A program made the position numbers and the translations under genes. A DNA stretch of 64,000 nucleotides from an uncultured Candidatus Poseidoniales archaeon (GTDB lineage Archaea > Thermoplasmatota > Poseidoniia > Poseidoniales > Poseidoniaceae). The DNA is taken from positions 1 through 64,000 of the forward strand of contig CAJJAP010000011.1 of assembly GCA_905182185.1 (NCBI GenBank), read 5' to 3'. The notes beneath the pieces were generated by a model. That model worked only from the letters and a program-made list of their open reading frames with translations, was not told the origin of the DNA and ran no database searches. Positions within the stretch are counted from its first letter, which is position 1; each line of letters opens with the position of its first letter. This document shows positions 1 through 64,000 of this stretch, in pieces.

Positions 1-812
1 GTGACATTAAGTTCATGACTCCAATTCGAACCATAGTGGTGTCGAAATCATATCCATAAAACGAGTTATTCTGAAGTACATTCCAGTGGAGTTTCATTGG
101 TTATTTTGTCACCACGAGTACCGTTTTAACAAACCGAAACGGTCTGTTGTTCGAAGATGTGGTGAAGTATTAGATGCGAGCACTTGCTGATAGGCTGCAA
201 GAAGGAAACCGGCTGTACCACCAGCAGGATCGCACACAGTTTCTCCAAGTTGGGGATTTAGCATGGCCGCCATCATTTGAATGATATGACGAGGTGTTCT
301 GAATTGCCCGTTTTTTCCAGCAGTTGCAATTTCGGAAAGGAATTCTTCATAAATATCTCCTTGAACATCGTTAAAAGATTGTCCTGCTGCCTCTTCTTTA
401 GCAATTAAATCGTAGATTTTGTCAATAGTACTAACCATTTCAACCATGAGTGATGCTTTTGGAATCATGAAAACGGCATCCTTCATGGCTTGAGCGAATA
501 AGTCGCCTTTCTCAGCCATATCAGACCTCAACCAAGGAAACACAATATCGCGGACGTGCTTCAACATAGATTCACCCGTCAAGGTGTTTGAAGTGGTTCC
601 AGCGGCAGTTTTCATTACCTTCAAACACTGAAGTATAGGCTGCACCTGTAAATTCTGCTTTCTGTCGAGTTTCCTCATCCATAACAGACAATCGGCGCAT
701 GTAGAGGAAATAGGATATTTGTTCCATTGCGTTCAACGGGTTGGCAATACCGCCAGACCACAGTGCATTCCAAAGTTTCTTTAATTTCTGATTTCATTTC
801 GTTTGTTATCAT
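1..812 (-). pseudogene. hsdM: Type I restriction-modification DNA methyltransferase subunit, broken and cut by window edge
   Basis: Remnant of the N6-adenine methyltransferase (M) subunit of a type I R-M system. Switching among the three minus frames recovers one HsdM: start 'MITNEMKSEIKE', then 'LWNALWSGGIANPL' and 'ISYFLYMRRLS', then in ORF 109-678 'GQFRTPRHIIQMM' and SAM-binding motif 'DPAGGTAGFL', and at 1-85 'NSFYGYDFDTTMVRIG'. At least four frame changes are needed (about 775, 565-590, 130 and 90), so no functional enzyme is encoded as written. The ATG overlaps the stop of the upstream hsdS by ATGA, the usual operon junction. The C-terminal part, including the catalytic NPPF region, lies beyond the left edge. 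Identity is secure; whether the breaks are all real is not. Confidence 0.88.
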
Positions 813-2014
813 GTTAGCATCTCCTGCTTTAGGCTCAAGTTTAGGTTTTGAGATTGGGTTAAGTTCTCTTCAGATAATACTCGAATTTGTTTCAAGATTC
901 GGATGAATTTCTGTTGTAAAACCAATGGTGGTAGGGGCAAGGGTAATTGCTTCAATTTATGGCCCGTCAAATGTGCTATTGTGACTTGTATTGTTTCACG
1001 AATAAGTCCACCTCTTTCAGACATGATTGAAAAATATTCTACTAAATATTCTGGAGTTAGCACATCCAAGTTTACACGAATTCGATGAAGTGAATTTTGG
1101 AAGTAAATGTTTTTGTTTACCATATTTCCAAATAGCACATCTCCCAACATTTCCACCTTCGGTAGCAAGTACATCACCATCATGCAACGTGAGTTTATGT
1201 TTTTCGGGAATCTTTGAAATCCATCTCCTTCAGGTCATGAAATTCAATTTTTCTCCATTTGACATTCGCATTTCTTAGATACTTAGAGGGGTTTTTGCAC
1301 AACTTTGCTTCGTTAGAAATTGCTTTACCAAGTTGTGATTCGCACACTTCGCCTAATTTCATTACTGGCCAATTCATAGGATTAGTTAGCATGTCTCCAA
1401 ACATTTCTAAGAAAGTTGACCGGATCAATTGTTGTTTTGAATTATGGATTATATTGATAGATATTTCAGTATCATCTACCAAGTCAAGAATAGCGGCAAT
1501 TCTCTTTCTGCTCATCTAATGGGGGCAATTGAGATTAGATGCTCTTGAACCAGTCTTGTCAGATACTGCTGGATAATTTGCACGCAGTGGAATTCCAGTT
1601 GTCATTTCACTAAGGAAATTTGACGCGTCTTTACCCATAGTGATAGAGCATACGTTGGATATTACTTTTCTGGATCAGGGCTGAAAGAACTCTGTACTCC
1701 AGTCGATGCAGTCGCTCCATCGTACTCAGGATCTACCATGGCCACGCCATTCGAGGATTTGGTCTCGCTGTGGATCTCCAAGATATCATTGCCCTGGGAC
1801 TAATTGTCTAGCCTTACTGAGCATGGTGCCTCATTAGGTCGTACAATCGTGACTTCATGCGATCAACTTCCTTTCCTTGGTCGTCAATTGGGAACTCTTA
1901 TCGCTGTGAGTGAACGTAGGTGCAGTTAGGTTTGACCTTTGTGATTTCCGCCAGTCACATCTTTGAAACTGCTTCAGACCAAATCACCAATTTTCACTGT
2001 TTGGCCAACGTCAT
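809..2014 (-). pseudogene. hsdS: Type I restriction-modification specificity subunit, multiply frameshifted
   Basis: Specificity (S) subunit that would choose the target site for the M and R subunits. The ORF track shows only two pieces (809-1183 and 1195-1515), but the 500 bp up to 2014 also carries HsdS sequence in changing frames: 'VKIGDLV' just after the ATG, 'EVTIVRPNE', 'GVAMVDPEYDGA', 'FLSEMTTGIPLRANYPAVSD', 'PPLDEQK', then 'KRIAAILDLVDD' (central helix), 'KYLRNANVKW', 'LHDGDVLATEGGNVG' and 'NKNIYFQNSLHRIRVN' (second target-recognition domain). At least five frame changes are needed. A good Shine-Dalgarno (GGTGAGGAG) precedes the ATG at 2014, 12 nt after hsdR. Two target domains and two helical spacers remain recognisable, so this is recent decay of a full-length gene rather than a fragment. 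Confidence 0.85.
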
Positions 2015-2025
2015 GTCTCCTCACC

Positions 2026-2922
2026 TCATGCTGTTAACGCTTCTGTGAAGCTTAGAATTTCATTGATTTGATCCATTTCAAAGACACCTGGGAATCCTCG
2101 ACGGTCAAAACGTGTAAACGGATCTGCGACAAGAGCAGGTTTACCCACGGCTTCATTGTCAATAACATAATTGCACAGTGCATTCAACATCTCTATCTGT
2201 CGAGGATTAAACGTCGAGTGTTCTTGAAGGAACGCATCAAATTCGCCACGAACCTTTGTTGACCAATCTGGTAAGTCCTCACCACGAAGAATATGAGCAA
2301 GGAATTCCTGCAAATTAACTCGCTTCGCTCCCCATGCTTCTCGCAGATTTTCAACGCTAATTGGATGTTCGCAGCCCTCTAACAAGAGCACAATTTCCTC
2401 GATATCTGTTTGTGAAACCATTTGACCGTCACGAACCTTACGAATTGCTTCACTTTGGTCAGCAAGTCCAGAGATGAATTGAGCAACAATTTGTTGATAA
2501 AGGCTCTTTGGAACAGGCTTTCCATCTAGTTCAAGCCATGTGCGAATTTTGATTGAATCTTGCATATCGAGAACACGGAATGGAGAAGTTGAAGGGTCAC
2601 GGTGCTTCATTAATGGTCCTAATTTGTCAATTACTTCATCAAGGGATTGTTCGGTAGTTCCATCCCAAAAAGTCGGATCCATACATTTCCGCAATAATTC
2701 TTCTTGATTTTTGATAATTTGAAGCGTGAGGGGTAATTCGCGAACCTTCTCGATACACACGTCTCGCTTTGCTTCAAACAATTCCTGATTGCCCCAGCGA
2801 CGAGCGTTTGAAAGAGTGATGACATCAATGGCCCATTGCATTTCTGAAACATTGGAAACTGCAGCAGCACGCATTATTGGAGATATTTCAACATCTAAAT
2901 AATTAAGGTCTTTTTTACTCAA
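2026..2922 (-). CDS. hsdR: Type I restriction enzyme R subunit, C-terminal part (EcoEI R_C-like)
   Basis: C-terminal 298 residues of HsdR, separated from the motor part by one frame break. This helical region of EcoEI-type R subunits docks the motor to the methylase core. The join is clear: the upstream ORF ends 'SSDVFWEGLF*' and this frame continues 'LSKKDLNYLDVEI', as in intact relatives. The DNA at the break reads GGTTTGTTTTGAGT, so a short tandem gain of a TTTG/TTTT unit explains the stop. The remainder is open to a stop 12 nt before the hsdS ATG. The ATG called at 2922 is probably not a native start, though translational coupling across the 4-nt overlap could make a separate chain. Confidence 0.85.
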   Translation of the reverse strand: MSKKDLNYLDVEISPIMRAAAVSNVSEMQWAIDVITLSNARRWGNQELFEAKRDVCIEKVRELPLTLQIIKNQEELLRKCMDPTFWDGTTEQSLDEVIDKLGPLMKHRDPSTSPFRVLDMQDSIKIRTWLELDGKPVPKSLYQQIVAQFISGLADQSEAIRKVRDGQMVSQTDIEEIVLLLEGCEHPISVENLREAWGAKRVNLQEFLAHILRGEDLPDWSTKVRGEFDAFLQEHSTFNPRQIEMLNALCNYVIDNEAVGKPALVADPFTRFDRRGFPGVFEMDQINEILSFTEALTA

Positions 2923-4880
2923 AACAAACCCTCCCAGAAAACATCAGAACTGACTTTATGAAGAGTGCTTGCGTTATCACGAACCACAACACTATTCTCT
3001 GGTAAAGTCTTGACTTGTTCGCGCAATTTATCGCGCATTTTGACTGCCGTATCGAGGTCGCCAGTATCCAGTGAGGCTTCTAATCTCTTAAGACGGGCTT
3101 TGAATAAGCGAACTGGAAGTGCCATAGTTGCTTTATCGGAACTCGCTTTCGGATTTACTTTATGGAATTCAAAGTTCTCCCAGCAATCAATAATCAGGAA
3201 TTTATTCTTCTCTCTACACCAACTCTTTCTTGCCGCTGGGTCGGCTTCCAAAATACGCGTTCCTCGGCCGATCATCTGCCAAAACTTAATCCAAGAACGT
3301 ACAGGTTTTGCAAACACAAGATTGACGATTTCATGCACGTCAATACCTGTGTCGAGCATGTCAACGCTAAAAGCTATACGAGGAAACTCATGGTTTTTGA
3401 ATTGGTCAAGTAAGCCGCCTTTACCGTGTACTCTTTCAACATTTGAGGTAATTACTGCGCCTAATCGCCCATTATAATGAGGATACATTTGGTCGAGTAA
3501 TTCCATCATTGAGGCGGCGTGTTTTTGTGTTGCACAAAAGACAATTGTTTTTCCAGGCGTTGTTCCTGAATCATCCATGATACCGTTATCCATTAATTCC
3601 ATCAGGATTTTACGGTTGGTATCTTTGTTGGTAAAATGCTTCTCCAAGTCTTTTCCTTCATAATCAATATCATCGGGGTCAATACCTTGAAGCATCAGTG
3701 ATTCTTTTTGCTCTTCGGTTAATTCTTCGCCTTTGAGACCATCGATTTGAACACCAGTTCTAACGTTCAACACTTCATAATCATTGAGAAATCCATCACT
3801 TACGGCTTGTTCATAGGGATACTCGTGAGTCGGCATTTCAGAGGAACAATTGAATAATTCATACGATGAAGCGTGTACTTTGTCTTTCGGTGTTGCTGTC
3901 AAACCAACTTTAAGGCCATCAAAATAATCAATGATTTCTTTGAAGGTGTTGAATAGTGAACGATGGGCTTCGTCCATAATGATAAGGTCAAAGAAAAAGG
4001 GAGAAACATAATTCTCTTGTTTTTGGATGACGTGAAGCATGGTATGGTATGTTTGAACATAGACTCGGCGATCGAGTGGAAATTTGTTATCTTCTGGTTT
4101 AGGATACATTGAAGGTTCGTGTAAGTGTTCTTTGTAAGCAGAAAATGCTTGGTCACGTAGCGCACGACGATCGACTAAGAAAAGAATACGTTTTGCCCAG
4201 TTTGATTTTTGCATAACATCGACAAGAGCCGTAGCAGTTCGAGTCTTTCCAGTTCCAGTTGCCATTACGAGAAGTGCTTCTCGGTATTTATTCATTTCAA
4301 AACGCTCATTAACGGCTCGAATCGCTTCAATTTGATAATAGCGTCCTGCGATATCGGTGTTAATTTCTGTTTCAGCCATCGATGTTTGATTATTTTTCTT
4401 CCACATCATAAATTGAAGGTCATCTGGTGTTGGATAATTGCCTGATTTTATCTTACGAGGGGGATACCCGCCTTCTTCATCCCAGAAATATAGGTCGTGA
4501 CCGTTAGTATAGAAAATGAAAGGCATAGGACCGTTTGGCTGGCAGTATGCCTGAATATTGTGTGCATATTGTCGGGCTTGCTCACGTGCCTCTTCTGTTC
4601 CTCTATTGATTCGCTTTGCTTCAACTACTGCATACACTTGGCCATTGTGCATTAGGCAATAATCAACGTACTGATTTCGACCTTCTGGAAGTTCGATATG
4701 AAATTCACCCCAAGCAGAATATTGTGGGCCATCGCCAACATTCCAACCTGCTCGTTCCATAGCGGTGTCGATGAGGATTTTACGTGTGGCTGCCTCATTC
4801 ATAGAGGGGTCCTGCAATTGACTAACCATAAAGTCATTTATGGAATATGACTGCTTGTTTGATGAATGAAAATGGTACAA
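2919..4880 (-). CDS. hsdR: Type I restriction enzyme R subunit, nuclease and translocase domains
   Basis: ATP-dependent DNA translocase and endonuclease of a type I R-M system, 653 residues in this frame; with the C-terminal piece about 950, normal for EcoEI-type HsdR. N-terminal PD-(D/E)xK nuclease: 'YVDYCL' and 'VVEAKR' near residues 72-96. SF2 motor: Walker A 'MATGTGKTRTA', DEAH box 'IIMDEAHRS', motif III 'VGLTATP', motif VI 'QMIGRGTR'. First gene of the minus-strand operon hsdR-hsdS-hsdM. All catalytic motifs are intact while hsdS and hsdM are shattered. Without S the R subunit cannot be recruited to DNA, so this orphan is probably inert. The start gives a normal N terminus; a 238-bp gap lies upstream. 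Confidence 0.93.
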   Translation of the reverse strand: MYHFHSSNKQSYSINDFMVSQLQDPSMNEAATRKILIDTAMERAGWNVGDGPQYSAWGEFHIELPEGRNQYVDYCLMHNGQVYAVVEAKRINRGTEEAREQARQYAHNIQAYCQPNGPMPFIFYTNGHDLYFWDEEGGYPPRKIKSGNYPTPDDLQFMMWKKNNQTSMAETEINTDIAGRYYQIEAIRAVNERFEMNKYREALLVMATGTGKTRTATALVDVMQKSNWAKRILFLVDRRALRDQAFSAYKEHLHEPSMYPKPEDNKFPLDRRVYVQTYHTMLHVIQKQENYVSPFFFDLIIMDEAHRSLFNTFKEIIDYFDGLKVGLTATPKDKVHASSYELFNCSSEMPTHEYPYEQAVSDGFLNDYEVLNVRTGVQIDGLKGEELTEEQKESLMLQGIDPDDIDYEGKDLEKHFTNKDTNRKILMELMDNGIMDDSGTTPGKTIVFCATQKHAASMMELLDQMYPHYNGRLGAVITSNVERVHGKGGLLDQFKNHEFPRIAFSVDMLDTGIDVHEIVNLVFAKPVRSWIKFWQMIGRGTRILEADPAARKSWCREKNKFLIIDCWENFEFHKVNPKASSDKATMALPVRLFKARLKRLEASLDTGDLDTAVKMRDKLREQVKTLPENSVVVRDNASTLHKVSSDVFWEGLF

Positions 4881-4958
4881 ATAGAGAGAAATATTAAATC
4901 TATGATTTTACCATCTTCGTAATTATTTCCCTACTGAATTAATCTGATTTCAATTACT

Positions 4959-4974
4959 CAGGGGGTACCCCCTG
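4959..4974. promoter_or_regulatory. Perfect 16-bp palindrome upstream of hsdR
   Basis: CAGGGGGTACCCCCTG equals its own reverse complement over 16 bases and stands out in an AT-rich gap between the divergent hsdR (minus) and the small ORF at 5119 (plus). It lies 79 bp upstream of the hsdR start and 145 bp upstream of the plus gene. It has no poly-T, so it is not an obvious terminator. A dimeric regulator's operator is the simplest reading; restriction operons often have a control protein, but none is recognised here. A cruciform or chance palindrome is possible. Confidence 0.4.
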
Positions 4975-5118
4975 CAACCAAGCGCAGTGCAACGTTTCCA
5001 TATATTCGTGAGTTTGTTTGAACCAAAGTACTCGCAGGGCTTATGACTAAAGACGCCCAACCTTGGTCAGGCAGAGGGATAACTGGACGCAACAGCAGTT
5101 TGTGGGGAGGTTGGTTTT

Positions 5119-5505
5119 ATGGACGATGGTGATTATTGCTCCAAATGCGATTTTCGAACTTGTATCGGCTGTTGTATGCGACCATTTTCACATCAAAATA
5201 CTGCTAATGTAAACTTCTCTGATTATGAAGATCTGTCCGATGGAGCAAAGAGTATACTTGATTATTTGGACAATATTTTGGTATATGCTTCAATTGGAGA
5301 TGGGCAAAACGAAAAAGAATTTATCCGTCAAAATCTAAATCAGTTACTTGAGCTCATTGAAGAACCCATGTCTATTGATCTTAAACTACCAACACTGGAA
5401 GAGCAAAAAAGAATAGTCAGCGAAATTGAAGAGTTAAATTCCGAACAGAATGAAATCATTTCCAAGTTGATGCAGCATTTTCAGGATGAAAATGAAGAAA
5501 CATAG
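5119..5505 (+). CDS. Hypothetical 128-aa Cys-rich/coiled-coil protein with HsdS-like helix
   Basis: No family recognised overall. The N terminus holds five cysteines in a compact pattern (CSKC then CIGCC, residues 7-19), suggesting a small metal site. Residues 90-106 'LPTLEEQKRIVSEIEEL' closely match the conserved spacer helix of HsdS subunits and lead into an acidic coiled-coil tail. A Shine-Dalgarno (GGGGAGG) precedes the ATG. It is divergent from the R-M operon. It could be a chimeric remnant of another hsdS, or a small partner that mimics the S-subunit helix; the second idea is only inference. No transmembrane segment. Confidence 0.6.
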   Translation: MDDGDYCSKCDFRTCIGCCMRPFSHQNTANVNFSDYEDLSDGAKSILDYLDNILVYASIGDGQNEKEFIRQNLNQLLELIEEPMSIDLKLPTLEEQKRIVSEIEELNSEQNEIISKLMQHFQDENEET

Positions 5506-5690
5506 GGTTTCGCAGAGGGTTCTGAAATCAGTTGTAAACACTAAAAACTGCGTACGCCTTCAGCACCACATTTGAAAATGGCAAACTCATACTGCATGGT
5601 GTGTCCGAAATTGCAGCAATGATGTTGTGGAATCTTTGCGCCATAGTTTCAATCCGGCGGGTTTAAGAAATAACGGCAGTAGGAAGGGGC

Positions 5691-6041
5691 ATGTCTATCA
5701 TAGCAGCATACAATGAAGCCTGGGATACCGCAAACGCCGAAGCACTCGCAAAAATCATTCACGATGATTGCATCTTCAACCCGCACGTGGGCGGACACAC
5801 CATGAGTAAATCTGACATTCTTGGATTCGTCAGCGGTGGCAGCACTCCAACCTCAGAAAACAACAGAATCTTGTTCGAAAACGATGAAGTTGGCGTTGCT
5901 CACTCTATTGTTCACTTTGCAAACGATTCTGACTCTGAAGCTGTTATGTCATTTATGCGATTCAAAGACGGTCAAATCATCTCAATGGAAACTGGTGCTA
6001 CACCACTTTCCGAGGATTACGTACTTGTCGGAAGCGAGTGA
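5691..6041 (+). CDS. SnoaL-like / NTF2-fold protein
   Basis: 116-residue single-domain protein with the cone-shaped NTF2/SnoaL pattern: an N-terminal helix with 'YNEAWDTANAEALAKIIHDD', then 'FNPHVGG' and alternating strands to 'GQIISMETGATP'. Family members are small hydrolases/isomerases or ligand binders, and the sequence does not tell which. Preceded by the purine-rich site AAGGGG very close to the ATG. Monocistronic, followed by the convergent SDR gene. Family assignment rests on length and pattern, not on a catalytic signature. Confidence 0.65.
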   Translation: MSIIAAYNEAWDTANAEALAKIIHDDCIFNPHVGGHTMSKSDILGFVSGGSTPTSENNRILFENDEVGVAHSIVHFANDSDSEAVMSFMRFKDGQIISMETGATPLSEDYVLVGSE

Positions 6042-6095
6042 AGAACAGATCAAATACAATTTATTGGTATAAATTGATAAAAAGTGTGAAATTAT

Positions 6096-7007
6096 TCAAA
6101 TTTCAAAGTTTATGCCTGTGATTTTCTCGGTCAGTTCCCACAGTCGGCGAGCAGCCTCTTCATCTGCCGCACGTGCAGTGATTTTCGCTTTACCAGTCCA
6201 TCCTCTTGCCTCAACCAGACCTACTGGCCCCCAATAACGGTGTTTCAGGGCATCTGCTTCAGTGGCTGCATAAAGTGTCGGAGCCGCTCCTTTGACAGGT
6301 GCCATTCCGAACAAAGGATTCAGAACTCGCCACGCCAAGGAGTGCCGTTGTAAATCCGTAGCAGAATAACCGGGATGACTGCCCAGAGATTCAATGTGAG
6401 AGCCTGACGCTTTGAGACGGCGGTTAAGTTCTAGAGCAAACTGAAGGTTCGCCAATTTACTTTGACTATACATGCCCCACTTGTCATATTTTTTCTTCTC
6501 TCCGTTGATATCTTCAAAGTCAATTCGACCCGACCAATGGGCAATACTTGACAGTGTAACAATACGAGGTGCTTGAGCCGCTGAAAGAAGCGGCAGAAGG
6601 TGAGAAGTGAGAGCAAAGTGACCGAAATGATTGGTGCCAATCTGCAATTCGAATCCATCTTTTGTGACAGATTTTGGCGGAATCATGACACCGGCATTAT
6701 TGATTAGAATATCCAGATGCTTGTGAGATTGCTTCATTTGGTTGGCAAAATTCTTGACGCTTGCAAGGTCTGCAAGATCGAGACACTGTACTGTAATATT
6801 TGCATCTGGAGAAGTCTTGAGCATCTTTGCCTTTGCAACTTCGGCTTTCTCTTCATTGCGGCATGCAAGAATGACCTGCGCACCCTTATCGGCCAAAGTG
6901 AGTGCCATGTGGTAGCCGATTCCGGAGTTGGAGCCGGTGACTACTGCAATTTTACCATCTTGGTTTTGAGTATGCTCAGCCTTCCATTTAATGCCTATTT
7001 TCTTCAT
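6096..7007 (-). CDS. Short-chain dehydrogenase/reductase (retinol-dehydrogenase-like)
   Basis: NAD(P)-dependent oxidoreductase of the classical SDR type, 303 residues. Rossmann motif TGSNSGIG at residues 24-31, 'CRNEEKA' after strand 2 (an Arg there suggests NADPH), NNAG, the catalytic Ser in 'VTLSSIAHWSG', and YSQSK as the catalytic Tyr/Lys pair. The 'SHPGYSATDLQ' segment is typical of the WWOX/retinol dehydrogenase/protochlorophyllide-reductase-like branch. Substrate unknown. Soluble, no signal peptide. Monocistronic; ends convergently with the NTF2-like gene. Confidence 0.9.
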   Translation of the reverse strand: MKKIGIKWKAEHTQNQDGKIAVVTGSNSGIGYHMALTLADKGAQVILACRNEEKAEVAKAKMLKTSPDANITVQCLDLADLASVKNFANQMKQSHKHLDILINNAGVMIPPKSVTKDGFELQIGTNHFGHFALTSHLLPLLSAAQAPRIVTLSSIAHWSGRIDFEDINGEKKKYDKWGMYSQSKLANLQFALELNRRLKASGSHIESLGSHPGYSATDLQRHSLAWRVLNPLFGMAPVKGAAPTLYAATEADALKHRYWGPVGLVEARGWTGKAKITARAADEEAARRLWELTEKITGINFEI

Positions 7008-7120
7008 TTGAATCTTGCCTCACAGGTGCCCATGGCCTAATGGCGATGGGCTTGATAGATAAGGAGATGTTTAGTGAATATTGTCAATGACTTACCATTG
7101 TCAATCTAAAAGACGCCGCA

Positions 7121-9688
7121 TTAATTTGTGCTAAATGATTGAGCATCGCTCCAATGATCTCCACTAGCACCTTCACCTAGTATTCTCCAATAATAAGTTG
7201 AAGATGTTGCTAATCCAGTTAGGTCTTTCTGCTCAGAACCTACTATTGCTAACCCTTGACTTGAGCAAGTTGTCCATGCGGATTTGGTTGTTGCACCATC
7301 AAATAATCCCCAACAAATAGTTTGGTTCACATCTGTACCATTATCATAATTATCCCACTGTAGGGTTGAGGAAGAAGATGTAATATTGCTTACAGAAAGA
7401 TTCTGTAAAATTGATGGGTAATCATGAACCCAACCTCTTAGTGGGTCGTTATTCCATACTGGTAAGTGGTCGACTGTAGCAAAGGTTGCATCATCTATTG
7501 GCAGACCCCATGCGCGTAAGAATGGAATCAAATTCATCCCCGTTTCATTGGAGATTCTAGCTGCCCAAGAGTTGTATTCTTGTGCATCATTTGTTGGCTG
7601 GGTTAGTGAACTATTGTAGTACTGACTAAAGGCAGATGTATAGACTTGCCAACCAAATTGTTCCTGAATCATCATGTGAGTCTCTAAGGCGGTCCAAACA
7701 CTCCATTGAGAGATTTGAGAACCTGCGTTAAAGTAAGTCTCCGTCCTTGTTTCGCGACTTGAATTACTCATCGCACCATGGCCTGCACCCAAATCAACCC
7801 CTACTAATTCGGTCATGATATAGGCTGAGAAAAGATTGCAAGTGGTTTCAGTATTACCTGGTAATGTTGCTGACATCCATTGATGATTATGCCCCAATTC
7901 ATGGAACATTCCCCAATCTCCTTGGGTTGACATATGACTTAGATTCACTACGTTTGCAACACTTACTGTATGGGCCATAAATGGGTAACCAGAGTGCATC
8001 CAACCAGCACTGATTTGAATATCAAAGACTGCTCGTTCAACTCTAGTCCAAGGAAGATAACCGCTTAGGTTGTGCTCCATCTGCAATGCAGTATCCCACC
8101 AATTCATCAGTTCAGCAGTATTGTCAAGGTTTCTAATTTCAGAAGATGGGACTGTTAGAATAAAGAATTGACCTTCTATTTCAGCCCAAGGTGCAGGATA
8201 ATTTTTCTCAGTATTATTCCACTGCTGAGCAGTGGTAACTCCCGCGATATAACGAGGTGATTGTACTGCATTTTCAATTGTAATATTAGTCATCCCGAAA
8301 GTGGAATCTGGTGGAAATGTTATGTAAATTAGTCCACCAAAGGTGTTGCCAACTTGCATATTTGTAGAATCGATTACCCAGATCCGATGCACCTTTGGAT
8401 GCCTGTCAAGTTTGTCTTTATTCCATAATGAATCTGAATGTGCGCCGATTTGAATACGGACATTTTGATCTACAATGGAGAGTGGAACTGTAATATTTAC
8501 CACTTCACCAGCAGCAGCGTATAGCCCAGTTCCCATCATGCCATGGCTCCTCGCTCCCGCATAGCCAAAGCCGCTTGGTAAGCCAATATAGTTGCCATTA
8601 ACTGTGACATTGAGACTTACTCTCGGCGCATTAGTGGGCACCGCTCCAGGGAAATCCGAAGAACTTGGGTGGGCGCTTAATTGATTTGCTGGAAGACGTA
8701 GATACAATCCTTCTTCTATCGCAAGTAGAACGTCATCAATAGGGTCGGCACCTAAATCATACTCGTTATTATCTGAGATTTGAGTCCAGCCTGTGGAGTT
8801 TACCATCTCGCGTAGTGGAGTCCAGAAATTATTGAAATCAAGGGTAAGCATTGCTGTGCTACGCGATATCGTTTTCTCGATAGTCGGCGCATCTGATGTA
8901 GCGATTAGTGGTCCTGTTGTGAAGTGATTCTGTAGTGCGGTAATGGCTGGGATAGTCCTCAGCATTCTATCCGGTGTTGAACCAAGTGCCACTTGCACTG
9001 AGCCAGAATGCGATGAAACGAATAGTCCTGTAGTCGGTGCGATTTTATTGCCCGGATAATTATGAGCAACATCTGAATTTGAATAAGACCAATACCAAGA
9101 ATGGCCGCCCAAAATCAAACCATGGCCTGATGTTAAGAAGGTCTCAATCTTCAAATTTTGAGCATCACTCCAGCCATTCCAAAACTCCCCTACATAGCAG
9201 TCTAAGCCTGCTAATTGGTCTGGAGTTACCGAGGTTAAGACTGTAAAACCTTCAGCCACTAATTCATCTTCAAAATGATTAAAGTCGCTCCATAATCCAA
9301 TTGTTCCGACTCCATCGCAAGCCCATTTCATTGCGTTTATTGAAAGTGTCATTTCTGGGCCACTGCTTTTAGCAACAAATGATTCGTGGCCATAACCAAC
9401 CACTCTGCCTTGCCCAGCATATGCTGCTGAAGCGATTGGTCGTTGGTCCCAATCAGAAAGAATTGGGAAGGACCATTGGCCAAATGGCAATATTAGAGAT
9501 GGCCAAGATGAGCCGTAATCTACTGATGTTACCCCGTCGGTTATCATTGACCAGTCTGTATCAAAATCATGAACTGTAATATTTATCTGTAGTTCAAAGG
9601 AACCGCCTGAATTATTAGCAAATATTGTGTAAGTAGTACGGGGTACACGGGTATCTGCAGTACCAAAGATTGTTCCCTCCGCTTGCAA
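7121..9688 (-). CDS. Surface protein with M60-like zinc metallopeptidase and fibronectin-III tail (C-terminal part of a frameshifted gene)
   Basis: Continuation of the Ig-repeat ORF at 9615-11132; together about 1340 residues. The true join is near 9680, where 'SGLTFASGG' passes into 'GTIFGTADTRV' after one extra base in a GGAGGGAA run, so the ATG at 9688 is not a real start. The middle holds the zinc motif HELGH (about residues 596-600 of this ORF) followed by a Glu in 'NTETTCN', matching the M60/enhancin consensus HExxH(8-28)E. Upstream, the GATase-like 'GYGHESFVA' and 'LILGGHSWYW' fit the accessory fold often found in M60-like proteins. The last ~90 residues resemble a fibronectin type III domain. 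M60 enzymes attack mucin-like glycoproteins, so a role on glycoprotein substrates outside the cell is inferred. Confidence 0.8.
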   Translation of the reverse strand: MQAEGTIFGTADTRVPRTTYTIFANNSGGSFELQINITVHDFDTDWSMITDGVTSVDYGSSWPSLILPFGQWSFPILSDWDQRPIASAAYAGQGRVVGYGHESFVAKSSGPEMTLSINAMKWACDGVGTIGLWSDFNHFEDELVAEGFTVLTSVTPDQLAGLDCYVGEFWNGWSDAQNLKIETFLTSGHGLILGGHSWYWSYSNSDVAHNYPGNKIAPTTGLFVSSHSGSVQVALGSTPDRMLRTIPAITALQNHFTTGPLIATSDAPTIEKTISRSTAMLTLDFNNFWTPLREMVNSTGWTQISDNNEYDLGADPIDDVLLAIEEGLYLRLPANQLSAHPSSSDFPGAVPTNAPRVSLNVTVNGNYIGLPSGFGYAGARSHGMMGTGLYAAAGEVVNITVPLSIVDQNVRIQIGAHSDSLWNKDKLDRHPKVHRIWVIDSTNMQVGNTFGGLIYITFPPDSTFGMTNITIENAVQSPRYIAGVTTAQQWNNTEKNYPAPWAEIEGQFFILTVPSSEIRNLDNTAELMNWWDTALQMEHNLSGYLPWTRVERAVFDIQISAGWMHSGYPFMAHTVSVANVVNLSHMSTQGDWGMFHELGHNHQWMSATLPGNTETTCNLFSAYIMTELVGVDLGAGHGAMSNSSRETRTETYFNAGSQISQWSVWTALETHMMIQEQFGWQVYTSAFSQYYNSSLTQPTNDAQEYNSWAARISNETGMNLIPFLRAWGLPIDDATFATVDHLPVWNNDPLRGWVHDYPSILQNLSVSNITSSSSTLQWDNYDNGTDVNQTICWGLFDGATTKSAWTTCSSQGLAIVGSEQKDLTGLATSSTYYWRILGEGASGDHWSDAQSFSTN

Positions 9689-11132
9689 AGGTTAGTCCAG
9701 ATGGTAAGGCCGGGTGGCTTTGCCATGTATCTACAGTATCACCTAAATTACTAATATTGATTTGCAGATAACTTTGATTTGATTCAACTATTATATCTGT
9801 GCTGGCATAGGAGATTGCGCTCGGAGTAATGTCTACAAATGTCAGAGTAAGAGATGCTATTCCAGTCCCACCGGTATTGTTGGCCAATATCGTATATGTC
9901 TTAGTTGGATGGACATCTAGTGCAATACCAGTGATTGCTCCTGAACTATAATTGAATGATATTCCAGTTGGAAGTTGTGGTTGAATCGACCAAACTAAAG
10001 CAACTCCGCCATCATAGGATGGTTCAATGTCAACAGCGTCTACTTGCTTGGCGAATGTGTAATTTCCGACCCCATACAACATATTCGACAATGGTTGATC
10101 GTTGATGGTTAGAGTCAGGTTGTACTGGCTTGTGCCCCCACTATTACTTCCAGTGATTAGGAAATCAGTTTGGTTGAGTAATACTGTTGCTGTCCCCTCA
10201 ATATTACAATTTGAAACAAGTTCTAATCCCGATGGCAATTGTGGCTGGCTAATACAGGTAATGACCGGTCCTTGCGAACTGGTGGCTGCGAGAGGTTGCA
10301 TTGCAATTCCCTTGCTTAGTGTTAAAGCTGAATTTCCTAGTGCTGCATACCAAAGTGATGGGGCTTCATCGACTACAGTGATTTGAATTTCTGCACTCGC
10401 AGAACCTCCAGAATTAGTTGCTATTACACTGTGGTTGGTGCTGCCCAATACAGTCGCAGTTCCACCGATTCGTCCGTTTGAATCAATTATCAGACCCTGT
10501 GGAAGTTCTGGTGTTATATCCCAATTATCTATGCTCATCTCGCCGATTATTGGCAATGGTAACTCACCATAATATCCTAAAATAAAAGTCCATTGTGGTG
10601 AAGGATAACTAAACATTGGTTGGATATTAATTACTGAAATTGTAAGATTAGTAGTTGAAACACCACCACTATTCGAGGCGATAATTGCGTGAGTGGTGCT
10701 ACTGTGTTCGGCTTGTGGGGTCACGGTGATTTCGCCACTGTTTTCATTAAGCGAAATGAATGCTGGGAAGGCTGGATATACCATCCATGAATCTGGGCCA
10801 TCGCCGTCAAATGATGGAGTCAGTGTGTGAATATCTCCGATTACCCATTGCATCACTTCCGCACCATAGGTCAAATTTTGCGGTGCGGTTATATCTTGAC
10901 AATTGCCATCGCGCCAAACTTGATCAGCGGTGCAGTCCTCTGGTTGTGGTGGTTGAGGTTCTGGGTCAACACACACGCCTTGGGTCAGGATTTGTTGACC
11001 CATACATTCTATCGGTTGTTGTTGTTTATCCTCTATATCGCCAAGGTTATCGGTGATAACATATGACCCAGATGCAACCAATATGGCGAGAAGGGTGGCC
11101 ATGACTATCTTGAGCCCCGACCTTTCTTGCAT
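9615..11132 (-). CDS. Surface protein N-terminal part: signal anchor plus tandem putative-Ig (He_PIG) domains
   Basis: N-terminal 505 residues of the large Ig/M60 protein. A hydrophobic segment (residues 8-27, 'IVMATLLAILVASGSYVI') serves as signal peptide or anchor. A short Cys-rich stretch ('CMGQQILTQGVCVDPEPQPPQPEDC') follows, then five or so repeats of about 85 residues built on 'LPxGLxxxxxxGxIxGTA...xSxxATNSGG', the He_PIG putative-Ig pattern. These repeats typically project a catalytic domain from the cell surface. The frame is lost near 9680 and the reading continues in ORF 7121-9688. Downstream tRNA-Arg and rfc genes run in the same direction but are unrelated. Confidence 0.85.
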   Translation of the reverse strand: MQERSGLKIVMATLLAILVASGSYVITDNLGDIEDKQQQPIECMGQQILTQGVCVDPEPQPPQPEDCTADQVWRDGNCQDITAPQNLTYGAEVMQWVIGDIHTLTPSFDGDGPDSWMVYPAFPAFISLNENSGEITVTPQAEHSSTTHAIIASNSGGVSTTNLTISVINIQPMFSYPSPQWTFILGYYGELPLPIIGEMSIDNWDITPELPQGLIIDSNGRIGGTATVLGSTNHSVIATNSGGSASAEIQITVVDEAPSLWYAALGNSALTLSKGIAMQPLAATSSQGPVITCISQPQLPSGLELVSNCNIEGTATVLLNQTDFLITGSNSGGTSQYNLTLTINDQPLSNMLYGVGNYTFAKQVDAVDIEPSYDGGVALVWSIQPQLPTGISFNYSSGAITGIALDVHPTKTYTILANNTGGTGIASLTLTFVDITPSAISYASTDIIVESNQSYLQINISNLGDTVDTWQSHPALPSGLTFASGGNNLWYCRYPCTPYYLHNIC

Positions 11133-11172
11133 TATGGCCCCTCAAAGTCATCACTTAGAAAACTTTCAATAC

Positions 11173-11245
11173 GGGCGCGGCAGGATTTGAACCCGCGGTC
11201 TTCGGCTTAGGAGGCCGATGCATTATCCAGCTGTGCTACACGCCC
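11173..11245 (-). tRNA. tRNA-Arg (anticodon CCT)
   Basis: The minus strand folds as a complete 73-nt tRNA. Acceptor GGGCGTG pairs with CGCGCCC. The D-arm has AGCTGGATAAT. The anticodon stem TCGGC/GCCGA closes the loop CTCCTAA (anticodon CCT, reading AGG). The T-arm is GCGGG-TTCAAAT-CCTGC. No CCA is encoded. It lies between the rfc-like gene and the Ig/M60 gene. Confidence 0.95.
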
Positions 11246-11283
11246 AAGCCTTGCGAAATAATCCTGTGATTAGATGGTTGTGT

Positions 11284-12423
11284 TTATGTTACTACTTGAG
11301 TTGAACCAATTTCTGCTACTTGGTGTAAGAATAATTCAAGTTGAATCCTACCAACGACTGTGTTTTTCAGAGAAACATCGCATTCGGCTAAAGCGATCAA
11401 TAATTGTGAAAGAACTGCTTCATCAAGATGTAGGCGGCTGGCTGTAAATAGATTGTAGAAGTGTTCAACCACTTCTTCTGCTTCGAGATTATATTTTGTC
11501 ATTAACTCGTCTAATTGGCCCATTGCGCCCTTGAGAACTCGTGAGTTTTTGCTACCATTTTTCTCCCAACGCCATTGGTGGACCCTTCCTCTTAGCGCTT
11601 CTTCGATAACCCGTTGTATCTCTCTAACCGAAGTCGCTGCAAGGACTGTTTGTAGGTTTTTTCTGTCATTGAGCAGATTTCTTTGTGATAATAATTGTGT
11701 TAAGAAAATTGCTTTGCGAAGATTACCATTTGATACGTGGGCGATATCGCCTATAATCCCCCTATCTGGTGAGAGTCCTTCTTGTTTGATAATTTGATTC
11801 AAGCGGCTTTCGATATCCTCGCGAGAAATTATTGGAACGCGAATTAACTGAACTCTTGAACGTAAGGCTTCTATGATTCGTGAAGGGGTTCGAGCAGTGA
11901 AAATAAATCTAGCACCGCGGCTACTTTCTTCAACCATGCGGCGTAGGTATGATTGCCTTATTTTGCCAAGAAAATCTGCATCTTCTATGACAATGATTCT
12001 CGATATTGCCGCCCTAGTACCTTCATTGCGTTCTGATGATTCAATTCCGGCCGGGGCTACATCTCCTGCAGTTGCAGGAGAGATATTAGGGGAATAGGCG
12101 TCTAAGGAAGTTCGACCTGCCAGTGTATCTTTGGAGCTTGATCCTTCGGGCCTAAGAAATTCTTCAAACTTCTTCATTGCACCTGATGTTTTTGATAAAT
12201 CTCTAGCCTGGATAATATGGGTTGTGGCTTGCCACGAAGGACCGAGCACTTGCCTAGCGACTAAGCGCCATGCGGCAGTTTTTCCGACCCCAGATGGGCC
12301 AGAAATGAGAAGATGCGGTGGGTTTGCTTGCAGTGAGATGCGTTTGAGGTATTCACGTACGCTCTCTGGAAGGAGAAGTTCGTCAAAACGCCTTGGCGCC
12401 TTTTCCTCGAGCCAACTCGCCAT
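11284..12423 (-). CDS. Replication factor C small-subunit-like clamp-loader ATPase
   Basis: AAA+ subunit of the archaeal sliding-clamp loader, which opens PCNA and loads it on primed DNA. 379 residues. N terminus 'WLEEKAPRRFDELLLPESV' is the RFC box II-type start; Walker A GPSGVGKT near residue 43. Walker B is 'IIVIEDAD' instead of DEAD, and the SRC arginine-finger motif is 'LRSRVQ', lacking Cys. A low-complexity acidic/Ser insertion sits between Walker A and B (residues ~92-135). C-terminal helical collar present. These changes suggest a specialised or partly inactive paralog, like the non-identical subunits of eukaryotic RFC. The start MASWLEEKAP is standard. Confidence 0.85.
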   Translation of the reverse strand: MASWLEEKAPRRFDELLLPESVREYLKRISLQANPPHLLISGPSGVGKTAAWRLVARQVLGPSWQATTHIIQARDLSKTSGAMKKFEEFLRPEGSSSKDTLAGRTSLDAYSPNISPATAGDVAPAGIESSERNEGTRAAISRIIVIEDADFLGKIRQSYLRRMVEESSRGARFIFTARTPSRIIEALRSRVQLIRVPIISREDIESRLNQIIKQEGLSPDRGIIGDIAHVSNGNLRKAIFLTQLLSQRNLLNDRKNLQTVLAATSVREIQRVIEEALRGRVHQWRWEKNGSKNSRVLKGAMGQLDELMTKYNLEAEEVVEHFYNLFTASRLHLDEAVLSQLLIALAECDVSLKNTVVGRIQLELFLHQVAEIGSTQVVT

Positions 12424-12493
12424 CTAAGAACAACTCAAAGTCATAGGTCTTTCAACTCTCCCATCGGGAAGGTTTCAGAAATTGTGCTGAATT

Positions 12494-12643
12494 TCACTCT
12501 GCAGGTAGGCGCTTTGTTCCATTGCGTCGCAATTTCATGAAGATACGGGATCCACATGCCTTACAACTGATACCATTACGCTCTCGGTGGAACGATTCTA
12601 GGCTTCCGCAATCTGCGCATTTGTAATCTACTAGCTCTGCCAT
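12494..12643 (-). CDS. rpo12: DNA-directed RNA polymerase subunit Rpo12 (RpoP)
   Basis: 49-residue gene too short for the ORF track. Translation from ATG at 12643 gives 'MAELVDYKCADCG', then 'SCKACGSRIFMKLRR', ending 'KRLPAE'. Two CxxC knuckles (residues 9-12 and 27-30) and the basic 'GSRI' segment are the signature of archaeal Rpo12/eukaryotic Rpb12, a zinc-binding subunit that bridges Rpo3 and Rpo10 in the RNA polymerase assembly platform. It follows the ubiquitin-like gene on the same strand after about 107 bp and precedes the rfc-like gene, a plausible housekeeping cluster. Confidence 0.88.
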   Translation of the reverse strand: MAELVDYKCADCGSLESFHRERNGISCKACGSRIFMKLRRNGTKRLPAE

Positions 12644-12750
12644 AATACACAACTCCAAACCTTCCGACCAACCACCCTTTCTTGAACCTGTCCGTCGCGT
12701 GACGGTGTGGATTTCGATAAAGTGTGGGGTTGAATTGTCCTAAATCAACT

Positions 12751-13176
12751 TTAGAATCCACCAACTAAACCAGGCATTAAGCGAACCTTGGATGCTTGTG
12801 AAAAGTCAAGGTTATCGATTTCAGCTGCTGAAACCAGGCGGTCATCAACGAAAACCCAGGTTCCTTCGGAGGAAGTTGCCTTCTCGGTTAGTTCACTCTT
12901 GGTCATTTCAACTACACTGTGGCCAGTGGCGTCTGCGATTTCAACAGTAATAGTTGGCTCATCAACTCCACCAACAAGTCCTGGCATCAAGCGAACGCTA
13001 GCATCGTCAGCCATTTCCAGATTATCGATTTCATCTGCTGAAACCAAACGGTCATCGACGAAAACCCATGTTCCCTCTGTGGAACGAGCTTTCTCGGAAA
13101 TTTCGGTCTTTGTCATCTCGACTACACTGTGGCCAGTGGCGTCGGCTATCTCTACGCGGTACATTTTATCGGACAT
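12751..13176 (-). CDS. Tandem ubiquitin-like (beta-grasp) protein, two 70-aa units each ending in Gly-Gly
   Basis: 141 residues made of two nearly identical 70-residue units. Both carry 'VEIADATGHSVVEMTK', 'EGTWVFVDDRLVSA' and the same end 'VRLMPGLVGG'; Gly-Gly falls at residues 69-70 and 139-140, with one extra Phe141 after the last pair. Size, a hydrophobic strand before the end, and a Pro-containing C-terminal Gly-Gly resemble ThiS/MoaD/SAMP and ubiquitin. The head-to-tail layout with one trailing residue resembles polyubiquitin precursors. Start chosen at 13176, where GAGGAGT lies 5 nt upstream; the ORF-track start is 27 codons earlier and lacks this. No E1, E2 or JAMM protease is seen nearby. 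Fold and role are inferred from sequence; the duplication and Gly-Gly ends are plain. Confidence 0.8.
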   Translation of the reverse strand: MSDKMYRVEIADATGHSVVEMTKTEISEKARSTEGTWVFVDDRLVSADEIDNLEMADDASVRLMPGLVGGVDEPTITVEIADATGHSVVEMTKSELTEKATSSEGTWVFVDDRLVSAAEIDNLDFSQASKVRLMPGLVGGF

Positions 13177-13405
13177 TTTTACTCCTCGGTATTTGCTTTG
13201 AAGATTCAAGGGTATATCAACACGCGAATGTGAATTCGTTTGCCGAGTCATACCCATCTCTCCGTTGCATAGATACTATACTTTCAACCTGTTATAAAGA
13301 AACAAAAATACTCTCAAAAACGGGGTGTCGGATTAGCGATAATCTCGTTATTGGAACTATTGCCAACAAACAGACATTCAAAAGCATCAATTCTGTCTTA
13401 CTGAT

Positions 13406-13789
13406 ATGGATTTACCAATAAAAGAAGATATCTGGCATCGAATTATGAAATCTGATAAGTTGAAATCGGGTAAGAAAAAAATGAAAACAATCGGTTTGCG
13501 CAGCATAATGGTGCTAAGAGATAATGAGGGTCTTCGTGCCACAGATGCTCTCTGTAGACATATGGCATGGCCTTTGGCCTATGGTGGTAAGGTAGAAGAT
13601 GGCTGTATTACTTGCCCACTTCACAAAACAAAATATGACTTAGAAAATGGTCAAGTAAAAGAATGGTCGCCATTCCCTCTTTTTCCTCTTTATGGAAAAA
13701 TAGTAGGTAAAATGCGCAAGCAAAGCCCACTTGGCATCCATAAAGTAAGAGAACTTGACGGCTGGATTGAAGTGTTATTGAATGATTAG
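13406..13789 (+). CDS. Rieske-type [2Fe-2S] ferredoxin
   Basis: Small soluble electron carrier. Rieske cluster ligands are visible as CRH (in 'ALCRHMAWPL') and CPLH (in 'ITCPLHKTKYDL') with 'GG' between; the spacing of 16-17 residues is standard. About 127 residues, single domain; 'TKYDLENG' is the ferredoxin-like continuation seen in dioxygenase and nitrite-reductase small subunits. The start may lie downstream (Met near residue 14 or 26). Oxygenase partners are not adjacent, though an AlkB-type hydroxylase occurs at 42 kb. Divergent from the ubiquitin-like gene with about 230 bp between starts. Confidence 0.88.
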   Translation: MDLPIKEDIWHRIMKSDKLKSGKKKMKTIGLRSIMVLRDNEGLRATDALCRHMAWPLAYGGKVEDGCITCPLHKTKYDLENGQVKEWSPFPLFPLYGKIVGKMRKQSPLGIHKVRELDGWIEVLLND

Positions 13790-13827
13790 TTGATCAAATC
13801 GACATCCCAAGGGAATTGATTTGTAGG

Positions 13828-13899
13828 CGCCCACTCCGAGAATTGAACTCGGGTCGCAGGAATGACAATCCTGCATGATAACCTCTACACCAAGCGGGC
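13828..13899 (-). tRNA. tRNA-Asp (anticodon GTC)
   Basis: The minus strand folds as a 72-nt tRNA. Acceptor GCCCGCT pairs with AGTGGGC, the anticodon stem CAGGA/TCCTG encloses loop TTGTCAT with anticodon GTC, and the T-arm is CCGAG-TTCAATT-CTCGG. The discriminator base is G, expected for Asp. CCA is not encoded. Confidence 0.95.
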
Positions 13900-13966
13900 C
13901 TAAGCAAGTCTTCGGTTACACAACCGCTATTTAAGCCGCGCCATGTGGATAGGATGAGGGCGAATT

Positions 13967-14458
13967 ATGGCTACAAAGAAAACTTCTGCTGAATTGGCTC
14001 GTGAAGAGGCCGAAGCAAACCAATTAGACAACATGTTAGGAAATGCTTTTGGCGATGTCGGTGGCATCAGTTCTCCTGTTGTTGAAGAAATTGAAACTCC
14101 TTCCGAACAAGCAGAAATGAGTCTAGATGAGGCTCCTGCTCCAAGCGGTCCAAATTCTGGACCTCCTAGTGGACCCCCTTCAAAATCACCGAGTGGCCCA
14201 CCATCCGGTCCGCCTTCAGGGCCCCCTAGTGGACCCCCTTCAAAATCACCGAGTGGCCCACCATCCGGTCCGCCTTCAGGACCCCCTAGTGGACCTCCTT
14301 CGGAAAAGGAAGAAGCAGAAACTGTGATTGAAGAAGTAGTTGAAGAAACTGCAGAACAAGAAGTGATCGAAGAAACTCCTGAGCCTGTAGTTGAAGAGGT
14401 TGTGGAACAAGAAGTGGTCGAAGAAACTCCTGAACCTGTAGTTGAAGAAACTCCGTGA
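13967..14458 (+). CDS. Repeat-rich N-terminal part of class II aldolase-fold protein
   Basis: First 163 residues of a protein that continues in the same frame at 14531. It begins 'MATKKTSAELAREEAEA', followed by a Pro-rich block of 'SGPPSGPPSKSP' repeats and then acidic 'EETPEPVVEEVVEQEV' repeats, all predicted disordered. The stop at 14456-14458 arises in the acidic repeat: compared with its neighbours the DNA has three single-base additions (CCgTGAGa, and GTGaGTC further on). Together they restore the original frame, so the downstream ORF is in the same phase (564 nt apart). Start ATG follows 'gggcgaatt', a weak site. Confidence 0.75.
   Translation: MATKKTSAELAREEAEANQLDNMLGNAFGDVGGISSPVVEEIETPSEQAEMSLDEAPAPSGPNSGPPSGPPSKSPSGPPSGPPSGPPSGPPSKSPSGPPSGPPSGPPSGPPSEKEEAETVIEEVVEETAEQEVIEETPEPVVEEVVEQEVVEETPEPVVEETP
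14171..14290 (+). repeat. 60-bp tandem direct repeat encoding (PSGPP)n-SKS
   Basis: Two almost identical 60-bp units (14171-14230 and 14231-14290) share 'ccttcaaaatcaccgagtgg' and 'ccaccatccggtccgccttc'. They encode collagen-like but non-triplet Pro/Ser/Gly linker sequence inside the class II aldolase-fold gene. A second set of direct repeats (about 66 bp, encoding acidic Pro-Glu-Pro-Val units) follows at 14360-14600. Confidence 0.9.
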
Positions 14459-14530
14459 GACCTGTAGTTGAAGAGGTTGTGGAACAAGAAGTGAGTCGAA
14501 GAAACTCCTGAGCCTGTAGTTGAAGAGGTT

Positions 14531-15358
14531 GTGGAACAACAAGTGGTCGAAGAAACTCCTGAGCCTGTAGTTGAAGAAACTCCTGAACCTGTGGTTGAAG
14601 AAGCACCTGCGCAGCCTGCTCTTTCTGCAGAAGCAGAAAAAGAAATGGACCGATTAAATGCTGAAATTGCTCGCCTTCGCCGTTCGATGTCTGGTGTTGC
14701 TGAAGTTCTCGAAGATTTGGAAAACCCACCGATGCCCCCGGCTGTCTTGGAAGATATTGTTGTCCCTGCCCACCTTGTTGGTGATTTTGCCCGCTTAGCA
14801 CGTCAATTGGATAGAGAATTATTGATTAGAGCCAATATGGGTACTATCGCAATGCTACATCCAGACAGGCCTGGAGTGATGATATCCACCAAACACATGA
14901 CTTTGCTACCACGCCTAGATGAGCGCGGATTATGTGCAGCGGAACTTGGCTCTGGTGCACCGCGTGGCGCTCCCGAAGAATGGCGCATTTTGGAAGTATT
15001 ACTCGCTTCAGTGAGTTTGCTTACAGGCGGCCCTGCTGCTGTCGTACACTCCTTTGGAGCATATACTACCGCCTCATCTTGTGAGAAAGATTTGATCGTA
15101 GTTCAACCAATTGATGAAGTTGGCAAGAAACAGATTGGCAAGATAATTATTGTTGACCCTGATAACGACAACCCAGAAAACTTCCTACGACAAGTTGCTG
15201 AAGCCTTGACACAAGGTGGAATGCGTTGTGTTGTTATTCGTGGTAATGGCGCTTATGCAGTTGGTGCAGACTTGGACCAAGCGTGGGCAAATGCTGCTAT
15301 GCTCGAACATAGTATGCGAATTGTAATGTTGGCTAGACAAGCAAACCTCAAGATTTGA
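14531..15358 (+). CDS. Class II aldolase/adducin-fold domain protein (C-terminal part)
   Basis: Carries the rest of the acidic repeats, a short coiled coil ('EKEMDRLNAEIARLRRSM') and a C-terminal class II aldolase/adducin-like domain: 'RANMGTIAMLHPDRPGVMIS' and 'GNGAYAVGADLDQAWANAAMLEHS' align with the usual 'RGHGVxAVGxDLxEAxxxAExLE' pattern. The zinc triad looks lost: the HxH of active aldolases is reduced to one His in 'VVHSFGAYT', and the His of RGHG is Asn-Gly. It is therefore probably a non-enzymatic adducin-like fold tethered by a long disordered linker. Same frame as ORF 13967; the two form one gene of about 463 residues. The role is not known. Confidence 0.72.
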   Translation: MEQQVVEETPEPVVEETPEPVVEEAPAQPALSAEAEKEMDRLNAEIARLRRSMSGVAEVLEDLENPPMPPAVLEDIVVPAHLVGDFARLARQLDRELLIRANMGTIAMLHPDRPGVMISTKHMTLLPRLDERGLCAAELGSGAPRGAPEEWRILEVLLASVSLLTGGPAAVVHSFGAYTTASSCEKDLIVVQPIDEVGKKQIGKIIIVDPDNDNPENFLRQVAEALTQGGMRCVVIRGNGAYAVGADLDQAWANAAMLEHSMRIVMLARQANLKI

Positions 15359-15359
15359 T

Positions 15360-15962
15360 TCAGTTTGAATCTTTGCCGTCTCTAGCCTCTTGGCAGACTG
15401 CTACAAAGTTGTCAAACATCTCTTTACCGAATTCAGAATCGTTAACCTCTGGGTGGAATTGTAATCCGAAGCGGTCGCCTTTTTCGTTTTCCATACCTTG
15501 AATTTTACATGATGGGCTGGCAGCAGTGATGAAGAATCCTTTTGGTAATTGGTGGACTTCGTCGTTGTGAGATTCCCATACTGTCTGAGAATCATTGGTA
15601 CCTGCGAATATTTTTCCACCACCATTTTGCAATTCAATTTGCATTGCTCCGAATTCTGGTGCTGGAGATTCGCGAGCATCGCCTCCATAGAATCGGGCCA
15701 TGAATTGATGTCCTGCGCATATTCCAAGTATTGGGATATCCAATTCCAGATAGGCTGCACAGTTTCCTAACTCACCGGTCAACCCAACTCTAGCAGCCCC
15801 GCCAGAAAGAATTATTCCATCGAATTTACGAAGATTCTCAAGTGGAGTTGAGTTTTCTATGATTTGAGTATCTACCTTCAAGTAGCGTAACATTCGCCAT
15901 TCGCGGTGTGTCCATTGCCCACCATTATCAATTACATCAATGACAAGTGGGACTTCGCTCAT
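15360..15962 (-). CDS. guaAA: GMP synthase, glutamine amidotransferase subunit A
   Basis: Class I glutamine amidotransferase that supplies ammonia for XMP to GMP conversion by a separate PPase subunit, the archaeal two-subunit arrangement. About 200 residues. Opening 'VIDNGGQWTHREWRMLRYL' is typical; the oxyanion/nucleophile elbow is 'GICAGHQ' (Cys), and the catalytic His-Glu are in 'GLQFHPEV'. Start placed at the internal Met (MSEVPLVIDV) because relatives begin just before this strand; the track start adds ten unlikely residues. The synthetase subunit is not in the window. Confidence 0.93.
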   Translation of the reverse strand: MSEVPLVIDVIDNGGQWTHREWRMLRYLKVDTQIIENSTPLENLRKFDGIILSGGAARVGLTGELGNCAAYLELDIPILGICAGHQFMARFYGGDARESPAPEFGAMQIELQNGGGKIFAGTNDSQTVWESHNDEVHQLPKGFFITAASPSCKIQGMENEKGDRFGLQFHPEVNDSEFGKEMFDNFVAVCQEARDGKDSN

Positions 15963-16057
15963 ATTGTATCGGTGATGAAAGACGGCCATCAATATGCCGC
16001 CTATTGAGTGATGGCTGAAATAGACGATTTCAAAAGGGACCGCCGTTAGGACAAACT

Positions 16058-17110
16058 ATGCGAAAGGTGCTTGCGCTTTCATTTGTTGCGCTATTATTGG
16101 TGGCTTCATTGCCCACAGTAGCGGCCTGTGAAACCGAAGCGGCCCGTATTGCTAACGGGCAATTGCCTTCACCGACGGGTATTTCCCCTAACAAAGACGA
16201 TTCAATACGCGAAACCGTACGTATTTCAGAAATTGGCCAAACTGTTGCTAGAACTCAATTATGGATGGTATTAATGGGGGCAAATCTGAGCGAACGTCAA
16301 ATCGCAGATGAAATTGACCGAGCCATGATCGAAAACGGTTCTAATCCTGATTGGCCTTCGTTTGAAACAATAGTTGCTTCGGGCGCAAATGGCGCCATTC
16401 CTCATGGAGATGATGAACACGCCGGAGCCGGTCCTAAACAGGTCATGGTGGGCGATATTGTTGTTGTCGATTTAGGAGCGAGGGTGAATGATTGGGTTAG
16501 CGATATTACCAGAACTTATGCGGTTGGTGGAACGGAAAACGAAACCATAATCAAAGCATATAATGCAGTGTATGATGCACAGAATTTGACTTTCCCGTTG
16601 ATTGAAGCTGGCACACCTGCTTGGTCATTAGATGATATTGCTCGCACACATATTGAAAGTGAAGGTTTCGGAGAATATTTCATTCATTCACTCGGGCATG
16701 GTTTTGGAGTCTGCGTTCATGAACCTCCTTTGCTCTCTGGTGGAACAGATGACCCATTATTCGGATTATCATACAACCAGCAACCACTGGCAGTTTACGA
16801 TGCAATCACCATTGAGCCAGGTATTTACATCGAGGGTTGGTTCGGCATCAGGATTGAAGATGATTTCTTGGTAAATCAAGAAGACCATGAATTTTTGAGT
16901 ATAATTATTCCTAGGGATTTAGATTGGTTTATGATCTATGAAGATGCTTACAATGCTTCTGAATTCCCTGGTATTGAAGATAACACTGCTAACTTACCAG
17001 ATGATTCTTCTCTACTACCCGCCCCGGTTGGCATTATCGAAATAATTTGCTTGTTCGCACTTGCAGCATGGAGAAAATTAACGGGCGAAGATACTGTTGA
17101 AATCGTATGA
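16058..17110 (+). CDS. Exported M24-family metallopeptidase (Xaa-Pro aminopeptidase-like)
   Basis: 350 residues with a signal peptide ('VLALSFVALLLVASLPTVAA') and a hydrophobic C-terminal segment near residues 321-337 with a basic end, a likely membrane anchor. The pita-bread catalytic domain keeps all metal ligands: Asp in 'VVDLGARVNDWVSDITRT' (both), His in 'SLGHGFGV', Glu in 'TIEPGIY' and Glu in 'IRIEDDFLV'; 'HEPPLL' supplies the second His. The N-terminal creatinase domain of full-length Xaa-Pro aminopeptidases is reduced. Likely trims Pro-containing peptides outside the cell, as expected for a heterotrophic archaeon. Divergent from guaAA. Confidence 0.88.
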   Translation: MRKVLALSFVALLLVASLPTVAACETEAARIANGQLPSPTGISPNKDDSIRETVRISEIGQTVARTQLWMVLMGANLSERQIADEIDRAMIENGSNPDWPSFETIVASGANGAIPHGDDEHAGAGPKQVMVGDIVVVDLGARVNDWVSDITRTYAVGGTENETIIKAYNAVYDAQNLTFPLIEAGTPAWSLDDIARTHIESEGFGEYFIHSLGHGFGVCVHEPPLLSGGTDDPLFGLSYNQQPLAVYDAITIEPGIYIEGWFGIRIEDDFLVNQEDHEFLSIIIPRDLDWFMIYEDAYNASEFPGIEDNTANLPDDSSLLPAPVGIIEIICLFALAAWRKLTGEDTVEIV

Positions 17111-17154
17111 TTTCATTTTTTAGAAGTAAACTACTTCTGATTTGAATGTAAATT

Positions 17155-17280
17155 TCAATTATTGTAGTGCACTGTTGATGTTCCACAGACGCGGCACCAA
17201 ACCTTTGTTCCATCTTTTCTTGGAATCGTTCCTGTGATGTCGATTATGACTCCACACTTGCATTGAACTGTGTTCCCCAT
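17155..17280 (-). CDS. Small zinc-ribbon protein (41 aa)
   Basis: Short ORF missed by the track. Starts MGNTVQCKCG and contains CxC (residues 7-9) and CxxC (29-32) separated by 'PRKDGTKVW', a compact zinc-ribbon pattern. Protein-coding character is supported by the paired cysteines and charge-rich middle. It lies in the otherwise empty 356-bp gap between the M24 peptidase and the large surface protein. No partner identified. The remaining 17281-17466 is AT-rich leader for the downstream plus gene. Confidence 0.6.
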   Translation of the reverse strand: MGNTVQCKCGVIIDITGTIPRKDGTKVWCRVCGTSTVHYNN

Positions 17281-17466
17281 ATTACAGCCCAAGCGCAACT
17301 GCTTGATGAATTAAACGCTTAGTTGGTTATCTGTTAGGATTTAATTATGGCAGATTTATGATGGAAATGTTTTGAATTTTTATCATTTTGCACGATTGGT
17401 AAAATTACCCCTTGAAAATATTATTGTTTGCGATAGATTGATAGTGAGAGGAATCGAGGAATTGGT

Positions 17467-20190
17467 ATGGAAGACAGTCGTTTATCTCCAAGCCTTATAC
17501 TAACAGCATTACTTCTTGTAGCAATAATACCCATTGGAACTGTAGGCGCTGCCCCTACCGAAGCTTCTGAATTCTACTACGGAGTTGAATACGATTGGAA
17601 CAGTATTGATACGGACCTTGAGAACCTTACAGGTCTCAATGTCCCTGAAATTCTCGGCGAAGTGATGGGTGCTGCGGATGATGCGGGATTCAACTTAATC
17701 GTCGGACAGTTGCAAACTGGTGCTTCTAATGTATATGTCCACCATACCGAAGATATCTCCGCGCAAACTATTCAAGACAGCAATGGAAACGATGTTTCTG
17801 TTTGGAGCCGGACTGATGATGTCACGCTCCGTCATGGAATTCTTGCCGATTCTATTCTACAAACTAACTGGTCAGAAACAACTTTTGGTGCAGATCCATC
17901 GAGTTTTGATATTGATATCGTTCAAAGCCTCGAACAGGTTTTGACCGTTGATATGACTTATACAGAATACCTCGACGATTCTTACAACCTTGTTGGCGCT
18001 GACATGGCGTTCAGCATGGAGATGTCTGCTGCTATTGGATTAGACATTGATGCCTTGTTTGAAGGCGGTGGTGAAGATTTCCCTGTAGATTTCAATTCTG
18101 AACTAACCATGGGATATTCAATTACCGACTCTACTTCTGAGTGGCGTCTTGGCTCACCGGATTCAATCTATGTAGACCTCTCTGCCGAAGATGAAGTGTA
18201 TTGGGATTGCGACGACTGTGGAGATGTTGTTGGAAGTTATACTGGTGCCATTGAATACAGTTTTTCCGTAAGTGGAATCCCTACAGAGGATTTCGGACTT
18301 GATGCTGGTGAATTTGACCTTGAAATTTCTGATTCTTTGACCGAATCCGGAACTTTTGATATTGAAGCTGAGGGAGAATATGATTTCCAAATGGGCGATG
18401 CAATGACTGTTGACATCGGCGATGGAGAAGGTGTTACGACTCAGGTTCAATCCTGTGAATCTTGCCCACCTGGTAACCCCTTGATGTTCATGATGATGGC
18501 CCACGTCTTGGTTGGCTCAGGGGAAGCATTCGCTGAACAAATTGGCGAAGACCTCGGAGAAGACCTTATCGATGGAATTGAATCTGTGTTCAGCGGCGAC
18601 GATGGCGACGATGGTGACAATTCTGAATATAATCCAAACGAAGGAATGTGGATGTGCGACAATGGTGAATACATTTACGAATGGAGTGTCAACGATGGCT
18701 ACGAAGATTGTTACGACGGGTCTGACGAAATGGAGATGTTTGGCAGTTGGGGCAGTGGGGGCGACAACATTAGTATGGCCATCGCAATGGAAACCGATAA
18801 CCTCATGTTTGCTGTAGATTCAGAATTCCAATGCGATGATGGCACTGGTACCGTAATTTTTTGGGACCAAGTCCAAGATTCGTCGAACGATTGTGCGAAT
18901 GGTGAGGATGAAGATGATTCTATGTCCACAAAAATGTTCACATGCAACGATGGAAGTCAAATCGATTGGACTGCAATCAATAATTACCAGGCAGACTGCC
19001 CTACCGCTGAAGACGAAGGCGCGACCGCCCACTATACTGTTGAAGCCGTTCTCTTTGACGCTGAAGGCACACCACTTTCTCAGCACCAACAAACATTTTG
19101 CGATGCAAACGGTTGTGACCAAGACACTGACTGGTTTTATGGCACTATGAATTTCGAAACAGGTACGCCCGTTCCGACCAATTACGGCAGCCACGAGTTC
19201 TGCGTGAGCGGTTCGGTAACCGATACTGCAGACGGCGCAGTAGTAATGGAATTTTCCAGCATGTGTGAAGACAGTTGGACTGGTCCATCAGTTTATGACT
19301 ATATCGAGTTGGAAACTGGTAACATGAACGTTGATTTCCGTGTGATTGCTTACGATTATTCAGAAGATGGCAATGTGACCATGACAATAACAATTCTTGA
19401 CCCAAATCAGAACCAAGTCTATCTCGACACTTTTGCTATTGATGGCTCACAATCCAGTTGGGAAATGGTCGGCGATGTTTCTGTGCTCGAAGTAGGCGAA
19501 TACTGCATGTACATGGAGATGGTTGAAACTGGTCAAACTGAGGCTTATGAGTCACAGACTGATTGTTTCATGGTTGAAGAAGAACCTGAACCGAGCGACA
19601 GCGTGATGGCTATTGTCGAGGCATTTGCAGATTCTAGTTTACCCGATGTTCTTGAGCAATTCGGAATGAATCTTGAAGAACGTCTTGAAACAGTTGAACC
19701 ATTCGAAGAATTCCCTTACAACGATGGTATGTGGGCGCCTCTTTGGAGTAACGAACATGCTGCAATGGTCGGTGTTGGCGTTTATGTCATGAACGATGAT
19801 GGTAATTACACCATGGCTGGACCTGTAACTGAAGGATATACTGACGATGCTCCTGCAAAGGTGAGTATTCGCTACTTGACTGGAGTTGCAGCAAACGCAG
19901 CGACAAATGGTATGGAACAAGCAACTTCAATGGCCGACATCGTTGACGTAGAAGAACACAACTTGGATGATATCGCTGAAGACCTTGCTGAAGCTGGAAT
20001 TGATATCAGCGACATAGAACTTCCTCAATCCTCGACAACTGATGACGGTGATGGAAATGAAGCACCTCCAACCGTTGATGAAGTGGTTGATGGTGATGGT
20101 TTACTACCATTCATATCACCTCTTTCAGTCATTGCTATCATAGCACTTGCTGGTGTTGTAGCTGGTAGTCGACGCGAAGAAGAGTGTTGA
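17467..20190 (+). CDS. Large acidic exported protein with LDLa-like modules and C-terminal membrane anchor
   Basis: 907 residues: signal peptide ('LILTALLLVAIIPIGTVGA'), a long acidic extracellular region, and a C-terminal transmembrane helix followed by basic SRREEEC. In the middle, three short modules resemble degenerate LDL-receptor class A repeats: 'CDNGEYIYEW...DCYDGSDE', 'CDDGTGTVIFW...DCANGEDED' and 'CNDGSQIDW...DCPTAEDEG'. Each keeps only two to three cysteines and the acidic calcium-binding-like SDE tail. The C-terminal 'LPFISP' + hydrophobic + RR layout resembles archaeal surface-sorting tails. Ligand and function unknown. Upstream purine-rich leader with GAGG. Probably co-transcribed with the membrane gene 29 bp downstream. 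Confidence 0.75.
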   Translation: MEDSRLSPSLILTALLLVAIIPIGTVGAAPTEASEFYYGVEYDWNSIDTDLENLTGLNVPEILGEVMGAADDAGFNLIVGQLQTGASNVYVHHTEDISAQTIQDSNGNDVSVWSRTDDVTLRHGILADSILQTNWSETTFGADPSSFDIDIVQSLEQVLTVDMTYTEYLDDSYNLVGADMAFSMEMSAAIGLDIDALFEGGGEDFPVDFNSELTMGYSITDSTSEWRLGSPDSIYVDLSAEDEVYWDCDDCGDVVGSYTGAIEYSFSVSGIPTEDFGLDAGEFDLEISDSLTESGTFDIEAEGEYDFQMGDAMTVDIGDGEGVTTQVQSCESCPPGNPLMFMMMAHVLVGSGEAFAEQIGEDLGEDLIDGIESVFSGDDGDDGDNSEYNPNEGMWMCDNGEYIYEWSVNDGYEDCYDGSDEMEMFGSWGSGGDNISMAIAMETDNLMFAVDSEFQCDDGTGTVIFWDQVQDSSNDCANGEDEDDSMSTKMFTCNDGSQIDWTAINNYQADCPTAEDEGATAHYTVEAVLFDAEGTPLSQHQQTFCDANGCDQDTDWFYGTMNFETGTPVPTNYGSHEFCVSGSVTDTADGAVVMEFSSMCEDSWTGPSVYDYIELETGNMNVDFRVIAYDYSEDGNVTMTITILDPNQNQVYLDTFAIDGSQSSWEMVGDVSVLEVGEYCMYMEMVETGQTEAYESQTDCFMVEEEPEPSDSVMAIVEAFADSSLPDVLEQFGMNLEERLETVEPFEEFPYNDGMWAPLWSNEHAAMVGVGVYVMNDDGNYTMAGPVTEGYTDDAPAKVSIRYLTGVAANAATNGMEQATSMADIVDVEEHNLDDIAEDLAEAGIDISDIELPQSSTTDDGDGNEAPPTVDEVVDGDGLLPFISPLSVIAIIALAGVVAGSRREEEC

Positions 20191-20219
20191 TCTAACAGTA
20201 GGATGGGAAGGTCGTAATT

Positions 20220-21113
20220 GTGGCACTACGACCTCGTCATACTCGTTCGAGTGATTTCTTTCGAATCACTGGCACGATATTGATCGCAGTACATTTGTTT
20301 CTATCAGCCTGGCTGGTCATTCAATTTGAAGGACAATACACGGAAGGACAGCCATCACCTACCAAGGTCAAAGCACTTGTAGCGATTGATAAAGACCAAA
20401 CATTAATCGATGTTGAAATGGAAAATTCTACCTCATTCCTCTTTTACATGCTATTTCGAGATTATGAAGAGCCTGTTTCGAATGAGTCACAACAGAATTC
20501 AAATCAGTCAAATTCAGCCACTGAGGACAAAGAATCTTCTTCGGATAGCGTTGAATGGCTAGACATAGGTAGAAAATTAACGCTTGGTTCATTGATATTT
20601 TTGGTTTTATGTGAGTTGCTTGTAGTTGCCGGAATTCCTTTTCGAGCCACTCTTCGTTGCGTCTTATGGACTGGCGTTGTAGCATGTTTCCTGATTGTAA
20701 TGCCCACAACCTATGTTCTTGATTTAGGCGGTGATGGTGGGGGAGATTCAAATGATGATTCAGCAATTGCAGATGAAACCTTTGTTGCACAAACAGAAGA
20801 AGGTGCCATGGCGCACGAAAAAACTAATTTAGACACAAATATTCTTCTCCGTGGAATCAGATTAGAAATGATGTTTAGTGGGTATGATTTGGGTTTGGTC
20901 GAGCCTGAAAACTATTCAGCGGTACGTGAAAACCCACCAACTGAAAATGATACTGATTCCAGTGCTTATGTTGAATTTCATTCTCAACTTGACTTGGTTT
21001 ATGGAAAAAACATACCCTCTGTGTTCCTAATTCCATTTCTCTGGTTTTTATTTCCTGCAAAAACTAAAATTGTGAAGAATTATGATTTAGCATTTTCTGA
21101 TGAACAAGAATAA
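20220..21113 (+). CDS. Hypothetical multi-pass membrane protein
   Basis: 297 residues, no known family recognised. Four hydrophobic segments: near residues 17-37, 118-140, 145-166 and 266-283. Two extracellular-type acidic, Ser/Asn-rich loops (residues ~85-112 and ~173-250) have many N-x-S/T sites. GTG start with 'gggaagg' upstream. Follows the acidic LDLa-like protein with a 29-bp gap, suggesting one transcript and a shared envelope role. Confidence 0.7.
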   Translation: MALRPRHTRSSDFFRITGTILIAVHLFLSAWLVIQFEGQYTEGQPSPTKVKALVAIDKDQTLIDVEMENSTSFLFYMLFRDYEEPVSNESQQNSNQSNSATEDKESSSDSVEWLDIGRKLTLGSLIFLVLCELLVVAGIPFRATLRCVLWTGVVACFLIVMPTTYVLDLGGDGGGDSNDDSAIADETFVAQTEEGAMAHEKTNLDTNILLRGIRLEMMFSGYDLGLVEPENYSAVRENPPTENDTDSSAYVEFHSQLDLVYGKNIPSVFLIPFLWFLFPAKTKIVKNYDLAFSDEQE

Positions 21114-21132
21114 TCCCCCCAAACTAACTAAA

Positions 21133-22350
21133 TCAATCTCTTAATCTAATCCAAAGTTCAAAACACATAAAACTTTGATGTGAAGAAAAACCCTTGACTT
21201 CTCGGAAAGAAAACTGTTCTACCGACCCCTTTGATTTCGAAACTGTTGCACGTATTTCTTGCTCCTTCATTTCTAATTCAGAATGTTCAACGATTGCCCA
21301 TCCGCGTATCACACAGGTTTGATTTCGTTTGAGTAGTGGCAGTAAGGCTTCAATGTGCTGAATACTGTGATGAGGAAGATTCACTAAAAGTAAATCCGCT
21401 CGATTGTGCATTGATTTATCTTGAGCCCAATCCAAAGCATCGCGGCAGTGAAGTTCTGTTGGGTCTAATGCTGTTAGAGAGTTACCCTCAAGACCCTTTC
21501 TTCTATGACGGAGATGTTCAATATTGAGGCAGAGTAATTCAAAGGCGTCTGGGTTAAGATCTCCAACAAGAAAGCCCCCGATTAGTTCGGGCTCGTTCAA
21601 CAAAGCACCCATGCTCGGACCTACGCCAGCATAGGGGTCACAGACGACCAATGGGCGGGCTAACATGGCTCGGAGTTTCTTTGCTGTATCTCTGGTTTCA
21701 ATTCGTTCGTTCGAAAGACGGGCTGAGAAATATACCTTTGATGCATCGACCCACAACAAGTAGCCGTTTTCCTTAATCCGAGTGCGAGTTTCTAAGTCTT
21801 TGTTTCGGCTAGCAAGGGGCTGAAGGTCGCGTATCCTGAATTCTCCTTTTACCCCTAAATCTGCACAAATAAGGCGGATATTTGGTAATTGTGCAAGCAT
21901 TGCATTAGCAATTGATTCACCATACTCAAAAATTGATTCCTCGAGTTTCACAATCAATACATCGCCTTGTATTTCATAAGAGCGGGGCCAATCCTCATCA
22001 TACTTTTCAACTAATGCCTGGTCCATGTGTTGAAGCCAATGTGTAGGCCATTTCACTTGAATTGGAAGATCGATGTGGGGGTTATTTGCCCATACAGCGT
22101 CTCCCTCAAGTGGTGCTAAATCAGTGAGCGGGATAGCGTTTAGACCACCTTCAAGGCGTGAAACGCCCGCTTGTGAACTCAACCAATGTTGTGTGCGGCA
22201 TTTATCCAGCCAAGTCTGGGTTTGCGCGCTCGGCACACTCAAATGACGCATGATGCTCGCTACATCCAAGGGACGGGAGCGTTTGAGGATGACGGCACAA
22301 AATCGCAATTCCCTCAACTTACCAGATTGTGGTCTTGTGTTAATTGGCAT
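21133..22350 (-). CDS. tRNA (guanine37-N1)-methyltransferase, Trm5/Tyw2 family
   Basis: SAM-dependent tRNA methyltransferase of the archaeal/eukaryotic Trm5-Tyw2 family, which modifies G37 or wyosine precursors next to the anticodon. Signature 'VYFSARLSNERIETRD', SAM motif 'VCDPYAGVGPSMGALL' and the catalytic-type 'VNLPHHS' (equivalent to N-[LP]-P). The preceding 'IRDLQPLASRN' stretch and N-terminal extension match Trm5 domains. About 405 residues from the Met at 22350; ORF track starts ten codons earlier. The 5' ends of this gene and divergent dphB overlap or nearly overlap. Trm5 versus Tyw2 specificity cannot be decided from motifs alone. Confidence 0.85.
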   Translation of the reverse strand: MPINTRPQSGKLRELRFCAVILKRSRPLDVASIMRHLSVPSAQTQTWLDKCRTQHWLSSQAGVSRLEGGLNAIPLTDLAPLEGDAVWANNPHIDLPIQVKWPTHWLQHMDQALVEKYDEDWPRSYEIQGDVLIVKLEESIFEYGESIANAMLAQLPNIRLICADLGVKGEFRIRDLQPLASRNKDLETRTRIKENGYLLWVDASKVYFSARLSNERIETRDTAKKLRAMLARPLVVCDPYAGVGPSMGALLNEPELIGGFLVGDLNPDAFELLCLNIEHLRHRRKGLEGNSLTALDPTELHCRDALDWAQDKSMHNRADLLLVNLPHHSIQHIEALLPLLKRNQTCVIRGWAIVEHSELEMKEQEIRATVSKSKGSVEQFSFREVKGFSSHQSFMCFELWIRLRD

Positions 22351-23173
22351 GGGGCCTGGGAAATTTTCATCGATGACCATTGAAGCAAAACAAGCTGCAA
22401 TGGAATGTGATTCGCTTCATTATGAAGCCTATACTGCTCTATGGCCACAGGACCAATTGGATTTATTGGAAGCGGAATGTGGTCAAATTACTAAGGTGAT
22501 GCGTCCTGAAATTGAATCACCTGAACTATTATTGGAATTGGCCAAGAGTTCTTTGGTTGGATTACTGGTTGTTGGTGACCCACTGCAAGCAACAACGCAT
22601 GTAGATTTACAGTTACAAGCGGCTGAAGCGGGGATTAAGTGTATTACATTCCACGGAATTTCAATTACGACCATAGTAACCGGTGCGATTGGTTTATCCA
22701 ATTATAAATTCGGCAGACAGACTACTCTAACCTATCCATATGGCGGCTGGGTTGCCACTTCTCCATTAGAGGTATTAGCGCAAAATAATCATTTAAATTT
22801 ACATACTCTAGCCCTACTAGATTTAGACCCAACCGGTGCAGGAACAGGAGACCAACGCCCTATGCAACCTAGTGATGCTGTTTCTGCTCTAACGATGATG
22901 TTTACAAAATTACAGCAATCTGTTGCTGAGATGCAAAGCGAGAGCGCCTTGGAGAGAATGAGAATTGAGGCTTGTAAACAATACTTGCAAACTCCGATAG
23001 AGCAGCGAATTGTTGTCTTGTGTAGTGACATGGGTTGTTCAAATGAACAGATTATTACTACTACTGTTGGTCAATTATCTAAACTCGAAGGTGGAAGATT
23101 GAATTGTTTGGTATTTCCCTCAACTATGAGTGATGTTGAAGAAGCGGCGATGCTTCGTTGGAAACAGGAGTGA
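22337..23173 (+). CDS. dphB: Diphthine synthase (DphB/Dph5)
   Basis: SAM-dependent methyltransferase that methylates the modified histidine of elongation factor 2 during diphthamide synthesis. Tetrapyrrole-methylase fold: 'VLIGMGPGKFSSMTIEA' at the start, 'GLLVVGDPLQATTH', 'CITFHGISITT', 'SNYKFGRQTTLTYPYGGW' and 'LLDLD' are diagnostic. The ORF-track start (22250) lies in Trm5 coding sequence; the in-frame GTG at 22337 gives the normal N terminus. Divergent from trm5, with overlapping 5' ends, and followed 8 nt later by the symporter gene. Confidence 0.9.
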   Translation: MLIGMGPGKFSSMTIEAKQAAMECDSLHYEAYTALWPQDQLDLLEAECGQITKVMRPEIESPELLLELAKSSLVGLLVVGDPLQATTHVDLQLQAAEAGIKCITFHGISITTIVTGAIGLSNYKFGRQTTLTYPYGGWVATSPLEVLAQNNHLNLHTLALLDLDPTGAGTGDQRPMQPSDAVSALTMMFTKLQQSVAEMQSESALERMRIEACKQYLQTPIEQRIVVLCSDMGCSNEQIITTTVGQLSKLEGGRLNCLVFPSTMSDVEEAAMLRWKQE

Positions 23174-23181
23174 GAGTTTTT

Positions 23182-24951
23182 ATGTCAGATGAAATTATTC
23201 TTCTCGGCTCTTTTCTATTATTTTTGATGCTTTTTGCAGGCGTTGGGCTTGCATCGATGAGAGTCAAAGAAGATACAACTGATGACTATCTTGTTGCAGG
23301 AAGAGGGATGCATCCGGCTTTGGCTGCATTATCTGCCGTCAGTACTTGGAACTCAGGATACATGTTCATTGGTTTTATTGGATTCATTTTCGTTCAAGGC
23401 TACTCAGCGGTTTGGATTGCACTTGTTTCTACAGTGGGCCAACTCGTTGCATGGGTTTGGTTGTACAAGTATATCCAGAAGGAAGGCCATGAACGTGGCA
23501 TTCGCTCACTGACCTCGCTTGTTTCCAATAAAACAGGCTCTCCAGAGGCAAAACTAGCAGCAGTATTGTCAGTGTTCTTGCTTTCAATATATGCTGCAGC
23601 GCAGTTAACTGCTGGAGGATTAGCACTGAATTCGATGTTGGGTTGGTCTCAAATTATCGGAATACTGATTGGTTTTGTTTTGGTTGTAGCGTATTGCTAT
23701 GCCGGTGGTATTCGTGCTTCAATTTGGACCGATGCTGCACAATCATGTGTAATGATTGTCGGTTCAACGATTTTATGTTATGTTGCAGTGGGAGAAGTCG
23801 GTGGGTTTTCTGGCCTTCATTCAACTTTGAAGAGTTTTGATCCAAACATGGTTAACATCTATCCAAGCAGTTTGAAATTTGGTGCCACTCTTTGGATTGC
23901 TGCTTTCTTCCTAGGTGGACTCGGTGTGGCTGGTCAGCCACAAGTGGTTTCCCGAGTAATGACTTTGGAAGATGACAAAGCAAGAAAGGAAGCGGCTGTT
24001 TGGTTCTTCATATGGCAAACACCATTCATCATACTGATGTTCATAATTGGACTTGCCTGTAGAGCTGTTTTCTTAGACATGGATGCTTCAGATGCTGAAA
24101 CTGGGCTACCGGTATTGGCAATGGAAGTACTCAATCCATTCCTAGCAGGAGTAATTCTAGCATCCATATTTGCTGCGACTATGTCAACTGCAGATAGTCA
24201 AGTACTAGCCTGCACTGCCGCTATTACGGATGATCTAAAACCGGAATGGAGTCAGAACCATTCTGCAACAAAAAAGGTTACTTTGGCTGTCGCCGTATTC
24301 GCTACCGTTCTTTCATTGATTGGACAACAAGTTCCAGGCTTCGGAGATTCTGTCTTTGCCTTGGTTGTATTAGCAGTTTACGGATTGGGTGGGATATTTG
24401 TTCCACTACTATTGATAAGAATGATGGGTTATGAGCCAGATACAAACCACTCCATAGCGATGATGACTGCGGCAATGAGTGGTGTAATTATTTGGACTGT
24501 TCTTGGTTATGGGGCCGATGTTTTCCCATCTGTCCCTGGAATGGGTGCTGCCTTTGCTACCCATTTCTTTTTGTGTAACTTCCGTGAACAATCATCAAAA
24601 AACCCATTTGGACGCTACTCTATTCCTGCTCAGAAAACATTGACTGTTGCGGCTGTTGTAGTTTTCTGCCTTACCGCCACAGTAGAGGCTTCATACTACG
24701 TCTTTGCACCAGATAATTCTGAATCACAAGGAGTTGCTGGAACATACAATGTAACTGCAAATTTCGAAACCATTGTGCTTGATAGTGGTGGAGAATATAT
24801 TGCTGACGGAGAGACATTTGTACTCGATTTATCAACAGATTCTCTCAGTGGCGTTGATGCAATGAACATCGTTGGAGCGAAGATTGTGATGACCTATTCA
24901 GAAGATGAAACCAGTCAGGTTGCTGGACTGTGGAGCTCCCGGTGCCGATGA
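23182..24951 (+). CDS. Sodium:solute symporter (PutP-like)
   Basis: Na+-coupled importer of the SSS family, inner-membrane, with about 13 transmembrane helices. N-terminal 'DDYLVAGRGMHP', 'LSAVSTWNSGYMFIGFIG' (Na+ site), 'YCYAGGIRASIWTDAAQ' and 'GGLGVAGQPQVVSRVM' match PutP (proline permease) best. After the last helix near residue 515, an acidic extracellular tail begins; the frame breaks near 24937 ('QVAGL' to 'DCGAPGADD') and continues in ORF 24905-25288. Start placed at ATG 23182 with GGAGTGAGAG upstream; the track start lies inside dphB. Proline or a similar small amino acid is the likely substrate, by family only. Confidence 0.88.
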   Translation: MSDEIILLGSFLLFLMLFAGVGLASMRVKEDTTDDYLVAGRGMHPALAALSAVSTWNSGYMFIGFIGFIFVQGYSAVWIALVSTVGQLVAWVWLYKYIQKEGHERGIRSLTSLVSNKTGSPEAKLAAVLSVFLLSIYAAAQLTAGGLALNSMLGWSQIIGILIGFVLVVAYCYAGGIRASIWTDAAQSCVMIVGSTILCYVAVGEVGGFSGLHSTLKSFDPNMVNIYPSSLKFGATLWIAAFFLGGLGVAGQPQVVSRVMTLEDDKARKEAAVWFFIWQTPFIILMFIIGLACRAVFLDMDASDAETGLPVLAMEVLNPFLAGVILASIFAATMSTADSQVLACTAAITDDLKPEWSQNHSATKKVTLAVAVFATVLSLIGQQVPGFGDSVFALVVLAVYGLGGIFVPLLLIRMMGYEPDTNHSIAMMTAAMSGVIIWTVLGYGADVFPSVPGMGAAFATHFFLCNFREQSSKNPFGRYSIPAQKTLTVAAVVVFCLTATVEASYYVFAPDNSESQGVAGTYNVTANFETIVLDSGGEYIADGETFVLDLSTDSLSGVDAMNIVGAKIVMTYSEDETSQVAGLWSSRCR

Positions 24952-25288
24952 TACACAACCCGATACCATTACTGGAATGCTCATGCACAGTGGATTCAAT
25001 GGATCTGCAGACGGTCAAAACCAAGACGGTGCTCCAGCCTCTCATGAAACATTGGTTGAATGGTATGATGCTTCGATGATTGGCGATGTGTCCAATGTTA
25101 CAAAAGCCGATATCATGGCTGGACTCGATTCAAACGGGGCTGGCCTTGGAGATTATTCAATCGAGATTTCGGTCGATGCAAGTGCCGGTAATGGGTTTCT
25201 TTGCACTCATACTGATAACGGCGAAAACGTTGATTATTCCATTGAATTGTTGATATTAGACTACACCATCACCGAAGTTAAAGAATGA
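24905..25288 (+). CDS. C-terminal extracellular domain of the PutP-like symporter (after frame break)
   Basis: Continuation of the symporter. From 'DCGAPGADDTQPDT' on, this frame carries about 115 residues of a beta-rich soluble domain that the upstream ORF loses after 'SQVAGLWSSRCR'. The change is one base in the GGACTGTGGAGC region. Such a C-terminal extracellular domain is not usual for PutP transporters. The start ATG at 24905 is not genuine. It ends 11 bp inside the convergent PqqB-like gene. Confidence 0.75.
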   Translation: MKPVRLLDCGAPGADDTQPDTITGMLMHSGFNGSADGQNQDGAPASHETLVEWYDASMIGDVSNVTKADIMAGLDSNGAGLGDYSIEISVDASAGNGFLCTHTDNGENVDYSIELLILDYTITEVKE

Positions 25289-26129
25289 AAGTTTGGCCTT
25301 GTACTCCTACTTTCCATCCATTGCTGGTAACTTCCTCATAGGCTGGACTGCTTTCATCATACAGAGGATTTGTATGATTCAAATGAATAAAAATAATTTC
25401 AGGGTCGTCAGTTTTTCTTTCACCCAATAATTGCAATGTTTGCTTAACCGGAGGATGGGGCACATCTTGCTGAGAACGCCCCCCTAACTCTTCCTCGGAC
25501 CAAAAAGTACCGTCGAGTAATGCGATGTCGACTTGTAAATGTCTAAGCCAACTACGAATATCTGGCTGGTGATGACAATCAAGAGTTTGTTGCCATGAGT
25601 CGTGATCTGGCAAAAATAGTAATCTCTTATTAGCGCCACAAATCAAAAATGCATGCATATCAGAAAGTTCATCGCGATGTGGTATTACTATCGGTATAAT
25701 GGAAAGATCTTCATTTTTGGTGATTCGTTCACCGTTTTGGAATACTTTGTCCTGAAAGACTCCTTGCTTCAGCATTAGAGCCCACTGAGGGGTTTCTTCC
25801 ATCAGATGAAACATCTCATCTGAAACATGTAGGTCAAGATCTCTGCTGGCCATAGTCTCTTTACCGAATAACCCCAAACCATCAACATGTCCAAAATGTG
25901 CATGAGTTAACCAAACTGAATCGAGTGATGAGGCCCCCCAAATACGAAATTGTTCACCCAAATAACGGGTTGCCTCAATCAAATGTCCAGCACCAGAATC
26001 ATCAATAATCCCTAAAGATACAGGAAACATGGTGTCATCTGATGTCAAACCTGCACAGCATGGTTGGATGCAACCTGCTTGTGGACGAGCACCATCTTGT
26101 GCAACACCGAGTAAGGTTACTTCGACCAT
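25278..26129 (-). CDS. PqqB-like metallo-beta-lactamase-fold hydrolase
   Basis: 283 residues, cytoplasmic. Begins 'VEVTLLGVAQDGARPQAGC' and contains 'WLTHAHFGHVDGLGLFG', 'LFLPDHDSW', 'DIALLDGTFW' and the terminal 'IFIHLNHTNP', all characteristic of PqqB and relatives. The canonical HxHxDH is altered (THAHFGHVDG). PqqB acts in PQQ cofactor synthesis in bacteria, but no PqqA, C, D or E is in the window, so the reaction here may differ. Start at Met3 of the track ORF because GAGGGG lies 7 nt upstream. Convergent with the symporter. Confidence 0.82.
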   Translation of the reverse strand: MVEVTLLGVAQDGARPQAGCIQPCCAGLTSDDTMFPVSLGIIDDSGAGHLIEATRYLGEQFRIWGASSLDSVWLTHAHFGHVDGLGLFGKETMASRDLDLHVSDEMFHLMEETPQWALMLKQGVFQDKVFQNGERITKNEDLSIIPIVIPHRDELSDMHAFLICGANKRLLFLPDHDSWQQTLDCHHQPDIRSWLRHLQVDIALLDGTFWSEEELGGRSQQDVPHPPVKQTLQLLGERKTDDPEIIFIHLNHTNPLYDESSPAYEEVTSNGWKVGVQGQTFIL

Positions 26130-26244
26130 TGACAATCCCCTCTAATTAGTGCAAGTAGCGGCGGCTTCTTGATTGCTCCCATTCAAACTCTACCGCGAAG
26201 GGCTCAAACGGGAGGGGGTTTTGGACAAGGGTGAGGGGATTGAT

Positions 26245-27999
26245 ATGGCTGCACCTTCTAAAGTCGAATTCCCTGGTCAAAAAAAGCAAAGCATTCGCAT
26301 GCGCGGCACAAAACAAGCCAACAAAGAAACTTCTGAAAAGATGACTCGGCAATTAAAAAATCTACTCGAGACCCCTTATGCCCATTTACCGCAGTTGACT
26401 TTGGGCACCAAGAAATCTTGGTTCGGTTCTGACCCTGTGACGAAAACTATGAAGGCACTTGACAGAATTATCGCTAAGAAGAACGATGTTGCTTGGCTAT
26501 CAAAGCGTATGATGTCACGAAGTGGCGACCCTGTTGCCAAGGCATTTGCTGGCTCTTTACACGCTGCTCATGATGAAGAAATAAAAATGGTTGGAAAGTT
26601 CGGTTCTGCTTCTTTTGGTTCTGCTTCATTCATTCGTAGAGGCGATGGCAAACAAGGCTATCTTGCCGGAATCCAAAATTTTAATCACCTAACACTACGG
26701 ATGTTACCGTGGGAAAATCACGCAAAGAAAGGAATGTATTTCTTTACATGGAAAGGGGGCTTTGTATGTACTGGCAAGAACCCAAACCCACCGCCTGAAT
26801 GGCTGGCTGATGTTCTTTCTCGCTCACGGTTTGATTTCGTTGAGAACGAAATAGACGGAAAGATTGTTTGGGCTACTGCAGACTTAGATCCCGCTACAAT
26901 AATAGAAGGCGGAAACACATCAGCAGGTTATGTTCGTATGACTTTTCACCATGGGCCGATACTAGCTATCAGCCTAACCGCTCTCGAAAATCCAAGCAAA
27001 AAGGATTCATCTTTTATCCACCATCTTGCTCTTTCAATGCTACCTCCTTTCCTACCATCTATTCTAACAATTGATGCAAAATGGACACCGGAAGGTTGGC
27101 CCCAGGACAAGGTTTTGCCAATTGCTGCTGATGAGGGCGTTGACAAAATTGTAGATGCTTGGCAGGGTCTTTCTATGAATGAAGGTCTGATTGCAATGGC
27201 TATTCGAAGAACTGTCTTGGATAGTGTCGATACTGGTTTGGTGGTCGGAGATAATTGGGTTGCAGGAGATTCATTGCAATCTATCGAAGAAGCACTATCG
27301 GGAGTTGCTGGTTCTGATGATGAAAGAAATCTAACCGCTCACGTACTATTTGCTTCACTTAGCGATGGACCTGGTGAAGATGAAGAAGGTTTACGAATTG
27401 ATTCAAGAGGGGGTATTTCTCCTCGTAACGCAGCAGCACTTGAGATAATCAACGGCGCATCATGCGGTGATATCCTCAAAAATATGTGGGAAAAATGGGG
27501 TCTTGACGGATTGGCTAGCCTTGGTATTGAAGGAGAAGAGGCAGAAGAGATTTGGCAAACTCAAGTCAACAAACCAAAACCATTTGGCACATTCCTCAAA
27601 GGTTTAGATTCTGCAAGAAAGGCAGCTCAAGATGTTGCTAAATTCCCGACAAGGCGCGGTTCTATTGAAGGGCCTGTTGGGATGATTCATGACTTGTTGC
27701 TAACCGGATTATTAGACGGTCCTGGAAAGGCAGAAAGAGAAGCTACTGGACGTCATGCTGATATTGATTCAGCCGCTGCTGCATGGACTTGGCTACTAAC
27801 TGTCGACCGTTCACGTGGACAAGAATGGCATTTCGAATCAAATGCCCGTGACAAGGCGGGTGCGTGGCTTAGTGCTAGCAAAGATATGCACAAGTGTGGA
27901 GTTGAATTACTAAAGTGTGATGAGAGTCAGTTAGAATCTCAAAGAGAGCAGTGGCAACAAGCATTACAACAATTAAAGAAAGTAACCGGTAGTGCTTAA
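26245..27999 (+). CDS. Hypothetical 584-aa cytoplasmic protein
   Basis: No family recognised. Soluble and mixed alpha/beta, without signal peptide or transmembrane segments. Features: basic N terminus ('SKVEFPGQKKQSIRMRG'), a Gly/Ser patch 'GKFGSASFGSASFIRRGDGKQGY', a Trp-rich middle ('MYFFTWKGGFVCTGKNPNPPPEW'), 'IHHLALSMLPPFLPS', and an acidic helical C-terminal half. Start at 26245 is preferred over 26173 because GTGAGGGG lies 9 nt upstream. It is divergent from the PqqB-like gene and convergent with the trans-sulfuration gene. Confidence 0.7.
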   Translation: MAAPSKVEFPGQKKQSIRMRGTKQANKETSEKMTRQLKNLLETPYAHLPQLTLGTKKSWFGSDPVTKTMKALDRIIAKKNDVAWLSKRMMSRSGDPVAKAFAGSLHAAHDEEIKMVGKFGSASFGSASFIRRGDGKQGYLAGIQNFNHLTLRMLPWENHAKKGMYFFTWKGGFVCTGKNPNPPPEWLADVLSRSRFDFVENEIDGKIVWATADLDPATIIEGGNTSAGYVRMTFHHGPILAISLTALENPSKKDSSFIHHLALSMLPPFLPSILTIDAKWTPEGWPQDKVLPIAADEGVDKIVDAWQGLSMNEGLIAMAIRRTVLDSVDTGLVVGDNWVAGDSLQSIEEALSGVAGSDDERNLTAHVLFASLSDGPGEDEEGLRIDSRGGISPRNAAALEIINGASCGDILKNMWEKWGLDGLASLGIEGEEAEEIWQTQVNKPKPFGTFLKGLDSARKAAQDVAKFPTRRGSIEGPVGMIHDLLLTGLLDGPGKAEREATGRHADIDSAAAAWTWLLTVDRSRGQEWHFESNARDKAGAWLSASKDMHKCGVELLKCDESQLESQREQWQQALQQLKKVTGSA

Positions 28000-28084
28000 C
28001 AATAAGCAAAGATGCTTTTTTGACCTCGTAGAAGAAGAAAGAAGAAACCATTTTGTTGCCAAAATGGCGCACGGAGAAATGGCA

Positions 28085-29263
28085 TTAGATATTGGAAAAG
28101 CCACGTTCGATATCTGCCCATAGGTCGTCAATACTTTCTATCCCGATACTCATTCTAACAAAGCCAGGAACAAGTCCTGCTGCATGCCTTATATCTTCTG
28201 GGATCATCATGTGGCTTGAATTAAATGGGCATTCTATCAAAGATTCAACGCCTCCAAGGCTTGTTGCTTCGTAAATCATTGTCAAGCCGCGCATGAATTT
28301 CAATGCTGCTTCATCTCCACCCTTTACTACAAAGGCAACCATTCCACTACCTTTCGGCATTACTCTTTGAGCAACTTCGTAATCTGGATGCGAAAGTAAT
28401 GATGTGTGATAAACCAGTTCTATCATTGGATGGGTTTCCAAGCGTGAAGCAATTGCTGCTGCGTTTTCACAAATACGTGGCATCCTAACATCCAAAGTTC
28501 GCATACCTCTCTCGAGCAGGTAACTATTATGTGGGTCTGGACAGGCTCCGAAGTGAACTTTACGTTGGAAGATTTGCGTGATTAGTTCTTTGGAACCAAC
28601 CACAGCGCCACCGATAATATCAGAATGGCCACCGAGATACTTTGTGGTTGAATGGATTACTAAGTCTACGCCCATTGCAAGAGGATTGCATGCCCAAGGT
28701 GAGGCGAAGGTGTTATCGATAATACACAATAAGTTATGTCGCTTTGCCACTTCAACCATTGCCGGAATATCACAAACTTTCAGAACAGGATTTGTTAGTG
28801 TTTCGATGTAGAGTATTTTTGTATTTTCTTGGATTGCTGCCTCATAGGATGCTGGGTCTCGCATATCCGCCATCGTAGTAGAAATGCCGAACCTTGGAAG
28901 TTCCTCGGTCAATAGTCCATATGTGCCACCATAAACATCAGTGCTTGCAACAATGTGATCTCCATTACTCAATAATGAAACAAGCGTTGTTGAGATTGCG
29001 CCCATTCCAGAAGAGAAGGTTTCTGCATCTTCTCCGCCTTCCATTGCGCATAGCTTCTGTGCGACTGCATCCGAGTTGACTGAAGAAAGTCTTGCATAGA
29101 GAAGGGTGTGTTGTGCACCTGCAGCCCAACCAGCATACCTTTCATCTGTTAATTTGTAAGTAGAAGATTGGAAAATCGGAGTGTTTACCGCATCTCCAAT
29201 GTGGTTTGTTCCGCTGTGTACAGCCTTGCTGCCAAATCCAGTAAGATTAGTTTCGTCGGTCAT
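28085..29263 (-). CDS. PLP-dependent trans-sulfuration enzyme (cystathionine gamma-synthase/gamma-lyase family)
   Basis: 392 residues, cytosolic, Cys/Met metabolism PLP family. 'GSKAVHSGTNHIGDAVNTPIFQSSTYK' is the usual N terminus; 'VYGGTYGLL', 'LTNPVLKVCDI' and 'CIIDNTFASPW' precede the PLP lysine in 'VIHSTTKYLGGHSD'. 'GCPDPHN'-type and 'SLGGVESLIECP' match gamma-synthases and gamma-lyases. Synthesis versus breakdown (or methionine gamma-lyase) cannot be told from motifs. Start at 29263 has GGGAG upstream. Divergent from an Lrp-type regulator 147 bp away, suggesting regulation by an amino acid; a homoserine-kinase-like gene follows on the other strand. Confidence 0.88.
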   Translation of the reverse strand: MTDETNLTGFGSKAVHSGTNHIGDAVNTPIFQSSTYKLTDERYAGWAAGAQHTLLYARLSSVNSDAVAQKLCAMEGGEDAETFSSGMGAISTTLVSLLSNGDHIVASTDVYGGTYGLLTEELPRFGISTTMADMRDPASYEAAIQENTKILYIETLTNPVLKVCDIPAMVEVAKRHNLLCIIDNTFASPWACNPLAMGVDLVIHSTTKYLGGHSDIIGGAVVGSKELITQIFQRKVHFGACPDPHNSYLLERGMRTLDVRMPRICENAAAIASRLETHPMIELVYHTSLLSHPDYEVAQRVMPKGSGMVAFVVKGGDEAALKFMRGLTMIYEATSLGGVESLIECPFNSSHMMIPEDIRHAAGLVPGFVRMSIGIESIDDLWADIERGFSNI

Positions 29264-29409
29264 TTTGCTCCCAATTACCTTGAAGCGCCCATAGTCCATC
29301 AACGATACGGTAATAATCTATCACATTAGTCGGCTTTTATAGAAAATTATAGCCATGGTACCGTCAAAATGTCGGAAGTGTTGAAAAGCCCCGACGCATC
29401 GGCGAATCA

Positions 29410-29871
29410 ATGGTAATCGAATTAGATGACAAAGATGAGGCTATTTTGCATAGTTTAGAATCCGATTCCCGCAAGGGTACACAGGCGATTGCCGATTCCC
29501 TGTCTATGCCGAGGGTTACGGTTCACGATAGGATTCGGCGGCTAAAAGAAAAGGGTGTAATCAAGCGATTTACTATCCAACGTGATCCTCGTGCTGTTGG
29601 ATTAGACTTACGCGCTTTTCTTTTCGTAAGGTGTGCAAGTGGGCAGGTCGATAGAAGGGATGTGGCTGAACAACTAGTTACTTTGCCATTTTGTATTCGC
29701 GTTAGCATCATTACTGGTGATTGGGATTTATTAGTTGAAGTGGTCGCTTCATCAATGGATACCCTGGGAGATGCCATTCTGGACCAGGTTAGCAAGGTTG
29801 CTGGAGTTTCTGGAACTCAAACTATGATATCATTTTATGAATTTGAAGGCGTAGCTTCTTCTTTCCGATGA
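29410..29871 (+). CDS. Lrp/AsnC-family transcriptional regulator
   Basis: 153 residues: N-terminal winged HTH ('LDDKDEAILHSLESDSRKGTQAIADSLSMPRVTVHDRIRRLKEKGVI') and C-terminal RAM ligand-binding domain ('CIRVSIITGDWDLLVEV'). Lrp proteins sense amino acids and form octamers. The ATG has no clear ribosome site and looks leaderless. It shares a 147-bp divergent promoter region with the trans-sulfuration gene, a probable target. Confidence 0.9.
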   Translation: MVIELDDKDEAILHSLESDSRKGTQAIADSLSMPRVTVHDRIRRLKEKGVIKRFTIQRDPRAVGLDLRAFLFVRCASGQVDRRDVAEQLVTLPFCIRVSIITGDWDLLVEVVASSMDTLGDAILDQVSKVAGVSGTQTMISFYEFEGVASSFR

Positions 29872-29985
29872 CAATTATTCATTGATTCTATCAGCGGACC
29901 AGTAGTAGTAAGAATATTTCATCTTTCTAAATATCAGCCAATACAATAGATAAAGACAAAAAGAAAATGCAGTTAGGGATATTGT

Positions 29986-30903
29986 ATGGCTTACACAGAA
30001 GTATCACTTGATGACGCTTCAGCAGTTGTAGAAGCCACAGATATGTCAGAATTACTTAGTATCGAAAAGTTGGCTGGTGGCTGGGCTAATTCCAACTATA
30101 TTTTGACTCTAAAAGATGATACCAAATTAGTACTGAAGATATGGAATGAACAATCATTAGAGGAAGTTGAATATCTACTATCAATGACATCTTATTTAGC
30201 AGATAATGGGATTCCGACTGCCAAGCCTATCATTTTTAACAATGGGAAATTGATGATGGTCAAAGATGGCCTAGCCTGGACACTACTGCCCTTTGTAGAA
30301 GGGCAATGGCTAGAATCCAATCATTCATCACTATATTCACTTGGCATGATACAAGCCAATTTACATCTGCTAAATCCTCCCAAGGAGTTGAGAAGTAATT
30401 TCTCAATGGGTGATACTCTTTTTGAAAAATTATTTTCTATCGCCGATGAAACTCATGGCTGGACTGATTTTCTAAATATGCTAAAAACTGAGAGTACTCT
30501 ATTGAGTAAAAGCATAGGACAAGATTTGCCAAGAGGCATAATACATGGAGATTTATTTCCTGACAATGTCATCGGAACTAAAGAGAAAGTCAAATCCTTA
30601 CTTGATTTTGAAGAAATGTGTCATGATGTCTTGGCTTTCGATTTAGTAATGACTTTTGTTGGATTCGGCTGGGAAAATGGTCAGCCGGTGGCTGAACGGT
30701 GGAATTCTTTACTGGCGGGCTATCAGTCGGTAAGGAAATTAAATGAGGCTGAAATTAATTCATTGGCGGACTTGCATCGTCTAGCAACTCTTTCAATTGC
30801 CGCATGGCGCTATTGGCAGTTTGTGATCAATTTACCAAATACCGAACATACCGATAGATATCTTGAGATGACCGCGAGGCTCGATAAGAAATTACCATTT
30901 TGA
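29986..30903 (+). CDS. Aminoglycoside-phosphotransferase-fold kinase, homoserine kinase type II (ThrB2)-like
   Basis: 305 residues, APH/choline-kinase fold. ATP-binding start 'GGWANSNYILTLKDDTKLVLKIW' (Lys), catalytic loop 'IIHGDLFPDNVI', metal-binding 'LLDFEEMCHDVLAFDL', and 'IAAWRYW' near the C terminus follow the ThrB2 pattern best. ThrB2 phosphorylates homoserine on the way to threonine and O-phosphohomoserine, which fits the nearby trans-sulfuration gene. N-acetylhexosamine or choline kinases share the fold, so substrate is inferred. GGGA ribosome site. Confidence 0.75.
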   Translation: MAYTEVSLDDASAVVEATDMSELLSIEKLAGGWANSNYILTLKDDTKLVLKIWNEQSLEEVEYLLSMTSYLADNGIPTAKPIIFNNGKLMMVKDGLAWTLLPFVEGQWLESNHSSLYSLGMIQANLHLLNPPKELRSNFSMGDTLFEKLFSIADETHGWTDFLNMLKTESTLLSKSIGQDLPRGIIHGDLFPDNVIGTKEKVKSLLDFEEMCHDVLAFDLVMTFVGFGWENGQPVAERWNSLLAGYQSVRKLNEAEINSLADLHRLATLSIAAWRYWQFVINLPNTEHTDRYLEMTARLDKKLPF

Positions 30904-31001
30904 ATATGAAATTAATTCTATGAAACATGTCTGTGGCATGGAGGTGGCGGTTGCAATATCTCCTTCCATCATAGTTGGCAACAAATAGGCTCAAGGAGTG
31001 A

Positions 31002-32399
31002 ATGTGTTCTGTGATTGATATGTCCGATGAGAAGGTGCCGGCTCCACGAGTGTGGGAGCAACCAATTGACAGTGGCCCCTCTCCTGAAAATAATGCTACT
31101 TTTGACGCAATTATAGTTGGTGGAGGCCCGGGTGGGGCTTCAGCAGCGGGCTATCTTGCCAAGGGTGGGAAGAAAGTTCTATTCATCGAAAAGAGTGTTT
31201 GGCCACGCGACAAAATATGCGGTGATGCAGTTGGCGGCAAATCACTTAGTCATGTCCAGGAACTAGGGGTAAAGGAAGTTCTTGAAGCGACCCCGCACTT
31301 CCGGGTAACTGGAATTAAATTCTCTAGTCCAAAGGGACATATCGTTAGAGTTCCTCTTCCGGAGGAAGATGTTGCAAAAATGGAGGCGGGTTATTCACTG
31401 CCGCGCGCCCAATTCGACCATTTGTTATTCGATGCTTGTCAAAAACTAGTTCGTGATGCTGGCGGAATGGTCTTGCAAGGTGGCGAGGTTAGAGAAGTTC
31501 TCTACGATGATGATTGTGGTGGCGAAGACCCTGGCTCTGGCTCAAAAGAGTCACGACATGCTAGTGGAGTTGTGGTGAGAGTTGGTGGCCGTGGTGGAGA
31601 AGAGTTTACTTTCCATTCTCGTCAACTGGTTGGCGCTGCTGGATACCGCTGCCCTGTCGCTGTAAGTTTAGTTGAAGATACATATTCAGAAAAAATGGTT
31701 GACCGCACACACTACTGTGCAGGATATAGAGAGTATTGGACTGGTGTGAAAGATGTTGGAGATTCTGCAGGCGATATTGAAATTCATTTTGTTGATACTG
31801 TGATTCCTGGTTATTTTTGGTTATTCCCTGTTTCCGAAGGCGTAGTCAATGTCGGAATCGGCATGGTAATGTCTCTAATGGACAAACAAAAGAAGAAATT
31901 AAAGGCATTACAGGCTGATGTTATCGCAAATCACCCTCTCTTCAAAGAGCGTTTTGCTGATGCAACTCTTGTTGCTGGAACTTCAAAGGGCTGGCAGTTA
32001 CCTTTCGGCTCACCACGTAAATCAGAAAAAAATCAACCGCGTAGAGCGAGCGCTAACGGTATCCGTTTAGTCGGAGATGCTGCAACTCTAGTTGACCCAT
32101 TTAGCGGAGAAGGTGTTGGTAATGCATTGGTTAGCGGTGAAATGGCTGCTCGACATATTATTGAAGAGAAAAATCACTCTGAATATCAGGAGGAGTTGTG
32201 GGCGTTATTGGGGCCTGAACTAATCAATTCATTTAGAATGCAAAAATTGAGCCGCAAGGCATGGTTGTTGAACTGGTTCGTAAAGAAGGCCAGTAAAAAG
32301 CCAGTACTTCAAGAGATGATGACAGAGATGATCGCTAGTAAAGAAGCTCAACAAGACCTCCATTCTCCATGGTTTATGTTTAAAACTTTGATGTTCTAA
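31002..32399 (+). CDS. Geranylgeranyl reductase family FAD-dependent oxidoreductase
   Basis: 465 residues. Reduces isoprenoid double bonds of archaeal ether lipids (or geranylgeranyl chains). GG dinucleotide site 'AIIVGGGPGGASAAGYLAKGG', 'IEKSVWPRDKICGDAVGG' (family signature), 'GYFWLFPVSEGVVNVGIGM', and 'LVGDAATLVDPFSGEGVGNAL'. An acidic loop at residues ~168-190 is unusual. Start uncertain: ATG 31002 has GGAG only 3 nt upstream, and ATG 31020 is a possible alternative. First of a short plus-strand run with the HAD and NERD genes. Confidence 0.9.
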   Translation: MCSVIDMSDEKVPAPRVWEQPIDSGPSPENNATFDAIIVGGGPGGASAAGYLAKGGKKVLFIEKSVWPRDKICGDAVGGKSLSHVQELGVKEVLEATPHFRVTGIKFSSPKGHIVRVPLPEEDVAKMEAGYSLPRAQFDHLLFDACQKLVRDAGGMVLQGGEVREVLYDDDCGGEDPGSGSKESRHASGVVVRVGGRGGEEFTFHSRQLVGAAGYRCPVAVSLVEDTYSEKMVDRTHYCAGYREYWTGVKDVGDSAGDIEIHFVDTVIPGYFWLFPVSEGVVNVGIGMVMSLMDKQKKKLKALQADVIANHPLFKERFADATLVAGTSKGWQLPFGSPRKSEKNQPRRASANGIRLVGDAATLVDPFSGEGVGNALVSGEMAARHIIEEKNHSEYQEELWALLGPELINSFRMQKLSRKAWLLNWFVKKASKKPVLQEMMTEMIASKEAQQDLHSPWFMFKTLMF

Positions 32400-32408
32400 G
32401 GTGATAGT

Positions 32409-33197
32409 ATGGATGCTCGATTAGAGGAAATTGATGCCATTTTCTTAGACTTAGATGGAACAATTTATCTCGGTGGCGACCTTATCGAAGGTGCTTTAGA
32501 GTTCTTACAACGATGTGAGGATAAAGGTGTACGTCGCTTCTTTTTGTCAAATAACTCATCTCGTTCCGTCAGTCAATATCAGGAGAAATTAATCAAATTT
32601 AATATTCCTGCTGAACAACAAGATATTCTACTTTCGACTCACGATTTACTTTCGTGGTTACAGGCCAACGATATCACTGAAACTTGGCTTGTCGGCACTG
32701 ATGGCATGGCTCAAATGCTACAGGATTGTGGCATTACGACAAAATCTGAAACCCCGCAATATGTTGTTCTCGGATATGATACTGAATTAACATATGACAA
32801 AATTATGACCGCTAGCATACACATGCATGCTGGCATTCCTTTGGTTGCTAGTCACCCAGATATGGTCTGTCCTAGCCCTGATGGCGGATTGCCAGATGTT
32901 GGTGCATATCTTGCAATGTTCAAGGCTACGACTGGTGTTGACCCTGTCCATATAACAGGAAAACCAAACGCAGGAATGATTCTTCATAAAATCGAAGAAC
33001 TCGGATTAGACCCTGCCCGTTGCGCAATGGTTGGAGACCGATTATACACCGATATAGCAATGGCAAATCGAGCCGGTTGCATCGGAGTTCTGGTTCTCTC
33101 GGGTGAAGCGCAAATGGCAGATATTGAATCGTTGGAACCGGGCGCTGAACAAATGCCAGATGTTATTGTCAACTCTGTAGATGAATTATTTAGATGA
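32409..33197 (+). CDS. HAD-superfamily phosphatase, subfamily IIA (NagD/p-nitrophenylphosphatase-like)
   Basis: 262 residues. Catalytic 'IFLDLDGTIYLGG' (Asp nucleophile and acid), second motif 'FLSNNSSRS', cap domain with 'YVVLGYDTELTYDKIM', Lys in 'HITGKPNAGM', and 'AMVGDRLYTDIAMANRAG' for Mg2+. NagD-type enzymes act on nucleotide or sugar phosphates. It lies 9 nt after the geranylgeranyl reductase with a GGTGAT ribosome site in the gap, so it is likely co-transcribed. Confidence 0.9.
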   Translation: MDARLEEIDAIFLDLDGTIYLGGDLIEGALEFLQRCEDKGVRRFFLSNNSSRSVSQYQEKLIKFNIPAEQQDILLSTHDLLSWLQANDITETWLVGTDGMAQMLQDCGITTKSETPQYVVLGYDTELTYDKIMTASIHMHAGIPLVASHPDMVCPSPDGGLPDVGAYLAMFKATTGVDPVHITGKPNAGMILHKIEELGLDPARCAMVGDRLYTDIAMANRAGCIGVLVLSGEAQMADIESLEPGAEQMPDVIVNSVDELFR

Positions 33198-33214
33198 GTT
33201 AATGGGGGATTATT

Positions 33215-34138
33215 GTGGCTTTTCTACAGCAATTTCAATGGTGGAGAGCGCGCTGTAAAAAGCACCCCCCTGACGAGATTCATCGCGCTGGTGAATTGTC
33301 TGAATTACGTTTAGAAAAACTATCTCGTGCTGCAGGAAAGGCAAACGGGTGGCATGTTTTTGCATCTGTACGTATTCCAGATCCTGATGATGGAGGGAGA
33401 AGAGAAATTGACTTGGTTATCGTTGGAGGCAATACCCTTCTGGTAGTAGAACAGAAACATTGGGCTGGAAGATTTGAAATTAATGAGGATGGAGAGTTCG
33501 TTCAATTTCGCAATAATGGTAGCGAACACAACCATAGTACGGTTGCCGAGAGAATCGCTAGAAAGGCTAGAATGTTAAACGAAATCCATCACCGCAGGAT
33601 CAAACAAAAACAATCTGATAGCGTAGAGGTCAGAGTTATCGTTGCTATGACTCATCAAAAATTAGAATGGCCGAAAATTCCTAAAAACTTTCAGCAGGAA
33701 ATGGTTGATGAAGCGGGTTTTATAAAAATACTAGAGGAGACGGTTCCAGGGAAATTAAATGAAGACCTCCTACAAACAGTTGAAGGTTTTTCAACTTGGG
33801 ATGAAATCGAATTACATGGTGGATTAACTTTGAAAGGTGATTTGATTCATCTGGGCTTAGGTTCGGAAATAGATGATTGGTTCAAACTACGAGGGGGGGA
33901 TTTGAACGTGCAAACAACCCATCACCGTAGTATCTTTTCTATATTCAATAAAACACCTAGCAGAGTTAAATTATCGCATGGGTCGAAGAATATTGAAGCT
34001 ACTTTGGCAAAGGATTTACAATTGAAAATGCATGTTGTGGGTGAAAAGGAAAGAAGATTTGTTGATTGGGCCAATGTAAACAAAGTATTCGCTTCAAGAC
34101 CACCCGCAGAATGGGGCGAGAAACCAAATTCTAAATGA
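33215..34138 (+). CDS. NERD-domain protein (nuclease-related)
   Basis: 307 residues. N-terminal NERD domain: 'RAGELSELRLEKLSRAAG', 'RREIDLVIVGGNTLLVVEQKHWAGRFEI' supplies the D...ExK nuclease-like core. The C-terminal half is unassigned. NERD proteins are thought to process DNA, but a specific role is unknown. GTG start with GGGGGA upstream; 17 nt after the HAD gene, likely the same transcript. Confidence 0.82.
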   Translation: MAFLQQFQWWRARCKKHPPDEIHRAGELSELRLEKLSRAAGKANGWHVFASVRIPDPDDGGRREIDLVIVGGNTLLVVEQKHWAGRFEINEDGEFVQFRNNGSEHNHSTVAERIARKARMLNEIHHRRIKQKQSDSVEVRVIVAMTHQKLEWPKIPKNFQQEMVDEAGFIKILEETVPGKLNEDLLQTVEGFSTWDEIELHGGLTLKGDLIHLGLGSEIDDWFKLRGGDLNVQTTHHRSIFSIFNKTPSRVKLSHGSKNIEATLAKDLQLKMHVVGEKERRFVDWANVNKVFASRPPAEWGEKPNSK

Positions 34139-34176
34139 GACAAGGTTTGAATTGGGTCGGCCTATCGGCATAAGCC

Positions 34177-34473
34177 ATGGCTACTGTGATGATTGAGTTA
34201 CTTGGCTTATTGGCTGGCGTAATAGGTATTGTTGCCTGGATACCGCAAATTATCCAAGTCTGGGTTCACAAACGACATGACGGTTTGTCACTAACTACAT
34301 TTGCAGTAGTAGCAATAGCGCTTGCTCTTTGGCTAGTATACGGGGTTCTTGTGGATTCTTTGGCAATGGTCGCTGCCAACATCATGACCTTGACCGTGAT
34401 TGGCGTGGTCTTCTTCGGCGTGCTAAAATTACGCAGAAGCGAGGCTAAATCTGAAACAAGTAATCAGTTGTAA
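34177..34473 (+). CDS. SemiSWEET-type sugar transporter (PQ-loop)
   Basis: 98 residues, three transmembrane helices in one triple-helix bundle, as in bacterial SemiSWEETs, which dimerise to pass sugars. 'VIGIVAWIPQIIQVWVHKRHDGLSLTTF' holds the PQ motif and the conserved polar turn; 'LALWLVYGVL' and 'NIMTLTVIGVVFFG' follow. The ATG has only a short upstream leader. Its end overlaps the convergent glutamine synthetase by 10 nt. Confidence 0.88.
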   Translation: MATVMIELLGLLAGVIGIVAWIPQIIQVWVHKRHDGLSLTTFAVVAIALALWLVYGVLVDSLAMVAANIMTLTVIGVVFFGVLKLRRSEAKSETSNQL

Positions 34474-35477
34474 GCGGCTTTGGTTGTTTCGATGATGACT
34501 GCCCCTATCTTGTACGGGTCTCCATTTGAAGCAGGACGGCGGTCTTCAAGTCGCCCTTTCCAACCCTCGTCAATCGTTTGAATTGGGATGCGGATAGATG
34601 CGCCTCTATCTGAAATACCATATGAGAATTCGTCAATGGATTGGGTTTCGTGTAGACCGGTTAAACGTTGATCGTTATATTCACCATAGACATCCATATG
34701 CTTCTTGACATTCTTGCCGAATTCTTCACAGATTTTCGTGAACAAAACCTCTCCGCCTTCATCACGCATTTTTCCATCTGAAAAGTTAGCGTGCATCCCA
34801 GAGCCGTTCCAATCGCCCTTTACCGGCTTAGGATGATATTCGATATAGCAGCCATAACTTTCTGTCAATCTGTCAAGCAGATAGCGGGCTGCCCATAATT
34901 CATCTCCAGCTTTCTTTGCACCTTTGGCAAATATTTGGAATTCCCACTGTCCGCAAGCAACCTCTTGGTTGATTCCTTCAAAATTGATTCCAGCATCAAG
35001 ACATAGGTCTGCGTGCTCTTCAACCAATGAACGTCCATGGGTGTTTCTTCCACCAACAGAACAGTAATACATTCCTTGAGGGCCTGGGAAGCCGCCAACT
35101 GGGAATCCGAGTGGAAGAGTCGTATCAGTGTCCATGATGAAATATTCTTGTTCAAAACCAAACCAGAAGTCTTCGTCATCATCTTCAATGGTTGCTCTCC
35201 CATTGCTGAGATGTGGTGTTCCATCAGCGTTCATAACTTCACACATTACAAGAAATCCATTGTGTCTTTGAGGGTCTTCAAAAATTGCTACCGGCTTGAG
35301 AAGGCAATCGGATGCGCCGCCTTCTGCTTGTCTTGTTGAAGAGCCATCAAAATTCCACATCGGGCACTCTTCAAGTGTTCCTTCAAAATCGTGGCGTACC
35401 AATGTTTTGCTACGCATATTTTGAGTCGGGCTGTATCCATCGAGCCAAATATATTCCAGTTTTGCTTTATCTACCAT
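34464..35477 (-). CDS. glnA: Glutamine synthetase, type II (eukaryote-like)
   Basis: ATP-dependent ligation of ammonia to glutamate. At 337 residues it is the short GSII type, not the 440-470-residue GSI usual in archaea: 'LEYIWLDGY', 'PMWNFDGSST' (beta-grasp), 'FWFGFEQEYF', 'ACGQWEFQIF' and 'GDWNGSGMHANFS' match eukaryotic GSII. Catalytic Glu/His residues are visible in these motifs. Start chosen at the Met of MVDKAKLEYIW; the track start is 37 codons upstream in non-homologous sequence, and Met at 35501 is an alternative. Divergent from an HTH-CBS regulator 270 bp away. Confidence 0.9.
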   Translation of the reverse strand: MVDKAKLEYIWLDGYSPTQNMRSKTLVRHDFEGTLEECPMWNFDGSSTRQAEGGASDCLLKPVAIFEDPQRHNGFLVMCEVMNADGTPHLSNGRATIEDDDEDFWFGFEQEYFIMDTDTTLPLGFPVGGFPGPQGMYYCSVGGRNTHGRSLVEEHADLCLDAGINFEGINQEVACGQWEFQIFAKGAKKAGDELWAARYLLDRLTESYGCYIEYHPKPVKGDWNGSGMHANFSDGKMRDEGGEVLFTKICEEFGKNVKKHMDVYGEYNDQRLTGLHETQSIDEFSYGISDRGASIRIPIQTIDEGWKGRLEDRRPASNGDPYKIGAVIIETTKAAYN

Positions 35478-35746
35478 AGGTATCAAACGGTGCTTGGCCA
35501 TACGGTATATCAAACATACGCTCAATTTAACTCGGATTTGTTGAATCGTGTGCCTACTATTTACAATAAATCTTAATCGTTTGCCCATAATATAGGCTAT
35601 TTAGTGTTTAGATACTTGTGCGAATGAAAAGAAAAAATGTTGTTGATTTTTCAATTGATTAATTTTTAAGGTCGCGGTGATTTTTCATATGATTCCTTCG
35701 CCGAAATTGCGGTGAACTAATTTGCTTCGGCTATTTGCCATCACAC

Positions 35747-36313
35747 ATGGAGATTCCTACCGGCAAGCATCTGAAGCGTTGTCGGAAATCATTGGGATTG
35801 ACTCAAACTGAATTGTCGCAATTATCTGGTATTGCTCAATCTGTCATCGCCAAGGTAGAAAATGAAAGTGTTGACCCCCGCGCTTCAACTTTGAAAAAAA
35901 TAGTCGAAGCTTTGAATCGGCTACAATTTCCTGACAAACCACATATTGTTAACGACATCATGATAGAAGATTTGATCACCTTATTCGCCGATGATACCAT
36001 TCAAAGTGCCATTGACAAGATGATTGGCAGCAATGTTTCACAATTACCGGTAATATCGAGTAGCGGCTCTCCTATCGGGCTGGTTTCAGAAGCCAGTTTG
36101 TTGGCTCATGGAGCACAAACTATGGGATCGGTCCAAAGTGTGATGCAGGCGAATGCGGTTGTAGTCAATTATGATGTTTCCATTTCTGAAGCACGTGAGT
36201 TGTTGACTATTGAAGAAGCATTATTGGTAACCAAAAATGGTCGGTTGGTCGGTTTAGTTTCAAGAATTGATATGGTGAGGGCTTTGCGGGATTTACGAGA
36301 TATTTCACAATAA
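35747..36313 (+). CDS. HTH (XRE-type) transcriptional regulator with two CBS domains
   Basis: 188 residues. N-terminal helix-turn-helix 'LKRCRKSLGLTQTELSQLSGIAQSVIAKVENESVDPR', then paired CBS domains ('SAIDKMIGSNVSQLPVISSSGSPIGLVSE' and 'ISEARELLTIEEALLVTKNGRLVGLVSRIDM'). CBS pairs usually sense adenine nucleotides or related ligands. Start at ATG 35747; the track's GTG/alternative start is 12 nt earlier. Divergent from glnA over a 270-bp AT-rich region, so control of nitrogen assimilation by energy status is a reasonable but unproven idea. Confidence 0.88.
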   Translation: MEIPTGKHLKRCRKSLGLTQTELSQLSGIAQSVIAKVENESVDPRASTLKKIVEALNRLQFPDKPHIVNDIMIEDLITLFADDTIQSAIDKMIGSNVSQLPVISSSGSPIGLVSEASLLAHGAQTMGSVQSVMQANAVVVNYDVSISEARELLTIEEALLVTKNGRLVGLVSRIDMVRALRDLRDISQ

Positions 36314-36319
36314 CTACAA

Positions 36320-37327
36320 TTATTCTTCTTCACGTCTCAAATCATTTTCCCATTCTTCTATCTTATTTCTTAAAATTAGTCCGTGCAGAGTTTTTATTTT
36401 ACGATTTTCTATCGCTTGATTTATTTTCTTTTCTACTTTGTTTAATTCTTTTTGATATTTGCACTGGCTAATTTCCAAAATTAATTGTTTGAAGTACCTG
36501 CGGCGTGAATAAAAGATGAAGAAATATATCGGCACCAAAAGAAACGGGATGATCAATTCTTCTGTTACCACCTCAAGTATACCGGAAACTGAGATTTCTA
36601 CTGCCTCGGCATCATAATCGTTGGTAGCCTCAAAACCGCCGAGGTAGAAAAATCCTGTTTCTATTCCAAAATATTTGTTAAATGGAGTACTTTGTGAATC
36701 TAGCGAGTCAGACCCTCTATCTTGCTCAAGTAAATCCGGCCATCCATCGTTATCATCGTCGTTGTCAACTGCGTCTGGTATCATGTCATAATCTGAATCC
36801 GGTGGAAATGAGTTAGGGTCCAATGGATTATACTGAAATAGTGCATTCGAAGAGGCGATTTCCAGTTCATTTGAAATGCCATCGCCATCAATATCGGTGT
36901 CTATTACATCTGGTATCCAATCAAGGTCCATGTCTGCGCAACCCCACAAAACTTGGCGGCTCTTACCGTATCTAGAGGGGCAATCGTCAGTAATTTCAAG
37001 ATTGGGTTGGTCGGTATATCCATCCCCATCTAAGTCACTCCACGCTTTACTATTTTGTGGGAAGGCATCTGCACCATCGCTCAAATTCCAATTTTCATCT
37101 GCATCTGAATAACCATCGCCATCAGAATCTATACACCCAATGCGGTCATCTGTTGAATTGCCCGTTACACTTGGGCATTGGTCTTCAGCATCGTAGCCAT
37201 CGGAATCGTCGTCAGCAAAATGGATTACTTTTTGCTCGAGGATGTCACTTTGTTGTAAACCTTCAAAGGATTGGATAAAGAAGGCGACGAGGAATATCGT
37301 AACAAGAAGAGATACACCCCTGCGCAT
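36320..37327 (-). CDS. Exported thrombospondin type 3 repeat protein, membrane anchored
   Basis: 335 residues: signal sequence ('VSLLVTIFLVAFFIQSFEG'), then five or so Asp-rich calcium-binding TSP3-type units ('DDDSDGYDAEDQCPS', 'DSDGDGYSDADENW', 'DLDGDGYTDQPN', 'DIDGDGISNELE', 'DSDYDMIPDAVDNDDDNDGWPD'), a transmembrane helix ('LIIPFLLVPIYFFIFYS') and a basic/coiled cytoplasmic tail. Start ATG has AGGTG 5 nt upstream. The tail is unusual among TSP3 proteins and might contact a cytoplasmic partner. Confidence 0.82.
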   Translation of the reverse strand: MRRGVSLLVTIFLVAFFIQSFEGLQQSDILEQKVIHFADDDSDGYDAEDQCPSVTGNSTDDRIGCIDSDGDGYSDADENWNLSDGADAFPQNSKAWSDLDGDGYTDQPNLEITDDCPSRYGKSRQVLWGCADMDLDWIPDVIDTDIDGDGISNELEIASSNALFQYNPLDPNSFPPDSDYDMIPDAVDNDDDNDGWPDLLEQDRGSDSLDSQSTPFNKYFGIETGFFYLGGFEATNDYDAEAVEISVSGILEVVTEELIIPFLLVPIYFFIFYSRRRYFKQLILEISQCKYQKELNKVEKKINQAIENRKIKTLHGLILRNKIEEWENDLRREEE

Positions 37328-37417
37328 GATTGCACCTCTAGAACTCTATAATATCAATGTTGACAAATGTTAATTTAAATTAGAAACAATTGTATAGGTG
37401 AGTTTAGTAGACCAGTT

Positions 37418-37918
37418 ATGAAGGTAAAGGCATTACTACTCTCTTTACTGGTTACTTTGTTGCTGTTCTCCCCAGGGTGTCTTGATGACGAGAATGTAAA
37501 AGACGGTAACTTTGTACCTAGTTTTTCTTTAACCGCTGATGATGGGGAGAAATATTCCTCAGATAATTTACTTGGAACTGCATATATTCTCCACTTTTCA
37601 GCGTCATGGTGTAACAATTGTAGACCGACCATGCACGCAGTGAGTAACCAACTTAATGATTCACTATACCTTGTTGTTTCAACTGATAGTTCGGATTCTC
37701 CTAAATTATCTGATTGGCACTTACAAGTTAATGACAGTAAAGAGGACAGTTCGGTTTCGGCTCCGTTTTCAGTTGGTGTTGAACTTTCACAAGCGTTTGA
37801 AATTAATAATACACCTACATTGATTTTGATAGATCGTGAGGGAATGGTTGTTAGCACACATTTGGGACCTTTGCTCGAACAACAAGAAATTGACTCGTTT
37901 TGGGCTCAATTAGAATGA
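37418..37918 (+). CDS. Thioredoxin-like (TlpA/ResA-type) lipoprotein
   Basis: 166 residues. Signal with lipobox-like 'LFSPGC' (Cys23), then a thioredoxin fold with redox CNNC in 'HFSASWCNNCRPTM' and cis-Pro in 'INNTPTLILID'. It should reduce or oxidise disulfides of exported proteins at the outer face of the membrane. GGTGAG upstream. Convergent with the S15 peptidase gene 2 nt away. Confidence 0.85.
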   Translation: MKVKALLLSLLVTLLLFSPGCLDDENVKDGNFVPSFSLTADDGEKYSSDNLLGTAYILHFSASWCNNCRPTMHAVSNQLNDSLYLVVSTDSSDSPKLSDWHLQVNDSKEDSSVSAPFSVGVELSQAFEINNTPTLILIDREGMVVSTHLGPLLEQQEIDSFWAQLE

Positions 37919-37919
37919 A

Positions 37920-38777
37920 CTACTGGTTGTTCGCTGCTTCTTCACTTTGTGGTGTAATGAGAGTATTGCTGCCATCACGTGATAACTGCGGAATTGAAAG
38001 AGCTCCGCCATCAACGGTGATTGGACAAGAAACTCCACAGGCAGGGGCGAGATAATCTTCCCCTGTTTCAGTCATTACCAATCTTATTCCGTGCCCTGCT
38101 GGCAAAATTGCGTCTATCGCTTGGAATTCCATTAGCATCGTTAAAGACTGCATCGGCAAGACAGTTGTTGGCTCGCTTCCGCCTTGATAATAGCGAATAT
38201 CCATAGTGGCATGGCCAATTCGTAATCCGCTTTCAGCATCCTGCATTTCAACAAAGATTTGCCCCCCATCCATTGCTGCTGTTACATCTAAGTGCAAGGT
38301 TAGTAATCCTGAAATTAGTGTATCTAATTGATCATCTAATGCATCACATTCGATGGTCACAGTGGATAGTCCACCTCCAATAACCGAGGCTCCTCCTACT
38401 CTTGTTCCTGTTTGGCTACACTCGGATAGGTCTAGTGTTGACCATTGTGCATCTAATGGCGGCCATGTTTGTTCAATCCGCCATTGGCCATCGTTTCGCT
38501 GGATTTGGGCCACTAAGTCTGGTTTTGGCCCTATTCCTTTGAGATAGTATTCAAACCATTCAAACAAATCTTGAGCCCAATCCCAGCGCGTCATATTGTC
38601 AATGGCTTCTCCACCATAACCTGAATCTTGGGCATTATGTTTGCTCCATTGGTCTGGATAATTATGCTCCCATTGCCCCAGCATCCCTCTAACCTCAAAT
38701 CCTTGATCTCTGAATTGCTGATACCAAGGAAATACTTGATGGGGGTCTACGTTCCAATCTTGCATCCCTGTACCCAA
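37920..38777 (-). CDS. S15 X-Pro dipeptidyl-peptidase/CocE-type hydrolase, C-terminal part
   Basis: Second half of a frameshifted alpha/beta hydrolase; the first half is ORF 38747-39733. The join is near 38762: 'VYWVQG' continues here as 'MQDWNVDPHQVFPWY' if one more G is present in the GG run. Holds 'GQWEHNYPDQW' (probable catalytic His region) and a C-terminal beta-rich domain of the PepX_C type ('LISGLLTLHLDVTAAMDGGQIFVEMQD' and 'SLTMLMEFQAID'). No separate start is likely. Confidence 0.8.
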   Translation of the reverse strand: MGTGMQDWNVDPHQVFPWYQQFRDQGFEVRGMLGQWEHNYPDQWSKHNAQDSGYGGEAIDNMTRWDWAQDLFEWFEYYLKGIGPKPDLVAQIQRNDGQWRIEQTWPPLDAQWSTLDLSECSQTGTRVGGASVIGGGLSTVTIECDALDDQLDTLISGLLTLHLDVTAAMDGGQIFVEMQDAESGLRIGHATMDIRYYQGGSEPTTVLPMQSLTMLMEFQAIDAILPAGHGIRLVMTETGEDYLAPACGVSCPITVDGGALSIPQLSRDGSNTLITPQSEEAANNQ

Positions 38778-39703
38778 TAAACGCTGCCTTGATAGTTGGT
38801 TAGCGCCTTTGAAATATGTTCTCTTTCCTCATAATAATTTGACATATATGGGTCTAGTTCCCCCATTCCGTATGTTACCGGGCCTGCAAAGAATCCCTCT
38901 ACGATATCGGGGCAGATATTGTCTAAATCCTCGGCATTATAGTCGACGGTGCTTGAAAAATAGTTCATGTGCATTACTTGACTTCGCGCTTCTGCGCTAC
39001 CATTTTTGTAAAGCAGTGGGTGTAATCCTGTTGTTCCTGAAATTGGCACTATTGTCGCAAGGTAGTCGCTACCATGTACTGCAGCTTCCCATTGAGTCGC
39101 ACCCTCGTATGATTTTCCATAAAGTCCAACTTTTCCATTAGACCAATTTTGAGTTCCTAACCACTCTACCGCTTGATGAATCCCCCAACCCTCACCTTCT
39201 CCACGATAGTCAAAACAACCGCTTGATTCCTCGGTTCCAAAAACAGAAACCTGAGCAAATGCGTATCCGTGTGGAATAAAATTATCGTAAATAAATTCGC
39301 CCCGCCCAGCACCTACTACGTTGGTTGCTCCGGACTCGGAGCCTTGTTGGCCGAATGAAAAGTACGGGCTAATTACTGCTATTACAGGGACTTGGTCACC
39401 TATTTCCGTGTTGGATGGCAACCAATATGAAAGATGTATATTCGAGGATGAAGGTCCTGTTTCCCAAACCTGTGAAGTATCCACTTCGAAGGTTGCCTCT
39501 TGAACTTCTAGGGCATAATGAGGACCTGGTTCGAGAACGTAAGAATAACTATCAGTCCAATTCCAATCGAGGTCTTGGCGTTGCCAAATAGATGGATACA
39601 TTCCTTCTGTATCATCGTTGATGGCATTTGATAAGTCTCCACCAAAACAACCTGCCATCGGCCCCAAAAGGACTAGCGAGACAAGCAGGTAGGCTATGCG
39701 CAT
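38747..39703 (-). CDS. S15 X-Pro dipeptidyl-peptidase/CocE-type lipoprotein, N-terminal part
   Basis: Starts with a lipoprotein signal ('IAYLLVSLVLLGPMAGCFGG', Cys in a lipobox) and enters the S15 alpha/beta-hydrolase domain. The nucleophile elbow 'GLYGKSYEGATQWEAA' places the Ser, and 'YDFIPHGYAFAQVSVFGTEESSGCFD' is the family's substrate-gorge segment. Extracellular cleavage of Xaa-Pro dipeptides or ester bonds is expected. One frame break near 38762 separates it from the C-terminal piece; full length would be about 605 residues. Start at the second Met (39703) gives a normal signal peptide. Confidence 0.82.
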   Translation of the reverse strand: MRIAYLLVSLVLLGPMAGCFGGDLSNAINDDTEGMYPSIWQRQDLDWNWTDSYSYVLEPGPHYALEVQEATFEVDTSQVWETGPSSSNIHLSYWLPSNTEIGDQVPVIAVISPYFSFGQQGSESGATNVVGAGRGEFIYDNFIPHGYAFAQVSVFGTEESSGCFDYRGEGEGWGIHQAVEWLGTQNWSNGKVGLYGKSYEGATQWEAAVHGSDYLATIVPISGTTGLHPLLYKNGSAEARSQVMHMNYFSSTVDYNAEDLDNICPDIVEGFFAGPVTYGMGELDPYMSNYYEEREHISKALTNYQGSVYWVQGCKIGT

Positions 39704-39790
39704 CACTTTACCCTGCAATGCGGCTTTCATCAATGTGATGCTAACAATTTCAACCTGTAAACTATTGAACTATTGCTGTAAAGGCGTTAC

Positions 39791-40219
39791 ATGGCCGTAT
39801 TGGTAACAGGGGCTGCTGGTTTCATCGGCAGCCATGTAGTAGCACAATTATTGCAGTCCGGAGCACAAGTTCGCGCCACTGTGCGCAATCCGAAAAATGC
39901 TATATTTCTTAATTCACTTCCAGTTGCAAACGGCGCATCGCTTCAAATCGTTACAATGGATCTACTAGATTTTGCTAGTGTTCGAAGTGCAGTTTCTGAT
40001 TGTAAAGACGTTATCCATTGTGCTGCTTCACTCCCTGTTGGAGCAAATGACGCTCAGAAAGATATCGTAGACCCCAGTATTGAAGGAACTAGCAATTTGG
40101 TGAAGGCATTACAACAAGCGGGCGTTGTTGAAAGAATTATTCATACTTCTTCGGTCGCCGCCATTAGAAGTACCTCGCATGAAAAACGGAACAATCTTTT
40201 CTGCTGCGGATTGGTGTGA
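39791..40219 (+). CDS. NAD-dependent epimerase/dehydratase (extended SDR), N-terminal part
   Basis: Rossmann start 'VLVTGAAGFIGSHVVAQLL' (GxxGxxG), 'TMDLLDFASVRSAV', 'CAASLPVG' and 'IIHTSSVAAI' (catalytic Ser/Thr) are clear. The frame is lost after 'AAIRS' (near 40170) and the protein resumes in ORF 40125-40787. Fits the dihydroflavonol-reductase/3-beta-HSD-like branch. AAGG upstream of the ATG. Confidence 0.83.
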   Translation: MAVLVTGAAGFIGSHVVAQLLQSGAQVRATVRNPKNAIFLNSLPVANGASLQIVTMDLLDFASVRSAVSDCKDVIHCAASLPVGANDAQKDIVDPSIEGTSNLVKALQQAGVVERIIHTSSVAAIRSTSHEKRNNLFCCGLV

Positions 40220-40787
40220 CGATGCGACTGTCAAATCCAACCCCTATGGACTTGCTAAAGCTGGTGCTGAGAAGGTAATGCGTCAATGGGTAGAAAGTCG
40301 GGAGGGCGATTCAAAGCCGCGCCTAATCACCATCCATCCCTCTATTGTTTTCGGACCAATCTTGTCTGCAAGGCATAAGGAAGGTTCGATGTCTTACCTG
40401 CAACATTTTTATTCCGGTCCGCCGTTCGTTTTGAAAATTAATGTCAATTTTGTTGATGTTAGAGATGTTGCAAAGGCCCATGTCAGCGCGCTGACTAATG
40501 GCCGAGATGGTGAGCGCTATCTCCTCCATAAACGAGGTATGTGGATGCATGAAATCGGTGCGGAGTTGTGTAAATTAAAACCGCAGAGGAAATGGGCTAC
40601 TAGGAAGGTTCCTTCGATTATTGCTTACTCAATGGCCATTTTCCACCCCAAACTTTCTATTAAACAATTACGAGGAAACCTGGGTGTGCGAATCGGATAT
40701 GATGTTGGCAATGTTGAACAAGAACTTGATTTTGTTTTTACCGATTACCAACAAACTCTCGTAGATTCAATAGATTCTCTTGACTGA
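40125..40787 (+). CDS. NAD-dependent epimerase/dehydratase, C-terminal part
   Basis: Continues the extended SDR from about 40170: 'KNGTIFSAADWCDD' then the catalytic YGLAK motif (Tyr/Lys), 'LITIHPSIVFGP', 'FVDVRDVAKAHVSAL' and a C-terminal substrate domain. One missing base near 40165-40175 reconciles it with ORF 39791. The gene would encode about 330 residues. Its TGA overlaps the pyrF start. Confidence 0.82.
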   Translation: MLKELFILLRSPPLEVPRMKNGTIFSAADWCDDATVKSNPYGLAKAGAEKVMRQWVESREGDSKPRLITIHPSIVFGPILSARHKEGSMSYLQHFYSGPPFVLKINVNFVDVRDVAKAHVSALTNGRDGERYLLHKRGMWMHEIGAELCKLKPQRKWATRKVPSIIAYSMAIFHPKLSIKQLRGNLGVRIGYDVGNVEQELDFVFTDYQQTLVDSIDSLD

Positions 40788-41638
40788 TGATACAAGGCAA
40801 TTCGGCCGCAAGGATTGAGGACAAAGAGCCGCTGGCCTGTATCATGGAAGCGCCACAGGTGTGGGGAAAGCGATGGCAAGAGAATACTTTGCCAATGGCT
40901 AGACGCTACATGGAAGTGGCTTGCCGCAAGCAAAGTCTAGTTTGCTTGGCAGCCGATAGGTCAACAATGGCTGGACTAAATCGATTAATTGATGAAGTTG
41001 GCCAGCACATTGCAGCATTGAAAACTCATGTCGACTTAGTGGATGATTGGACTGCTGATTCTTGGGCAGCATTATGTGCAAAAGCCGAAGCAGCCGACTT
41101 GATAATTTTTGAAGATAGAAAATTCGCCGATATTGGAAAGATATCTAGAAATCAAATGGCTGGTGTATATGATATCCGTTCTTGGTCTGATTTGGTCACC
41201 GCTCATCTAATCTCTGGACCTGATATCGTTGATGGCCTTCAAGCCGGCTGGGCTGACGTCAATAGACAAGGAGGAGTTCTATTATTAGCGCAAATGTCTT
41301 CTCGTGGCAATTTATTAGATTCCCAATATACCTCTCAAGTAGTTGAGAAAGGCAAGACACATGGCGGGGTATTCGGTTTCATTGGCAATGGCTCCCGACC
41401 CAATGAGTTGAGAGAATTACGCAAGGCGGTTGGTGAAGCAAAGATGATCTGGACTCCTGGAGTTAACCTTGCTGTTGGTGATGGAGAAATGGGTCAACGC
41501 TATGGCGACCCTGCACAAGCGGTCAATGCTGGCTCGGACTGCATTATTGTCGGCTCAGGCATTCATATGGCAGATAATCCGTCACAACAAGCTGCGAAAT
41601 ATGCCGAAGTTTCTTGGCATGCATTACTAAACCGATGA
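40787..41638 (+). CDS. pyrF: Orotidine 5'-phosphate decarboxylase (UMPS-like)
   Basis: Final step of UMP synthesis. 283 residues. Substrate/catalytic site 'IIFEDRKFADIG' (Lys-Asp array), upstream Asp-Lys region 'LKTHVDLVDDW', phosphate-gripper end 'CIIVGSGIHMADNP', and 'GFIGNGSRP', 'WTPGVNL'. The EDRKFADIG form is the eukaryotic/UMPS-like type rather than the short archaeal type. N terminus of about 45 residues is not typical; the start could be internal (Met at ~21 or ~37). Overlaps the epimerase stop, so likely co-transcribed. Confidence 0.9.
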   Translation: MIQGNSAARIEDKEPLACIMEAPQVWGKRWQENTLPMARRYMEVACRKQSLVCLAADRSTMAGLNRLIDEVGQHIAALKTHVDLVDDWTADSWAALCAKAEAADLIIFEDRKFADIGKISRNQMAGVYDIRSWSDLVTAHLISGPDIVDGLQAGWADVNRQGGVLLLAQMSSRGNLLDSQYTSQVVEKGKTHGGVFGFIGNGSRPNELRELRKAVGEAKMIWTPGVNLAVGDGEMGQRYGDPAQAVNAGSDCIIVGSGIHMADNPSQQAAKYAEVSWHALLNR

Positions 41639-41686
41639 ATTGCAAACGTTGAATTGTTAGCATATGCTGCAATTACATGAGCCAAT

Positions 41687-41914
41687 ATGAATCTTAGTGA
41701 TCTTCTTCTGATTACGCTATCATTGGCGGTGCCATTGGCTGTTATTTGGCGGGCGATTAGATCGCATCGTTCAATAAATAAAAAAATTCAACGGGGAGAT
41801 GTCTCCATTCTCAGTGATTCGGGATTCAAAATTAAACGTATTACCCAAGGCCCCCCTGGTACACAAATATACGATGATGTAACATTGGTTTATTCTCAAC
41901 AAGGGAAAAATTAA
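41687..41914 (+). CDS. Small single-pass membrane protein
   Basis: 75 residues, one N-terminal transmembrane helix ('LLLITLSLAVPLAVIWRAI') and a basic cytoplasmic-type tail. No family recognised. Lies 48 bp after pyrF and 53 bp before the AlkB-like gene, same strand. Confidence 0.6.
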   Translation: MNLSDLLLITLSLAVPLAVIWRAIRSHRSINKKIQRGDVSILSDSGFKIKRITQGPPGTQIYDDVTLVYSQQGKN

Positions 41915-41966
41915 TATTATTTTCAACCTCTCATATTGAATACAAATGCTTGCTTAGGTTAGTTCA

Positions 41967-42959
41967 TGGAGGAGCGGATTGAGAGTTGGAAGCCTCATCT
42001 GCTCGGATTCATATTACCGATTATAACAATCGCCGGATTATTACAGGGCGGATGGTGGTCTGCAAGCGGAATTAGTTTGGGGCTTGGGCATTGGACCTCT
42101 TTTGGACTTGATATCTCCTGAAGGCATACCGAGTCGGAATCGTGAACTCTCCCCTACGCCATGGAACCTCTTACTATTCGGCCATAGTATTACGGCGATT
42201 TGTGCGTTATCTGCTCTGATGTACCGAGCGCAATTAGATGGATTGGTCATTACGACAATCGTAGGTGCAGTTTCGGTTGGACTTGTTAGTGGCATTTCAG
42301 CAATTGTCAATGCTCATGAGCAGGGACATCGAAAAAAGGGCTCGCTAATTTGGCGCATGGGGCGACTCAATTTGTTGTGGGTGATGTATATGCATTATAC
42401 AACCGAACATAATCATGGACATCACCGCCATTATGCGACTGATTTAGACCCTGCTTCTTCACCGAAAGGCAGAGGTTTGTGGACACAAATTATCAGAACA
42501 ATTCCCCTGCAATTTATTTCGGCATGGAAAACTCATTCGGATAAGGGGCGCAGAGGATTGAAAAATCCAATATTGCATGGTTTGATAATTCAAATCTCCT
42601 TTGTCGCAGGGATTTACTATGGACTTAGCCTTGATGCTGCATTGGCATTCTTGCTTTCTGCTGCAGTTGCAATTATTTTACTAGAGTTCGTCAATTATTT
42701 GCAGCATTATGGGCTTCGCGTAGAAGAGGGAGAAAAACAAACCAGCGCGCATTCTTGGGAATGTAGGAAATTATGGTCCCGTTGGACTTTGTTGGAGTTG
42801 CCTCTTCACCCCGCTCATCACCTAAAGGCCAGTGACCCAATGTGGAATCTACGCGCTCAGGAAAATTCTCCGCAACTGCCATTTGGCTACTATGTGTGTT
42901 TTTGGCTAGCCATTATTCCGCCGTTATGGAAGGCTGTAATGAACAAAAGAATCCCTTGA
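41967..42959 (+). CDS. AlkB-type integral membrane di-iron hydroxylase (fatty-acid desaturase superfamily), one frame break
   Basis: The ORF track begins only at 42084. Translation from the ATG at 41967 gives 'ERIESWKPHLLGFILPIITIAGLLQ' in another frame, joining at the GGGG run at 42079-42082 to 'LGIGPLLDLISPEG'. Full protein about 330 residues with six hydrophobic segments. Di-iron histidines: HEQGH, EHNHGHH, and 'LHPAHHLKASDP', plus 'LQHYG', as in alkane 1-monooxygenase. It would hydroxylate alkyl chains at the membrane using a ferredoxin or rubredoxin. Substrate in this organism is unknown; lipid-chain modification is possible. Confidence 0.85.
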
Positions 42960-42967
42960 CTATAAGG

Positions 42968-43669
42968 TCAAAAGAGAGGATTGTTCATCATGATTGTTTG
43001 ATAATACCAATAGCCTGCTGCACCTGCTAACAGAACTACCAACAATAGCATTTTCTTCATGCCCTTTACCTTGCGTTTTGGCTTGTTAGCAGCCTCTTCA
43101 ACCACTAATAATGGCATTTCCAATGGAGGCAGTGTTAGAGTTGGCAGTGTTCCATCTGCGTTTGGCATTGGTAGAGGCGGCAATCCTGGCAAAGGCATTG
43201 GCCCAGAGTCTTGTTCTGGTTTGATGCGATCTTCTGGATATAGACTATCTAAATCTGCTAATCCTGGGGCTTCGGGAATCGGCCCGAGAACTGTTTCCCA
43301 AATTTTATCCAAATCTGCTGTGATGACTGGCTTCTGGAGCCATGCTACCGCTCCTGCCGAATATGCAGCGTCTGCTGCTAATTGCGCTTGGCGCTTTGGT
43401 GCAACGAAAATTATTCTACCCTCACCGCCGTGCTCTCTGATTTCCAAAGCGGCTAAGTGGCCATCTAATGAAGGGATATCCAAAGATAAAACTACTAATT
43501 CGGGATCTAATCTAATATATTCATCAACCGCTTTATCTCCATCTTGACAGATTTCAATTTTGAATTCTTTGACCTTGAAAATATTGCTCAATCTGGTAAT
43601 TGACATTGGGTTATTATCGACGATAAGGACGGTCGGAGTGGTTTCTCCATCTGCCTCGGTCACATACGC
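42968..43669 (-). CDS. Response-regulator receiver protein with C-terminal membrane anchor
   Basis: 233 residues. Receiver domain: 'VLIVDNNP' (one acidic-pocket Asp replaced by Asn), phospho-acceptor region 'VVLSLDIPSLDG', 'IIFVAPKR' and the conserved Lys in 'AVAWLQKPV'. A Pro-rich linker ('GPMPLPGLPPLPMPNADG') leads to basic 'KPKRKVKGMKK', then a transmembrane helix ('MLLLVVLLAGAAGYWYY'). A tail-anchored receiver without DNA-binding domain is unusual. No histidine kinase nearby. Start at internal Met (MAYVTEADG); the track start has 11 extra residues. Followed by the DUF1844-type gene's region upstream. Confidence 0.8.
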   Translation of the reverse strand, partial: AYVTEADGETTPTVLIVDNNPMSITRLSNIFKVKEFKIEICQDGDKAVDEYIRLDPELVVLSLDIPSLDGHLAALEIREHGGEGRIIFVAPKRQAQLAADAAYSAGAVAWLQKPVITADLDKIWETVLGPIPEAPGLADLDSLYPEDRIKPEQDSGPMPLPGLPPLPMPNADGTLPTLTLPPLEMPLLVVEEAANKPKRKVKGMKKMLLLVVLLAGAAGYWYYQTIMMNNPLF

Positions 43670-43720
43670 CATATTACTCACGCTACCATTCTTGCACATC
43701 AAGGATGCGATGAAAATTAT

Positions 43721-44098
43721 TCATTCCTCTTCTTTATGCGACCCGCTCAAATCTTCCACTGGACCTTTTTGTGGATTCGCAAATGTATCCCTCATCGCTT
43801 CTGATTGATTTTTTTCTTCTTGCATTTTTCTGTGCAGTGCTGGTGCTTTCATAAATTGTAATTGTAATTCCGAAACTATCCCATTCAGCAATGAGGTTTC
43901 GACTGGTTGTAGATTTCCTTTGGTCTTCTTCTGTAACATTGTTAGTAAGTCGATGGCTTCTTTGGCCTCAGACATATTGTAGTGCACATTACCCTCAGTA
44001 TCCGGTAATTGGCCCATTTGCAGTAACGCTGAACGTTGGAATAGGTGTACTAATTGAAAAAATCGAGCCGTTTCGTCGTCGTGAAATATCTCCGCCAT
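43721..44098 (-). CDS. DUF1844-type protein
   Basis: 125 residues, helical. 'FFQLVHLFQRSALLQMGQLPD', 'AKEAIDLLTMLQKKTKGNLQPVE' and a final helix agree with the DUF1844 pattern, found beside translation or membrane genes in bacteria; function unknown. GAGGGG lies 5 nt before the ATG. Between ftsY and the tail-anchored receiver on the same strand, 51-56 bp from each. Confidence 0.75.
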   Translation of the reverse strand: MAEIFHDDETARFFQLVHLFQRSALLQMGQLPDTEGNVHYNMSEAKEAIDLLTMLQKKTKGNLQPVETSLLNGIVSELQLQFMKAPALHRKMQEEKNQSEAMRDTFANPQKGPVEDLSGSHKEEE

Positions 44099-44154
44099 GA
44101 ATACCCCTCTGCATAGGAGGTTTTTGTCCTCATCGCTTTTGCTGATTCAATTAT

Positions 44155-44433
44155 TCATTCAAATAATTGGTCGAGTAGCCAGTTTGGTTCAAATTGTAAT
44201 AGGTCATCATAGCCTTGCCCAGTACCTACGAAAACGATAGGTCGGCCTGTTGCAAAAGCAATAGAAAGTCCTGCTCCGCCCTTGGCATCGGTATCCATTT
44301 TTGTTAATACTGCACCATCGAACTTCATTATTTCTTGGAACATCTTGGCTTGATCTACTGCATCATTACCCGCTAATGCATCGCCGACGAATAGAGTGAG
44401 ATGGGGGTTGGCAATCCTCCTAACTTTGTTCAA
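44155..44433 (-). CDS. ftsY: Signal recognition particle receptor FtsY, C-terminal part (after frame break)
   Basis: Continues FtsY after a single-base change at about 44428: 'MKEVEQS*' in the other frame resumes as 'NKVRRIANPHLTLFVGDALAGNDAV'. Carries the guanine-specificity motif 'VLTKMDTDAKGGAGLSIAF' (TKxD) and the ending 'VGTGQGYDDLLQFEPNWLLDQLF', which closes the GTPase domain. It is an essential gene, so the break is more likely an error in the sequence than a real mutation. Confidence 0.85.
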   Translation of the reverse strand: MNKVRRIANPHLTLFVGDALAGNDAVDQAKMFQEIMKFDGAVLTKMDTDAKGGAGLSIAFATGRPIVFVGTGQGYDDLLQFEPNWLLDQLFE

Positions 44434-45559
44434 CTTCTTTCATCAAATTTGTTTTATTGTGCATTCTTCCTGCTGTATCAACCAGTACAACGTCAATGTT
44501 TTTTGCCTTTGCAGATTCTATCGCGTCTCTGATAACCGCTGCAGCATCTCCACCGCGTTGGCTTGAGATACAACGAATTCCAAGGGTTTCACAATGAGAT
44601 TCAAGTTGTTGGATTGCTCCTGCTCTAAAGGTATCACCTGCTGCTGCAATGACTGAGAGTCCGCGTGACTGTAATCTGTGAGCAATCTTTGCTGCGGTGG
44701 TTGTTTTCCCCGTTCCATTTACTCCAACCATCATTATGACGACCGGTAAATCACCCTTATCAACATAGGATTGTACTGAGGCGTCGAAATCCCAATATCC
44801 GGCTGAAAGTAAGTTGCTTAGTGCCCGTTTAAGAGATGCTTCTAGAACCTTGGAAAGGTCTGCTCCCTTACGTAATCTTGCTCCGACCAATGTGTTACGC
44901 AGAGCATCTATTACGGCTGTAACCGCATCTGATGAAATATCAGACTCAAGTAATACCCATTCCAATTCCTCTAGTAGAGTGTCGAGGCCATCTCCTGCTT
45001 TGATCACTCTTCCACCTTGCTCAACTACACCGCCACCGAGCTCAACTTCGACCTTGCTACCAGCTTCTGTTTCAATCGTTGCTGATTTGGAAGAGCCTTT
45101 TGGTGCCGATTCAACGCTGACCAGTTTTCTTCCGGTCGTGGTTCGCATCATAGCCAAATCAACGCGTGAACCTTGTGGACGCGATTGTTCGACTCCCCCG
45201 CGCTTCTTTATTTCCTTTAAGCGGGCTTTTTCGGCTTTGTCATTAACCTTTTTTTCTCGCTCGAGTAATTTTCTTTGGGCCTTGGTCAATTCAACAGGTA
45301 AGGCAATCTCTTCTTCATCATCAAAGTCATCCCAGTCGTCATCTTCATCTGCTGCTTCACTCACAACTTCTTGGCCAAGGTCATCCCAGTCATCCTCTTG
45401 ATGAGTTATTACTTCTTCAACCGACTCCGGTTGTGTTGGCTGGATTGGTTGTTGTGCATTTTGCAGTGCTTGTTGTGCTTCAGCGGATTCTGCTTCAGCG
45501 GACAATGACTCCGTATCTGTAACTTCGGCTACTTTTCTGAATCTGTCAAATAATCCCAT
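44420..45559 (-). CDS. ftsY: Signal recognition particle receptor FtsY, N-terminal and GTPase core
   Basis: Membrane-side partner of SRP54 for co-translational targeting. Starts 'MGLFDRFRKVAEVTDTES', has a long acidic linker ('DDWDDLGQEVVSEAADEDDDW'), a four-helix N domain and G domain: P loop 'VGVNGTGKTTTAAKIA', 'AAAGDTFRAGAIQQL' and 'VVLVDTAGRMHN'. Typical archaeal FtsY is 300-400 residues; about 465 when joined to the C-terminal piece. Downstream in the rpl18a-pfdA-ftsY cluster with 9 bp spacing from pfdA. Confidence 0.93.
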   Translation of the reverse strand: MGLFDRFRKVAEVTDTESLSAEAESAEAQQALQNAQQPIQPTQPESVEEVITHQEDDWDDLGQEVVSEAADEDDDWDDFDDEEEIALPVELTKAQRKLLEREKKVNDKAEKARLKEIKKRGGVEQSRPQGSRVDLAMMRTTTGRKLVSVESAPKGSSKSATIETEAGSKVEVELGGGVVEQGGRVIKAGDGLDTLLEELEWVLLESDISSDAVTAVIDALRNTLVGARLRKGADLSKVLEASLKRALSNLLSAGYWDFDASVQSYVDKGDLPVVIMMVGVNGTGKTTTAAKIAHRLQSRGLSVIAAAGDTFRAGAIQQLESHCETLGIRCISSQRGGDAAAVIRDAIESAKAKNIDVVLVDTAGRMHNKTNLMKEVEQS

Positions 45560-45568
45560 CCAAAAACC

Positions 45569-46153
45569 TCAGTCGTCTAGTGTCAATTCGTTACCAAACA
45601 TTCCACTACGGCGCTTCCCACCACGTCTGGTTGCTTGTTCTGCTTGTTGTTCCTCTGCATCCTGTTCAGTAGTTGGCGCCAAGGCATTAGAAGGTTTTAA
45701 TGATAATTTATTTTCACTCGGTTGAGATTTCATGGCCGTTGCCATCTGATTGAATTGCTCTGCAGCCTCTCCGATTTTCACTTCTAGGGCTTGGGCTTGA
45801 ATCTGTAATTCGTCGCGTAATTGGGTGATGTCGTCTTTGCGTTGTTGGGTAATTCCAATCGCTTGGCTCCACGGCTTTTCGCCGAAAATACCACTGCCCA
45901 AATCAACCATCGCCAAGCCTTCTTGTTGGCCTTCGTGATTATATGGAAGTGTTACGCCTGAGCCGATTGAAAAATGGGCGCTAGCGCTGCCCTTGGTTCC
46001 AACTTGAACTAACTCATTGAGTGTTGCTAGAGTAATGGTGTGTTCGTTAATGACTTCTTCGACTTTGACGATCTGCTTTTCAACTTCGTCAAAACTAGCC
46101 TTAGTTACCTCGACGATGCGGGCTAAATTTTGCAGTTCTTCCCTTGTTGCCAT
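45569..46153 (-). CDS. pfdA: Prefoldin alpha subunit
   Basis: Co-chaperone that delivers unfolded proteins to the thermosome. 194 residues, longer than the usual ~145 because of a disordered Gln/Glu-rich C-terminal tail ending 'RRGGKRRSGMFGNELTLDD'. Two coiled-coil arms ('VEKQIVKVEEVINEHTITLATLNEL' and 'QRKDDITQLRDELQIQAQALEVKI') flank the beta-hairpin 'FSIGSGVTLPYNHE'. Lies between rpl18a and ftsY, the conserved archaeal order. Confidence 0.9.
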   Translation of the reverse strand: MATREELQNLARIVEVTKASFDEVEKQIVKVEEVINEHTITLATLNELVQVGTKGSASAHFSIGSGVTLPYNHEGQQEGLAMVDLGSGIFGEKPWSQAIGITQQRKDDITQLRDELQIQAQALEVKIGEAAEQFNQMATAMKSQPSENKLSLKPSNALAPTTEQDAEEQQAEQATRRGGKRRSGMFGNELTLDD

Positions 46154-46210
46154 CTTCGCTCATCCCCTCGTAGGTCGTCAGGGTTGAAAAACCGGCGCAG
46201 CCGGTCAACC

Positions 46211-46477
46211 TCACTCTTCTTCGGATGCGATTGCTCCACCAGCCGCTGCGATTTGCTCGCGGAAGTGGTCTAGAATACGTGCTTCCTTGGATGTTCTTGG
46301 ATCAATTTCTGCAACTGATTCAATAGTAATTGAACGACGATTTGCTTTGTGGCGTGAACCCATAATCGAATATGCACGATGTTCAGCATCAGCTTCATCG
46401 TTTGCTGCTATATCAATTGAGAATCCTTGGCGCATGCGTCCGAAAGGGGCGATTCCTGAAATTCGATAGGCCTTCAT
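46211..46477 (-). CDS. rpl18a: Large ribosomal subunit protein eL20 (L18Ae/LX)
   Basis: 88 residues. 'KAYRISGIAPFGRMRQGFSIDI' and 'AEHRAYSIMGSRHKANRRSITIESVAEI' are the LX/L18Ae pattern. Small archaeal ribosomal protein that starts the conserved rpl18a-pfdA-ftsY block. Start at the second Met (46477). The acidic C-terminal tail is slightly extended. Divergent from the S8 peptidase gene, 100 bp apart. Confidence 0.9.
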   Translation of the reverse strand: MKAYRISGIAPFGRMRQGFSIDIAANDEADAEHRAYSIMGSRHKANRRSITIESVAEIDPRTSKEARILDHFREQIAAAGGAIASEEE

Positions 46478-46577
46478 CAAATGGGGCGACTCGCAATCCC
46501 GTCTTAAGCGCTATGGCGCGACTAAACGATTGGAAATGGGGGTGAGATTGACATGGGTTGGGGTTTTGACAGGGTTT

Positions 46578-46979
46578 ATGCGGCCAGTGATTTTACTATT
46601 GCTGGTATTACTAATGCCGATTTCCACTGCCTTTCTAACCGACAACATAGGTCCCCGTGAAACTATTGGCGAAGGGGGAGAAATTGAGATTATTCTCAAA
46701 GATGGATATTGGAGTCAAGATAATTGGAATGCGCTGAAAAATAATGGAGTCACTCCTTTGAGAATTATTTCTCCTTCAACATTATTGGCATGGAGTAGCG
46801 CCGAAGATATTAATTTAGACTTGCCCGTTGAAATTAATGACGCGCAGCAAGCCCCATACAAGGCTGGCTTAGATGGATTGCTGCCTTCCTCTGAGACCAT
46901 GCTTCGTTTGGTCTTTGAACCGAGGTTACCCGAAGTGGCTGCACACAGTTATCTCAACAATTGGCATTATTTTCAATAG
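46578..46979 (+). CDS. Subtilisin-like surface peptidase, N-terminal part
   Basis: Signal sequence ('MRPVILLLLVLLMPISTAFL') followed by a prodomain-like segment ('DGYWSQDNWNALKNNGVTPLRII'). The frame is lost around 46970; in another frame 'MVVKWKYDDAQLFSQLLEVDGLLWVEPV' continues the propeptide, and a second break near 47125 leads into ORF 47050-49746. So at least two single-base breaks separate this piece from the catalytic domain. Start placed at the Met that opens the signal peptide; the track's TTG is 16 codons upstream. Confidence 0.72.
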   Translation: MRPVILLLLVLLMPISTAFLTDNIGPRETIGEGGEIEIILKDGYWSQDNWNALKNNGVTPLRIISPSTLLAWSSAEDINLDLPVEINDAQQAPYKAGLDGLLPSSETMLRLVFEPRLPEVAAHSYLNNWHYFQ

Positions 46980-47049
46980 CAATGAGGCGATGAAAAATTG
47001 TTACTATCAAGTCCAATCCCTCAAGTCATGGTTGTGAAATGGAAATACG

Positions 47050-49746
47050 ATGATGCGCAATTATTTTCTCAATTACTCGAGGTTGATGGTTTACTTTGGG
47101 TTGAGCCGGTGTTGGAGACAGTTTGCCCGTAATACCCAATCCGCATCTATTCATCAAAATGGAGGGCTTTCTGGAAATCCTGCTTGGGACCTGGGTTTGA
47201 ATGCAAGTGGCGTGGTCGTTGGAGTGGCTGATTCTGGCCTTGATGCTGATCATTCTTGTTTTAGAAATGCAACCGCGGTAGCACAGTTAGGATCTGAGGG
47301 TGAAAATGGAAGTGACGCTGAAGCCCCTGCTGGCCCCAACCATCGAAAACTGCTATTACTCAATGAAACAATAGATTCAGGAGATACTCAGGGGCATAGC
47401 GATTATCGACATGGAACCCATGTCGCTGGTACTTTGTCATGCTTTGACATCTATGATTATAGAAACGGGACCGTCCCCACTACGGGTTCTTCACTTGCCC
47501 ATGCTAGTTCTCTCATTTTCCAAGATATTGTATCGAGTGAGGGTTGGGTTGTTCCAGATGTGGATTTGTTATTGTATGAAGCGGCCATTAATGGCGCGGT
47601 AATTCACTCGGATTCTTGGGGCGATAATTCTGCCGAATATACCGCTCGGTCTGCTGATTTTGATGCGTGGGGCAGGGAATTCCCTTGGTCTCTTGCATTT
47701 ATCGCCCCAGGCAATAGTGGTGGTGAAATCTTAGAGCCTGCAAATGCCAGAAATGTTGCTGCGATTGGAGCTTCAATAAAAAATGACCAATCTCAACGTT
47801 GGGCCTCCAATGCTCACGGGCCATTGCAAGCGGAGACAACTGGTATTTTCGCACTCGCTACCGGAGCATCAATTTTATCGGCGAAGGCTGATGGTGTTGA
47901 TAATTCTTACAATGATGATCTACGCTCATCGAGTGGCACCAGTATGGCCACTCCGATGGCAGCGAGTAATGCTGCTGTAATACAGCAAATGGTTGAACAG
48001 GGTTGGATTCGCGGCTCTCAAGAAAATACTCATGATGTTTCTATTGCCCAATTACGGCCTCAATGGGCTGATAGTTCGCTCACTAACCAATCCAATTTGA
48101 CCTTGGGTGATGGTTTCACTCCATCCGGACCATTGTTACGGGCTTTGATGGCAATTGCAAGTACCCCTTTGCCATTGGATGAAAGAAACGCAGGAAATGG
48201 AGGAGAGGATCTAAGAAATCCATATGATGGGTTTGGTCGTCTAAATTTATCTCAATTAATTGATTTTGCACAATTAGAAAATATGATCTCCGAAGGTAAT
48301 GTTTCCCCTGCTAGTGATGTTTGGATTCACGACTCCTATCGTTTGCAGCAGTTGCAGCCTATGCATTTACTATCGCAACGAAATGGAAATCTTACGCCAT
48401 TAGAAAATTTAGCTAATAATCCATGGAATGGTGACGGTGCTGTTGGCCCATTCCTTACAAGTGGAGATGTTTGGACTACGCGACTTTCGATTGAGGAGGG
48501 GGAGCCATTGGATGTTACAATGGCGTTTCCTTCATCGCCCGAGCCTTATTTGGTCGATGATATGTTGCTGGTTGTACGGTTATCTAATGGTCAGGTCGCT
48601 ATCTCGGGCAAAACAAATTCTACTGGCGCCAATACCTTATTTTACGAAAACGTTGTTAATTACTCAAATAACAATTCATTCCCGTCGAGTAATGAAACAA
48701 CTTTGAAGATTCATTTGGATGCCATCGACATAAGTGAAATTGAATGGGTGGAAATTGAAGTTAGGGCCCGCTATATCTCACCTGGAAACTCTCCCGGAAC
48801 CGTCGGTATTGATGGCGATAAAAATGGATTTTCTATTGCTGCTAAAGGTGTGCAACGCGATTACGATGGATGGATGGATAGTGATGGAGATGGTATTGAA
48901 AATGTATTGGATGTCTGTCCAATTGAAGATGCAAGTGGTTATGATTTAGATTTGGATGGCTGTATTGATGATTCGGATGGAGACACAATAACCGATGATA
49001 TCGATGAGTGTGTGGCTGAAGATGCAAGTGGTTATGATTTAGATTTGGATGGCTGTATTGATGATTCAGATGCTGATTCAGTCAAAGACGATGTAGACCT
49101 TTGTTATACAGAAATAATCAACAGCAGTTGGCCAGTAATGGAAAATGGCTGTAGGCCAATAGATAATACTCCACAGATTACTATAATTTCGGAACCAGGA
49201 AATGGCACTGTTTGGGATGATACTATGTTAGTTCGATGGCTAGTAGAAGATAGTGATGGCGACCAATTGACAACTGGCGTCAAAATAATGATCGCACATA
49301 ATAATTCAAATGAAAGTTCTTCGGAATTGATTCGTTGTGTCCCGATACAATGGGCCAATAATTCAAGTGAGTTCTTTTGTATTTGGGTAATTCCAATCAA
49401 CCTCCCATCATACGATATTAATGAGCGCCCATTGCACCTGGAATTCTTTGTACAAAGTTCAAACCAATCTCCAGAAGCAAATAATCAATTAATAACAAAA
49501 AGCAGTCAAAATATATTCACTTCATTCTGGGATAATTCATCAATAGGCGAGGATAATTCTTTAATTGAAAATAATGAAGAAATTGACAAACAAAAGAGAA
49601 TTCTAATGTTGGCAATTATGGGGTTATTTGGTGCGTTGGTTGGCGCGATACTGGTCGCTAAGAAATTTCTGTGGCGTGATTTCAACGAGGTCGTTTTCGA
49701 TATAAATGAGAAGTTACTACCTCCTATTGAAAGTGATAGGGATTAG
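47050..49746 (+). CDS. S8 (subtilisin-like) serine peptidase with thrombospondin type 3 repeats and membrane anchor
   Basis: Extracellular serine protease. Catalytic triad: Asp in 'VGVADSGLDADH', His in 'YRHGTHVAGTLS', Ser in 'SSGTSMATPMAASNA'; oxyanion Asn in 'IAPGNSGGE'. Beyond residue ~400 there is a P-domain-like beta region, then calcium-binding TSP3 repeats ('MDSDGDGIENVLDVCP', 'DLDLDGCIDDSDGD', 'SDADSVKDDVDLC'), a C-terminal transmembrane helix ('LMLAIMGLFGALVGAILVA') and a short cytoplasmic tail. The real protein begins at the signal peptide at 46578; the ORF start 47050 is artificial. Likely digests proteins for import as peptides. Confidence 0.88.
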   Translation: MMRNYFLNYSRLMVYFGLSRCWRQFARNTQSASIHQNGGLSGNPAWDLGLNASGVVVGVADSGLDADHSCFRNATAVAQLGSEGENGSDAEAPAGPNHRKLLLLNETIDSGDTQGHSDYRHGTHVAGTLSCFDIYDYRNGTVPTTGSSLAHASSLIFQDIVSSEGWVVPDVDLLLYEAAINGAVIHSDSWGDNSAEYTARSADFDAWGREFPWSLAFIAPGNSGGEILEPANARNVAAIGASIKNDQSQRWASNAHGPLQAETTGIFALATGASILSAKADGVDNSYNDDLRSSSGTSMATPMAASNAAVIQQMVEQGWIRGSQENTHDVSIAQLRPQWADSSLTNQSNLTLGDGFTPSGPLLRALMAIASTPLPLDERNAGNGGEDLRNPYDGFGRLNLSQLIDFAQLENMISEGNVSPASDVWIHDSYRLQQLQPMHLLSQRNGNLTPLENLANNPWNGDGAVGPFLTSGDVWTTRLSIEEGEPLDVTMAFPSSPEPYLVDDMLLVVRLSNGQVAISGKTNSTGANTLFYENVVNYSNNNSFPSSNETTLKIHLDAIDISEIEWVEIEVRARYISPGNSPGTVGIDGDKNGFSIAAKGVQRDYDGWMDSDGDGIENVLDVCPIEDASGYDLDLDGCIDDSDGDTITDDIDECVAEDASGYDLDLDGCIDDSDADSVKDDVDLCYTEIINSSWPVMENGCRPIDNTPQITIISEPGNGTVWDDTMLVRWLVEDSDGDQLTTGVKIMIAHNNSNESSSELIRCVPIQWANNSSEFFCIWVIPINLPSYDINERPLHLEFFVQSSNQSPEANNQLITKSSQNIFTSFWDNSSIGEDNSLIENNEEIDKQKRILMLAIMGLFGALVGAILVAKKFLWRDFNEVVFDINEKLLPPIESDRD
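48925..49067 (+). repeat. 50-bp direct duplication in TSP3 region
   Basis: Identical 50-bp stretches at 48925-48974 and 49018-49067, 93 bp apart, begin 'gaagatgcaagtggttatga'. Both encode 'EDASGYDLDLDGCIDDS' of the calcium-binding TSP3 units of the S8 peptidase. The nucleotide identity points to recent unit duplication. Confidence 0.85.
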
Positions 49747-49780
49747 TTTTTCTTTTTCGCAATACTGCGGGGCTTTTTTT
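49747..49780 (+). terminator. Poly-T terminator after S8 peptidase
   Basis: Immediately after the stop are two T-rich runs: TTTTTCTTTTT (49747-49757) and GGGGCTTTTTTT (to 49780). Oligo-T is the archaeal intrinsic termination signal, and it separates the peptidase gene from the actin-like operon. Confidence 0.6.
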
Positions 49781-49877
49781 GCTCTCCTGTACCGATATTA
49801 CTCCTTTTTAGTGAAGGTGAACCTTGAAGGGTAGTGGCATCCTCGGCGGTTTGTCCGCATCGCGGAAGGTGAATAAA

Positions 49878-50882
49878 ATGGGAGAAAGACTCTACGTAGG
49901 AATCGATTTGGGAACATACCAATCAACAATCGCGTCAAGTGCTGGTGCAAGCCACACAATTGAAACTGTTGTTGGACGACCGAAAGACCCTATTGCTCGT
50001 AACTTCCTCGGGCGAGATGTTCTTTTTGGCAATGATGCTTTGAAGAACAAGTTGGCATGTAATATATACCGCCCAATGGCTGCTGGAGTTGCTCTAGATG
50101 ATGATGCAAACCTTGCTGCTGCAAAGGCGTTTGTTTCTCACCTATTGGAAACTGTAGACCCTGAAGAATTCGATGAGGTTTTCGGAGTAATTTGCTCACC
50201 ATCTCACGTTTCATTCACTGACAAGTCCAACCTAGTAGCAACACTTCGTGGACAAGTTAATGCCATCATGGTAGTGACTGAACCATTCGCTACAGCATTC
50301 GGAATTGAAGAAATCGCTAGTTCAATCGTAGTAGATATTGGCGCTGGAACAACTGATATTGCTCGTATTTACGGAACATTCCCAACCGAAGAAGACCAAA
50401 TTACTCTTCAAGAAGCTGGAGATTGGTTGGATGAGGCACTAATGGTCTTAATCCGAAAGAAGTACACTGGCGCTCAAGTAACCAAGGATATGGTTCGCCG
50501 ATGGAAGGAAGAAGTTTCCTATGTAGGCGGGGATACTCGTGAAGCAATTGTTGAACTTTCAGTTGAAGGTAAGAAGCAAGTGGTTGACATTGGAGACCTA
50601 GTTCAAGAAGCATGTGAAGCAATTATTCCAAAGATTGGAAACGGTATCAAGCAAATCATTGCTGGTGCTGACCCTGAATATCAACCAGTTCTTCGTAACA
50701 ATGTCATCATCTCTGGTGGCGGCTCTCTAATCGAAGGATTAGCGGCTCGTATTGCCGACGAAATCTCCGATATCGGTGATGTAAATGTCTGGTGTGTTGA
50801 AGATCCAATTGACAAGGTTGCTACTGGTGCTTTAGCACTAGCTCAGCAAATGCCTGATGAAATGTTCACATCAATCAACTAA
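49878..50882 (+). CDS. Actin/MreB-like ATPase
   Basis: 334-residue actin-superfamily protein. Phosphate-1 'VGIDLGTYQSTIAS', phosphate-2 'VVDIGAGTTDIARI' and adenosine motif 'ISGGGSLIEGLAARI' are all present, with the MreB/MamK-like 'VICSPSHVSF' and 'VVTEPFATAFG'. Likely polymerises as a cytoskeletal filament. GGAAGGTGA lies 5 nt before the ATG at 49878; the track start is 18 codons earlier. First gene of a plus-strand operon with the coiled-coil protein (102 bp gap) and DUF4126. Confidence 0.85.
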   Translation: MGERLYVGIDLGTYQSTIASSAGASHTIETVVGRPKDPIARNFLGRDVLFGNDALKNKLACNIYRPMAAGVALDDDANLAAAKAFVSHLLETVDPEEFDEVFGVICSPSHVSFTDKSNLVATLRGQVNAIMVVTEPFATAFGIEEIASSIVVDIGAGTTDIARIYGTFPTEEDQITLQEAGDWLDEALMVLIRKKYTGAQVTKDMVRRWKEEVSYVGGDTREAIVELSVEGKKQVVDIGDLVQEACEAIIPKIGNGIKQIIAGADPEYQPVLRNNVIISGGGSLIEGLAARIADEISDIGDVNVWCVEDPIDKVATGALALAQQMPDEMFTSIN

Positions 50883-50984
50883 ATTTGATAGTTTGAATAT
50901 TTCTAAAGGGGTGCCAAACCCCCCTTCTAATACCCGTTTCTATTGGCAAAGTTCAAGAGTGGTTGAGCGGCGATTGCCCATTGT

Positions 50985-52250
50985 ATGACGCTAGGAACTT
51001 CAACAACGGGTGGCATCGGACGAATCAGTGATGCTTCGGGAGATGAACGAGCGGTGCTCGAAGGTATGCTTCGCGGCTATCCTCAAGACCAATTAGTAGA
51101 AGAGGTTCTCATCGCTTGGCAAGAACTTGCTGGGCGCAATGATGAACTGGTTTCAGTAAAGCAAAGAATTCGTGTATTAGAACTTGATTTGGCTGAAAGA
51201 GAAGATTTGGTTGCACCTGAAGTTGCACGACTAAATGAGGCCGAGTCCACTCTTCAAGAATTTGAAGCAAAGAATGTTCACCTATCACGGGTGCTCGCTG
51301 ACACCCAAGCAGAATTAGCAAGTCAGCAATCTTCACTTTCACAGAAGGAAAGAGAATCCATGGAAACCGAAGTTAGTCAATTACGAAACTTGTCAAATGA
51401 CCAAGACGAGGTTATCGGTGAAATGGAGGGGCGCATTTCTCAAATGATTGAGGCTTTGGAAAGAGCTGCTGAGGCTGGATTAACTTCAGTGACTGCGGAC
51501 GAAGTTCGTTCATTGAAATCACAACTAGATGATATGTCAGGAAAATATGGCGTGGAGACTGCTGCAAACTCGGCTCTAGAAGAAGAACGTCAACGTCTAC
51601 GAGATATTGCAGATCGCTTGCGCGGATTACTCGATGCTAGAGATTCGAGATTGGCTGAATTGGAAGAACAACTTGAGAGAGTAATGCAAGGTCCTCGTTC
51701 GGTTTCTGCTGAACATGATTATCTGGTCGAACAAATTGAAGAATTGAAAAGAAGATTATTGGAGAGAAACCGAGAATATGAATCTTTGAGAAGAAGAGAG
51801 CGTCGCCTCCATAGTGATGTTTTTGACAGAGATGAAAGAATCCAGCAAATGACTTTGACGATTGCAGACTTTGAGGCTGCACTTGGCGACCGTACTGCAG
51901 AATACAGAGAATTGGAAACACAGAACGAGGCTATGAGGGCTGAACTTGATTCGGTCAAACGTGGCGAACGCACTAGAGAAGTTGTTGGGCGGGTTTTCGC
52001 AGACTCCCTCACACTCGTTCGTGAACAAGATTCACGCGATGCTAAGCGAGAGGTGTATGCTAATTCACCGAATGTTGAAAGAAAACTATCAACTCCTGAA
52101 ACTGATGATATGGCACACCTTGCAAAGGGTGGACGCGTTGAACTTGATGTCGATGAAACTGTAATCGAAGAGGGGATCGATGTTGATGGCCCTCGCCCTC
52201 CTAGCCCTGGTGGTTCAGGAGACCCTGTTCTCTACGAGGACGAGGATTGA
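50985..52250 (+). CDS. Long coiled-coil protein
   Basis: 421 residues, almost entirely alpha-helical coiled coil from residue ~45 to ~345 ('LEEERQRLRDIADRLRGLLDARDSRLAELEEQLERV'), with a disordered acidic, Pro-rich C terminus ('GPRPPSPGGSGDP'). A short globular N terminus ('DERAVLEGMLRGYPQDQLVEEVLIAWQELAG') may bind a partner. No enzyme motif. Position directly after the actin-like gene and 1 nt before the DUF4126 gene suggests it scaffolds or links the filament. Confidence 0.8.
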   Translation: MTLGTSTTGGIGRISDASGDERAVLEGMLRGYPQDQLVEEVLIAWQELAGRNDELVSVKQRIRVLELDLAEREDLVAPEVARLNEAESTLQEFEAKNVHLSRVLADTQAELASQQSSLSQKERESMETEVSQLRNLSNDQDEVIGEMEGRISQMIEALERAAEAGLTSVTADEVRSLKSQLDDMSGKYGVETAANSALEEERQRLRDIADRLRGLLDARDSRLAELEEQLERVMQGPRSVSAEHDYLVEQIEELKRRLLERNREYESLRRRERRLHSDVFDRDERIQQMTLTIADFEAALGDRTAEYRELETQNEAMRAELDSVKRGERTREVVGRVFADSLTLVREQDSRDAKREVYANSPNVERKLSTPETDDMAHLAKGGRVELDVDETVIEEGIDVDGPRPPSPGGSGDPVLYEDED

Positions 52251-52251
52251 G

Positions 52252-52836
52252 ATGGAATTTCTGTCTTTGATCTCTGCGATTAGTGTTGGAATTGGTTTGT
52301 CTGCTGCCTGCGGATTCCGTATTTTTTTACCTCCAGCGATGATGAGTCTTGCTGCTAATCTCGATTGGATGGAATTAGATGGTCAATTTGCAATGTTAGA
52401 CAGTTGGGGGGCCTTTGCCATTTTATCTGCAGCGGTTGCATTTGAAATCGGTGGTTACTTCATTCCGTGGATTGATAATTTACTAGATATTGTTGCCACT
52501 CCTGCTGCCGCTCTTGCTGGTGTTTTTGTTTCTGCATCGATGCTTGGTGACTTTGACCCGATGCTACAATGGGCTGTTGCTCTAATCGCAGGAGGTGGTG
52601 CTGCAGGTACTGTGCAAATAGGAACAGTTGCTACCAGAGCAGCATCGACTGGAACAACTGGTGGCCTAGCCAATCCGCTAATTGCAGTCTTTGAAGCGAT
52701 AGCGGCCGTAGTTCTGACGATACTTGCATTATTATCTCCAATAATAGTGATGATTGCACTTATTGTAATGTTCTATTTTTTATTCAAAACGATTGGTAAT
52801 TTGAAACAGAGAAAGGCTAAAACTCCGGCCGTGTAA
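52252..52836 (+). CDS. DUF4126-family membrane protein
   Basis: 194 residues, about five transmembrane helices. 'LSLISAISVGIGLSAACGFRIFLPPAMMSLAANL' and 'IPWIDNLLDIVATPAAALAGVF' are the DUF4126 pattern; Gly/Ala-rich middle ('GGGAAGTVQIGTVATRAASTGTTGGL'). Function unknown. The ATG is 1 nt after the coiled-coil stop (TGAGATG), so translation is probably coupled. It could anchor the actin-like/coiled-coil system at the membrane, by context only. Confidence 0.82.
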   Translation: MEFLSLISAISVGIGLSAACGFRIFLPPAMMSLAANLDWMELDGQFAMLDSWGAFAILSAAVAFEIGGYFIPWIDNLLDIVATPAAALAGVFVSASMLGDFDPMLQWAVALIAGGGAAGTVQIGTVATRAASTGTTGGLANPLIAVFEAIAAVVLTILALLSPIIVMIALIVMFYFLFKTIGNLKQRKAKTPAV

Positions 52837-53152
52837 ATCCTGTAGTCTTATTCGCTGGTAGGCGGTTTACAGGGGGGTTGAACACCCATTGTACACTCGC
52901 TAGCCTCTGTATTTTTGGCCTGTCCAACATCCTCAGCAGGTTCTTTCAGCCTCCTCCGCCACTACAGCCATCACCACCACGATACTTATCTCTCCAATCA
53001 CTTGCGATGATCTGATATTTCTCAAGAATACGAGGCACAATGGCAATATAAATAATCAATATGACAAGACCAATCGATTTGAATGGACCTAGGGCAATAA
53101 TAGCGAGGATGTAACCACAAATCTCTTTGGTGAGGTGTAATTATGTCAAAAC
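52837..53152. other. 316-bp gap; possible small membrane ORF on minus strand
   Basis: Between the DUF4126 gene and the giant surface protein. On the minus strand an open frame ending at 52946 reads 'GPFKSIGLVILIIYIAIVPRILEKY' followed by 'WRDKYRGGDGCSGGGG', a plausible tiny membrane protein. It opens at 53141 but has no ATG/GTG before the hydrophobic part; a TTG within it is the only common start. Either a frame error hides its start or it is a relic. No promoter element is obvious. Confidence 0.35.
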
Positions 53153-56100
53153 ATGAAGGGGCGCGCACTGCTGCTTGTACTATTGTTGCTGGGTTCGTTT
53201 CCGGCATTTCCGGCCAATGCAGGTTCGACCACTCATTTCGGCAATTCAACCTCACAGGTCTCGATTTTGTTGGATTTCAATGGCCCAGGACACGATTCCA
53301 GCACCAACATCAGTATCGGTGCGAGTTCGGTAATCACGACTGCAGCACTTGACATCAGAGGTCTTACCAATTCAATCGGCGAAAGGCCCGAATCTATCGG
53401 GCTAGACATTGGCGATGATGGTGATATGGATTGGTTTTGGGGCGGCCCTGGGAATGGCACTTATGGGCATCTAGATGAATTTTCAAACGGGTATAAGCGG
53501 GCCGGACTGAACATGTCCACCGGCAATAATTCGAGTTACCAAATCCGTCTACCAATCAATGCCACAATAAACTCTGCGTCAATGCAGTTTTCGACCTTGA
53601 GCGAACTGACAATATCTGGCAGTGATGTACGCGATTCCTACTTACATCAACCAAACCCCCAATATGGTAACACGGCTCATGCAGATAGCAACTACGGCAA
53701 TCAAAGCGTCACCCATGTTGGCAAAACAGAGTGGTCAAATTGGCATATTTATCGAGGAGTATACTGGTTCGATCTGGGCCTATTACCTGGAGCGACAGTT
53801 CTAGATGCCAACATCTCATTCTATGTCCAAGATGCGGTAAATCAAGCTTCGACCACAACTCCTGTTAGTGCCCAACATACCTATTCAATCCATCCTTTAA
53901 TGAAACAATGGGAGGAAGGCCTTGAGAGTAATGGGCGGGTGTCACAAGCTGCAGGTGTCACCTGGAATAAAGCGATTGACAATCTCACGGGTAGCGATTA
54001 TTCTTGGACGGTTGCAGGTGCCTCTGGCACGACCGACCGGGGCGTTGCAGTTGCAAGTGTAACGGACAGCCCAGCCAACCTTGAGTACAATTGGCTCGAC
54101 TTCAATAATCAAAACTTGACAGATTTGGTACAGAATTGGGTCGATGGTAATGTGACTAATAATGGACTTATTCTTATTGGCGATGAAAACACCAACAAGC
54201 CAGATGGCTCCAGATTAACCATCACGTCGAGGGTTAACGCGACTCATGGTCCGAAATTGGTCGTTGTTTTCGAGGGTAGCGACGATGTAACGGCCGCACT
54301 CGATGTTGGCGCAGATGGCAATTGGGAGTGGAACCATAGCGGAAATCTCAGTAATGCATCGACAGTACCCGATTTTTCTGCTTCGCTGAATTCATATCTA
54401 GGTAATGCTACTCCAAGTTTCACCGATGCGTGGGGTAATGAATTTGTTGATATTCCTATTAAAGTGAGTGCGAATGCCACATTGGTTCTCGATGATATTG
54501 ACATTGAATATGATTGGACCGCAGCAATCGGAGTCTCCCCCCATTCAGACCTACTTACCGAATTGAATCAACATGCTTCGAATCTCACACCAGATGCCGC
54601 TGGCAATGTCAGCATCATCATTAATGTCAGTTCAAGTAGTGCTGGAAAGGTGGAATTACTCAACCTGTGGTTGGGACAAGGTGACCGCCCGCCCTCTATC
54701 ACAACAATTACACTGCCTGGAGAGACTATTGTCCCCGATGGTCAATCTCGGGCTTTTAGCATAGATGTCACCTCATATCAAGGACTATCGAATTTATCGT
54801 GGCTTGCTTTGATTCCTCAGCTTCAGAACAGTACCAGTCAACCAACGTTATTCTATTCCTTTGAAAACAACACTACATGGGCTAATGACCCTGCCGGACT
54901 TGTTAGCAATATCAGTGGTACGTGGATGGCATTGAACAATCAAAACGGTATCATGACATGGGATCTCACAGTCAGTTGGGCATGGTTGCCTGTGCAGGAT
55001 GTTGTTTGGCAGGTTCAGGCGAAGACCATTGATTTACTCCACACAAGTAGGCTTTCAAGCCATACTACAGATCACGAAAGCAGAATGGAAATTACGAGTT
55101 TCACAGTCTGGGACATGAGTGAGCCGACCGACGGTAGTCCACAGATTTATGCTGACGAATGGGTCGCAGGTAGCGATTTACTGCACGTAAAAGGTGATGT
55201 AAGGTTCCTAAATGAAACCAGTAAACCACTCCCAGGAGATGTTCTCATTGAACTAGTGGATATAGGTGCGAATGCAACAGTAGATTTCAATGGTGCTTAC
55301 TCAATCGAGGTGTTTGCTCCACAAGATAGCCACTATGATGGATTTACCATTGCGGCCCACCTCTTCGGGCCATATGATTCAACTGAGCTAGGACTTGCCT
55401 CACTTACTTTCAACATCGATGCGACAAAGCCAGGTTTCCAAGCAAATGCGCCACTTGGTGAAAAAATCCTGCCCTCATTCCAACAATTGTTCAATGTGAC
55501 TATCACCGACGGCACCGATAGCAACGGGCTTGACCTTGGAAGCCTAAGTCTGAGGTGGTGGGTAGAAGGTCTGCACGATAATGGCGATGGTATTCCCCAA
55601 CTAGAGGAATATAGTCAGAAGCCACTACTCAGGGAAGGGGAGAGTGATTTTTTCCACGCTCAATATGATGATACATACAATTCACACGGCCAACAGGTAT
55701 CTTTGTTCATTGAGGGATTTGACAAGACGGGTAATGTAATCTTGAGTGGCTCTGGATTTGAAGCTGATTTGGTGCATTACACATCACTAGTTCCTTCTCC
55801 AACCGAAGTCATATCTGTCAACATAGACTTACCAGGTGGTGACACCCTTACTCCTGCTCACCCCGGTTGGCTAAACATCAGTATTAGGGATGTAAATGGC
55901 CTAGATGATATTGAGGGCATCATCATCGATCTCGGCCTGGGCAATACACTGTCCTATGATAGAGATAGATCATTCGATTCTAGTAATCCATTGCTCGAGG
56001 TTTCAGGATTCACATTCTTAGTCCAAGGAGAAGAAATTACTCTCAATCTCTCATTCACCGCATCTCCGCTATTTGATGATATGTCGGTAGGTGAGATGGA

Positions 56101-57373
56101 AATTACACTCAAAGTCAATGACTCATCAGGCGAGCATATCACCGAGACTGGACTTTACTGGCGCTTTAATGCCGATGTTATGCTAGTCGAATCTTCAATG
56201 AGAACCTTCGGGGCCGAATCACGTCTACTTGTGTATGATGATTATGTCACACTCGGTCAGAGGCTGGTGGTAGAGGGTAGGGTACGTTATGTCGCCGCAG
56301 ATCTGGCGCCAGCTTCAGGTTCTTATTCGGTTATGCTCGAATCCCCCCTTGACCTTCCTCTCTTGGTGATGACAGATGCCGATGGCAAGTTTGAAGGGAC
56401 GATGGACGCCCTTGGCAGTGGATTGTACCGCGTGGTTATCCACGTCAATGGTGGTGTGGGATCTGTGGTTTCAAGTCCGGAACCGATTCGTCTGCAGATT
56501 GATGATGAGGCACCTTTGATAGTAGGTCACGAGCCGACGATAGTATCTACAAATTCAACCGAACTCCAATTACAATTTGATATCCAAGAAGCGGATTCAG
56601 GCCTGCCGGAACAAGAGATTAGGGTTCAATGTGTCCAGACTAACGGCCTTCAATTATTTGGGGACATGATAGAGGGCACAGCTATCATAATCATTCCAGG
56701 AGAGGTCAGTCGTTATCTCGTGAACCTAAGTTCACAGCCCATCCAAGGTGAAAACCTAGATTGCTGGTTCGATGTTGCCGATATGGCTGGAAATAATCTG
56801 ACAGGTGAAGGTTCAGCCAAGACCTGGCCCCTTCGCATCCAAGTAATCGAAACTAGACCCGACATCAGTGCTGAACGGATTACTGTGGCGGATTCTTCGC
56901 TAATTATCGGCCGGGTGACCACTGTCAGTATTGAGGTTTTCAACAGCGGCGCTCACGATCCTTCGACATTCAACATAACTTTGGAGACTCATAAACTCCA
57001 CAATGAAAGAATCATCATCAAAGAAGTTGAAACAATCCAAACATCAATTCTGAACGGGGAAGTGACGATAGTGACCTTCGAATGGATGCCTGACTGGGAA
57101 GGTGAAATGGAACTGGTGGTGCGAATAGATTCGAGTCAGGTCATTGACGAGTTCGACGAGGGCAACACCTTTTCGTTGAATGTTAAGGTCGATCCCGTTC
57201 CAGAACCAGAGGGGTTCTTTGCATCTCAATCAATGAGGCTACTTTCCGGGATAGGGTTGATTGGCGTTGTTTGTGTTGGATTGCTATTATTTGCGACACG
57301 CCGAATCTCCGAAGGCGAGGATTCAGAGTGGCTTGAAGAAGAGGAAGACGATGATGATTATTCAGACGCTTGA
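53153..57373 (+). CDS. Giant exported modular surface protein with C-terminal anchor
   Basis: 1406 residues: signal peptide ('ALLLVLLLLGSFPAFPANA'), a DNRLRE-like beta domain (~residues 150-270; 'GVYWFDLGLLPGATVLDANISFYVQDA'), several Ig/Big-like beta domains, a CARDB-like module near the C terminus ('PDISAERITVADSSLIIGRVTTVSIEVFNSG' and 'VIDEFDEGNTFSLNV'), a transmembrane helix ('GIGLIGVVCVGLLLFATRR') and an acidic cytoplasmic tail. No catalytic motif found. N-glycosylation sequons are plentiful. Likely an adhesin, S-layer-associated or structural envelope protein. Base composition is somewhat richer in GC than its neighbours. Confidence 0.8.
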   Translation: MKGRALLLVLLLLGSFPAFPANAGSTTHFGNSTSQVSILLDFNGPGHDSSTNISIGASSVITTAALDIRGLTNSIGERPESIGLDIGDDGDMDWFWGGPGNGTYGHLDEFSNGYKRAGLNMSTGNNSSYQIRLPINATINSASMQFSTLSELTISGSDVRDSYLHQPNPQYGNTAHADSNYGNQSVTHVGKTEWSNWHIYRGVYWFDLGLLPGATVLDANISFYVQDAVNQASTTTPVSAQHTYSIHPLMKQWEEGLESNGRVSQAAGVTWNKAIDNLTGSDYSWTVAGASGTTDRGVAVASVTDSPANLEYNWLDFNNQNLTDLVQNWVDGNVTNNGLILIGDENTNKPDGSRLTITSRVNATHGPKLVVVFEGSDDVTAALDVGADGNWEWNHSGNLSNASTVPDFSASLNSYLGNATPSFTDAWGNEFVDIPIKVSANATLVLDDIDIEYDWTAAIGVSPHSDLLTELNQHASNLTPDAAGNVSIIINVSSSSAGKVELLNLWLGQGDRPPSITTITLPGETIVPDGQSRAFSIDVTSYQGLSNLSWLALIPQLQNSTSQPTLFYSFENNTTWANDPAGLVSNISGTWMALNNQNGIMTWDLTVSWAWLPVQDVVWQVQAKTIDLLHTSRLSSHTTDHESRMEITSFTVWDMSEPTDGSPQIYADEWVAGSDLLHVKGDVRFLNETSKPLPGDVLIELVDIGANATVDFNGAYSIEVFAPQDSHYDGFTIAAHLFGPYDSTELGLASLTFNIDATKPGFQANAPLGEKILPSFQQLFNVTITDGTDSNGLDLGSLSLRWWVEGLHDNGDGIPQLEEYSQKPLLREGESDFFHAQYDDTYNSHGQQVSLFIEGFDKTGNVILSGSGFEADLVHYTSLVPSPTEVISVNIDLPGGDTLTPAHPGWLNISIRDVNGLDDIEGIIIDLGLGNTLSYDRDRSFDSSNPLLEVSGFTFLVQGEEITLNLSFTASPLFDDMSVGEMEITLKVNDSSGEHITETGLYWRFNADVMLVESSMRTFGAESRLLVYDDYVTLGQRLVVEGRVRYVAADLAPASGSYSVMLESPLDLPLLVMTDADGKFEGTMDALGSGLYRVVIHVNGGVGSVVSSPEPIRLQIDDEAPLIVGHEPTIVSTNSTELQLQFDIQEADSGLPEQEIRVQCVQTNGLQLFGDMIEGTAIIIIPGEVSRYLVNLSSQPIQGENLDCWFDVADMAGNNLTGEGSAKTWPLRIQVIETRPDISAERITVADSSLIIGRVTTVSIEVFNSGAHDPSTFNITLETHKLHNERIIIKEVETIQTSILNGEVTIVTFEWMPDWEGEMELVVRIDSSQVIDEFDEGNTFSLNVKVDPVPEPEGFFASQSMRLLSGIGLIGVVCVGLLLFATRRISEGEDSEWLEEEEDDDDYSDA

Positions 57374-57524
57374 AAGTCATGCGGTTATGAAACACAGGTG
57401 AACCGGTCTGAGATGTCACTTTTAGAGGGTAGATGCAGAGGGCACTTTATGCAGGTATTCGCATGGTTCCCCTTTAAAATGGAAATTGGCCAACCCTTAT
57501 TTCATAGCAGTTATTGGTGGTGCC

Positions 57525-57881
57525 ATGGTCGAAATTCAATGCCCTCATTGTGATGAAGACATTGAATTAGAGGATGACGTTTTTGGATTATTTGATTGTC
57601 CACATTGTGATGAAGAATTCTCCTGGGAAGATGATTCCGATGATAGAGACGTTTCAAACGAATACACAACCAATCCACTCAAGATTAGCGGGATAAAAGT
57701 CGGATTAGGTCTTCTACTCGTTGCAGCAATCGTTTGGCCTGTGGGACCGGCTCTATTCAATGCTGGAGCATCTACGGCTGTGTATGATAATGTGATCTCG
57801 TTCTTAGTTTCATTCGTCATTTTTAGTGCTGGTATTAGTGTTTTATTTGCGGCGGGAATAATGAAACTTCTTAGGGGATAG
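57525..57881 (+). CDS. Zinc-ribbon membrane protein
   Basis: 118 residues. Two zinc knuckles in one acidic N-terminal ribbon (CPHC at 5-8 and CPHC at ~24-27, 'IQCPHCDEDIELEDDVFGLFDCPHCDEEF'), then two transmembrane helices ('VGLGLLLVAAIVWPVG' and 'FLVSFVIFSAGISVLFAAG'). No known family. The start at 57525 (MVEIQCPHC) is chosen over the track start, which adds 13 residues without merit. Confidence 0.75.
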   Translation: MVEIQCPHCDEDIELEDDVFGLFDCPHCDEEFSWEDDSDDRDVSNEYTTNPLKISGIKVGLGLLLVAAIVWPVGPALFNAGASTAVYDNVISFLVSFVIFSAGISVLFAAGIMKLLRG

Positions 57882-58010
57882 AATAAACGAAAGTTAGCAT
57901 CTGGACAATGTCAACATCTAATCTCCATGACCATTGACCGATTGTTGATTTCATCAAGAAGTAGGATGAACCAATTCAAATTAATAAGTGAATTGTTTTT
58001 ACCGCATATC

Positions 58011-58160
58011 ATGGTTGAGCACCCGCCGTTTCACGGGACTGTTTTCCAAGTCAAGGTTTGGAATGCTATGAAAGAAATACCTCGGGGGAGGTCCGAACCT
58101 ATACTGAAATTGCGATTCAAATAGGGCACCCGAATTCCGCCCGTGCGGTACCCACGAATA
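58011..58160 (+). pseudogene. ogt: Remnant of methylated-DNA-protein cysteine methyltransferase (Ogt/MGMT)
   Basis: The 57927-58124 ORF contains 'FHGTVFQVKVWNAMKEIPRG' typical of the MGMT C-terminal domain. A frame change at about 58105 lets it continue as 'RTYTEIAIQIGHPNSARAV', the next conserved stretch. The PCHR active-site Cys region that should follow is absent; after 'RAVP' the sequence loses homology. So an alkylated-base repair gene has decayed or been truncated here. Confidence 0.75.
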
Positions 58161-58277
58161 TGACGTCGTTTACGAGGGCCCCCCTTGTGTTCAAAGTTAG
58201 TGTTTGAAAGAATTTGTGCGTAGGCCCATTGATTTTGTGCCCCTAGTGTGATATATACCCCCCAGATATCAGTAACT

Positions 58278-58637
58278 ATGCAACCTCACTCGCAACAAGA
58301 CCCTACTCCAATTCTTAGTGGAATGGTACAAAAACCAAGACAGCAAAGCATCACGGGTGCACCATCTACAAATGCCACAGCCGCATTAGTTCTTTCACTA
58401 TTGGGAATCATTGGAATTTTTTTTTATGGTCTAGGAATCTTTTTAGTAATCCCTGGCCTTATTCTTGCGAATAGAGCATTACTAATCACAAATCAATTTC
58501 CAAATCACCCAGATGCAGGGGTGGCCAAAGCTGCAAACGTTTGTGCACAGATTGGAATTGGTATATTCATAGCCATGATCATATTAGTCGTGGTTGGTGG
58601 TCTGTTGTATGTCTGGGCTTGGAACCAAGTATGGTAA
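58278..58637 (+). CDS. Small DUF4190-like membrane protein
   Basis: 119 residues from ATG 58278. Polar, Gln/Pro-rich N-terminal tail, then two transmembrane helices around 'ALVLSLLGIIGIFFYGLGIFLVIPGLILANRALL' and 'IGIGIFIAMIILVVVGGLLYVWAW', the DUF4190 layout. Function unknown; probably a small envelope component. Confidence 0.7.
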   Translation: MQPHSQQDPTPILSGMVQKPRQQSITGAPSTNATAALVLSLLGIIGIFFYGLGIFLVIPGLILANRALLITNQFPNHPDAGVAKAANVCAQIGIGIFIAMIILVVVGGLLYVWAWNQVW

Positions 58638-58960
58638 TAAGGAAAATCAACAAAAATTGCAAATAGGAATTGGGCGGGCGATACGCTTGGACTAACATCT
58701 ACACACCTATATATTTCAGGCGAGTCAACTTTGGAGATGTCGGAACTGAATTATGGGCAATTCAATATTAGTCAACAACTCGCAGTCTTTGTCAATAGCC
58801 TTTATGCCAAAAATAAGTGTTTGTGTTTTGTTCACAAGGGTCTATGCTCAAACCCATGTATACAAGATGAGTGTTTGCAAGGGTTAGCAGTGGGTGCTAT
58901 TCGTCGCTACCCAGTGATTGGGCTGAATCATACGTTTCTATGTCGAAACAACTGGTTATT
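58638..58960. other. 323-bp region without a convincing gene
   Basis: Contains only the open frame 58731-59057 (108 residues, plus strand), which is Cys-rich and has no recognisable domain and runs antisense into the ribbon-helix-helix gene. An AT-rich leader with 'ggagatg' precedes its ATG. I see no RNA gene or repeat. It may be an untranslated region or a decayed gene. Confidence 0.4.
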
Positions 58961-59386
58961 TCAACAACACCCGGAATCGCGCATGGGGGCAGATATTAAC
59001 GAAACCTTGTCAACGTTTGGAATATTTTGCAACTGTCCAACGGTTTCACGGTACTGAGAAGCCGTACCAATGGCATGCATGACGTCGACACAGGTATGAC
59101 TGTGATTGAGGCAGCTATGGCTGTAAGAAGTGATTTCAAGTTTATTTGAATGACGAATTTCCATTAACTTGTGCTCGATACCATGTTGGTAGTAAATGAT
59201 CAAGTGAGCCTCAACGATTTCATCATCTTTCATGCTCGCAATTTCCCCTCTCTGTTGAACGTCGGCATAATACAACGCAGCATCTCGAAGGAATTTACTC
59301 CGGTTCTTGTATCCTGATTTTTCAATTAGGTTTTCAAGTCCTTCCGCAAAAGATTTGTCGGCGCTAAACGATATTATTTGACTCAT
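58961..59386 (-). CDS. Ribbon-helix-helix metal-responsive regulator (NikR-like), zinc-uptake locus
   Basis: 141 residues from the internal Met 'MSQIISFSADKSFAEGLENLIEKSGYKNRSKFLRDAALYY', an RHH/CopG DNA-binding domain as in NikR. The C-terminal half has the ACT-like NikR metal-binding flavour: 'AHLIIYYQHGIEHKLMEIRH' and several His/Cys ('SHSCLNHSHTCVDVMHAIG'). Placed just downstream of znuB, same strand, so it most likely senses zinc and represses the znu operon. Inverted repeats 20-45 bp upstream may be its own operator. Zinc rather than nickel is inferred from location. Confidence 0.82.
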   Translation of the reverse strand: MSQIISFSADKSFAEGLENLIEKSGYKNRSKFLRDAALYYADVQQRGEIASMKDDEIVEAHLIIYYQHGIEHKLMEIRHSNKLEITSYSHSCLNHSHTCVDVMHAIGTASQYRETVGQLQNIPNVDKVSLISAPMRDSGCC

Positions 59387-59405
59387 ATCTTGGAATATGG
59401 GTGCG

Positions 59406-59432
59406 CTGTTAATAATAATACCCACTTAACAG
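59406..59432. promoter_or_regulatory. Inverted repeat upstream of the NikR-like gene
   Basis: CTGTTAA (59406-59412) and TTAACAG (59426-59432) form a 7-bp inverted repeat with a 13-bp spacer, and the neighbouring TTAATAA/TTATTAA pair (59409-59415, 59433-59439) adds a second symmetry. It lies 20 bp upstream of the regulator start, as an autoregulatory operator would. AT-rich DNA makes such repeats common, so weight is moderate. Confidence 0.45.
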
Positions 59433-59547
59433 TTATTAATCAGTCTTGAATCATTTCGACCTTTAGGGAACTTGGAGATGGCTAAGATTTCTCTTTTGTA
59501 TCCCGGTGTGGTTGACAAAAGGCGTTACGTCTGACCAAGATGAGTAC

Positions 59548-60462
59548 TCACAAGTTCTCTTTCGGCTTGATGAGAGTGAGAAGTACAGTTTTCGAAATGG
59601 CTACAAGAGCGAAAATAATTGCTGCCACCAAAGCAATCATCGAACCGCTACCGGTTTCTAATTCGGCAGAAAGATAGAGCCCAAGTAGGACAGAGAGTAA
59701 GCCAAAGAACTGGGTCCAAATTACGCAAGAACGGAAACTTTTCCCTAAAAATTGGGCCGTAGCTGCAGGTGTGACTAGTAATGCAGTGACGAGCAATGTC
59801 CCTACAACTTGTACCATACTGACTACAACTGCGGCAGTAATGATGCTGAACAAAAGACCGAGTGAACGAACAGGCAAGCCTTGAACTCGGGCAGCGAGTG
59901 GATCGATTGTCGTCGCCAGCAGACCATTATGCATCAATGCAAGTGCGATTAATGAAACCATGCTGATCAAGAAGATTAAATCAAAACTTTCGCTATCGAT
60001 TAAGAGAAGGTTACCGAATAAGTACCCTTCAATATCCGTCGTGATACCTCCACCCCAAATGCGTAAAATGACCAAACCAAGGGCGAGCATCCCGGTTAAA
60101 AAAATTGCAATTGACGCATCACCAGTGAGCAGTTCTCTTGTTTGCATTTCATGGATGAGCACAGCCGCAATGACGCTGAATAACAATGCATACCAAAGTG
60201 GACCTGTTGCGCCTAAAACTACACCAACGGCCACACCTCCGAAAGAGACGTGTGCAAGACCATCGCCGATGAGTGCGAGGTTTCTGATGAGAAGGAAATT
60301 ACCGAGGTATCCAGCAACTACAGTGACCAACAATGCTGCAATAAGAGCCCGTTGAAACATTTCAAGCGTGAAAAAGTACGGGAAGATTTCTCCTGGTATC
60401 AGTGGTTCAAGGCTTTCCAAAAGGGGAAAAATAACTTCTAAAACTTGAGAACCAAGACCCAT
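59548..60462 (-). CDS. znuB: Zinc ABC transporter permease (ZnuB-type)
   Basis: 304 residues, eight or nine transmembrane helices. 'ALIGDGLAHVSFGGVAVG' is the ABC-3 permease signature; 'LLTGDASIAIFLTGMLALGLVIL' and 'VVGTLLVTALLVTPAATA' follow. ATG overlaps the znuC stop by 1 nt (TAATG), so translation is coupled. It imports Zn2+ (or Mn2+/Fe2+) with ZnuC and the lipoprotein ZnuA. ABC-3 family members differ in metal choice; the His-rich partners favour zinc. Confidence 0.93.
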   Translation of the reverse strand: MGLGSQVLEVIFPLLESLEPLIPGEIFPYFFTLEMFQRALIAALLVTVVAGYLGNFLLIRNLALIGDGLAHVSFGGVAVGVVLGATGPLWYALLFSVIAAVLIHEMQTRELLTGDASIAIFLTGMLALGLVILRIWGGGITTDIEGYLFGNLLLIDSESFDLIFLISMVSLIALALMHNGLLATTIDPLAARVQGLPVRSLGLLFSIITAAVVVSMVQVVGTLLVTALLVTPAATAQFLGKSFRSCVIWTQFFGLLSVLLGLYLSAELETGSGSMIALVAAIIFALVAISKTVLLTLIKPKENL

Positions 60463-61280
60463 TATTCTTCCTCCTTCTTCTCATGGCTGTGGTGATGATG
60501 GTGGTGGTTGTGGTGATCGAATTCATCATGCCCATGTACGTGCTTAATGCCACGGAGGTCTGCCAAACCAGTCAAATCAGGGAATTGATCTGAAGGGCCA
60601 TCGAATTGTATTGATTCTTCAAGGTAAATCATTCGGTGAGTGGTTTGGCGTATCGCTGCGAGGTCATGGGAAACCATGAAAATAGTCTTGTTTTGTTCGT
60701 GACACAATTTGTCGAGGAGTTGCAGGAGTGAGTTACGTGATTCACGGTCAATACCAACAAGTGGTTCATCCAGGAGGATAAATTCTGCTTCTGAAGCAAG
60801 CACACGTCCAATGACTGCACGTTGACGCTGGCCACCGGACAATCGGGAGACATCTACATCAGCAACATGGCTAAGACCGACCATCTCTATTGCTCGTTCA
60901 ACACGAGCGTTCGAGATTTTCTTCCGCCAAAAGAGGTTCTTTTTGTTGAGTGTCCCCAGTCTGACCAGTTCTCGTACGGTGAGCCGTATGTGAGGAGGCA
61001 GGCTCGCAGCAGCTTGTGAAACCCAACCCACCTTTCCGAACGTTTTGTTGCTTGAAGGAGGCTGACTGTAAATCTCGATGGAACCTGCTTGCGAGTGTAA
61101 AATGCCAAGAATGGCCATCAAAAGTGTCGATTTCCCGCTACCATTGGGCCCTACTAATCCTACAAATTCACCACATTGGATCTCCAAGTTGATGTCCTTG
61201 AGCACCGATTTATTGGAGCGATTGACGTAAAGTCCCTGTACTTTGAGTACAGTTTCTTCACATGCAAATGTTTCAATCAT
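60462..61280 (-). CDS. znuC: Zinc ABC transporter ATP-binding protein (ZnuC-type)
   Basis: 272 residues. Walker A 'GPNGSGKSTLL', signature 'SRLSGGQRQRAVI', Walker B 'FILLDEPLVGID', switch His in 'MVSHDL'. C-terminal His-rich tail ('HDEFDHHNHHHHHHSHEK') likely binds zinc and might sense the cytoplasmic level. Second gene of the minus-strand znuA-znuC-znuB operon. Confidence 0.95.
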   Translation of the reverse strand: MIETFACEETVLKVQGLYVNRSNKSVLKDINLEIQCGEFVGLVGPNGSGKSTLLMAILGILHSQAGSIEIYSQPPSSNKTFGKVGWVSQAAASLPPHIRLTVRELVRLGTLNKKNLFWRKKISNARVERAIEMVGLSHVADVDVSRLSGGQRQRAVIGRVLASEAEFILLDEPLVGIDRESRNSLLQLLDKLCHEQNKTIFMVSHDLAAIRQTTHRMIYLEESIQFDGPSDQFPDLTGLADLRGIKHVHGHDEFDHHNHHHHHHSHEKKEEE

Positions 61281-61366
61281 GATGTTGCACCTATCGTGGG
61301 CTGTTCGAGTTCATCTATCAATTGTCCGTCATACAGTCACCAATAGTGAGTGAAACGAAACTGTGT

Positions 61367-62332
61367 TCAGCAACCCAGACCAGCTTTCAGGTTAACCAGA
61401 TTCTTTTGCATCAACGACAGATAATCATCATCGCTGTTGCTTGGGGGTAATTCCATGGTGTAAAGATACTGAATGGATACGCCGGATGGCATTGTGGATG
61501 ATGTTGTTTGATCAACAATGCTCTTTACTGCATCTGGAGAGGTGAACTCTTCAATGTAAAACACTGAAACGTCCTCTTCTTGGAGGTATTCTACGGCCAT
61601 TGCAATGTCTTCAGCAGTTGGCTCTCCTTCGGGGTCAACGCCATGAACGGTGATGAACTCGAGGTCGTATCGGTTTGCCATGTAATTGTAAGCCGCATGG
61701 TTAGCAACAACTGTTGAGTTGCTACACGTACCTGTATCCGAGAATGCTGCCTCGTAGTCAGTGTGCAATCCATCAAGTTGAGCAATGTAAGCAGCCGCAT
61801 TTGCCTTGAATGTCGCCTCTTGGCTCGGGAAGAGCGTTATGAGGTTTTCCAATACGAGGTTGACTTGTGCCTTGAATGCTAGAGGGTCGAGCCAACTGTG
61901 TGGGTCGAACGCCAAATCTTCTTCGTGACCTTCTTCATCATGGTCATCGTGGTCGTCATGATCGTCATCATCTTCGCCGTGAGCATCATGGTCGTCATCA
62001 TCTTCGCCGTGGGCATCATGGTCGTCATCATCTTCGCCGTGAGCATCATGATCGTCATGGCCGTCCATAATGACGAAGAGTTCGACATCGTGTGGAAGAG
62101 CAATTCCATAATCACCTTCTTCTTCAATGTGCAGTACAGCATAACCTGCTTCGTGGTCTTCATGTTCAGCGTGTTCGTCATGCCCTTCATGTTCTTCAAC
62201 GAAGTGATTTACAGATTCAACGAAAGTTGTAAGTTCTGTCAAGTTAAGGAGGCCGTCACTGTCCACGTCTGATAGATTAAAATTCTCCATCAATTCACTT
62301 TCTTTCGTCATGCTCGTCATGGTCATCGTCAT
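61367..62332 (-). CDS. znuA: ZnuA-type zinc-binding lipoprotein, C-terminal part
   Basis: Third piece of a frame-broken ZnuA. Begins at an EF-hand-like 'DVDSDGLLNLTEL' and passes through the His/Asp repeat region into the ZnuA C-terminal lobe: 'FDPHSWLDPLAFKAQV' (His ligand), 'VVANHAAYNYMANRYDLEFITVHG' (His ligand), 'VFYIEEFTSPDAV' (acidic ligand) and 'SIQYLYTMEL'. Frame is joined to the middle piece near 62310 ('DEHDERK' to 'ESELMENFN'). Confidence 0.85.
   Translation of the reverse strand: MTMTMTSMTKESELMENFNLSDVDSDGLLNLTELTTFVESVNHFVEEHEGHDEHAEHEDHEAGYAVLHIEEEGDYGIALPHDVELFVIMDGHDDHDAHGEDDDDHDAHGEDDDDHDAHGEDDDDHDDHDDHDEEGHEEDLAFDPHSWLDPLAFKAQVNLVLENLITLFPSQEATFKANAAAYIAQLDGLHTDYEAAFSDTGTCSNSTVVANHAAYNYMANRYDLEFITVHGVDPEGEPTAEDIAMAVEYLQEEDVSVFYIEEFTSPDAVKSIVDQTTSSTMPSGVSIQYLYTMELPPSNSDDDYLSLMQKNLVNLKAGLGC
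61960..62050 (-). repeat. Three-copy 30-bp direct repeat in znuA His/Asp region
   Basis: Unit 'catcatggtcgtcatcatct' plus 'tcgccgtgag' recurs three times in succession with a few base changes (61957-62050), encoding DHDAHGEDDD x3 on the minus strand. A coding metal-binding repeat, not a CRISPR: unit length and spacing are continuous, with no unique spacers. Confidence 0.9.
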
Positions 62333-62900
62333 GGTCGTCTTCTTCGGGTTCTGGAATCAGTGAGGTATTGGCGTTTGATGCTGCCCATGCGATGTGTTCA
62401 GTCTCTTCCATCATGACTGAATCAATTCCAACATCGCTGACGTTCCATGTTTCACCGGTTTCGTTCCAGAGGTACAACGACCAGTACCAGGAGAAATCAC
62501 TTGGTGCATCGACACCGTTGATGCCGCCTACATTGGTTCCATAGGTTTCGTGAACTGAATAATTGAGGCTAACATTGTTCTCGCCGAAGGCCATCTGAGT
62601 GAGGTTCCATCCAGTTGCATTTTCAGAGAGCATGTCGTGGTCGATTTCATACATCGAAGTTGAGTTGTCAGGATAGAGGACAGCGACATGATGCATCACT
62701 TCCTCATGGTCGTCATGGGTGTCCCCAGGGGTGTCGTCATGGTCATCATGAGTGTCGTCATGGTCGTCGTCGTTTTCTGTAATCCATCCAGTCCAAAACT
62801 CGTCCCATGAAAGATGGCTGTCCTGGTTTGAGTCGAATTCTTCAAGAGCGTGCTCCGGAGTCATTTCTTCGTCATGATCACCGTGTTCATCATGGTCCGT
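62295..62900 (-). CDS. znuA: ZnuA-type zinc-binding lipoprotein, middle part with EF-hand
   Basis: Middle frame of the znuA gene. Contains a His/Asp-rich lead ('DHDEHGDHDEE'), an EF-hand-like loop 'DSNQDSHLSWDEFW', another Asp/His block ('DDDHDDTHDDHDD') and a beta-rich region 'VAVLYPDNSTSMYEI'. Not a normal part of ZnuA, so this is a large insertion in the loop that in other ZnuA proteins carries His-rich metal-capture sequence. Breaks near 62895 and 62310 limit this frame. The track ORF starts at 63077 but its first ~58 residues are a shadow of the preceding frame. Confidence 0.78.
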   Translation of the reverse strand, partial: TDHDEHGDHDEEMTPEHALEEFDSNQDSHLSWDEFWTGWITENDDDHDDTHDDHDDTPGDTHDDHEEVMHHVAVLYPDNSTSMYEIDHDMLSENATGWNLTQMAFGENNVSLNYSVHETYGTNVGGINGVDAPSDFSWYWSLYLWNETGETWNVSDVGIDSVMMEETEHIAWAASNANTSLIPEPEEDDHDDDHDEHDERK

Positions 62901-63774
62901 CATGGTCATCGTCAGCGTCTTCTTCGCCGTGAGTTTCGTCTTCTTCGTGACCATCATGGCCTTCTTCTTCATGACCGTGACCGGCATGGCTTCCGCCCAT
63001 TGGGAGTACGACCATGTCAAATCCATTAGCCCATTCGATTTCAGATTCAAATTCGAGGAGAACTTCACCGGATTCAAGGTGGAAGAGATAAATCACTGTG
63101 TCAGAAGGACAGGAATCTGGATTCATGATAGTTTCTTCTGGCTGAGCGTGATTGTGTGCATCATGTTCATCATGCGATTCATTACCTTCGTCATGCTCAT
63201 CATGGATTTCATTGCCTTCATCATGGTCCTCTTCCTCCTCATGTTCAGGGAAAGCCAAGTTGTAGGTGATGTGCTCCGCATGGAGTTCATCAGATTCGTT
63301 GAGTTCATCCGCATCTTCTCCGAGTGGGATAAACGCTGTCGCACCTTCGCTGAGGTGTTCACAGAGTTCTGAAATTAAAAGAGATTCATAGTCAAGGGTG
63401 TCTTGACCGGATGGCATAGCGTGTGTCATCACTGCAGCAGGGGCATCGCTACCAAGTGCAGACAATGTCGTTTCGACCCAAGGTTCGAGATTGAGGCCGT
63501 GGTAGAAGAACGCATCTCCTGACTGAAGAGCGATTAAATCAGCCGCCGATGGTTCATAATCGTGAACTGGGACATTTGATGGGCTGAGGATTTGAACATT
63601 CAAAGTGTCACCAGCGACTGCAGAAACCAATTGTTCAACGTGGTATGTTGAAACAACGACTGTTCCTAGAGTTCCGTCTTCATTGGGTTCAACGTCGTCA
63701 GAAAGACATCCTGCTAGACTTGATAAAATCATTATTACACTTACAAATATTGCCCGACCACTGTTGCTTCGCAT
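62890..63774 (-). CDS. znuA: ZnuA-type zinc-binding lipoprotein, N-terminal part
   Basis: Begins with a signal and lipobox ('SVIMILSSLAGCLSDD', Cys22) and the first ZnuA lobe: 'VVVSTYHVEQLVSAVAGD' and 'PSNVPVHDYEPSAADLIALQSGDAFFYHGLNLEPWVETTL' (metal His in 'VPVHDYEPS'). Then comes a His/Asp-rich stretch ('EHEEEEDHDEGNEIHDEHDEGNESHDEHD'). The frame breaks near 62895 at 'DDHDGP*'. The three pieces together give about 800 residues, more than twice a usual ZnuA (~300-330). First gene of the znu operon; the 5' leader carries an 11-bp inverted repeat. Confidence 0.87.
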   Translation of the reverse strand: MRSNSGRAIFVSVIMILSSLAGCLSDDVEPNEDGTLGTVVVSTYHVEQLVSAVAGDTLNVQILSPSNVPVHDYEPSAADLIALQSGDAFFYHGLNLEPWVETTLSALGSDAPAAVMTHAMPSGQDTLDYESLLISELCEHLSEGATAFIPLGEDADELNESDELHAEHITYNLAFPEHEEEEDHDEGNEIHDEHDEGNESHDEHDAHNHAQPEETIMNPDSCPSDTVIYLFHLESGEVLLEFESEIEWANGFDMVVLPMGGSHAGHGHEEEGHDGHEEDETHGEEDADDDHDGP

Positions 63775-63804
63775 GGCTTGGCCACCAATATTAACTATTT
63801 AACT

Positions 63805-63844
63805 AAAACTAATAAATTGTAACTTGATAATTATTATTAGTTTT
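63805..63844. promoter_or_regulatory. Candidate Zn-regulator operator in znuA promoter
   Basis: AAAACTAATAA (63805-63815) and TTATTAGTTTT (63834-63844) form a perfect 11-bp inverted repeat separated by 18 bp, 31-70 bp upstream of the znuA start. Two half-sites with a wide spacer match the layout known for NikR-type RHH tetramers. The surrounding AT-rich DNA would also hold the TATA element. Pairing with the RHH gene at the operon end is inference. Confidence 0.5.
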
Positions 63845-63921
63845 CGATTTCACTCTATCCCACACCTTCTGAAATTGAAAACTTGGTTGGAGCAGAGAGA
63901 TATGAACACTTAACTTTCAAA

Positions 63922-64000
63922 ATGGGGAACAATTTCTCAGAAAGTTTGTTGCAGCACCTATGCGAGAGCACGGTTGTTGCTAAATCTAATCTGAGAGTTG
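63922..64000 (+). CDS. Possible 5' end of a gene truncated by the window
   Basis: An open frame with ATG at 63922 ('MGNNFSESLLQHL') runs to the window end without stop; it is open upstream to 63841. Only 26 residues are available and no family is recognisable. It diverges from znuA. Could be chance. Confidence 0.25.
   Translation, partial: MGNNFSESLLQHLCESTVVAKSNLRV

What the first reader, a model, noticed from the sequence alone, without database searches (positions are those of the whole stretch)
49878..52836. Actin-like ATPase, long coiled-coil protein and DUF4126 membrane protein in one operon
Three plus-strand genes with spacings of 102 and 1 bp pair an MreB/MamK-like actin, a 300-residue coiled coil and a membrane protein of unknown function, after a poly-T terminator. 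Filament plus linker plus membrane anchor is the logic of known cell-shape or positioning systems, but this combination is not one I recognise. It may define a cytoskeletal module in a wall-less marine archaeon.
Basis: partly seen in the sequence, partly recalled or inferred. Interest (0 to 1): 0.72.

Follow-up and report, generated by a model that had tools for sequence, protein, structure and literature searches.

The report
MamK-like archaeal actin with coiled-coil partner
A very abundant group of ocean archaea carries an actin-like filament protein related to the one that lines up magnetic organelles in bacteria, paired with a dedicated rod-shaped partner that is cut short in the lineage that lost the actin, which points to a so far unnoticed internal scaffold in these cells.

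Summary
The three genes are real and at the stated coordinates. The host is a Marine Group II (Poseidoniaceae) archaeon. The first gene encodes an actin-fold ATPase closest to bacterial MamK (36% identity; its model matches the MamK filament subunit at TM 0.94), not to MreB or crenactin.

The module is actin plus coiled coil, not the triplet. The coiled coil lies downstream of the actin in all 80 relatives fetched, and both are kept when unlinked in one genus. DUF4126 follows in only 18 of 73 loci and is incidental.

One clade of the sister family has lost the actin. There the same chromosomal slot holds a coiled coil cut to residues ~20-161. The rest, including a hyper-conserved rod and a C-terminal PGG motif (86/86), survives only with the actin. 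I infer an adaptor: the C-terminal two-thirds serve the actin, the N-terminal third has an actin-independent target.

A second actin paralogue has its own zinc-ribbon partner, present and absent together with it.

An archaellum link was tested and rejected; a cell-shape role looks unlikely. Best guess: a MamK-like positioning filament. Polymerisation, binding and cargo are untested. I found no publication describing it.

The parts
49878..50882 (+). Actin A: MamK-like actin-fold ATPase, 334 aa
   Evidence: NCBIfam MamK 338 bits (curated cut-off 400), PDB MamK 5jyg E 3.5e-67, model vs 5ljv TM 0.94
50985..52250 (+). Coiled-coil partner, 421 aa
   Evidence: Downstream of the actin in 80/80 fetched relatives; three long predicted helices
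51048..51467 (+). N-terminal module of the coiled coil (residues 22-161), kept in actin-less relatives
   Evidence: Truncated 152-183 aa orthologues in the same slot align here and end here
51684..51857 (+). Hyper-conserved rod (residues 234-291), found only with the actin
   Evidence: Majority fraction 0.91 across the order, highest of the protein
52191..52247 (+). C-terminal PGG motif tail (residues 403-421)
   Evidence: PGG in the last 28 aa of 86/86 distinct full-length orthologues after a variable linker; absent from truncated forms
52252..52836 (+). DUF4126 membrane protein, 194 aa: neighbour, probably not part of the module
   Evidence: Pfam 7.9e-44; present in only 18/73 loci
47050..49746 (+). 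S8 subtilase with C-terminal hydrophobic stretch, neighbour upstream; absent from the slot in actin-less relatives
   Evidence: Peptidase_S8 5.5e-19

Best explanation
Actin A and the coiled coil form a two-component cytoskeletal module of Poseidoniales. Shown by sequence: the actin is a MamK-like actin-fold ATPase, the coiled coil is its conserved companion, and the coiled coil's distal two-thirds persist only where the actin persists. Inferred: actin A polymerises into MamK-like filaments. The coiled coil is a long rod that engages the filament through its C-terminal part (hyper-conserved helix and/or PGG tail) and contacts something else through its N-terminal module, which also works without actin. 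The most likely use is positioning or tethering of an internal structure, as MamK does with its adaptors, rather than wall-directed shape control. My estimates: functional coupling 0.85, polymerisation 0.85, tether/positioning role 0.45. The cargo is unknown.
For: MamK is the best family, sequence and fold match. Actin and coiled coil share the same genera over 244 genomes, stay together in 80/80 fetched loci, and are both kept when separated in genus g9 or by inserted genes. Where the actin is gone, the coiled coil at the same locus is cut to residues ~20-161, the end of the first predicted helix. Because the retained N-terminal part lies between the lost actin and the lost distal part, one contiguous deletion cannot explain it. 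Strong purifying selection. The catalytic-cleft glutamate and aspartate aligned to MamK are kept (E135 invariant, D153 nearly so). Precedents: MamK with coiled-coil adaptors (PMC12748827) and crenactin with arcadin-2, bound through a conserved C-terminus after a variable linker (PMC5173319).
Against: No biochemical evidence. The loss of the actin is one event (actin-less genera form one clade), so co-loss has little statistical weight. AlphaFold2 of the joined chain did not order the C-terminal tail (pLDDT about 40 alone and joined), so binding by the tail is unsupported. No cargo or organelle is known in these cells. The sampled genomes are incomplete.
Confidence: 0.5

Rival explanations
1. 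The coiled coil regulates actin dynamics (sequestering, capping or crosslinking, like arcadin-2 on crenactin) instead of tethering cargo.
For: Same layout as arcadin-2: conserved C-terminal peptide after a variable linker, encoded beside the actin (PMC5173319).
Against: The N-terminal module survives without any actin, and the best-conserved part is a long rod, not only the tail.
Confidence: 0.25
2. A cell-shape or envelope-organising cytoskeleton, MreB-like in role.
For: MreB is the next Pfam family; neighbours encode exported proteins.
Against: MreB scores far below its cut-offs (82 of 293 bits). No MreC/MreD/RodZ partner seen beside it. Both families are reported as similar cocci of about 0.7 um (PMC6864105). 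The DUF4126 anchor is not conserved.
Confidence: 0.12
3. DNA or plasmid segregation, ParM/Alp-like.
For: Other actin-like proteins with a small dedicated adaptor do this (established knowledge of ParM-ParR).
Against: ParM and Alp models match at noise level. No plasmid or phage homologue at 1e-8. Chromosomal locus with conserved housekeeping neighbours. No DNA-binding domain found in the partner.
Confidence: 0.08
4. Placement or assembly of the archaellum.
For: All Poseidoniaceae genera, plus g15 and g19, have both. The second actin's partner has a weak domain match to a small protein encoded near archaellin genes.
Against: Genera g17 and g22 have the actin and no archaellin; g14 and g21 have archaellin and no actin.
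Confidence: 0.05

Closest known systems
MamK of magnetotactic bacteria with its adaptors (McaA/McaB; Mad coiled-coil network, PMC12748827)
   Same: Closest actin by sequence and fold; actin working with coiled-coil partners; two actin paralogues also occur there (MamK with Mad28 or MamK-like)
   Different: 36% identity, below the curated MamK cut-off; no magnetosome genes seen beside it; the coiled coil is unrelated in sequence by the family searches; archaeal host
Crenactin with arcadins (PMC5173319)
   Same: Archaeal actin encoded beside a partner with a conserved C-terminal peptide after a variable linker
   Different: A different actin branch; the partner here is a 320-residue rod with an actin-independent N-terminal module
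BeeR (bacterial actin, 8r2n)
   Same: Second-best family and fold match
   Different: 214 bits against a cut-off of 530; about 32% identity
MreB
   Same: Actin fold; next family in rank
   Different: 82 bits against a cut-off of 293; no Mre partners seen
Salactin and Ta0583 (other euryarchaeal actin-like proteins)
   Same: Actin-fold proteins of Euryarchaeota
   Different: Salactin scores only 27 bits (cut-off 400); Ta0583 is recalled from memory and was not tested

Membership tests
MamK | Score above the curated NCBIfam cut-off (400 bits) | tested here: not met
   337.9 bits
MamK | Closest actin by sequence and fold is MamK | tested here: met
   Best in NCBIfam, PDB sequence search and Foldseek
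MamK | Encoded in a magnetosome gene cluster | tested here: not met
   Neighbours are FtsY, prefoldin, L18a, S8 protease, PcrB and a beta-CASP nuclease; the rest of the genome was not searched for mam genes
MamK | Assembles into parallel double filaments | not testable with these tools
   Fold match only
MreB | Score above the curated MreB cut-off | tested here: not met
   82.5 of 293 and 74.3 of 365.75 bits
BeeR | Score above the BeeR cut-off (530 bits) | tested here: not met
   214.2 bits
ParM/Alp segregation systems | ParM-type actin on a mobile element with a DNA-binding adaptor | tested here: not met
   ParM models at noise level; no plasmid or phage hit
Crenactin/arcadin cluster | Crenactin-type actin with arcadins 1-4 | tested here: inconclusive
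   No crenactin chain among the 60 PDB matches shown, but crenactin was not compared directly; arcadins not searched
DUF4126 as part of the module | Conserved adjacency | tested here: not met
   18 of 73 loci

The most novel reading that the evidence does not exclude
Poseidoniales ancestrally had a two-actin, two-partner cytoskeleton: actin A with the coiled coil, and actin B (with an acidic or amide residue at the site where A278D blocks MamK assembly, so perhaps a capping or co-polymer subunit) with a zinc-ribbon partner. It would be an archaeal MamK-type positioning machine for an unseen intracellular structure, lost in one clade with smaller genomes where only the coiled coil's N-terminal module survives.
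Probability: 0.3. Interest if true: 0.8.

Novelty: new variant of a known kind. Interest (0 to 1): 0.6.

Why it matters
Marine Group II archaea are among the most abundant archaea of the surface ocean, they are uncultured, and no cytoskeleton of theirs turned up in the papers searched. A MamK-like filament protein with a dedicated partner, traced through a natural loss that also trims the partner, gives concrete proteins and domain boundaries to test. It also extends the MamK-like branch of actins to planktonic archaea with no sign of magnetosomes at the locus.

Tried and rejected
Archaellum link: FlaD/E (PF04659) found nothing in the order while ringing in controls; archaellin (PF01917) is discordant with the actin in genera g14, g17, g21 and g22. 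DUF4126 as anchor: rejected. Mobile-element origin: no plasmid or phage homologue. Tail docking on the actin by AlphaFold2 of the joined chain (actin and coiled coil are in one frame, read through the stops): no gain in tail confidence (against 61), so no support. Family hits of the coiled coil (SMC, Rad50, crescentin) are all far below cut-off and treated as generic coil similarity. Actin tree: A and B are each one group (98/99), but MamK, BeeR and MreB sit on long branches, so root and donor lineage are unresolved.

Full report
Observation. The three + strand genes exist at 49878-50882, 50985-52250 and 52252-52836, with gaps of 102 and 1 nt. All are under strong purifying selection (whole-gene dN/dS 0.04-0.09). 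The closest relatives are Poseidoniaceae (Marine Group IIa) genomes. The locus sits between housekeeping genes (ftsY, prefoldin, L18a upstream; in relatives PcrB and a beta-CASP nuclease downstream) and genes for exported proteins (S8 protease upstream, 1406-aa CARDB protein downstream in the window).

The actin. NCBIfam ranks MamK first (338 bits, below its 400 cut-off), then BeeR (214), MreB (82) and salactin (27). The PDB sequence search gives MamK 5jyg at 3.5e-67, or 9e-89 with a family profile. Foldseek of the model gives the MamK filament subunit 5ljv at TMt 0.94 and 36% identity. A second paralogue (B, about 47% identity) is present in most genomes at another locus. A and B are separate groups (98/99). 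In the phylum sample only one genome outside Poseidoniales (G309, on a contig whose neighbours look archaeal) had a relative at E<=1e-20. No other class member had one, which suggests acquisition at or near the base of the order; the donor is unresolved (inference).

The partner. In all 80 fetched relatives the coiled coil lies downstream of the actin; L081 has a 2.3 kb gap between them. A few genomes show one without the other, mostly as partial hits; most of these look like incomplete assemblies, but I did not check each one. In genus g9 the two are unlinked, 63 kb apart or on different contigs, yet both are kept; elsewhere one to four ORFs are inserted between them. DUF4126 follows in 18 of 73 loci. 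Of 76 other genomes of the phylum only one gave a match to the coiled coil, a weak partial one (E 6.6e-5).

The natural truncation. In the actin-less genera read here (g13, g16, g18, g20) the same slot, with the same flanking genes, lacks the protease and the actin. It holds a 152-183 aa coiled coil that aligns to P0002 residues ~20-161 and ends there in every case. That is the end of the first predicted long helix, 34-163. The missing part contains the best-conserved segment of the protein (234-291, majority fraction 0.91) and the C-terminal PGG motif found in 86/86 distinct full-length orthologues. A tree of two flanking proteins puts the actin-less genera in one clade (99.3/91), so this is one historical event. 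Because the retained N-terminal part lies between the lost actin and the lost distal part, a single contiguous deletion cannot produce it. I read this as loss of need for the distal part once the actin was gone.

The second module. Actin B is adjacent to a 358-aa zinc-ribbon protein in 13/13 loci. That protein is present in all seven tested genomes with B, absent in 17/17 actin-less genomes, and absent (beyond a weak partial match) in G066, which has A but no B. At the residue aligned to MamK A278, whose A278D mutant is described as non-polymerising (title of 5ljw), B has D, N or E in 10/10 sequences and A mostly P. This hints, no more, at different assembly behaviour.

Function. An archaellum role was the first testable idea, and it failed on discordant genera. 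Shape control is disfavoured: microscopy in PMC6864105 reports small cocci of about 0.7 um and similar morphology for both families, although which genera were seen is not resolved. The actin distribution resembles the published distribution of algal oligosaccharide degradation (PMC6336850), but I could not map genus labels to those subclades with certainty, and larger genomes share many traits. The best-supported reading is a MamK-like filament with a rod adaptor whose C-terminal part serves the actin and whose N-terminal module has another target. Arcadin-2/crenactin (PMC5173319) and the MamK-Mad coiled-coil network (PMC12748827) are precedents for the logic, not proof of membership. A joined actin+coil model gave no ordering of the tail, so the binding site is open.

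Novelty. Searches of the open-access library for Marine Group II or Poseidoniales with actin, MreB, MamK or cytoskeleton found no description; subscription papers were not searched. I file it as a new variant of a known kind: a MamK-like archaeal actin clade with partner families that I did not find described.

Limits. Genome incompleteness affects presence/absence counts. The loss is a single event. There is no biochemical evidence. Family and genus labels (f1, g15 and so on) are the search tool's.

Noticed in passing
44158-45559 (-): ftsY (SRP receptor) is split by a frameshift near 44430: the first 384 residues read in one frame and the last 93 in another, probably an assembly or sequencing error in this MAG.
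   Followed up: partly
L140:8603-9679 (-) and 12 further loci: A 358-aa zinc-ribbon protein is the constant neighbour of the second actin paralogue, and is present and absent with it.
   Followed up: yes
L198:5758-6198 (+): A small 146-aa protein beside the archaellin cluster weakly matches residues 276-320 of that zinc-ribbon protein (E 1.8e-4); similar hits lie near archaellin genes in G022 and G015.
   Followed up: partly
L194:9128-10225 (+): A lone MamK-like actin (43% identical to MamK) in a 5 Mb Thermoplasmatota genome of another family, followed by an uncharacterised 618-aa protein without Pfam match.
   Followed up: partly
L139 (G002 genome), 1175450-1176444 (-) in the chromosome: In the single-contig Marine Group II genome G002 the second actin paralogue is split into two pieces, a possible frameshift or pseudogene.
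   Followed up: no
7121-9688 (-): 855-aa protein with a Peptidase_M60 (enhancin-like) domain, E 2.5e-58.
   Followed up: no
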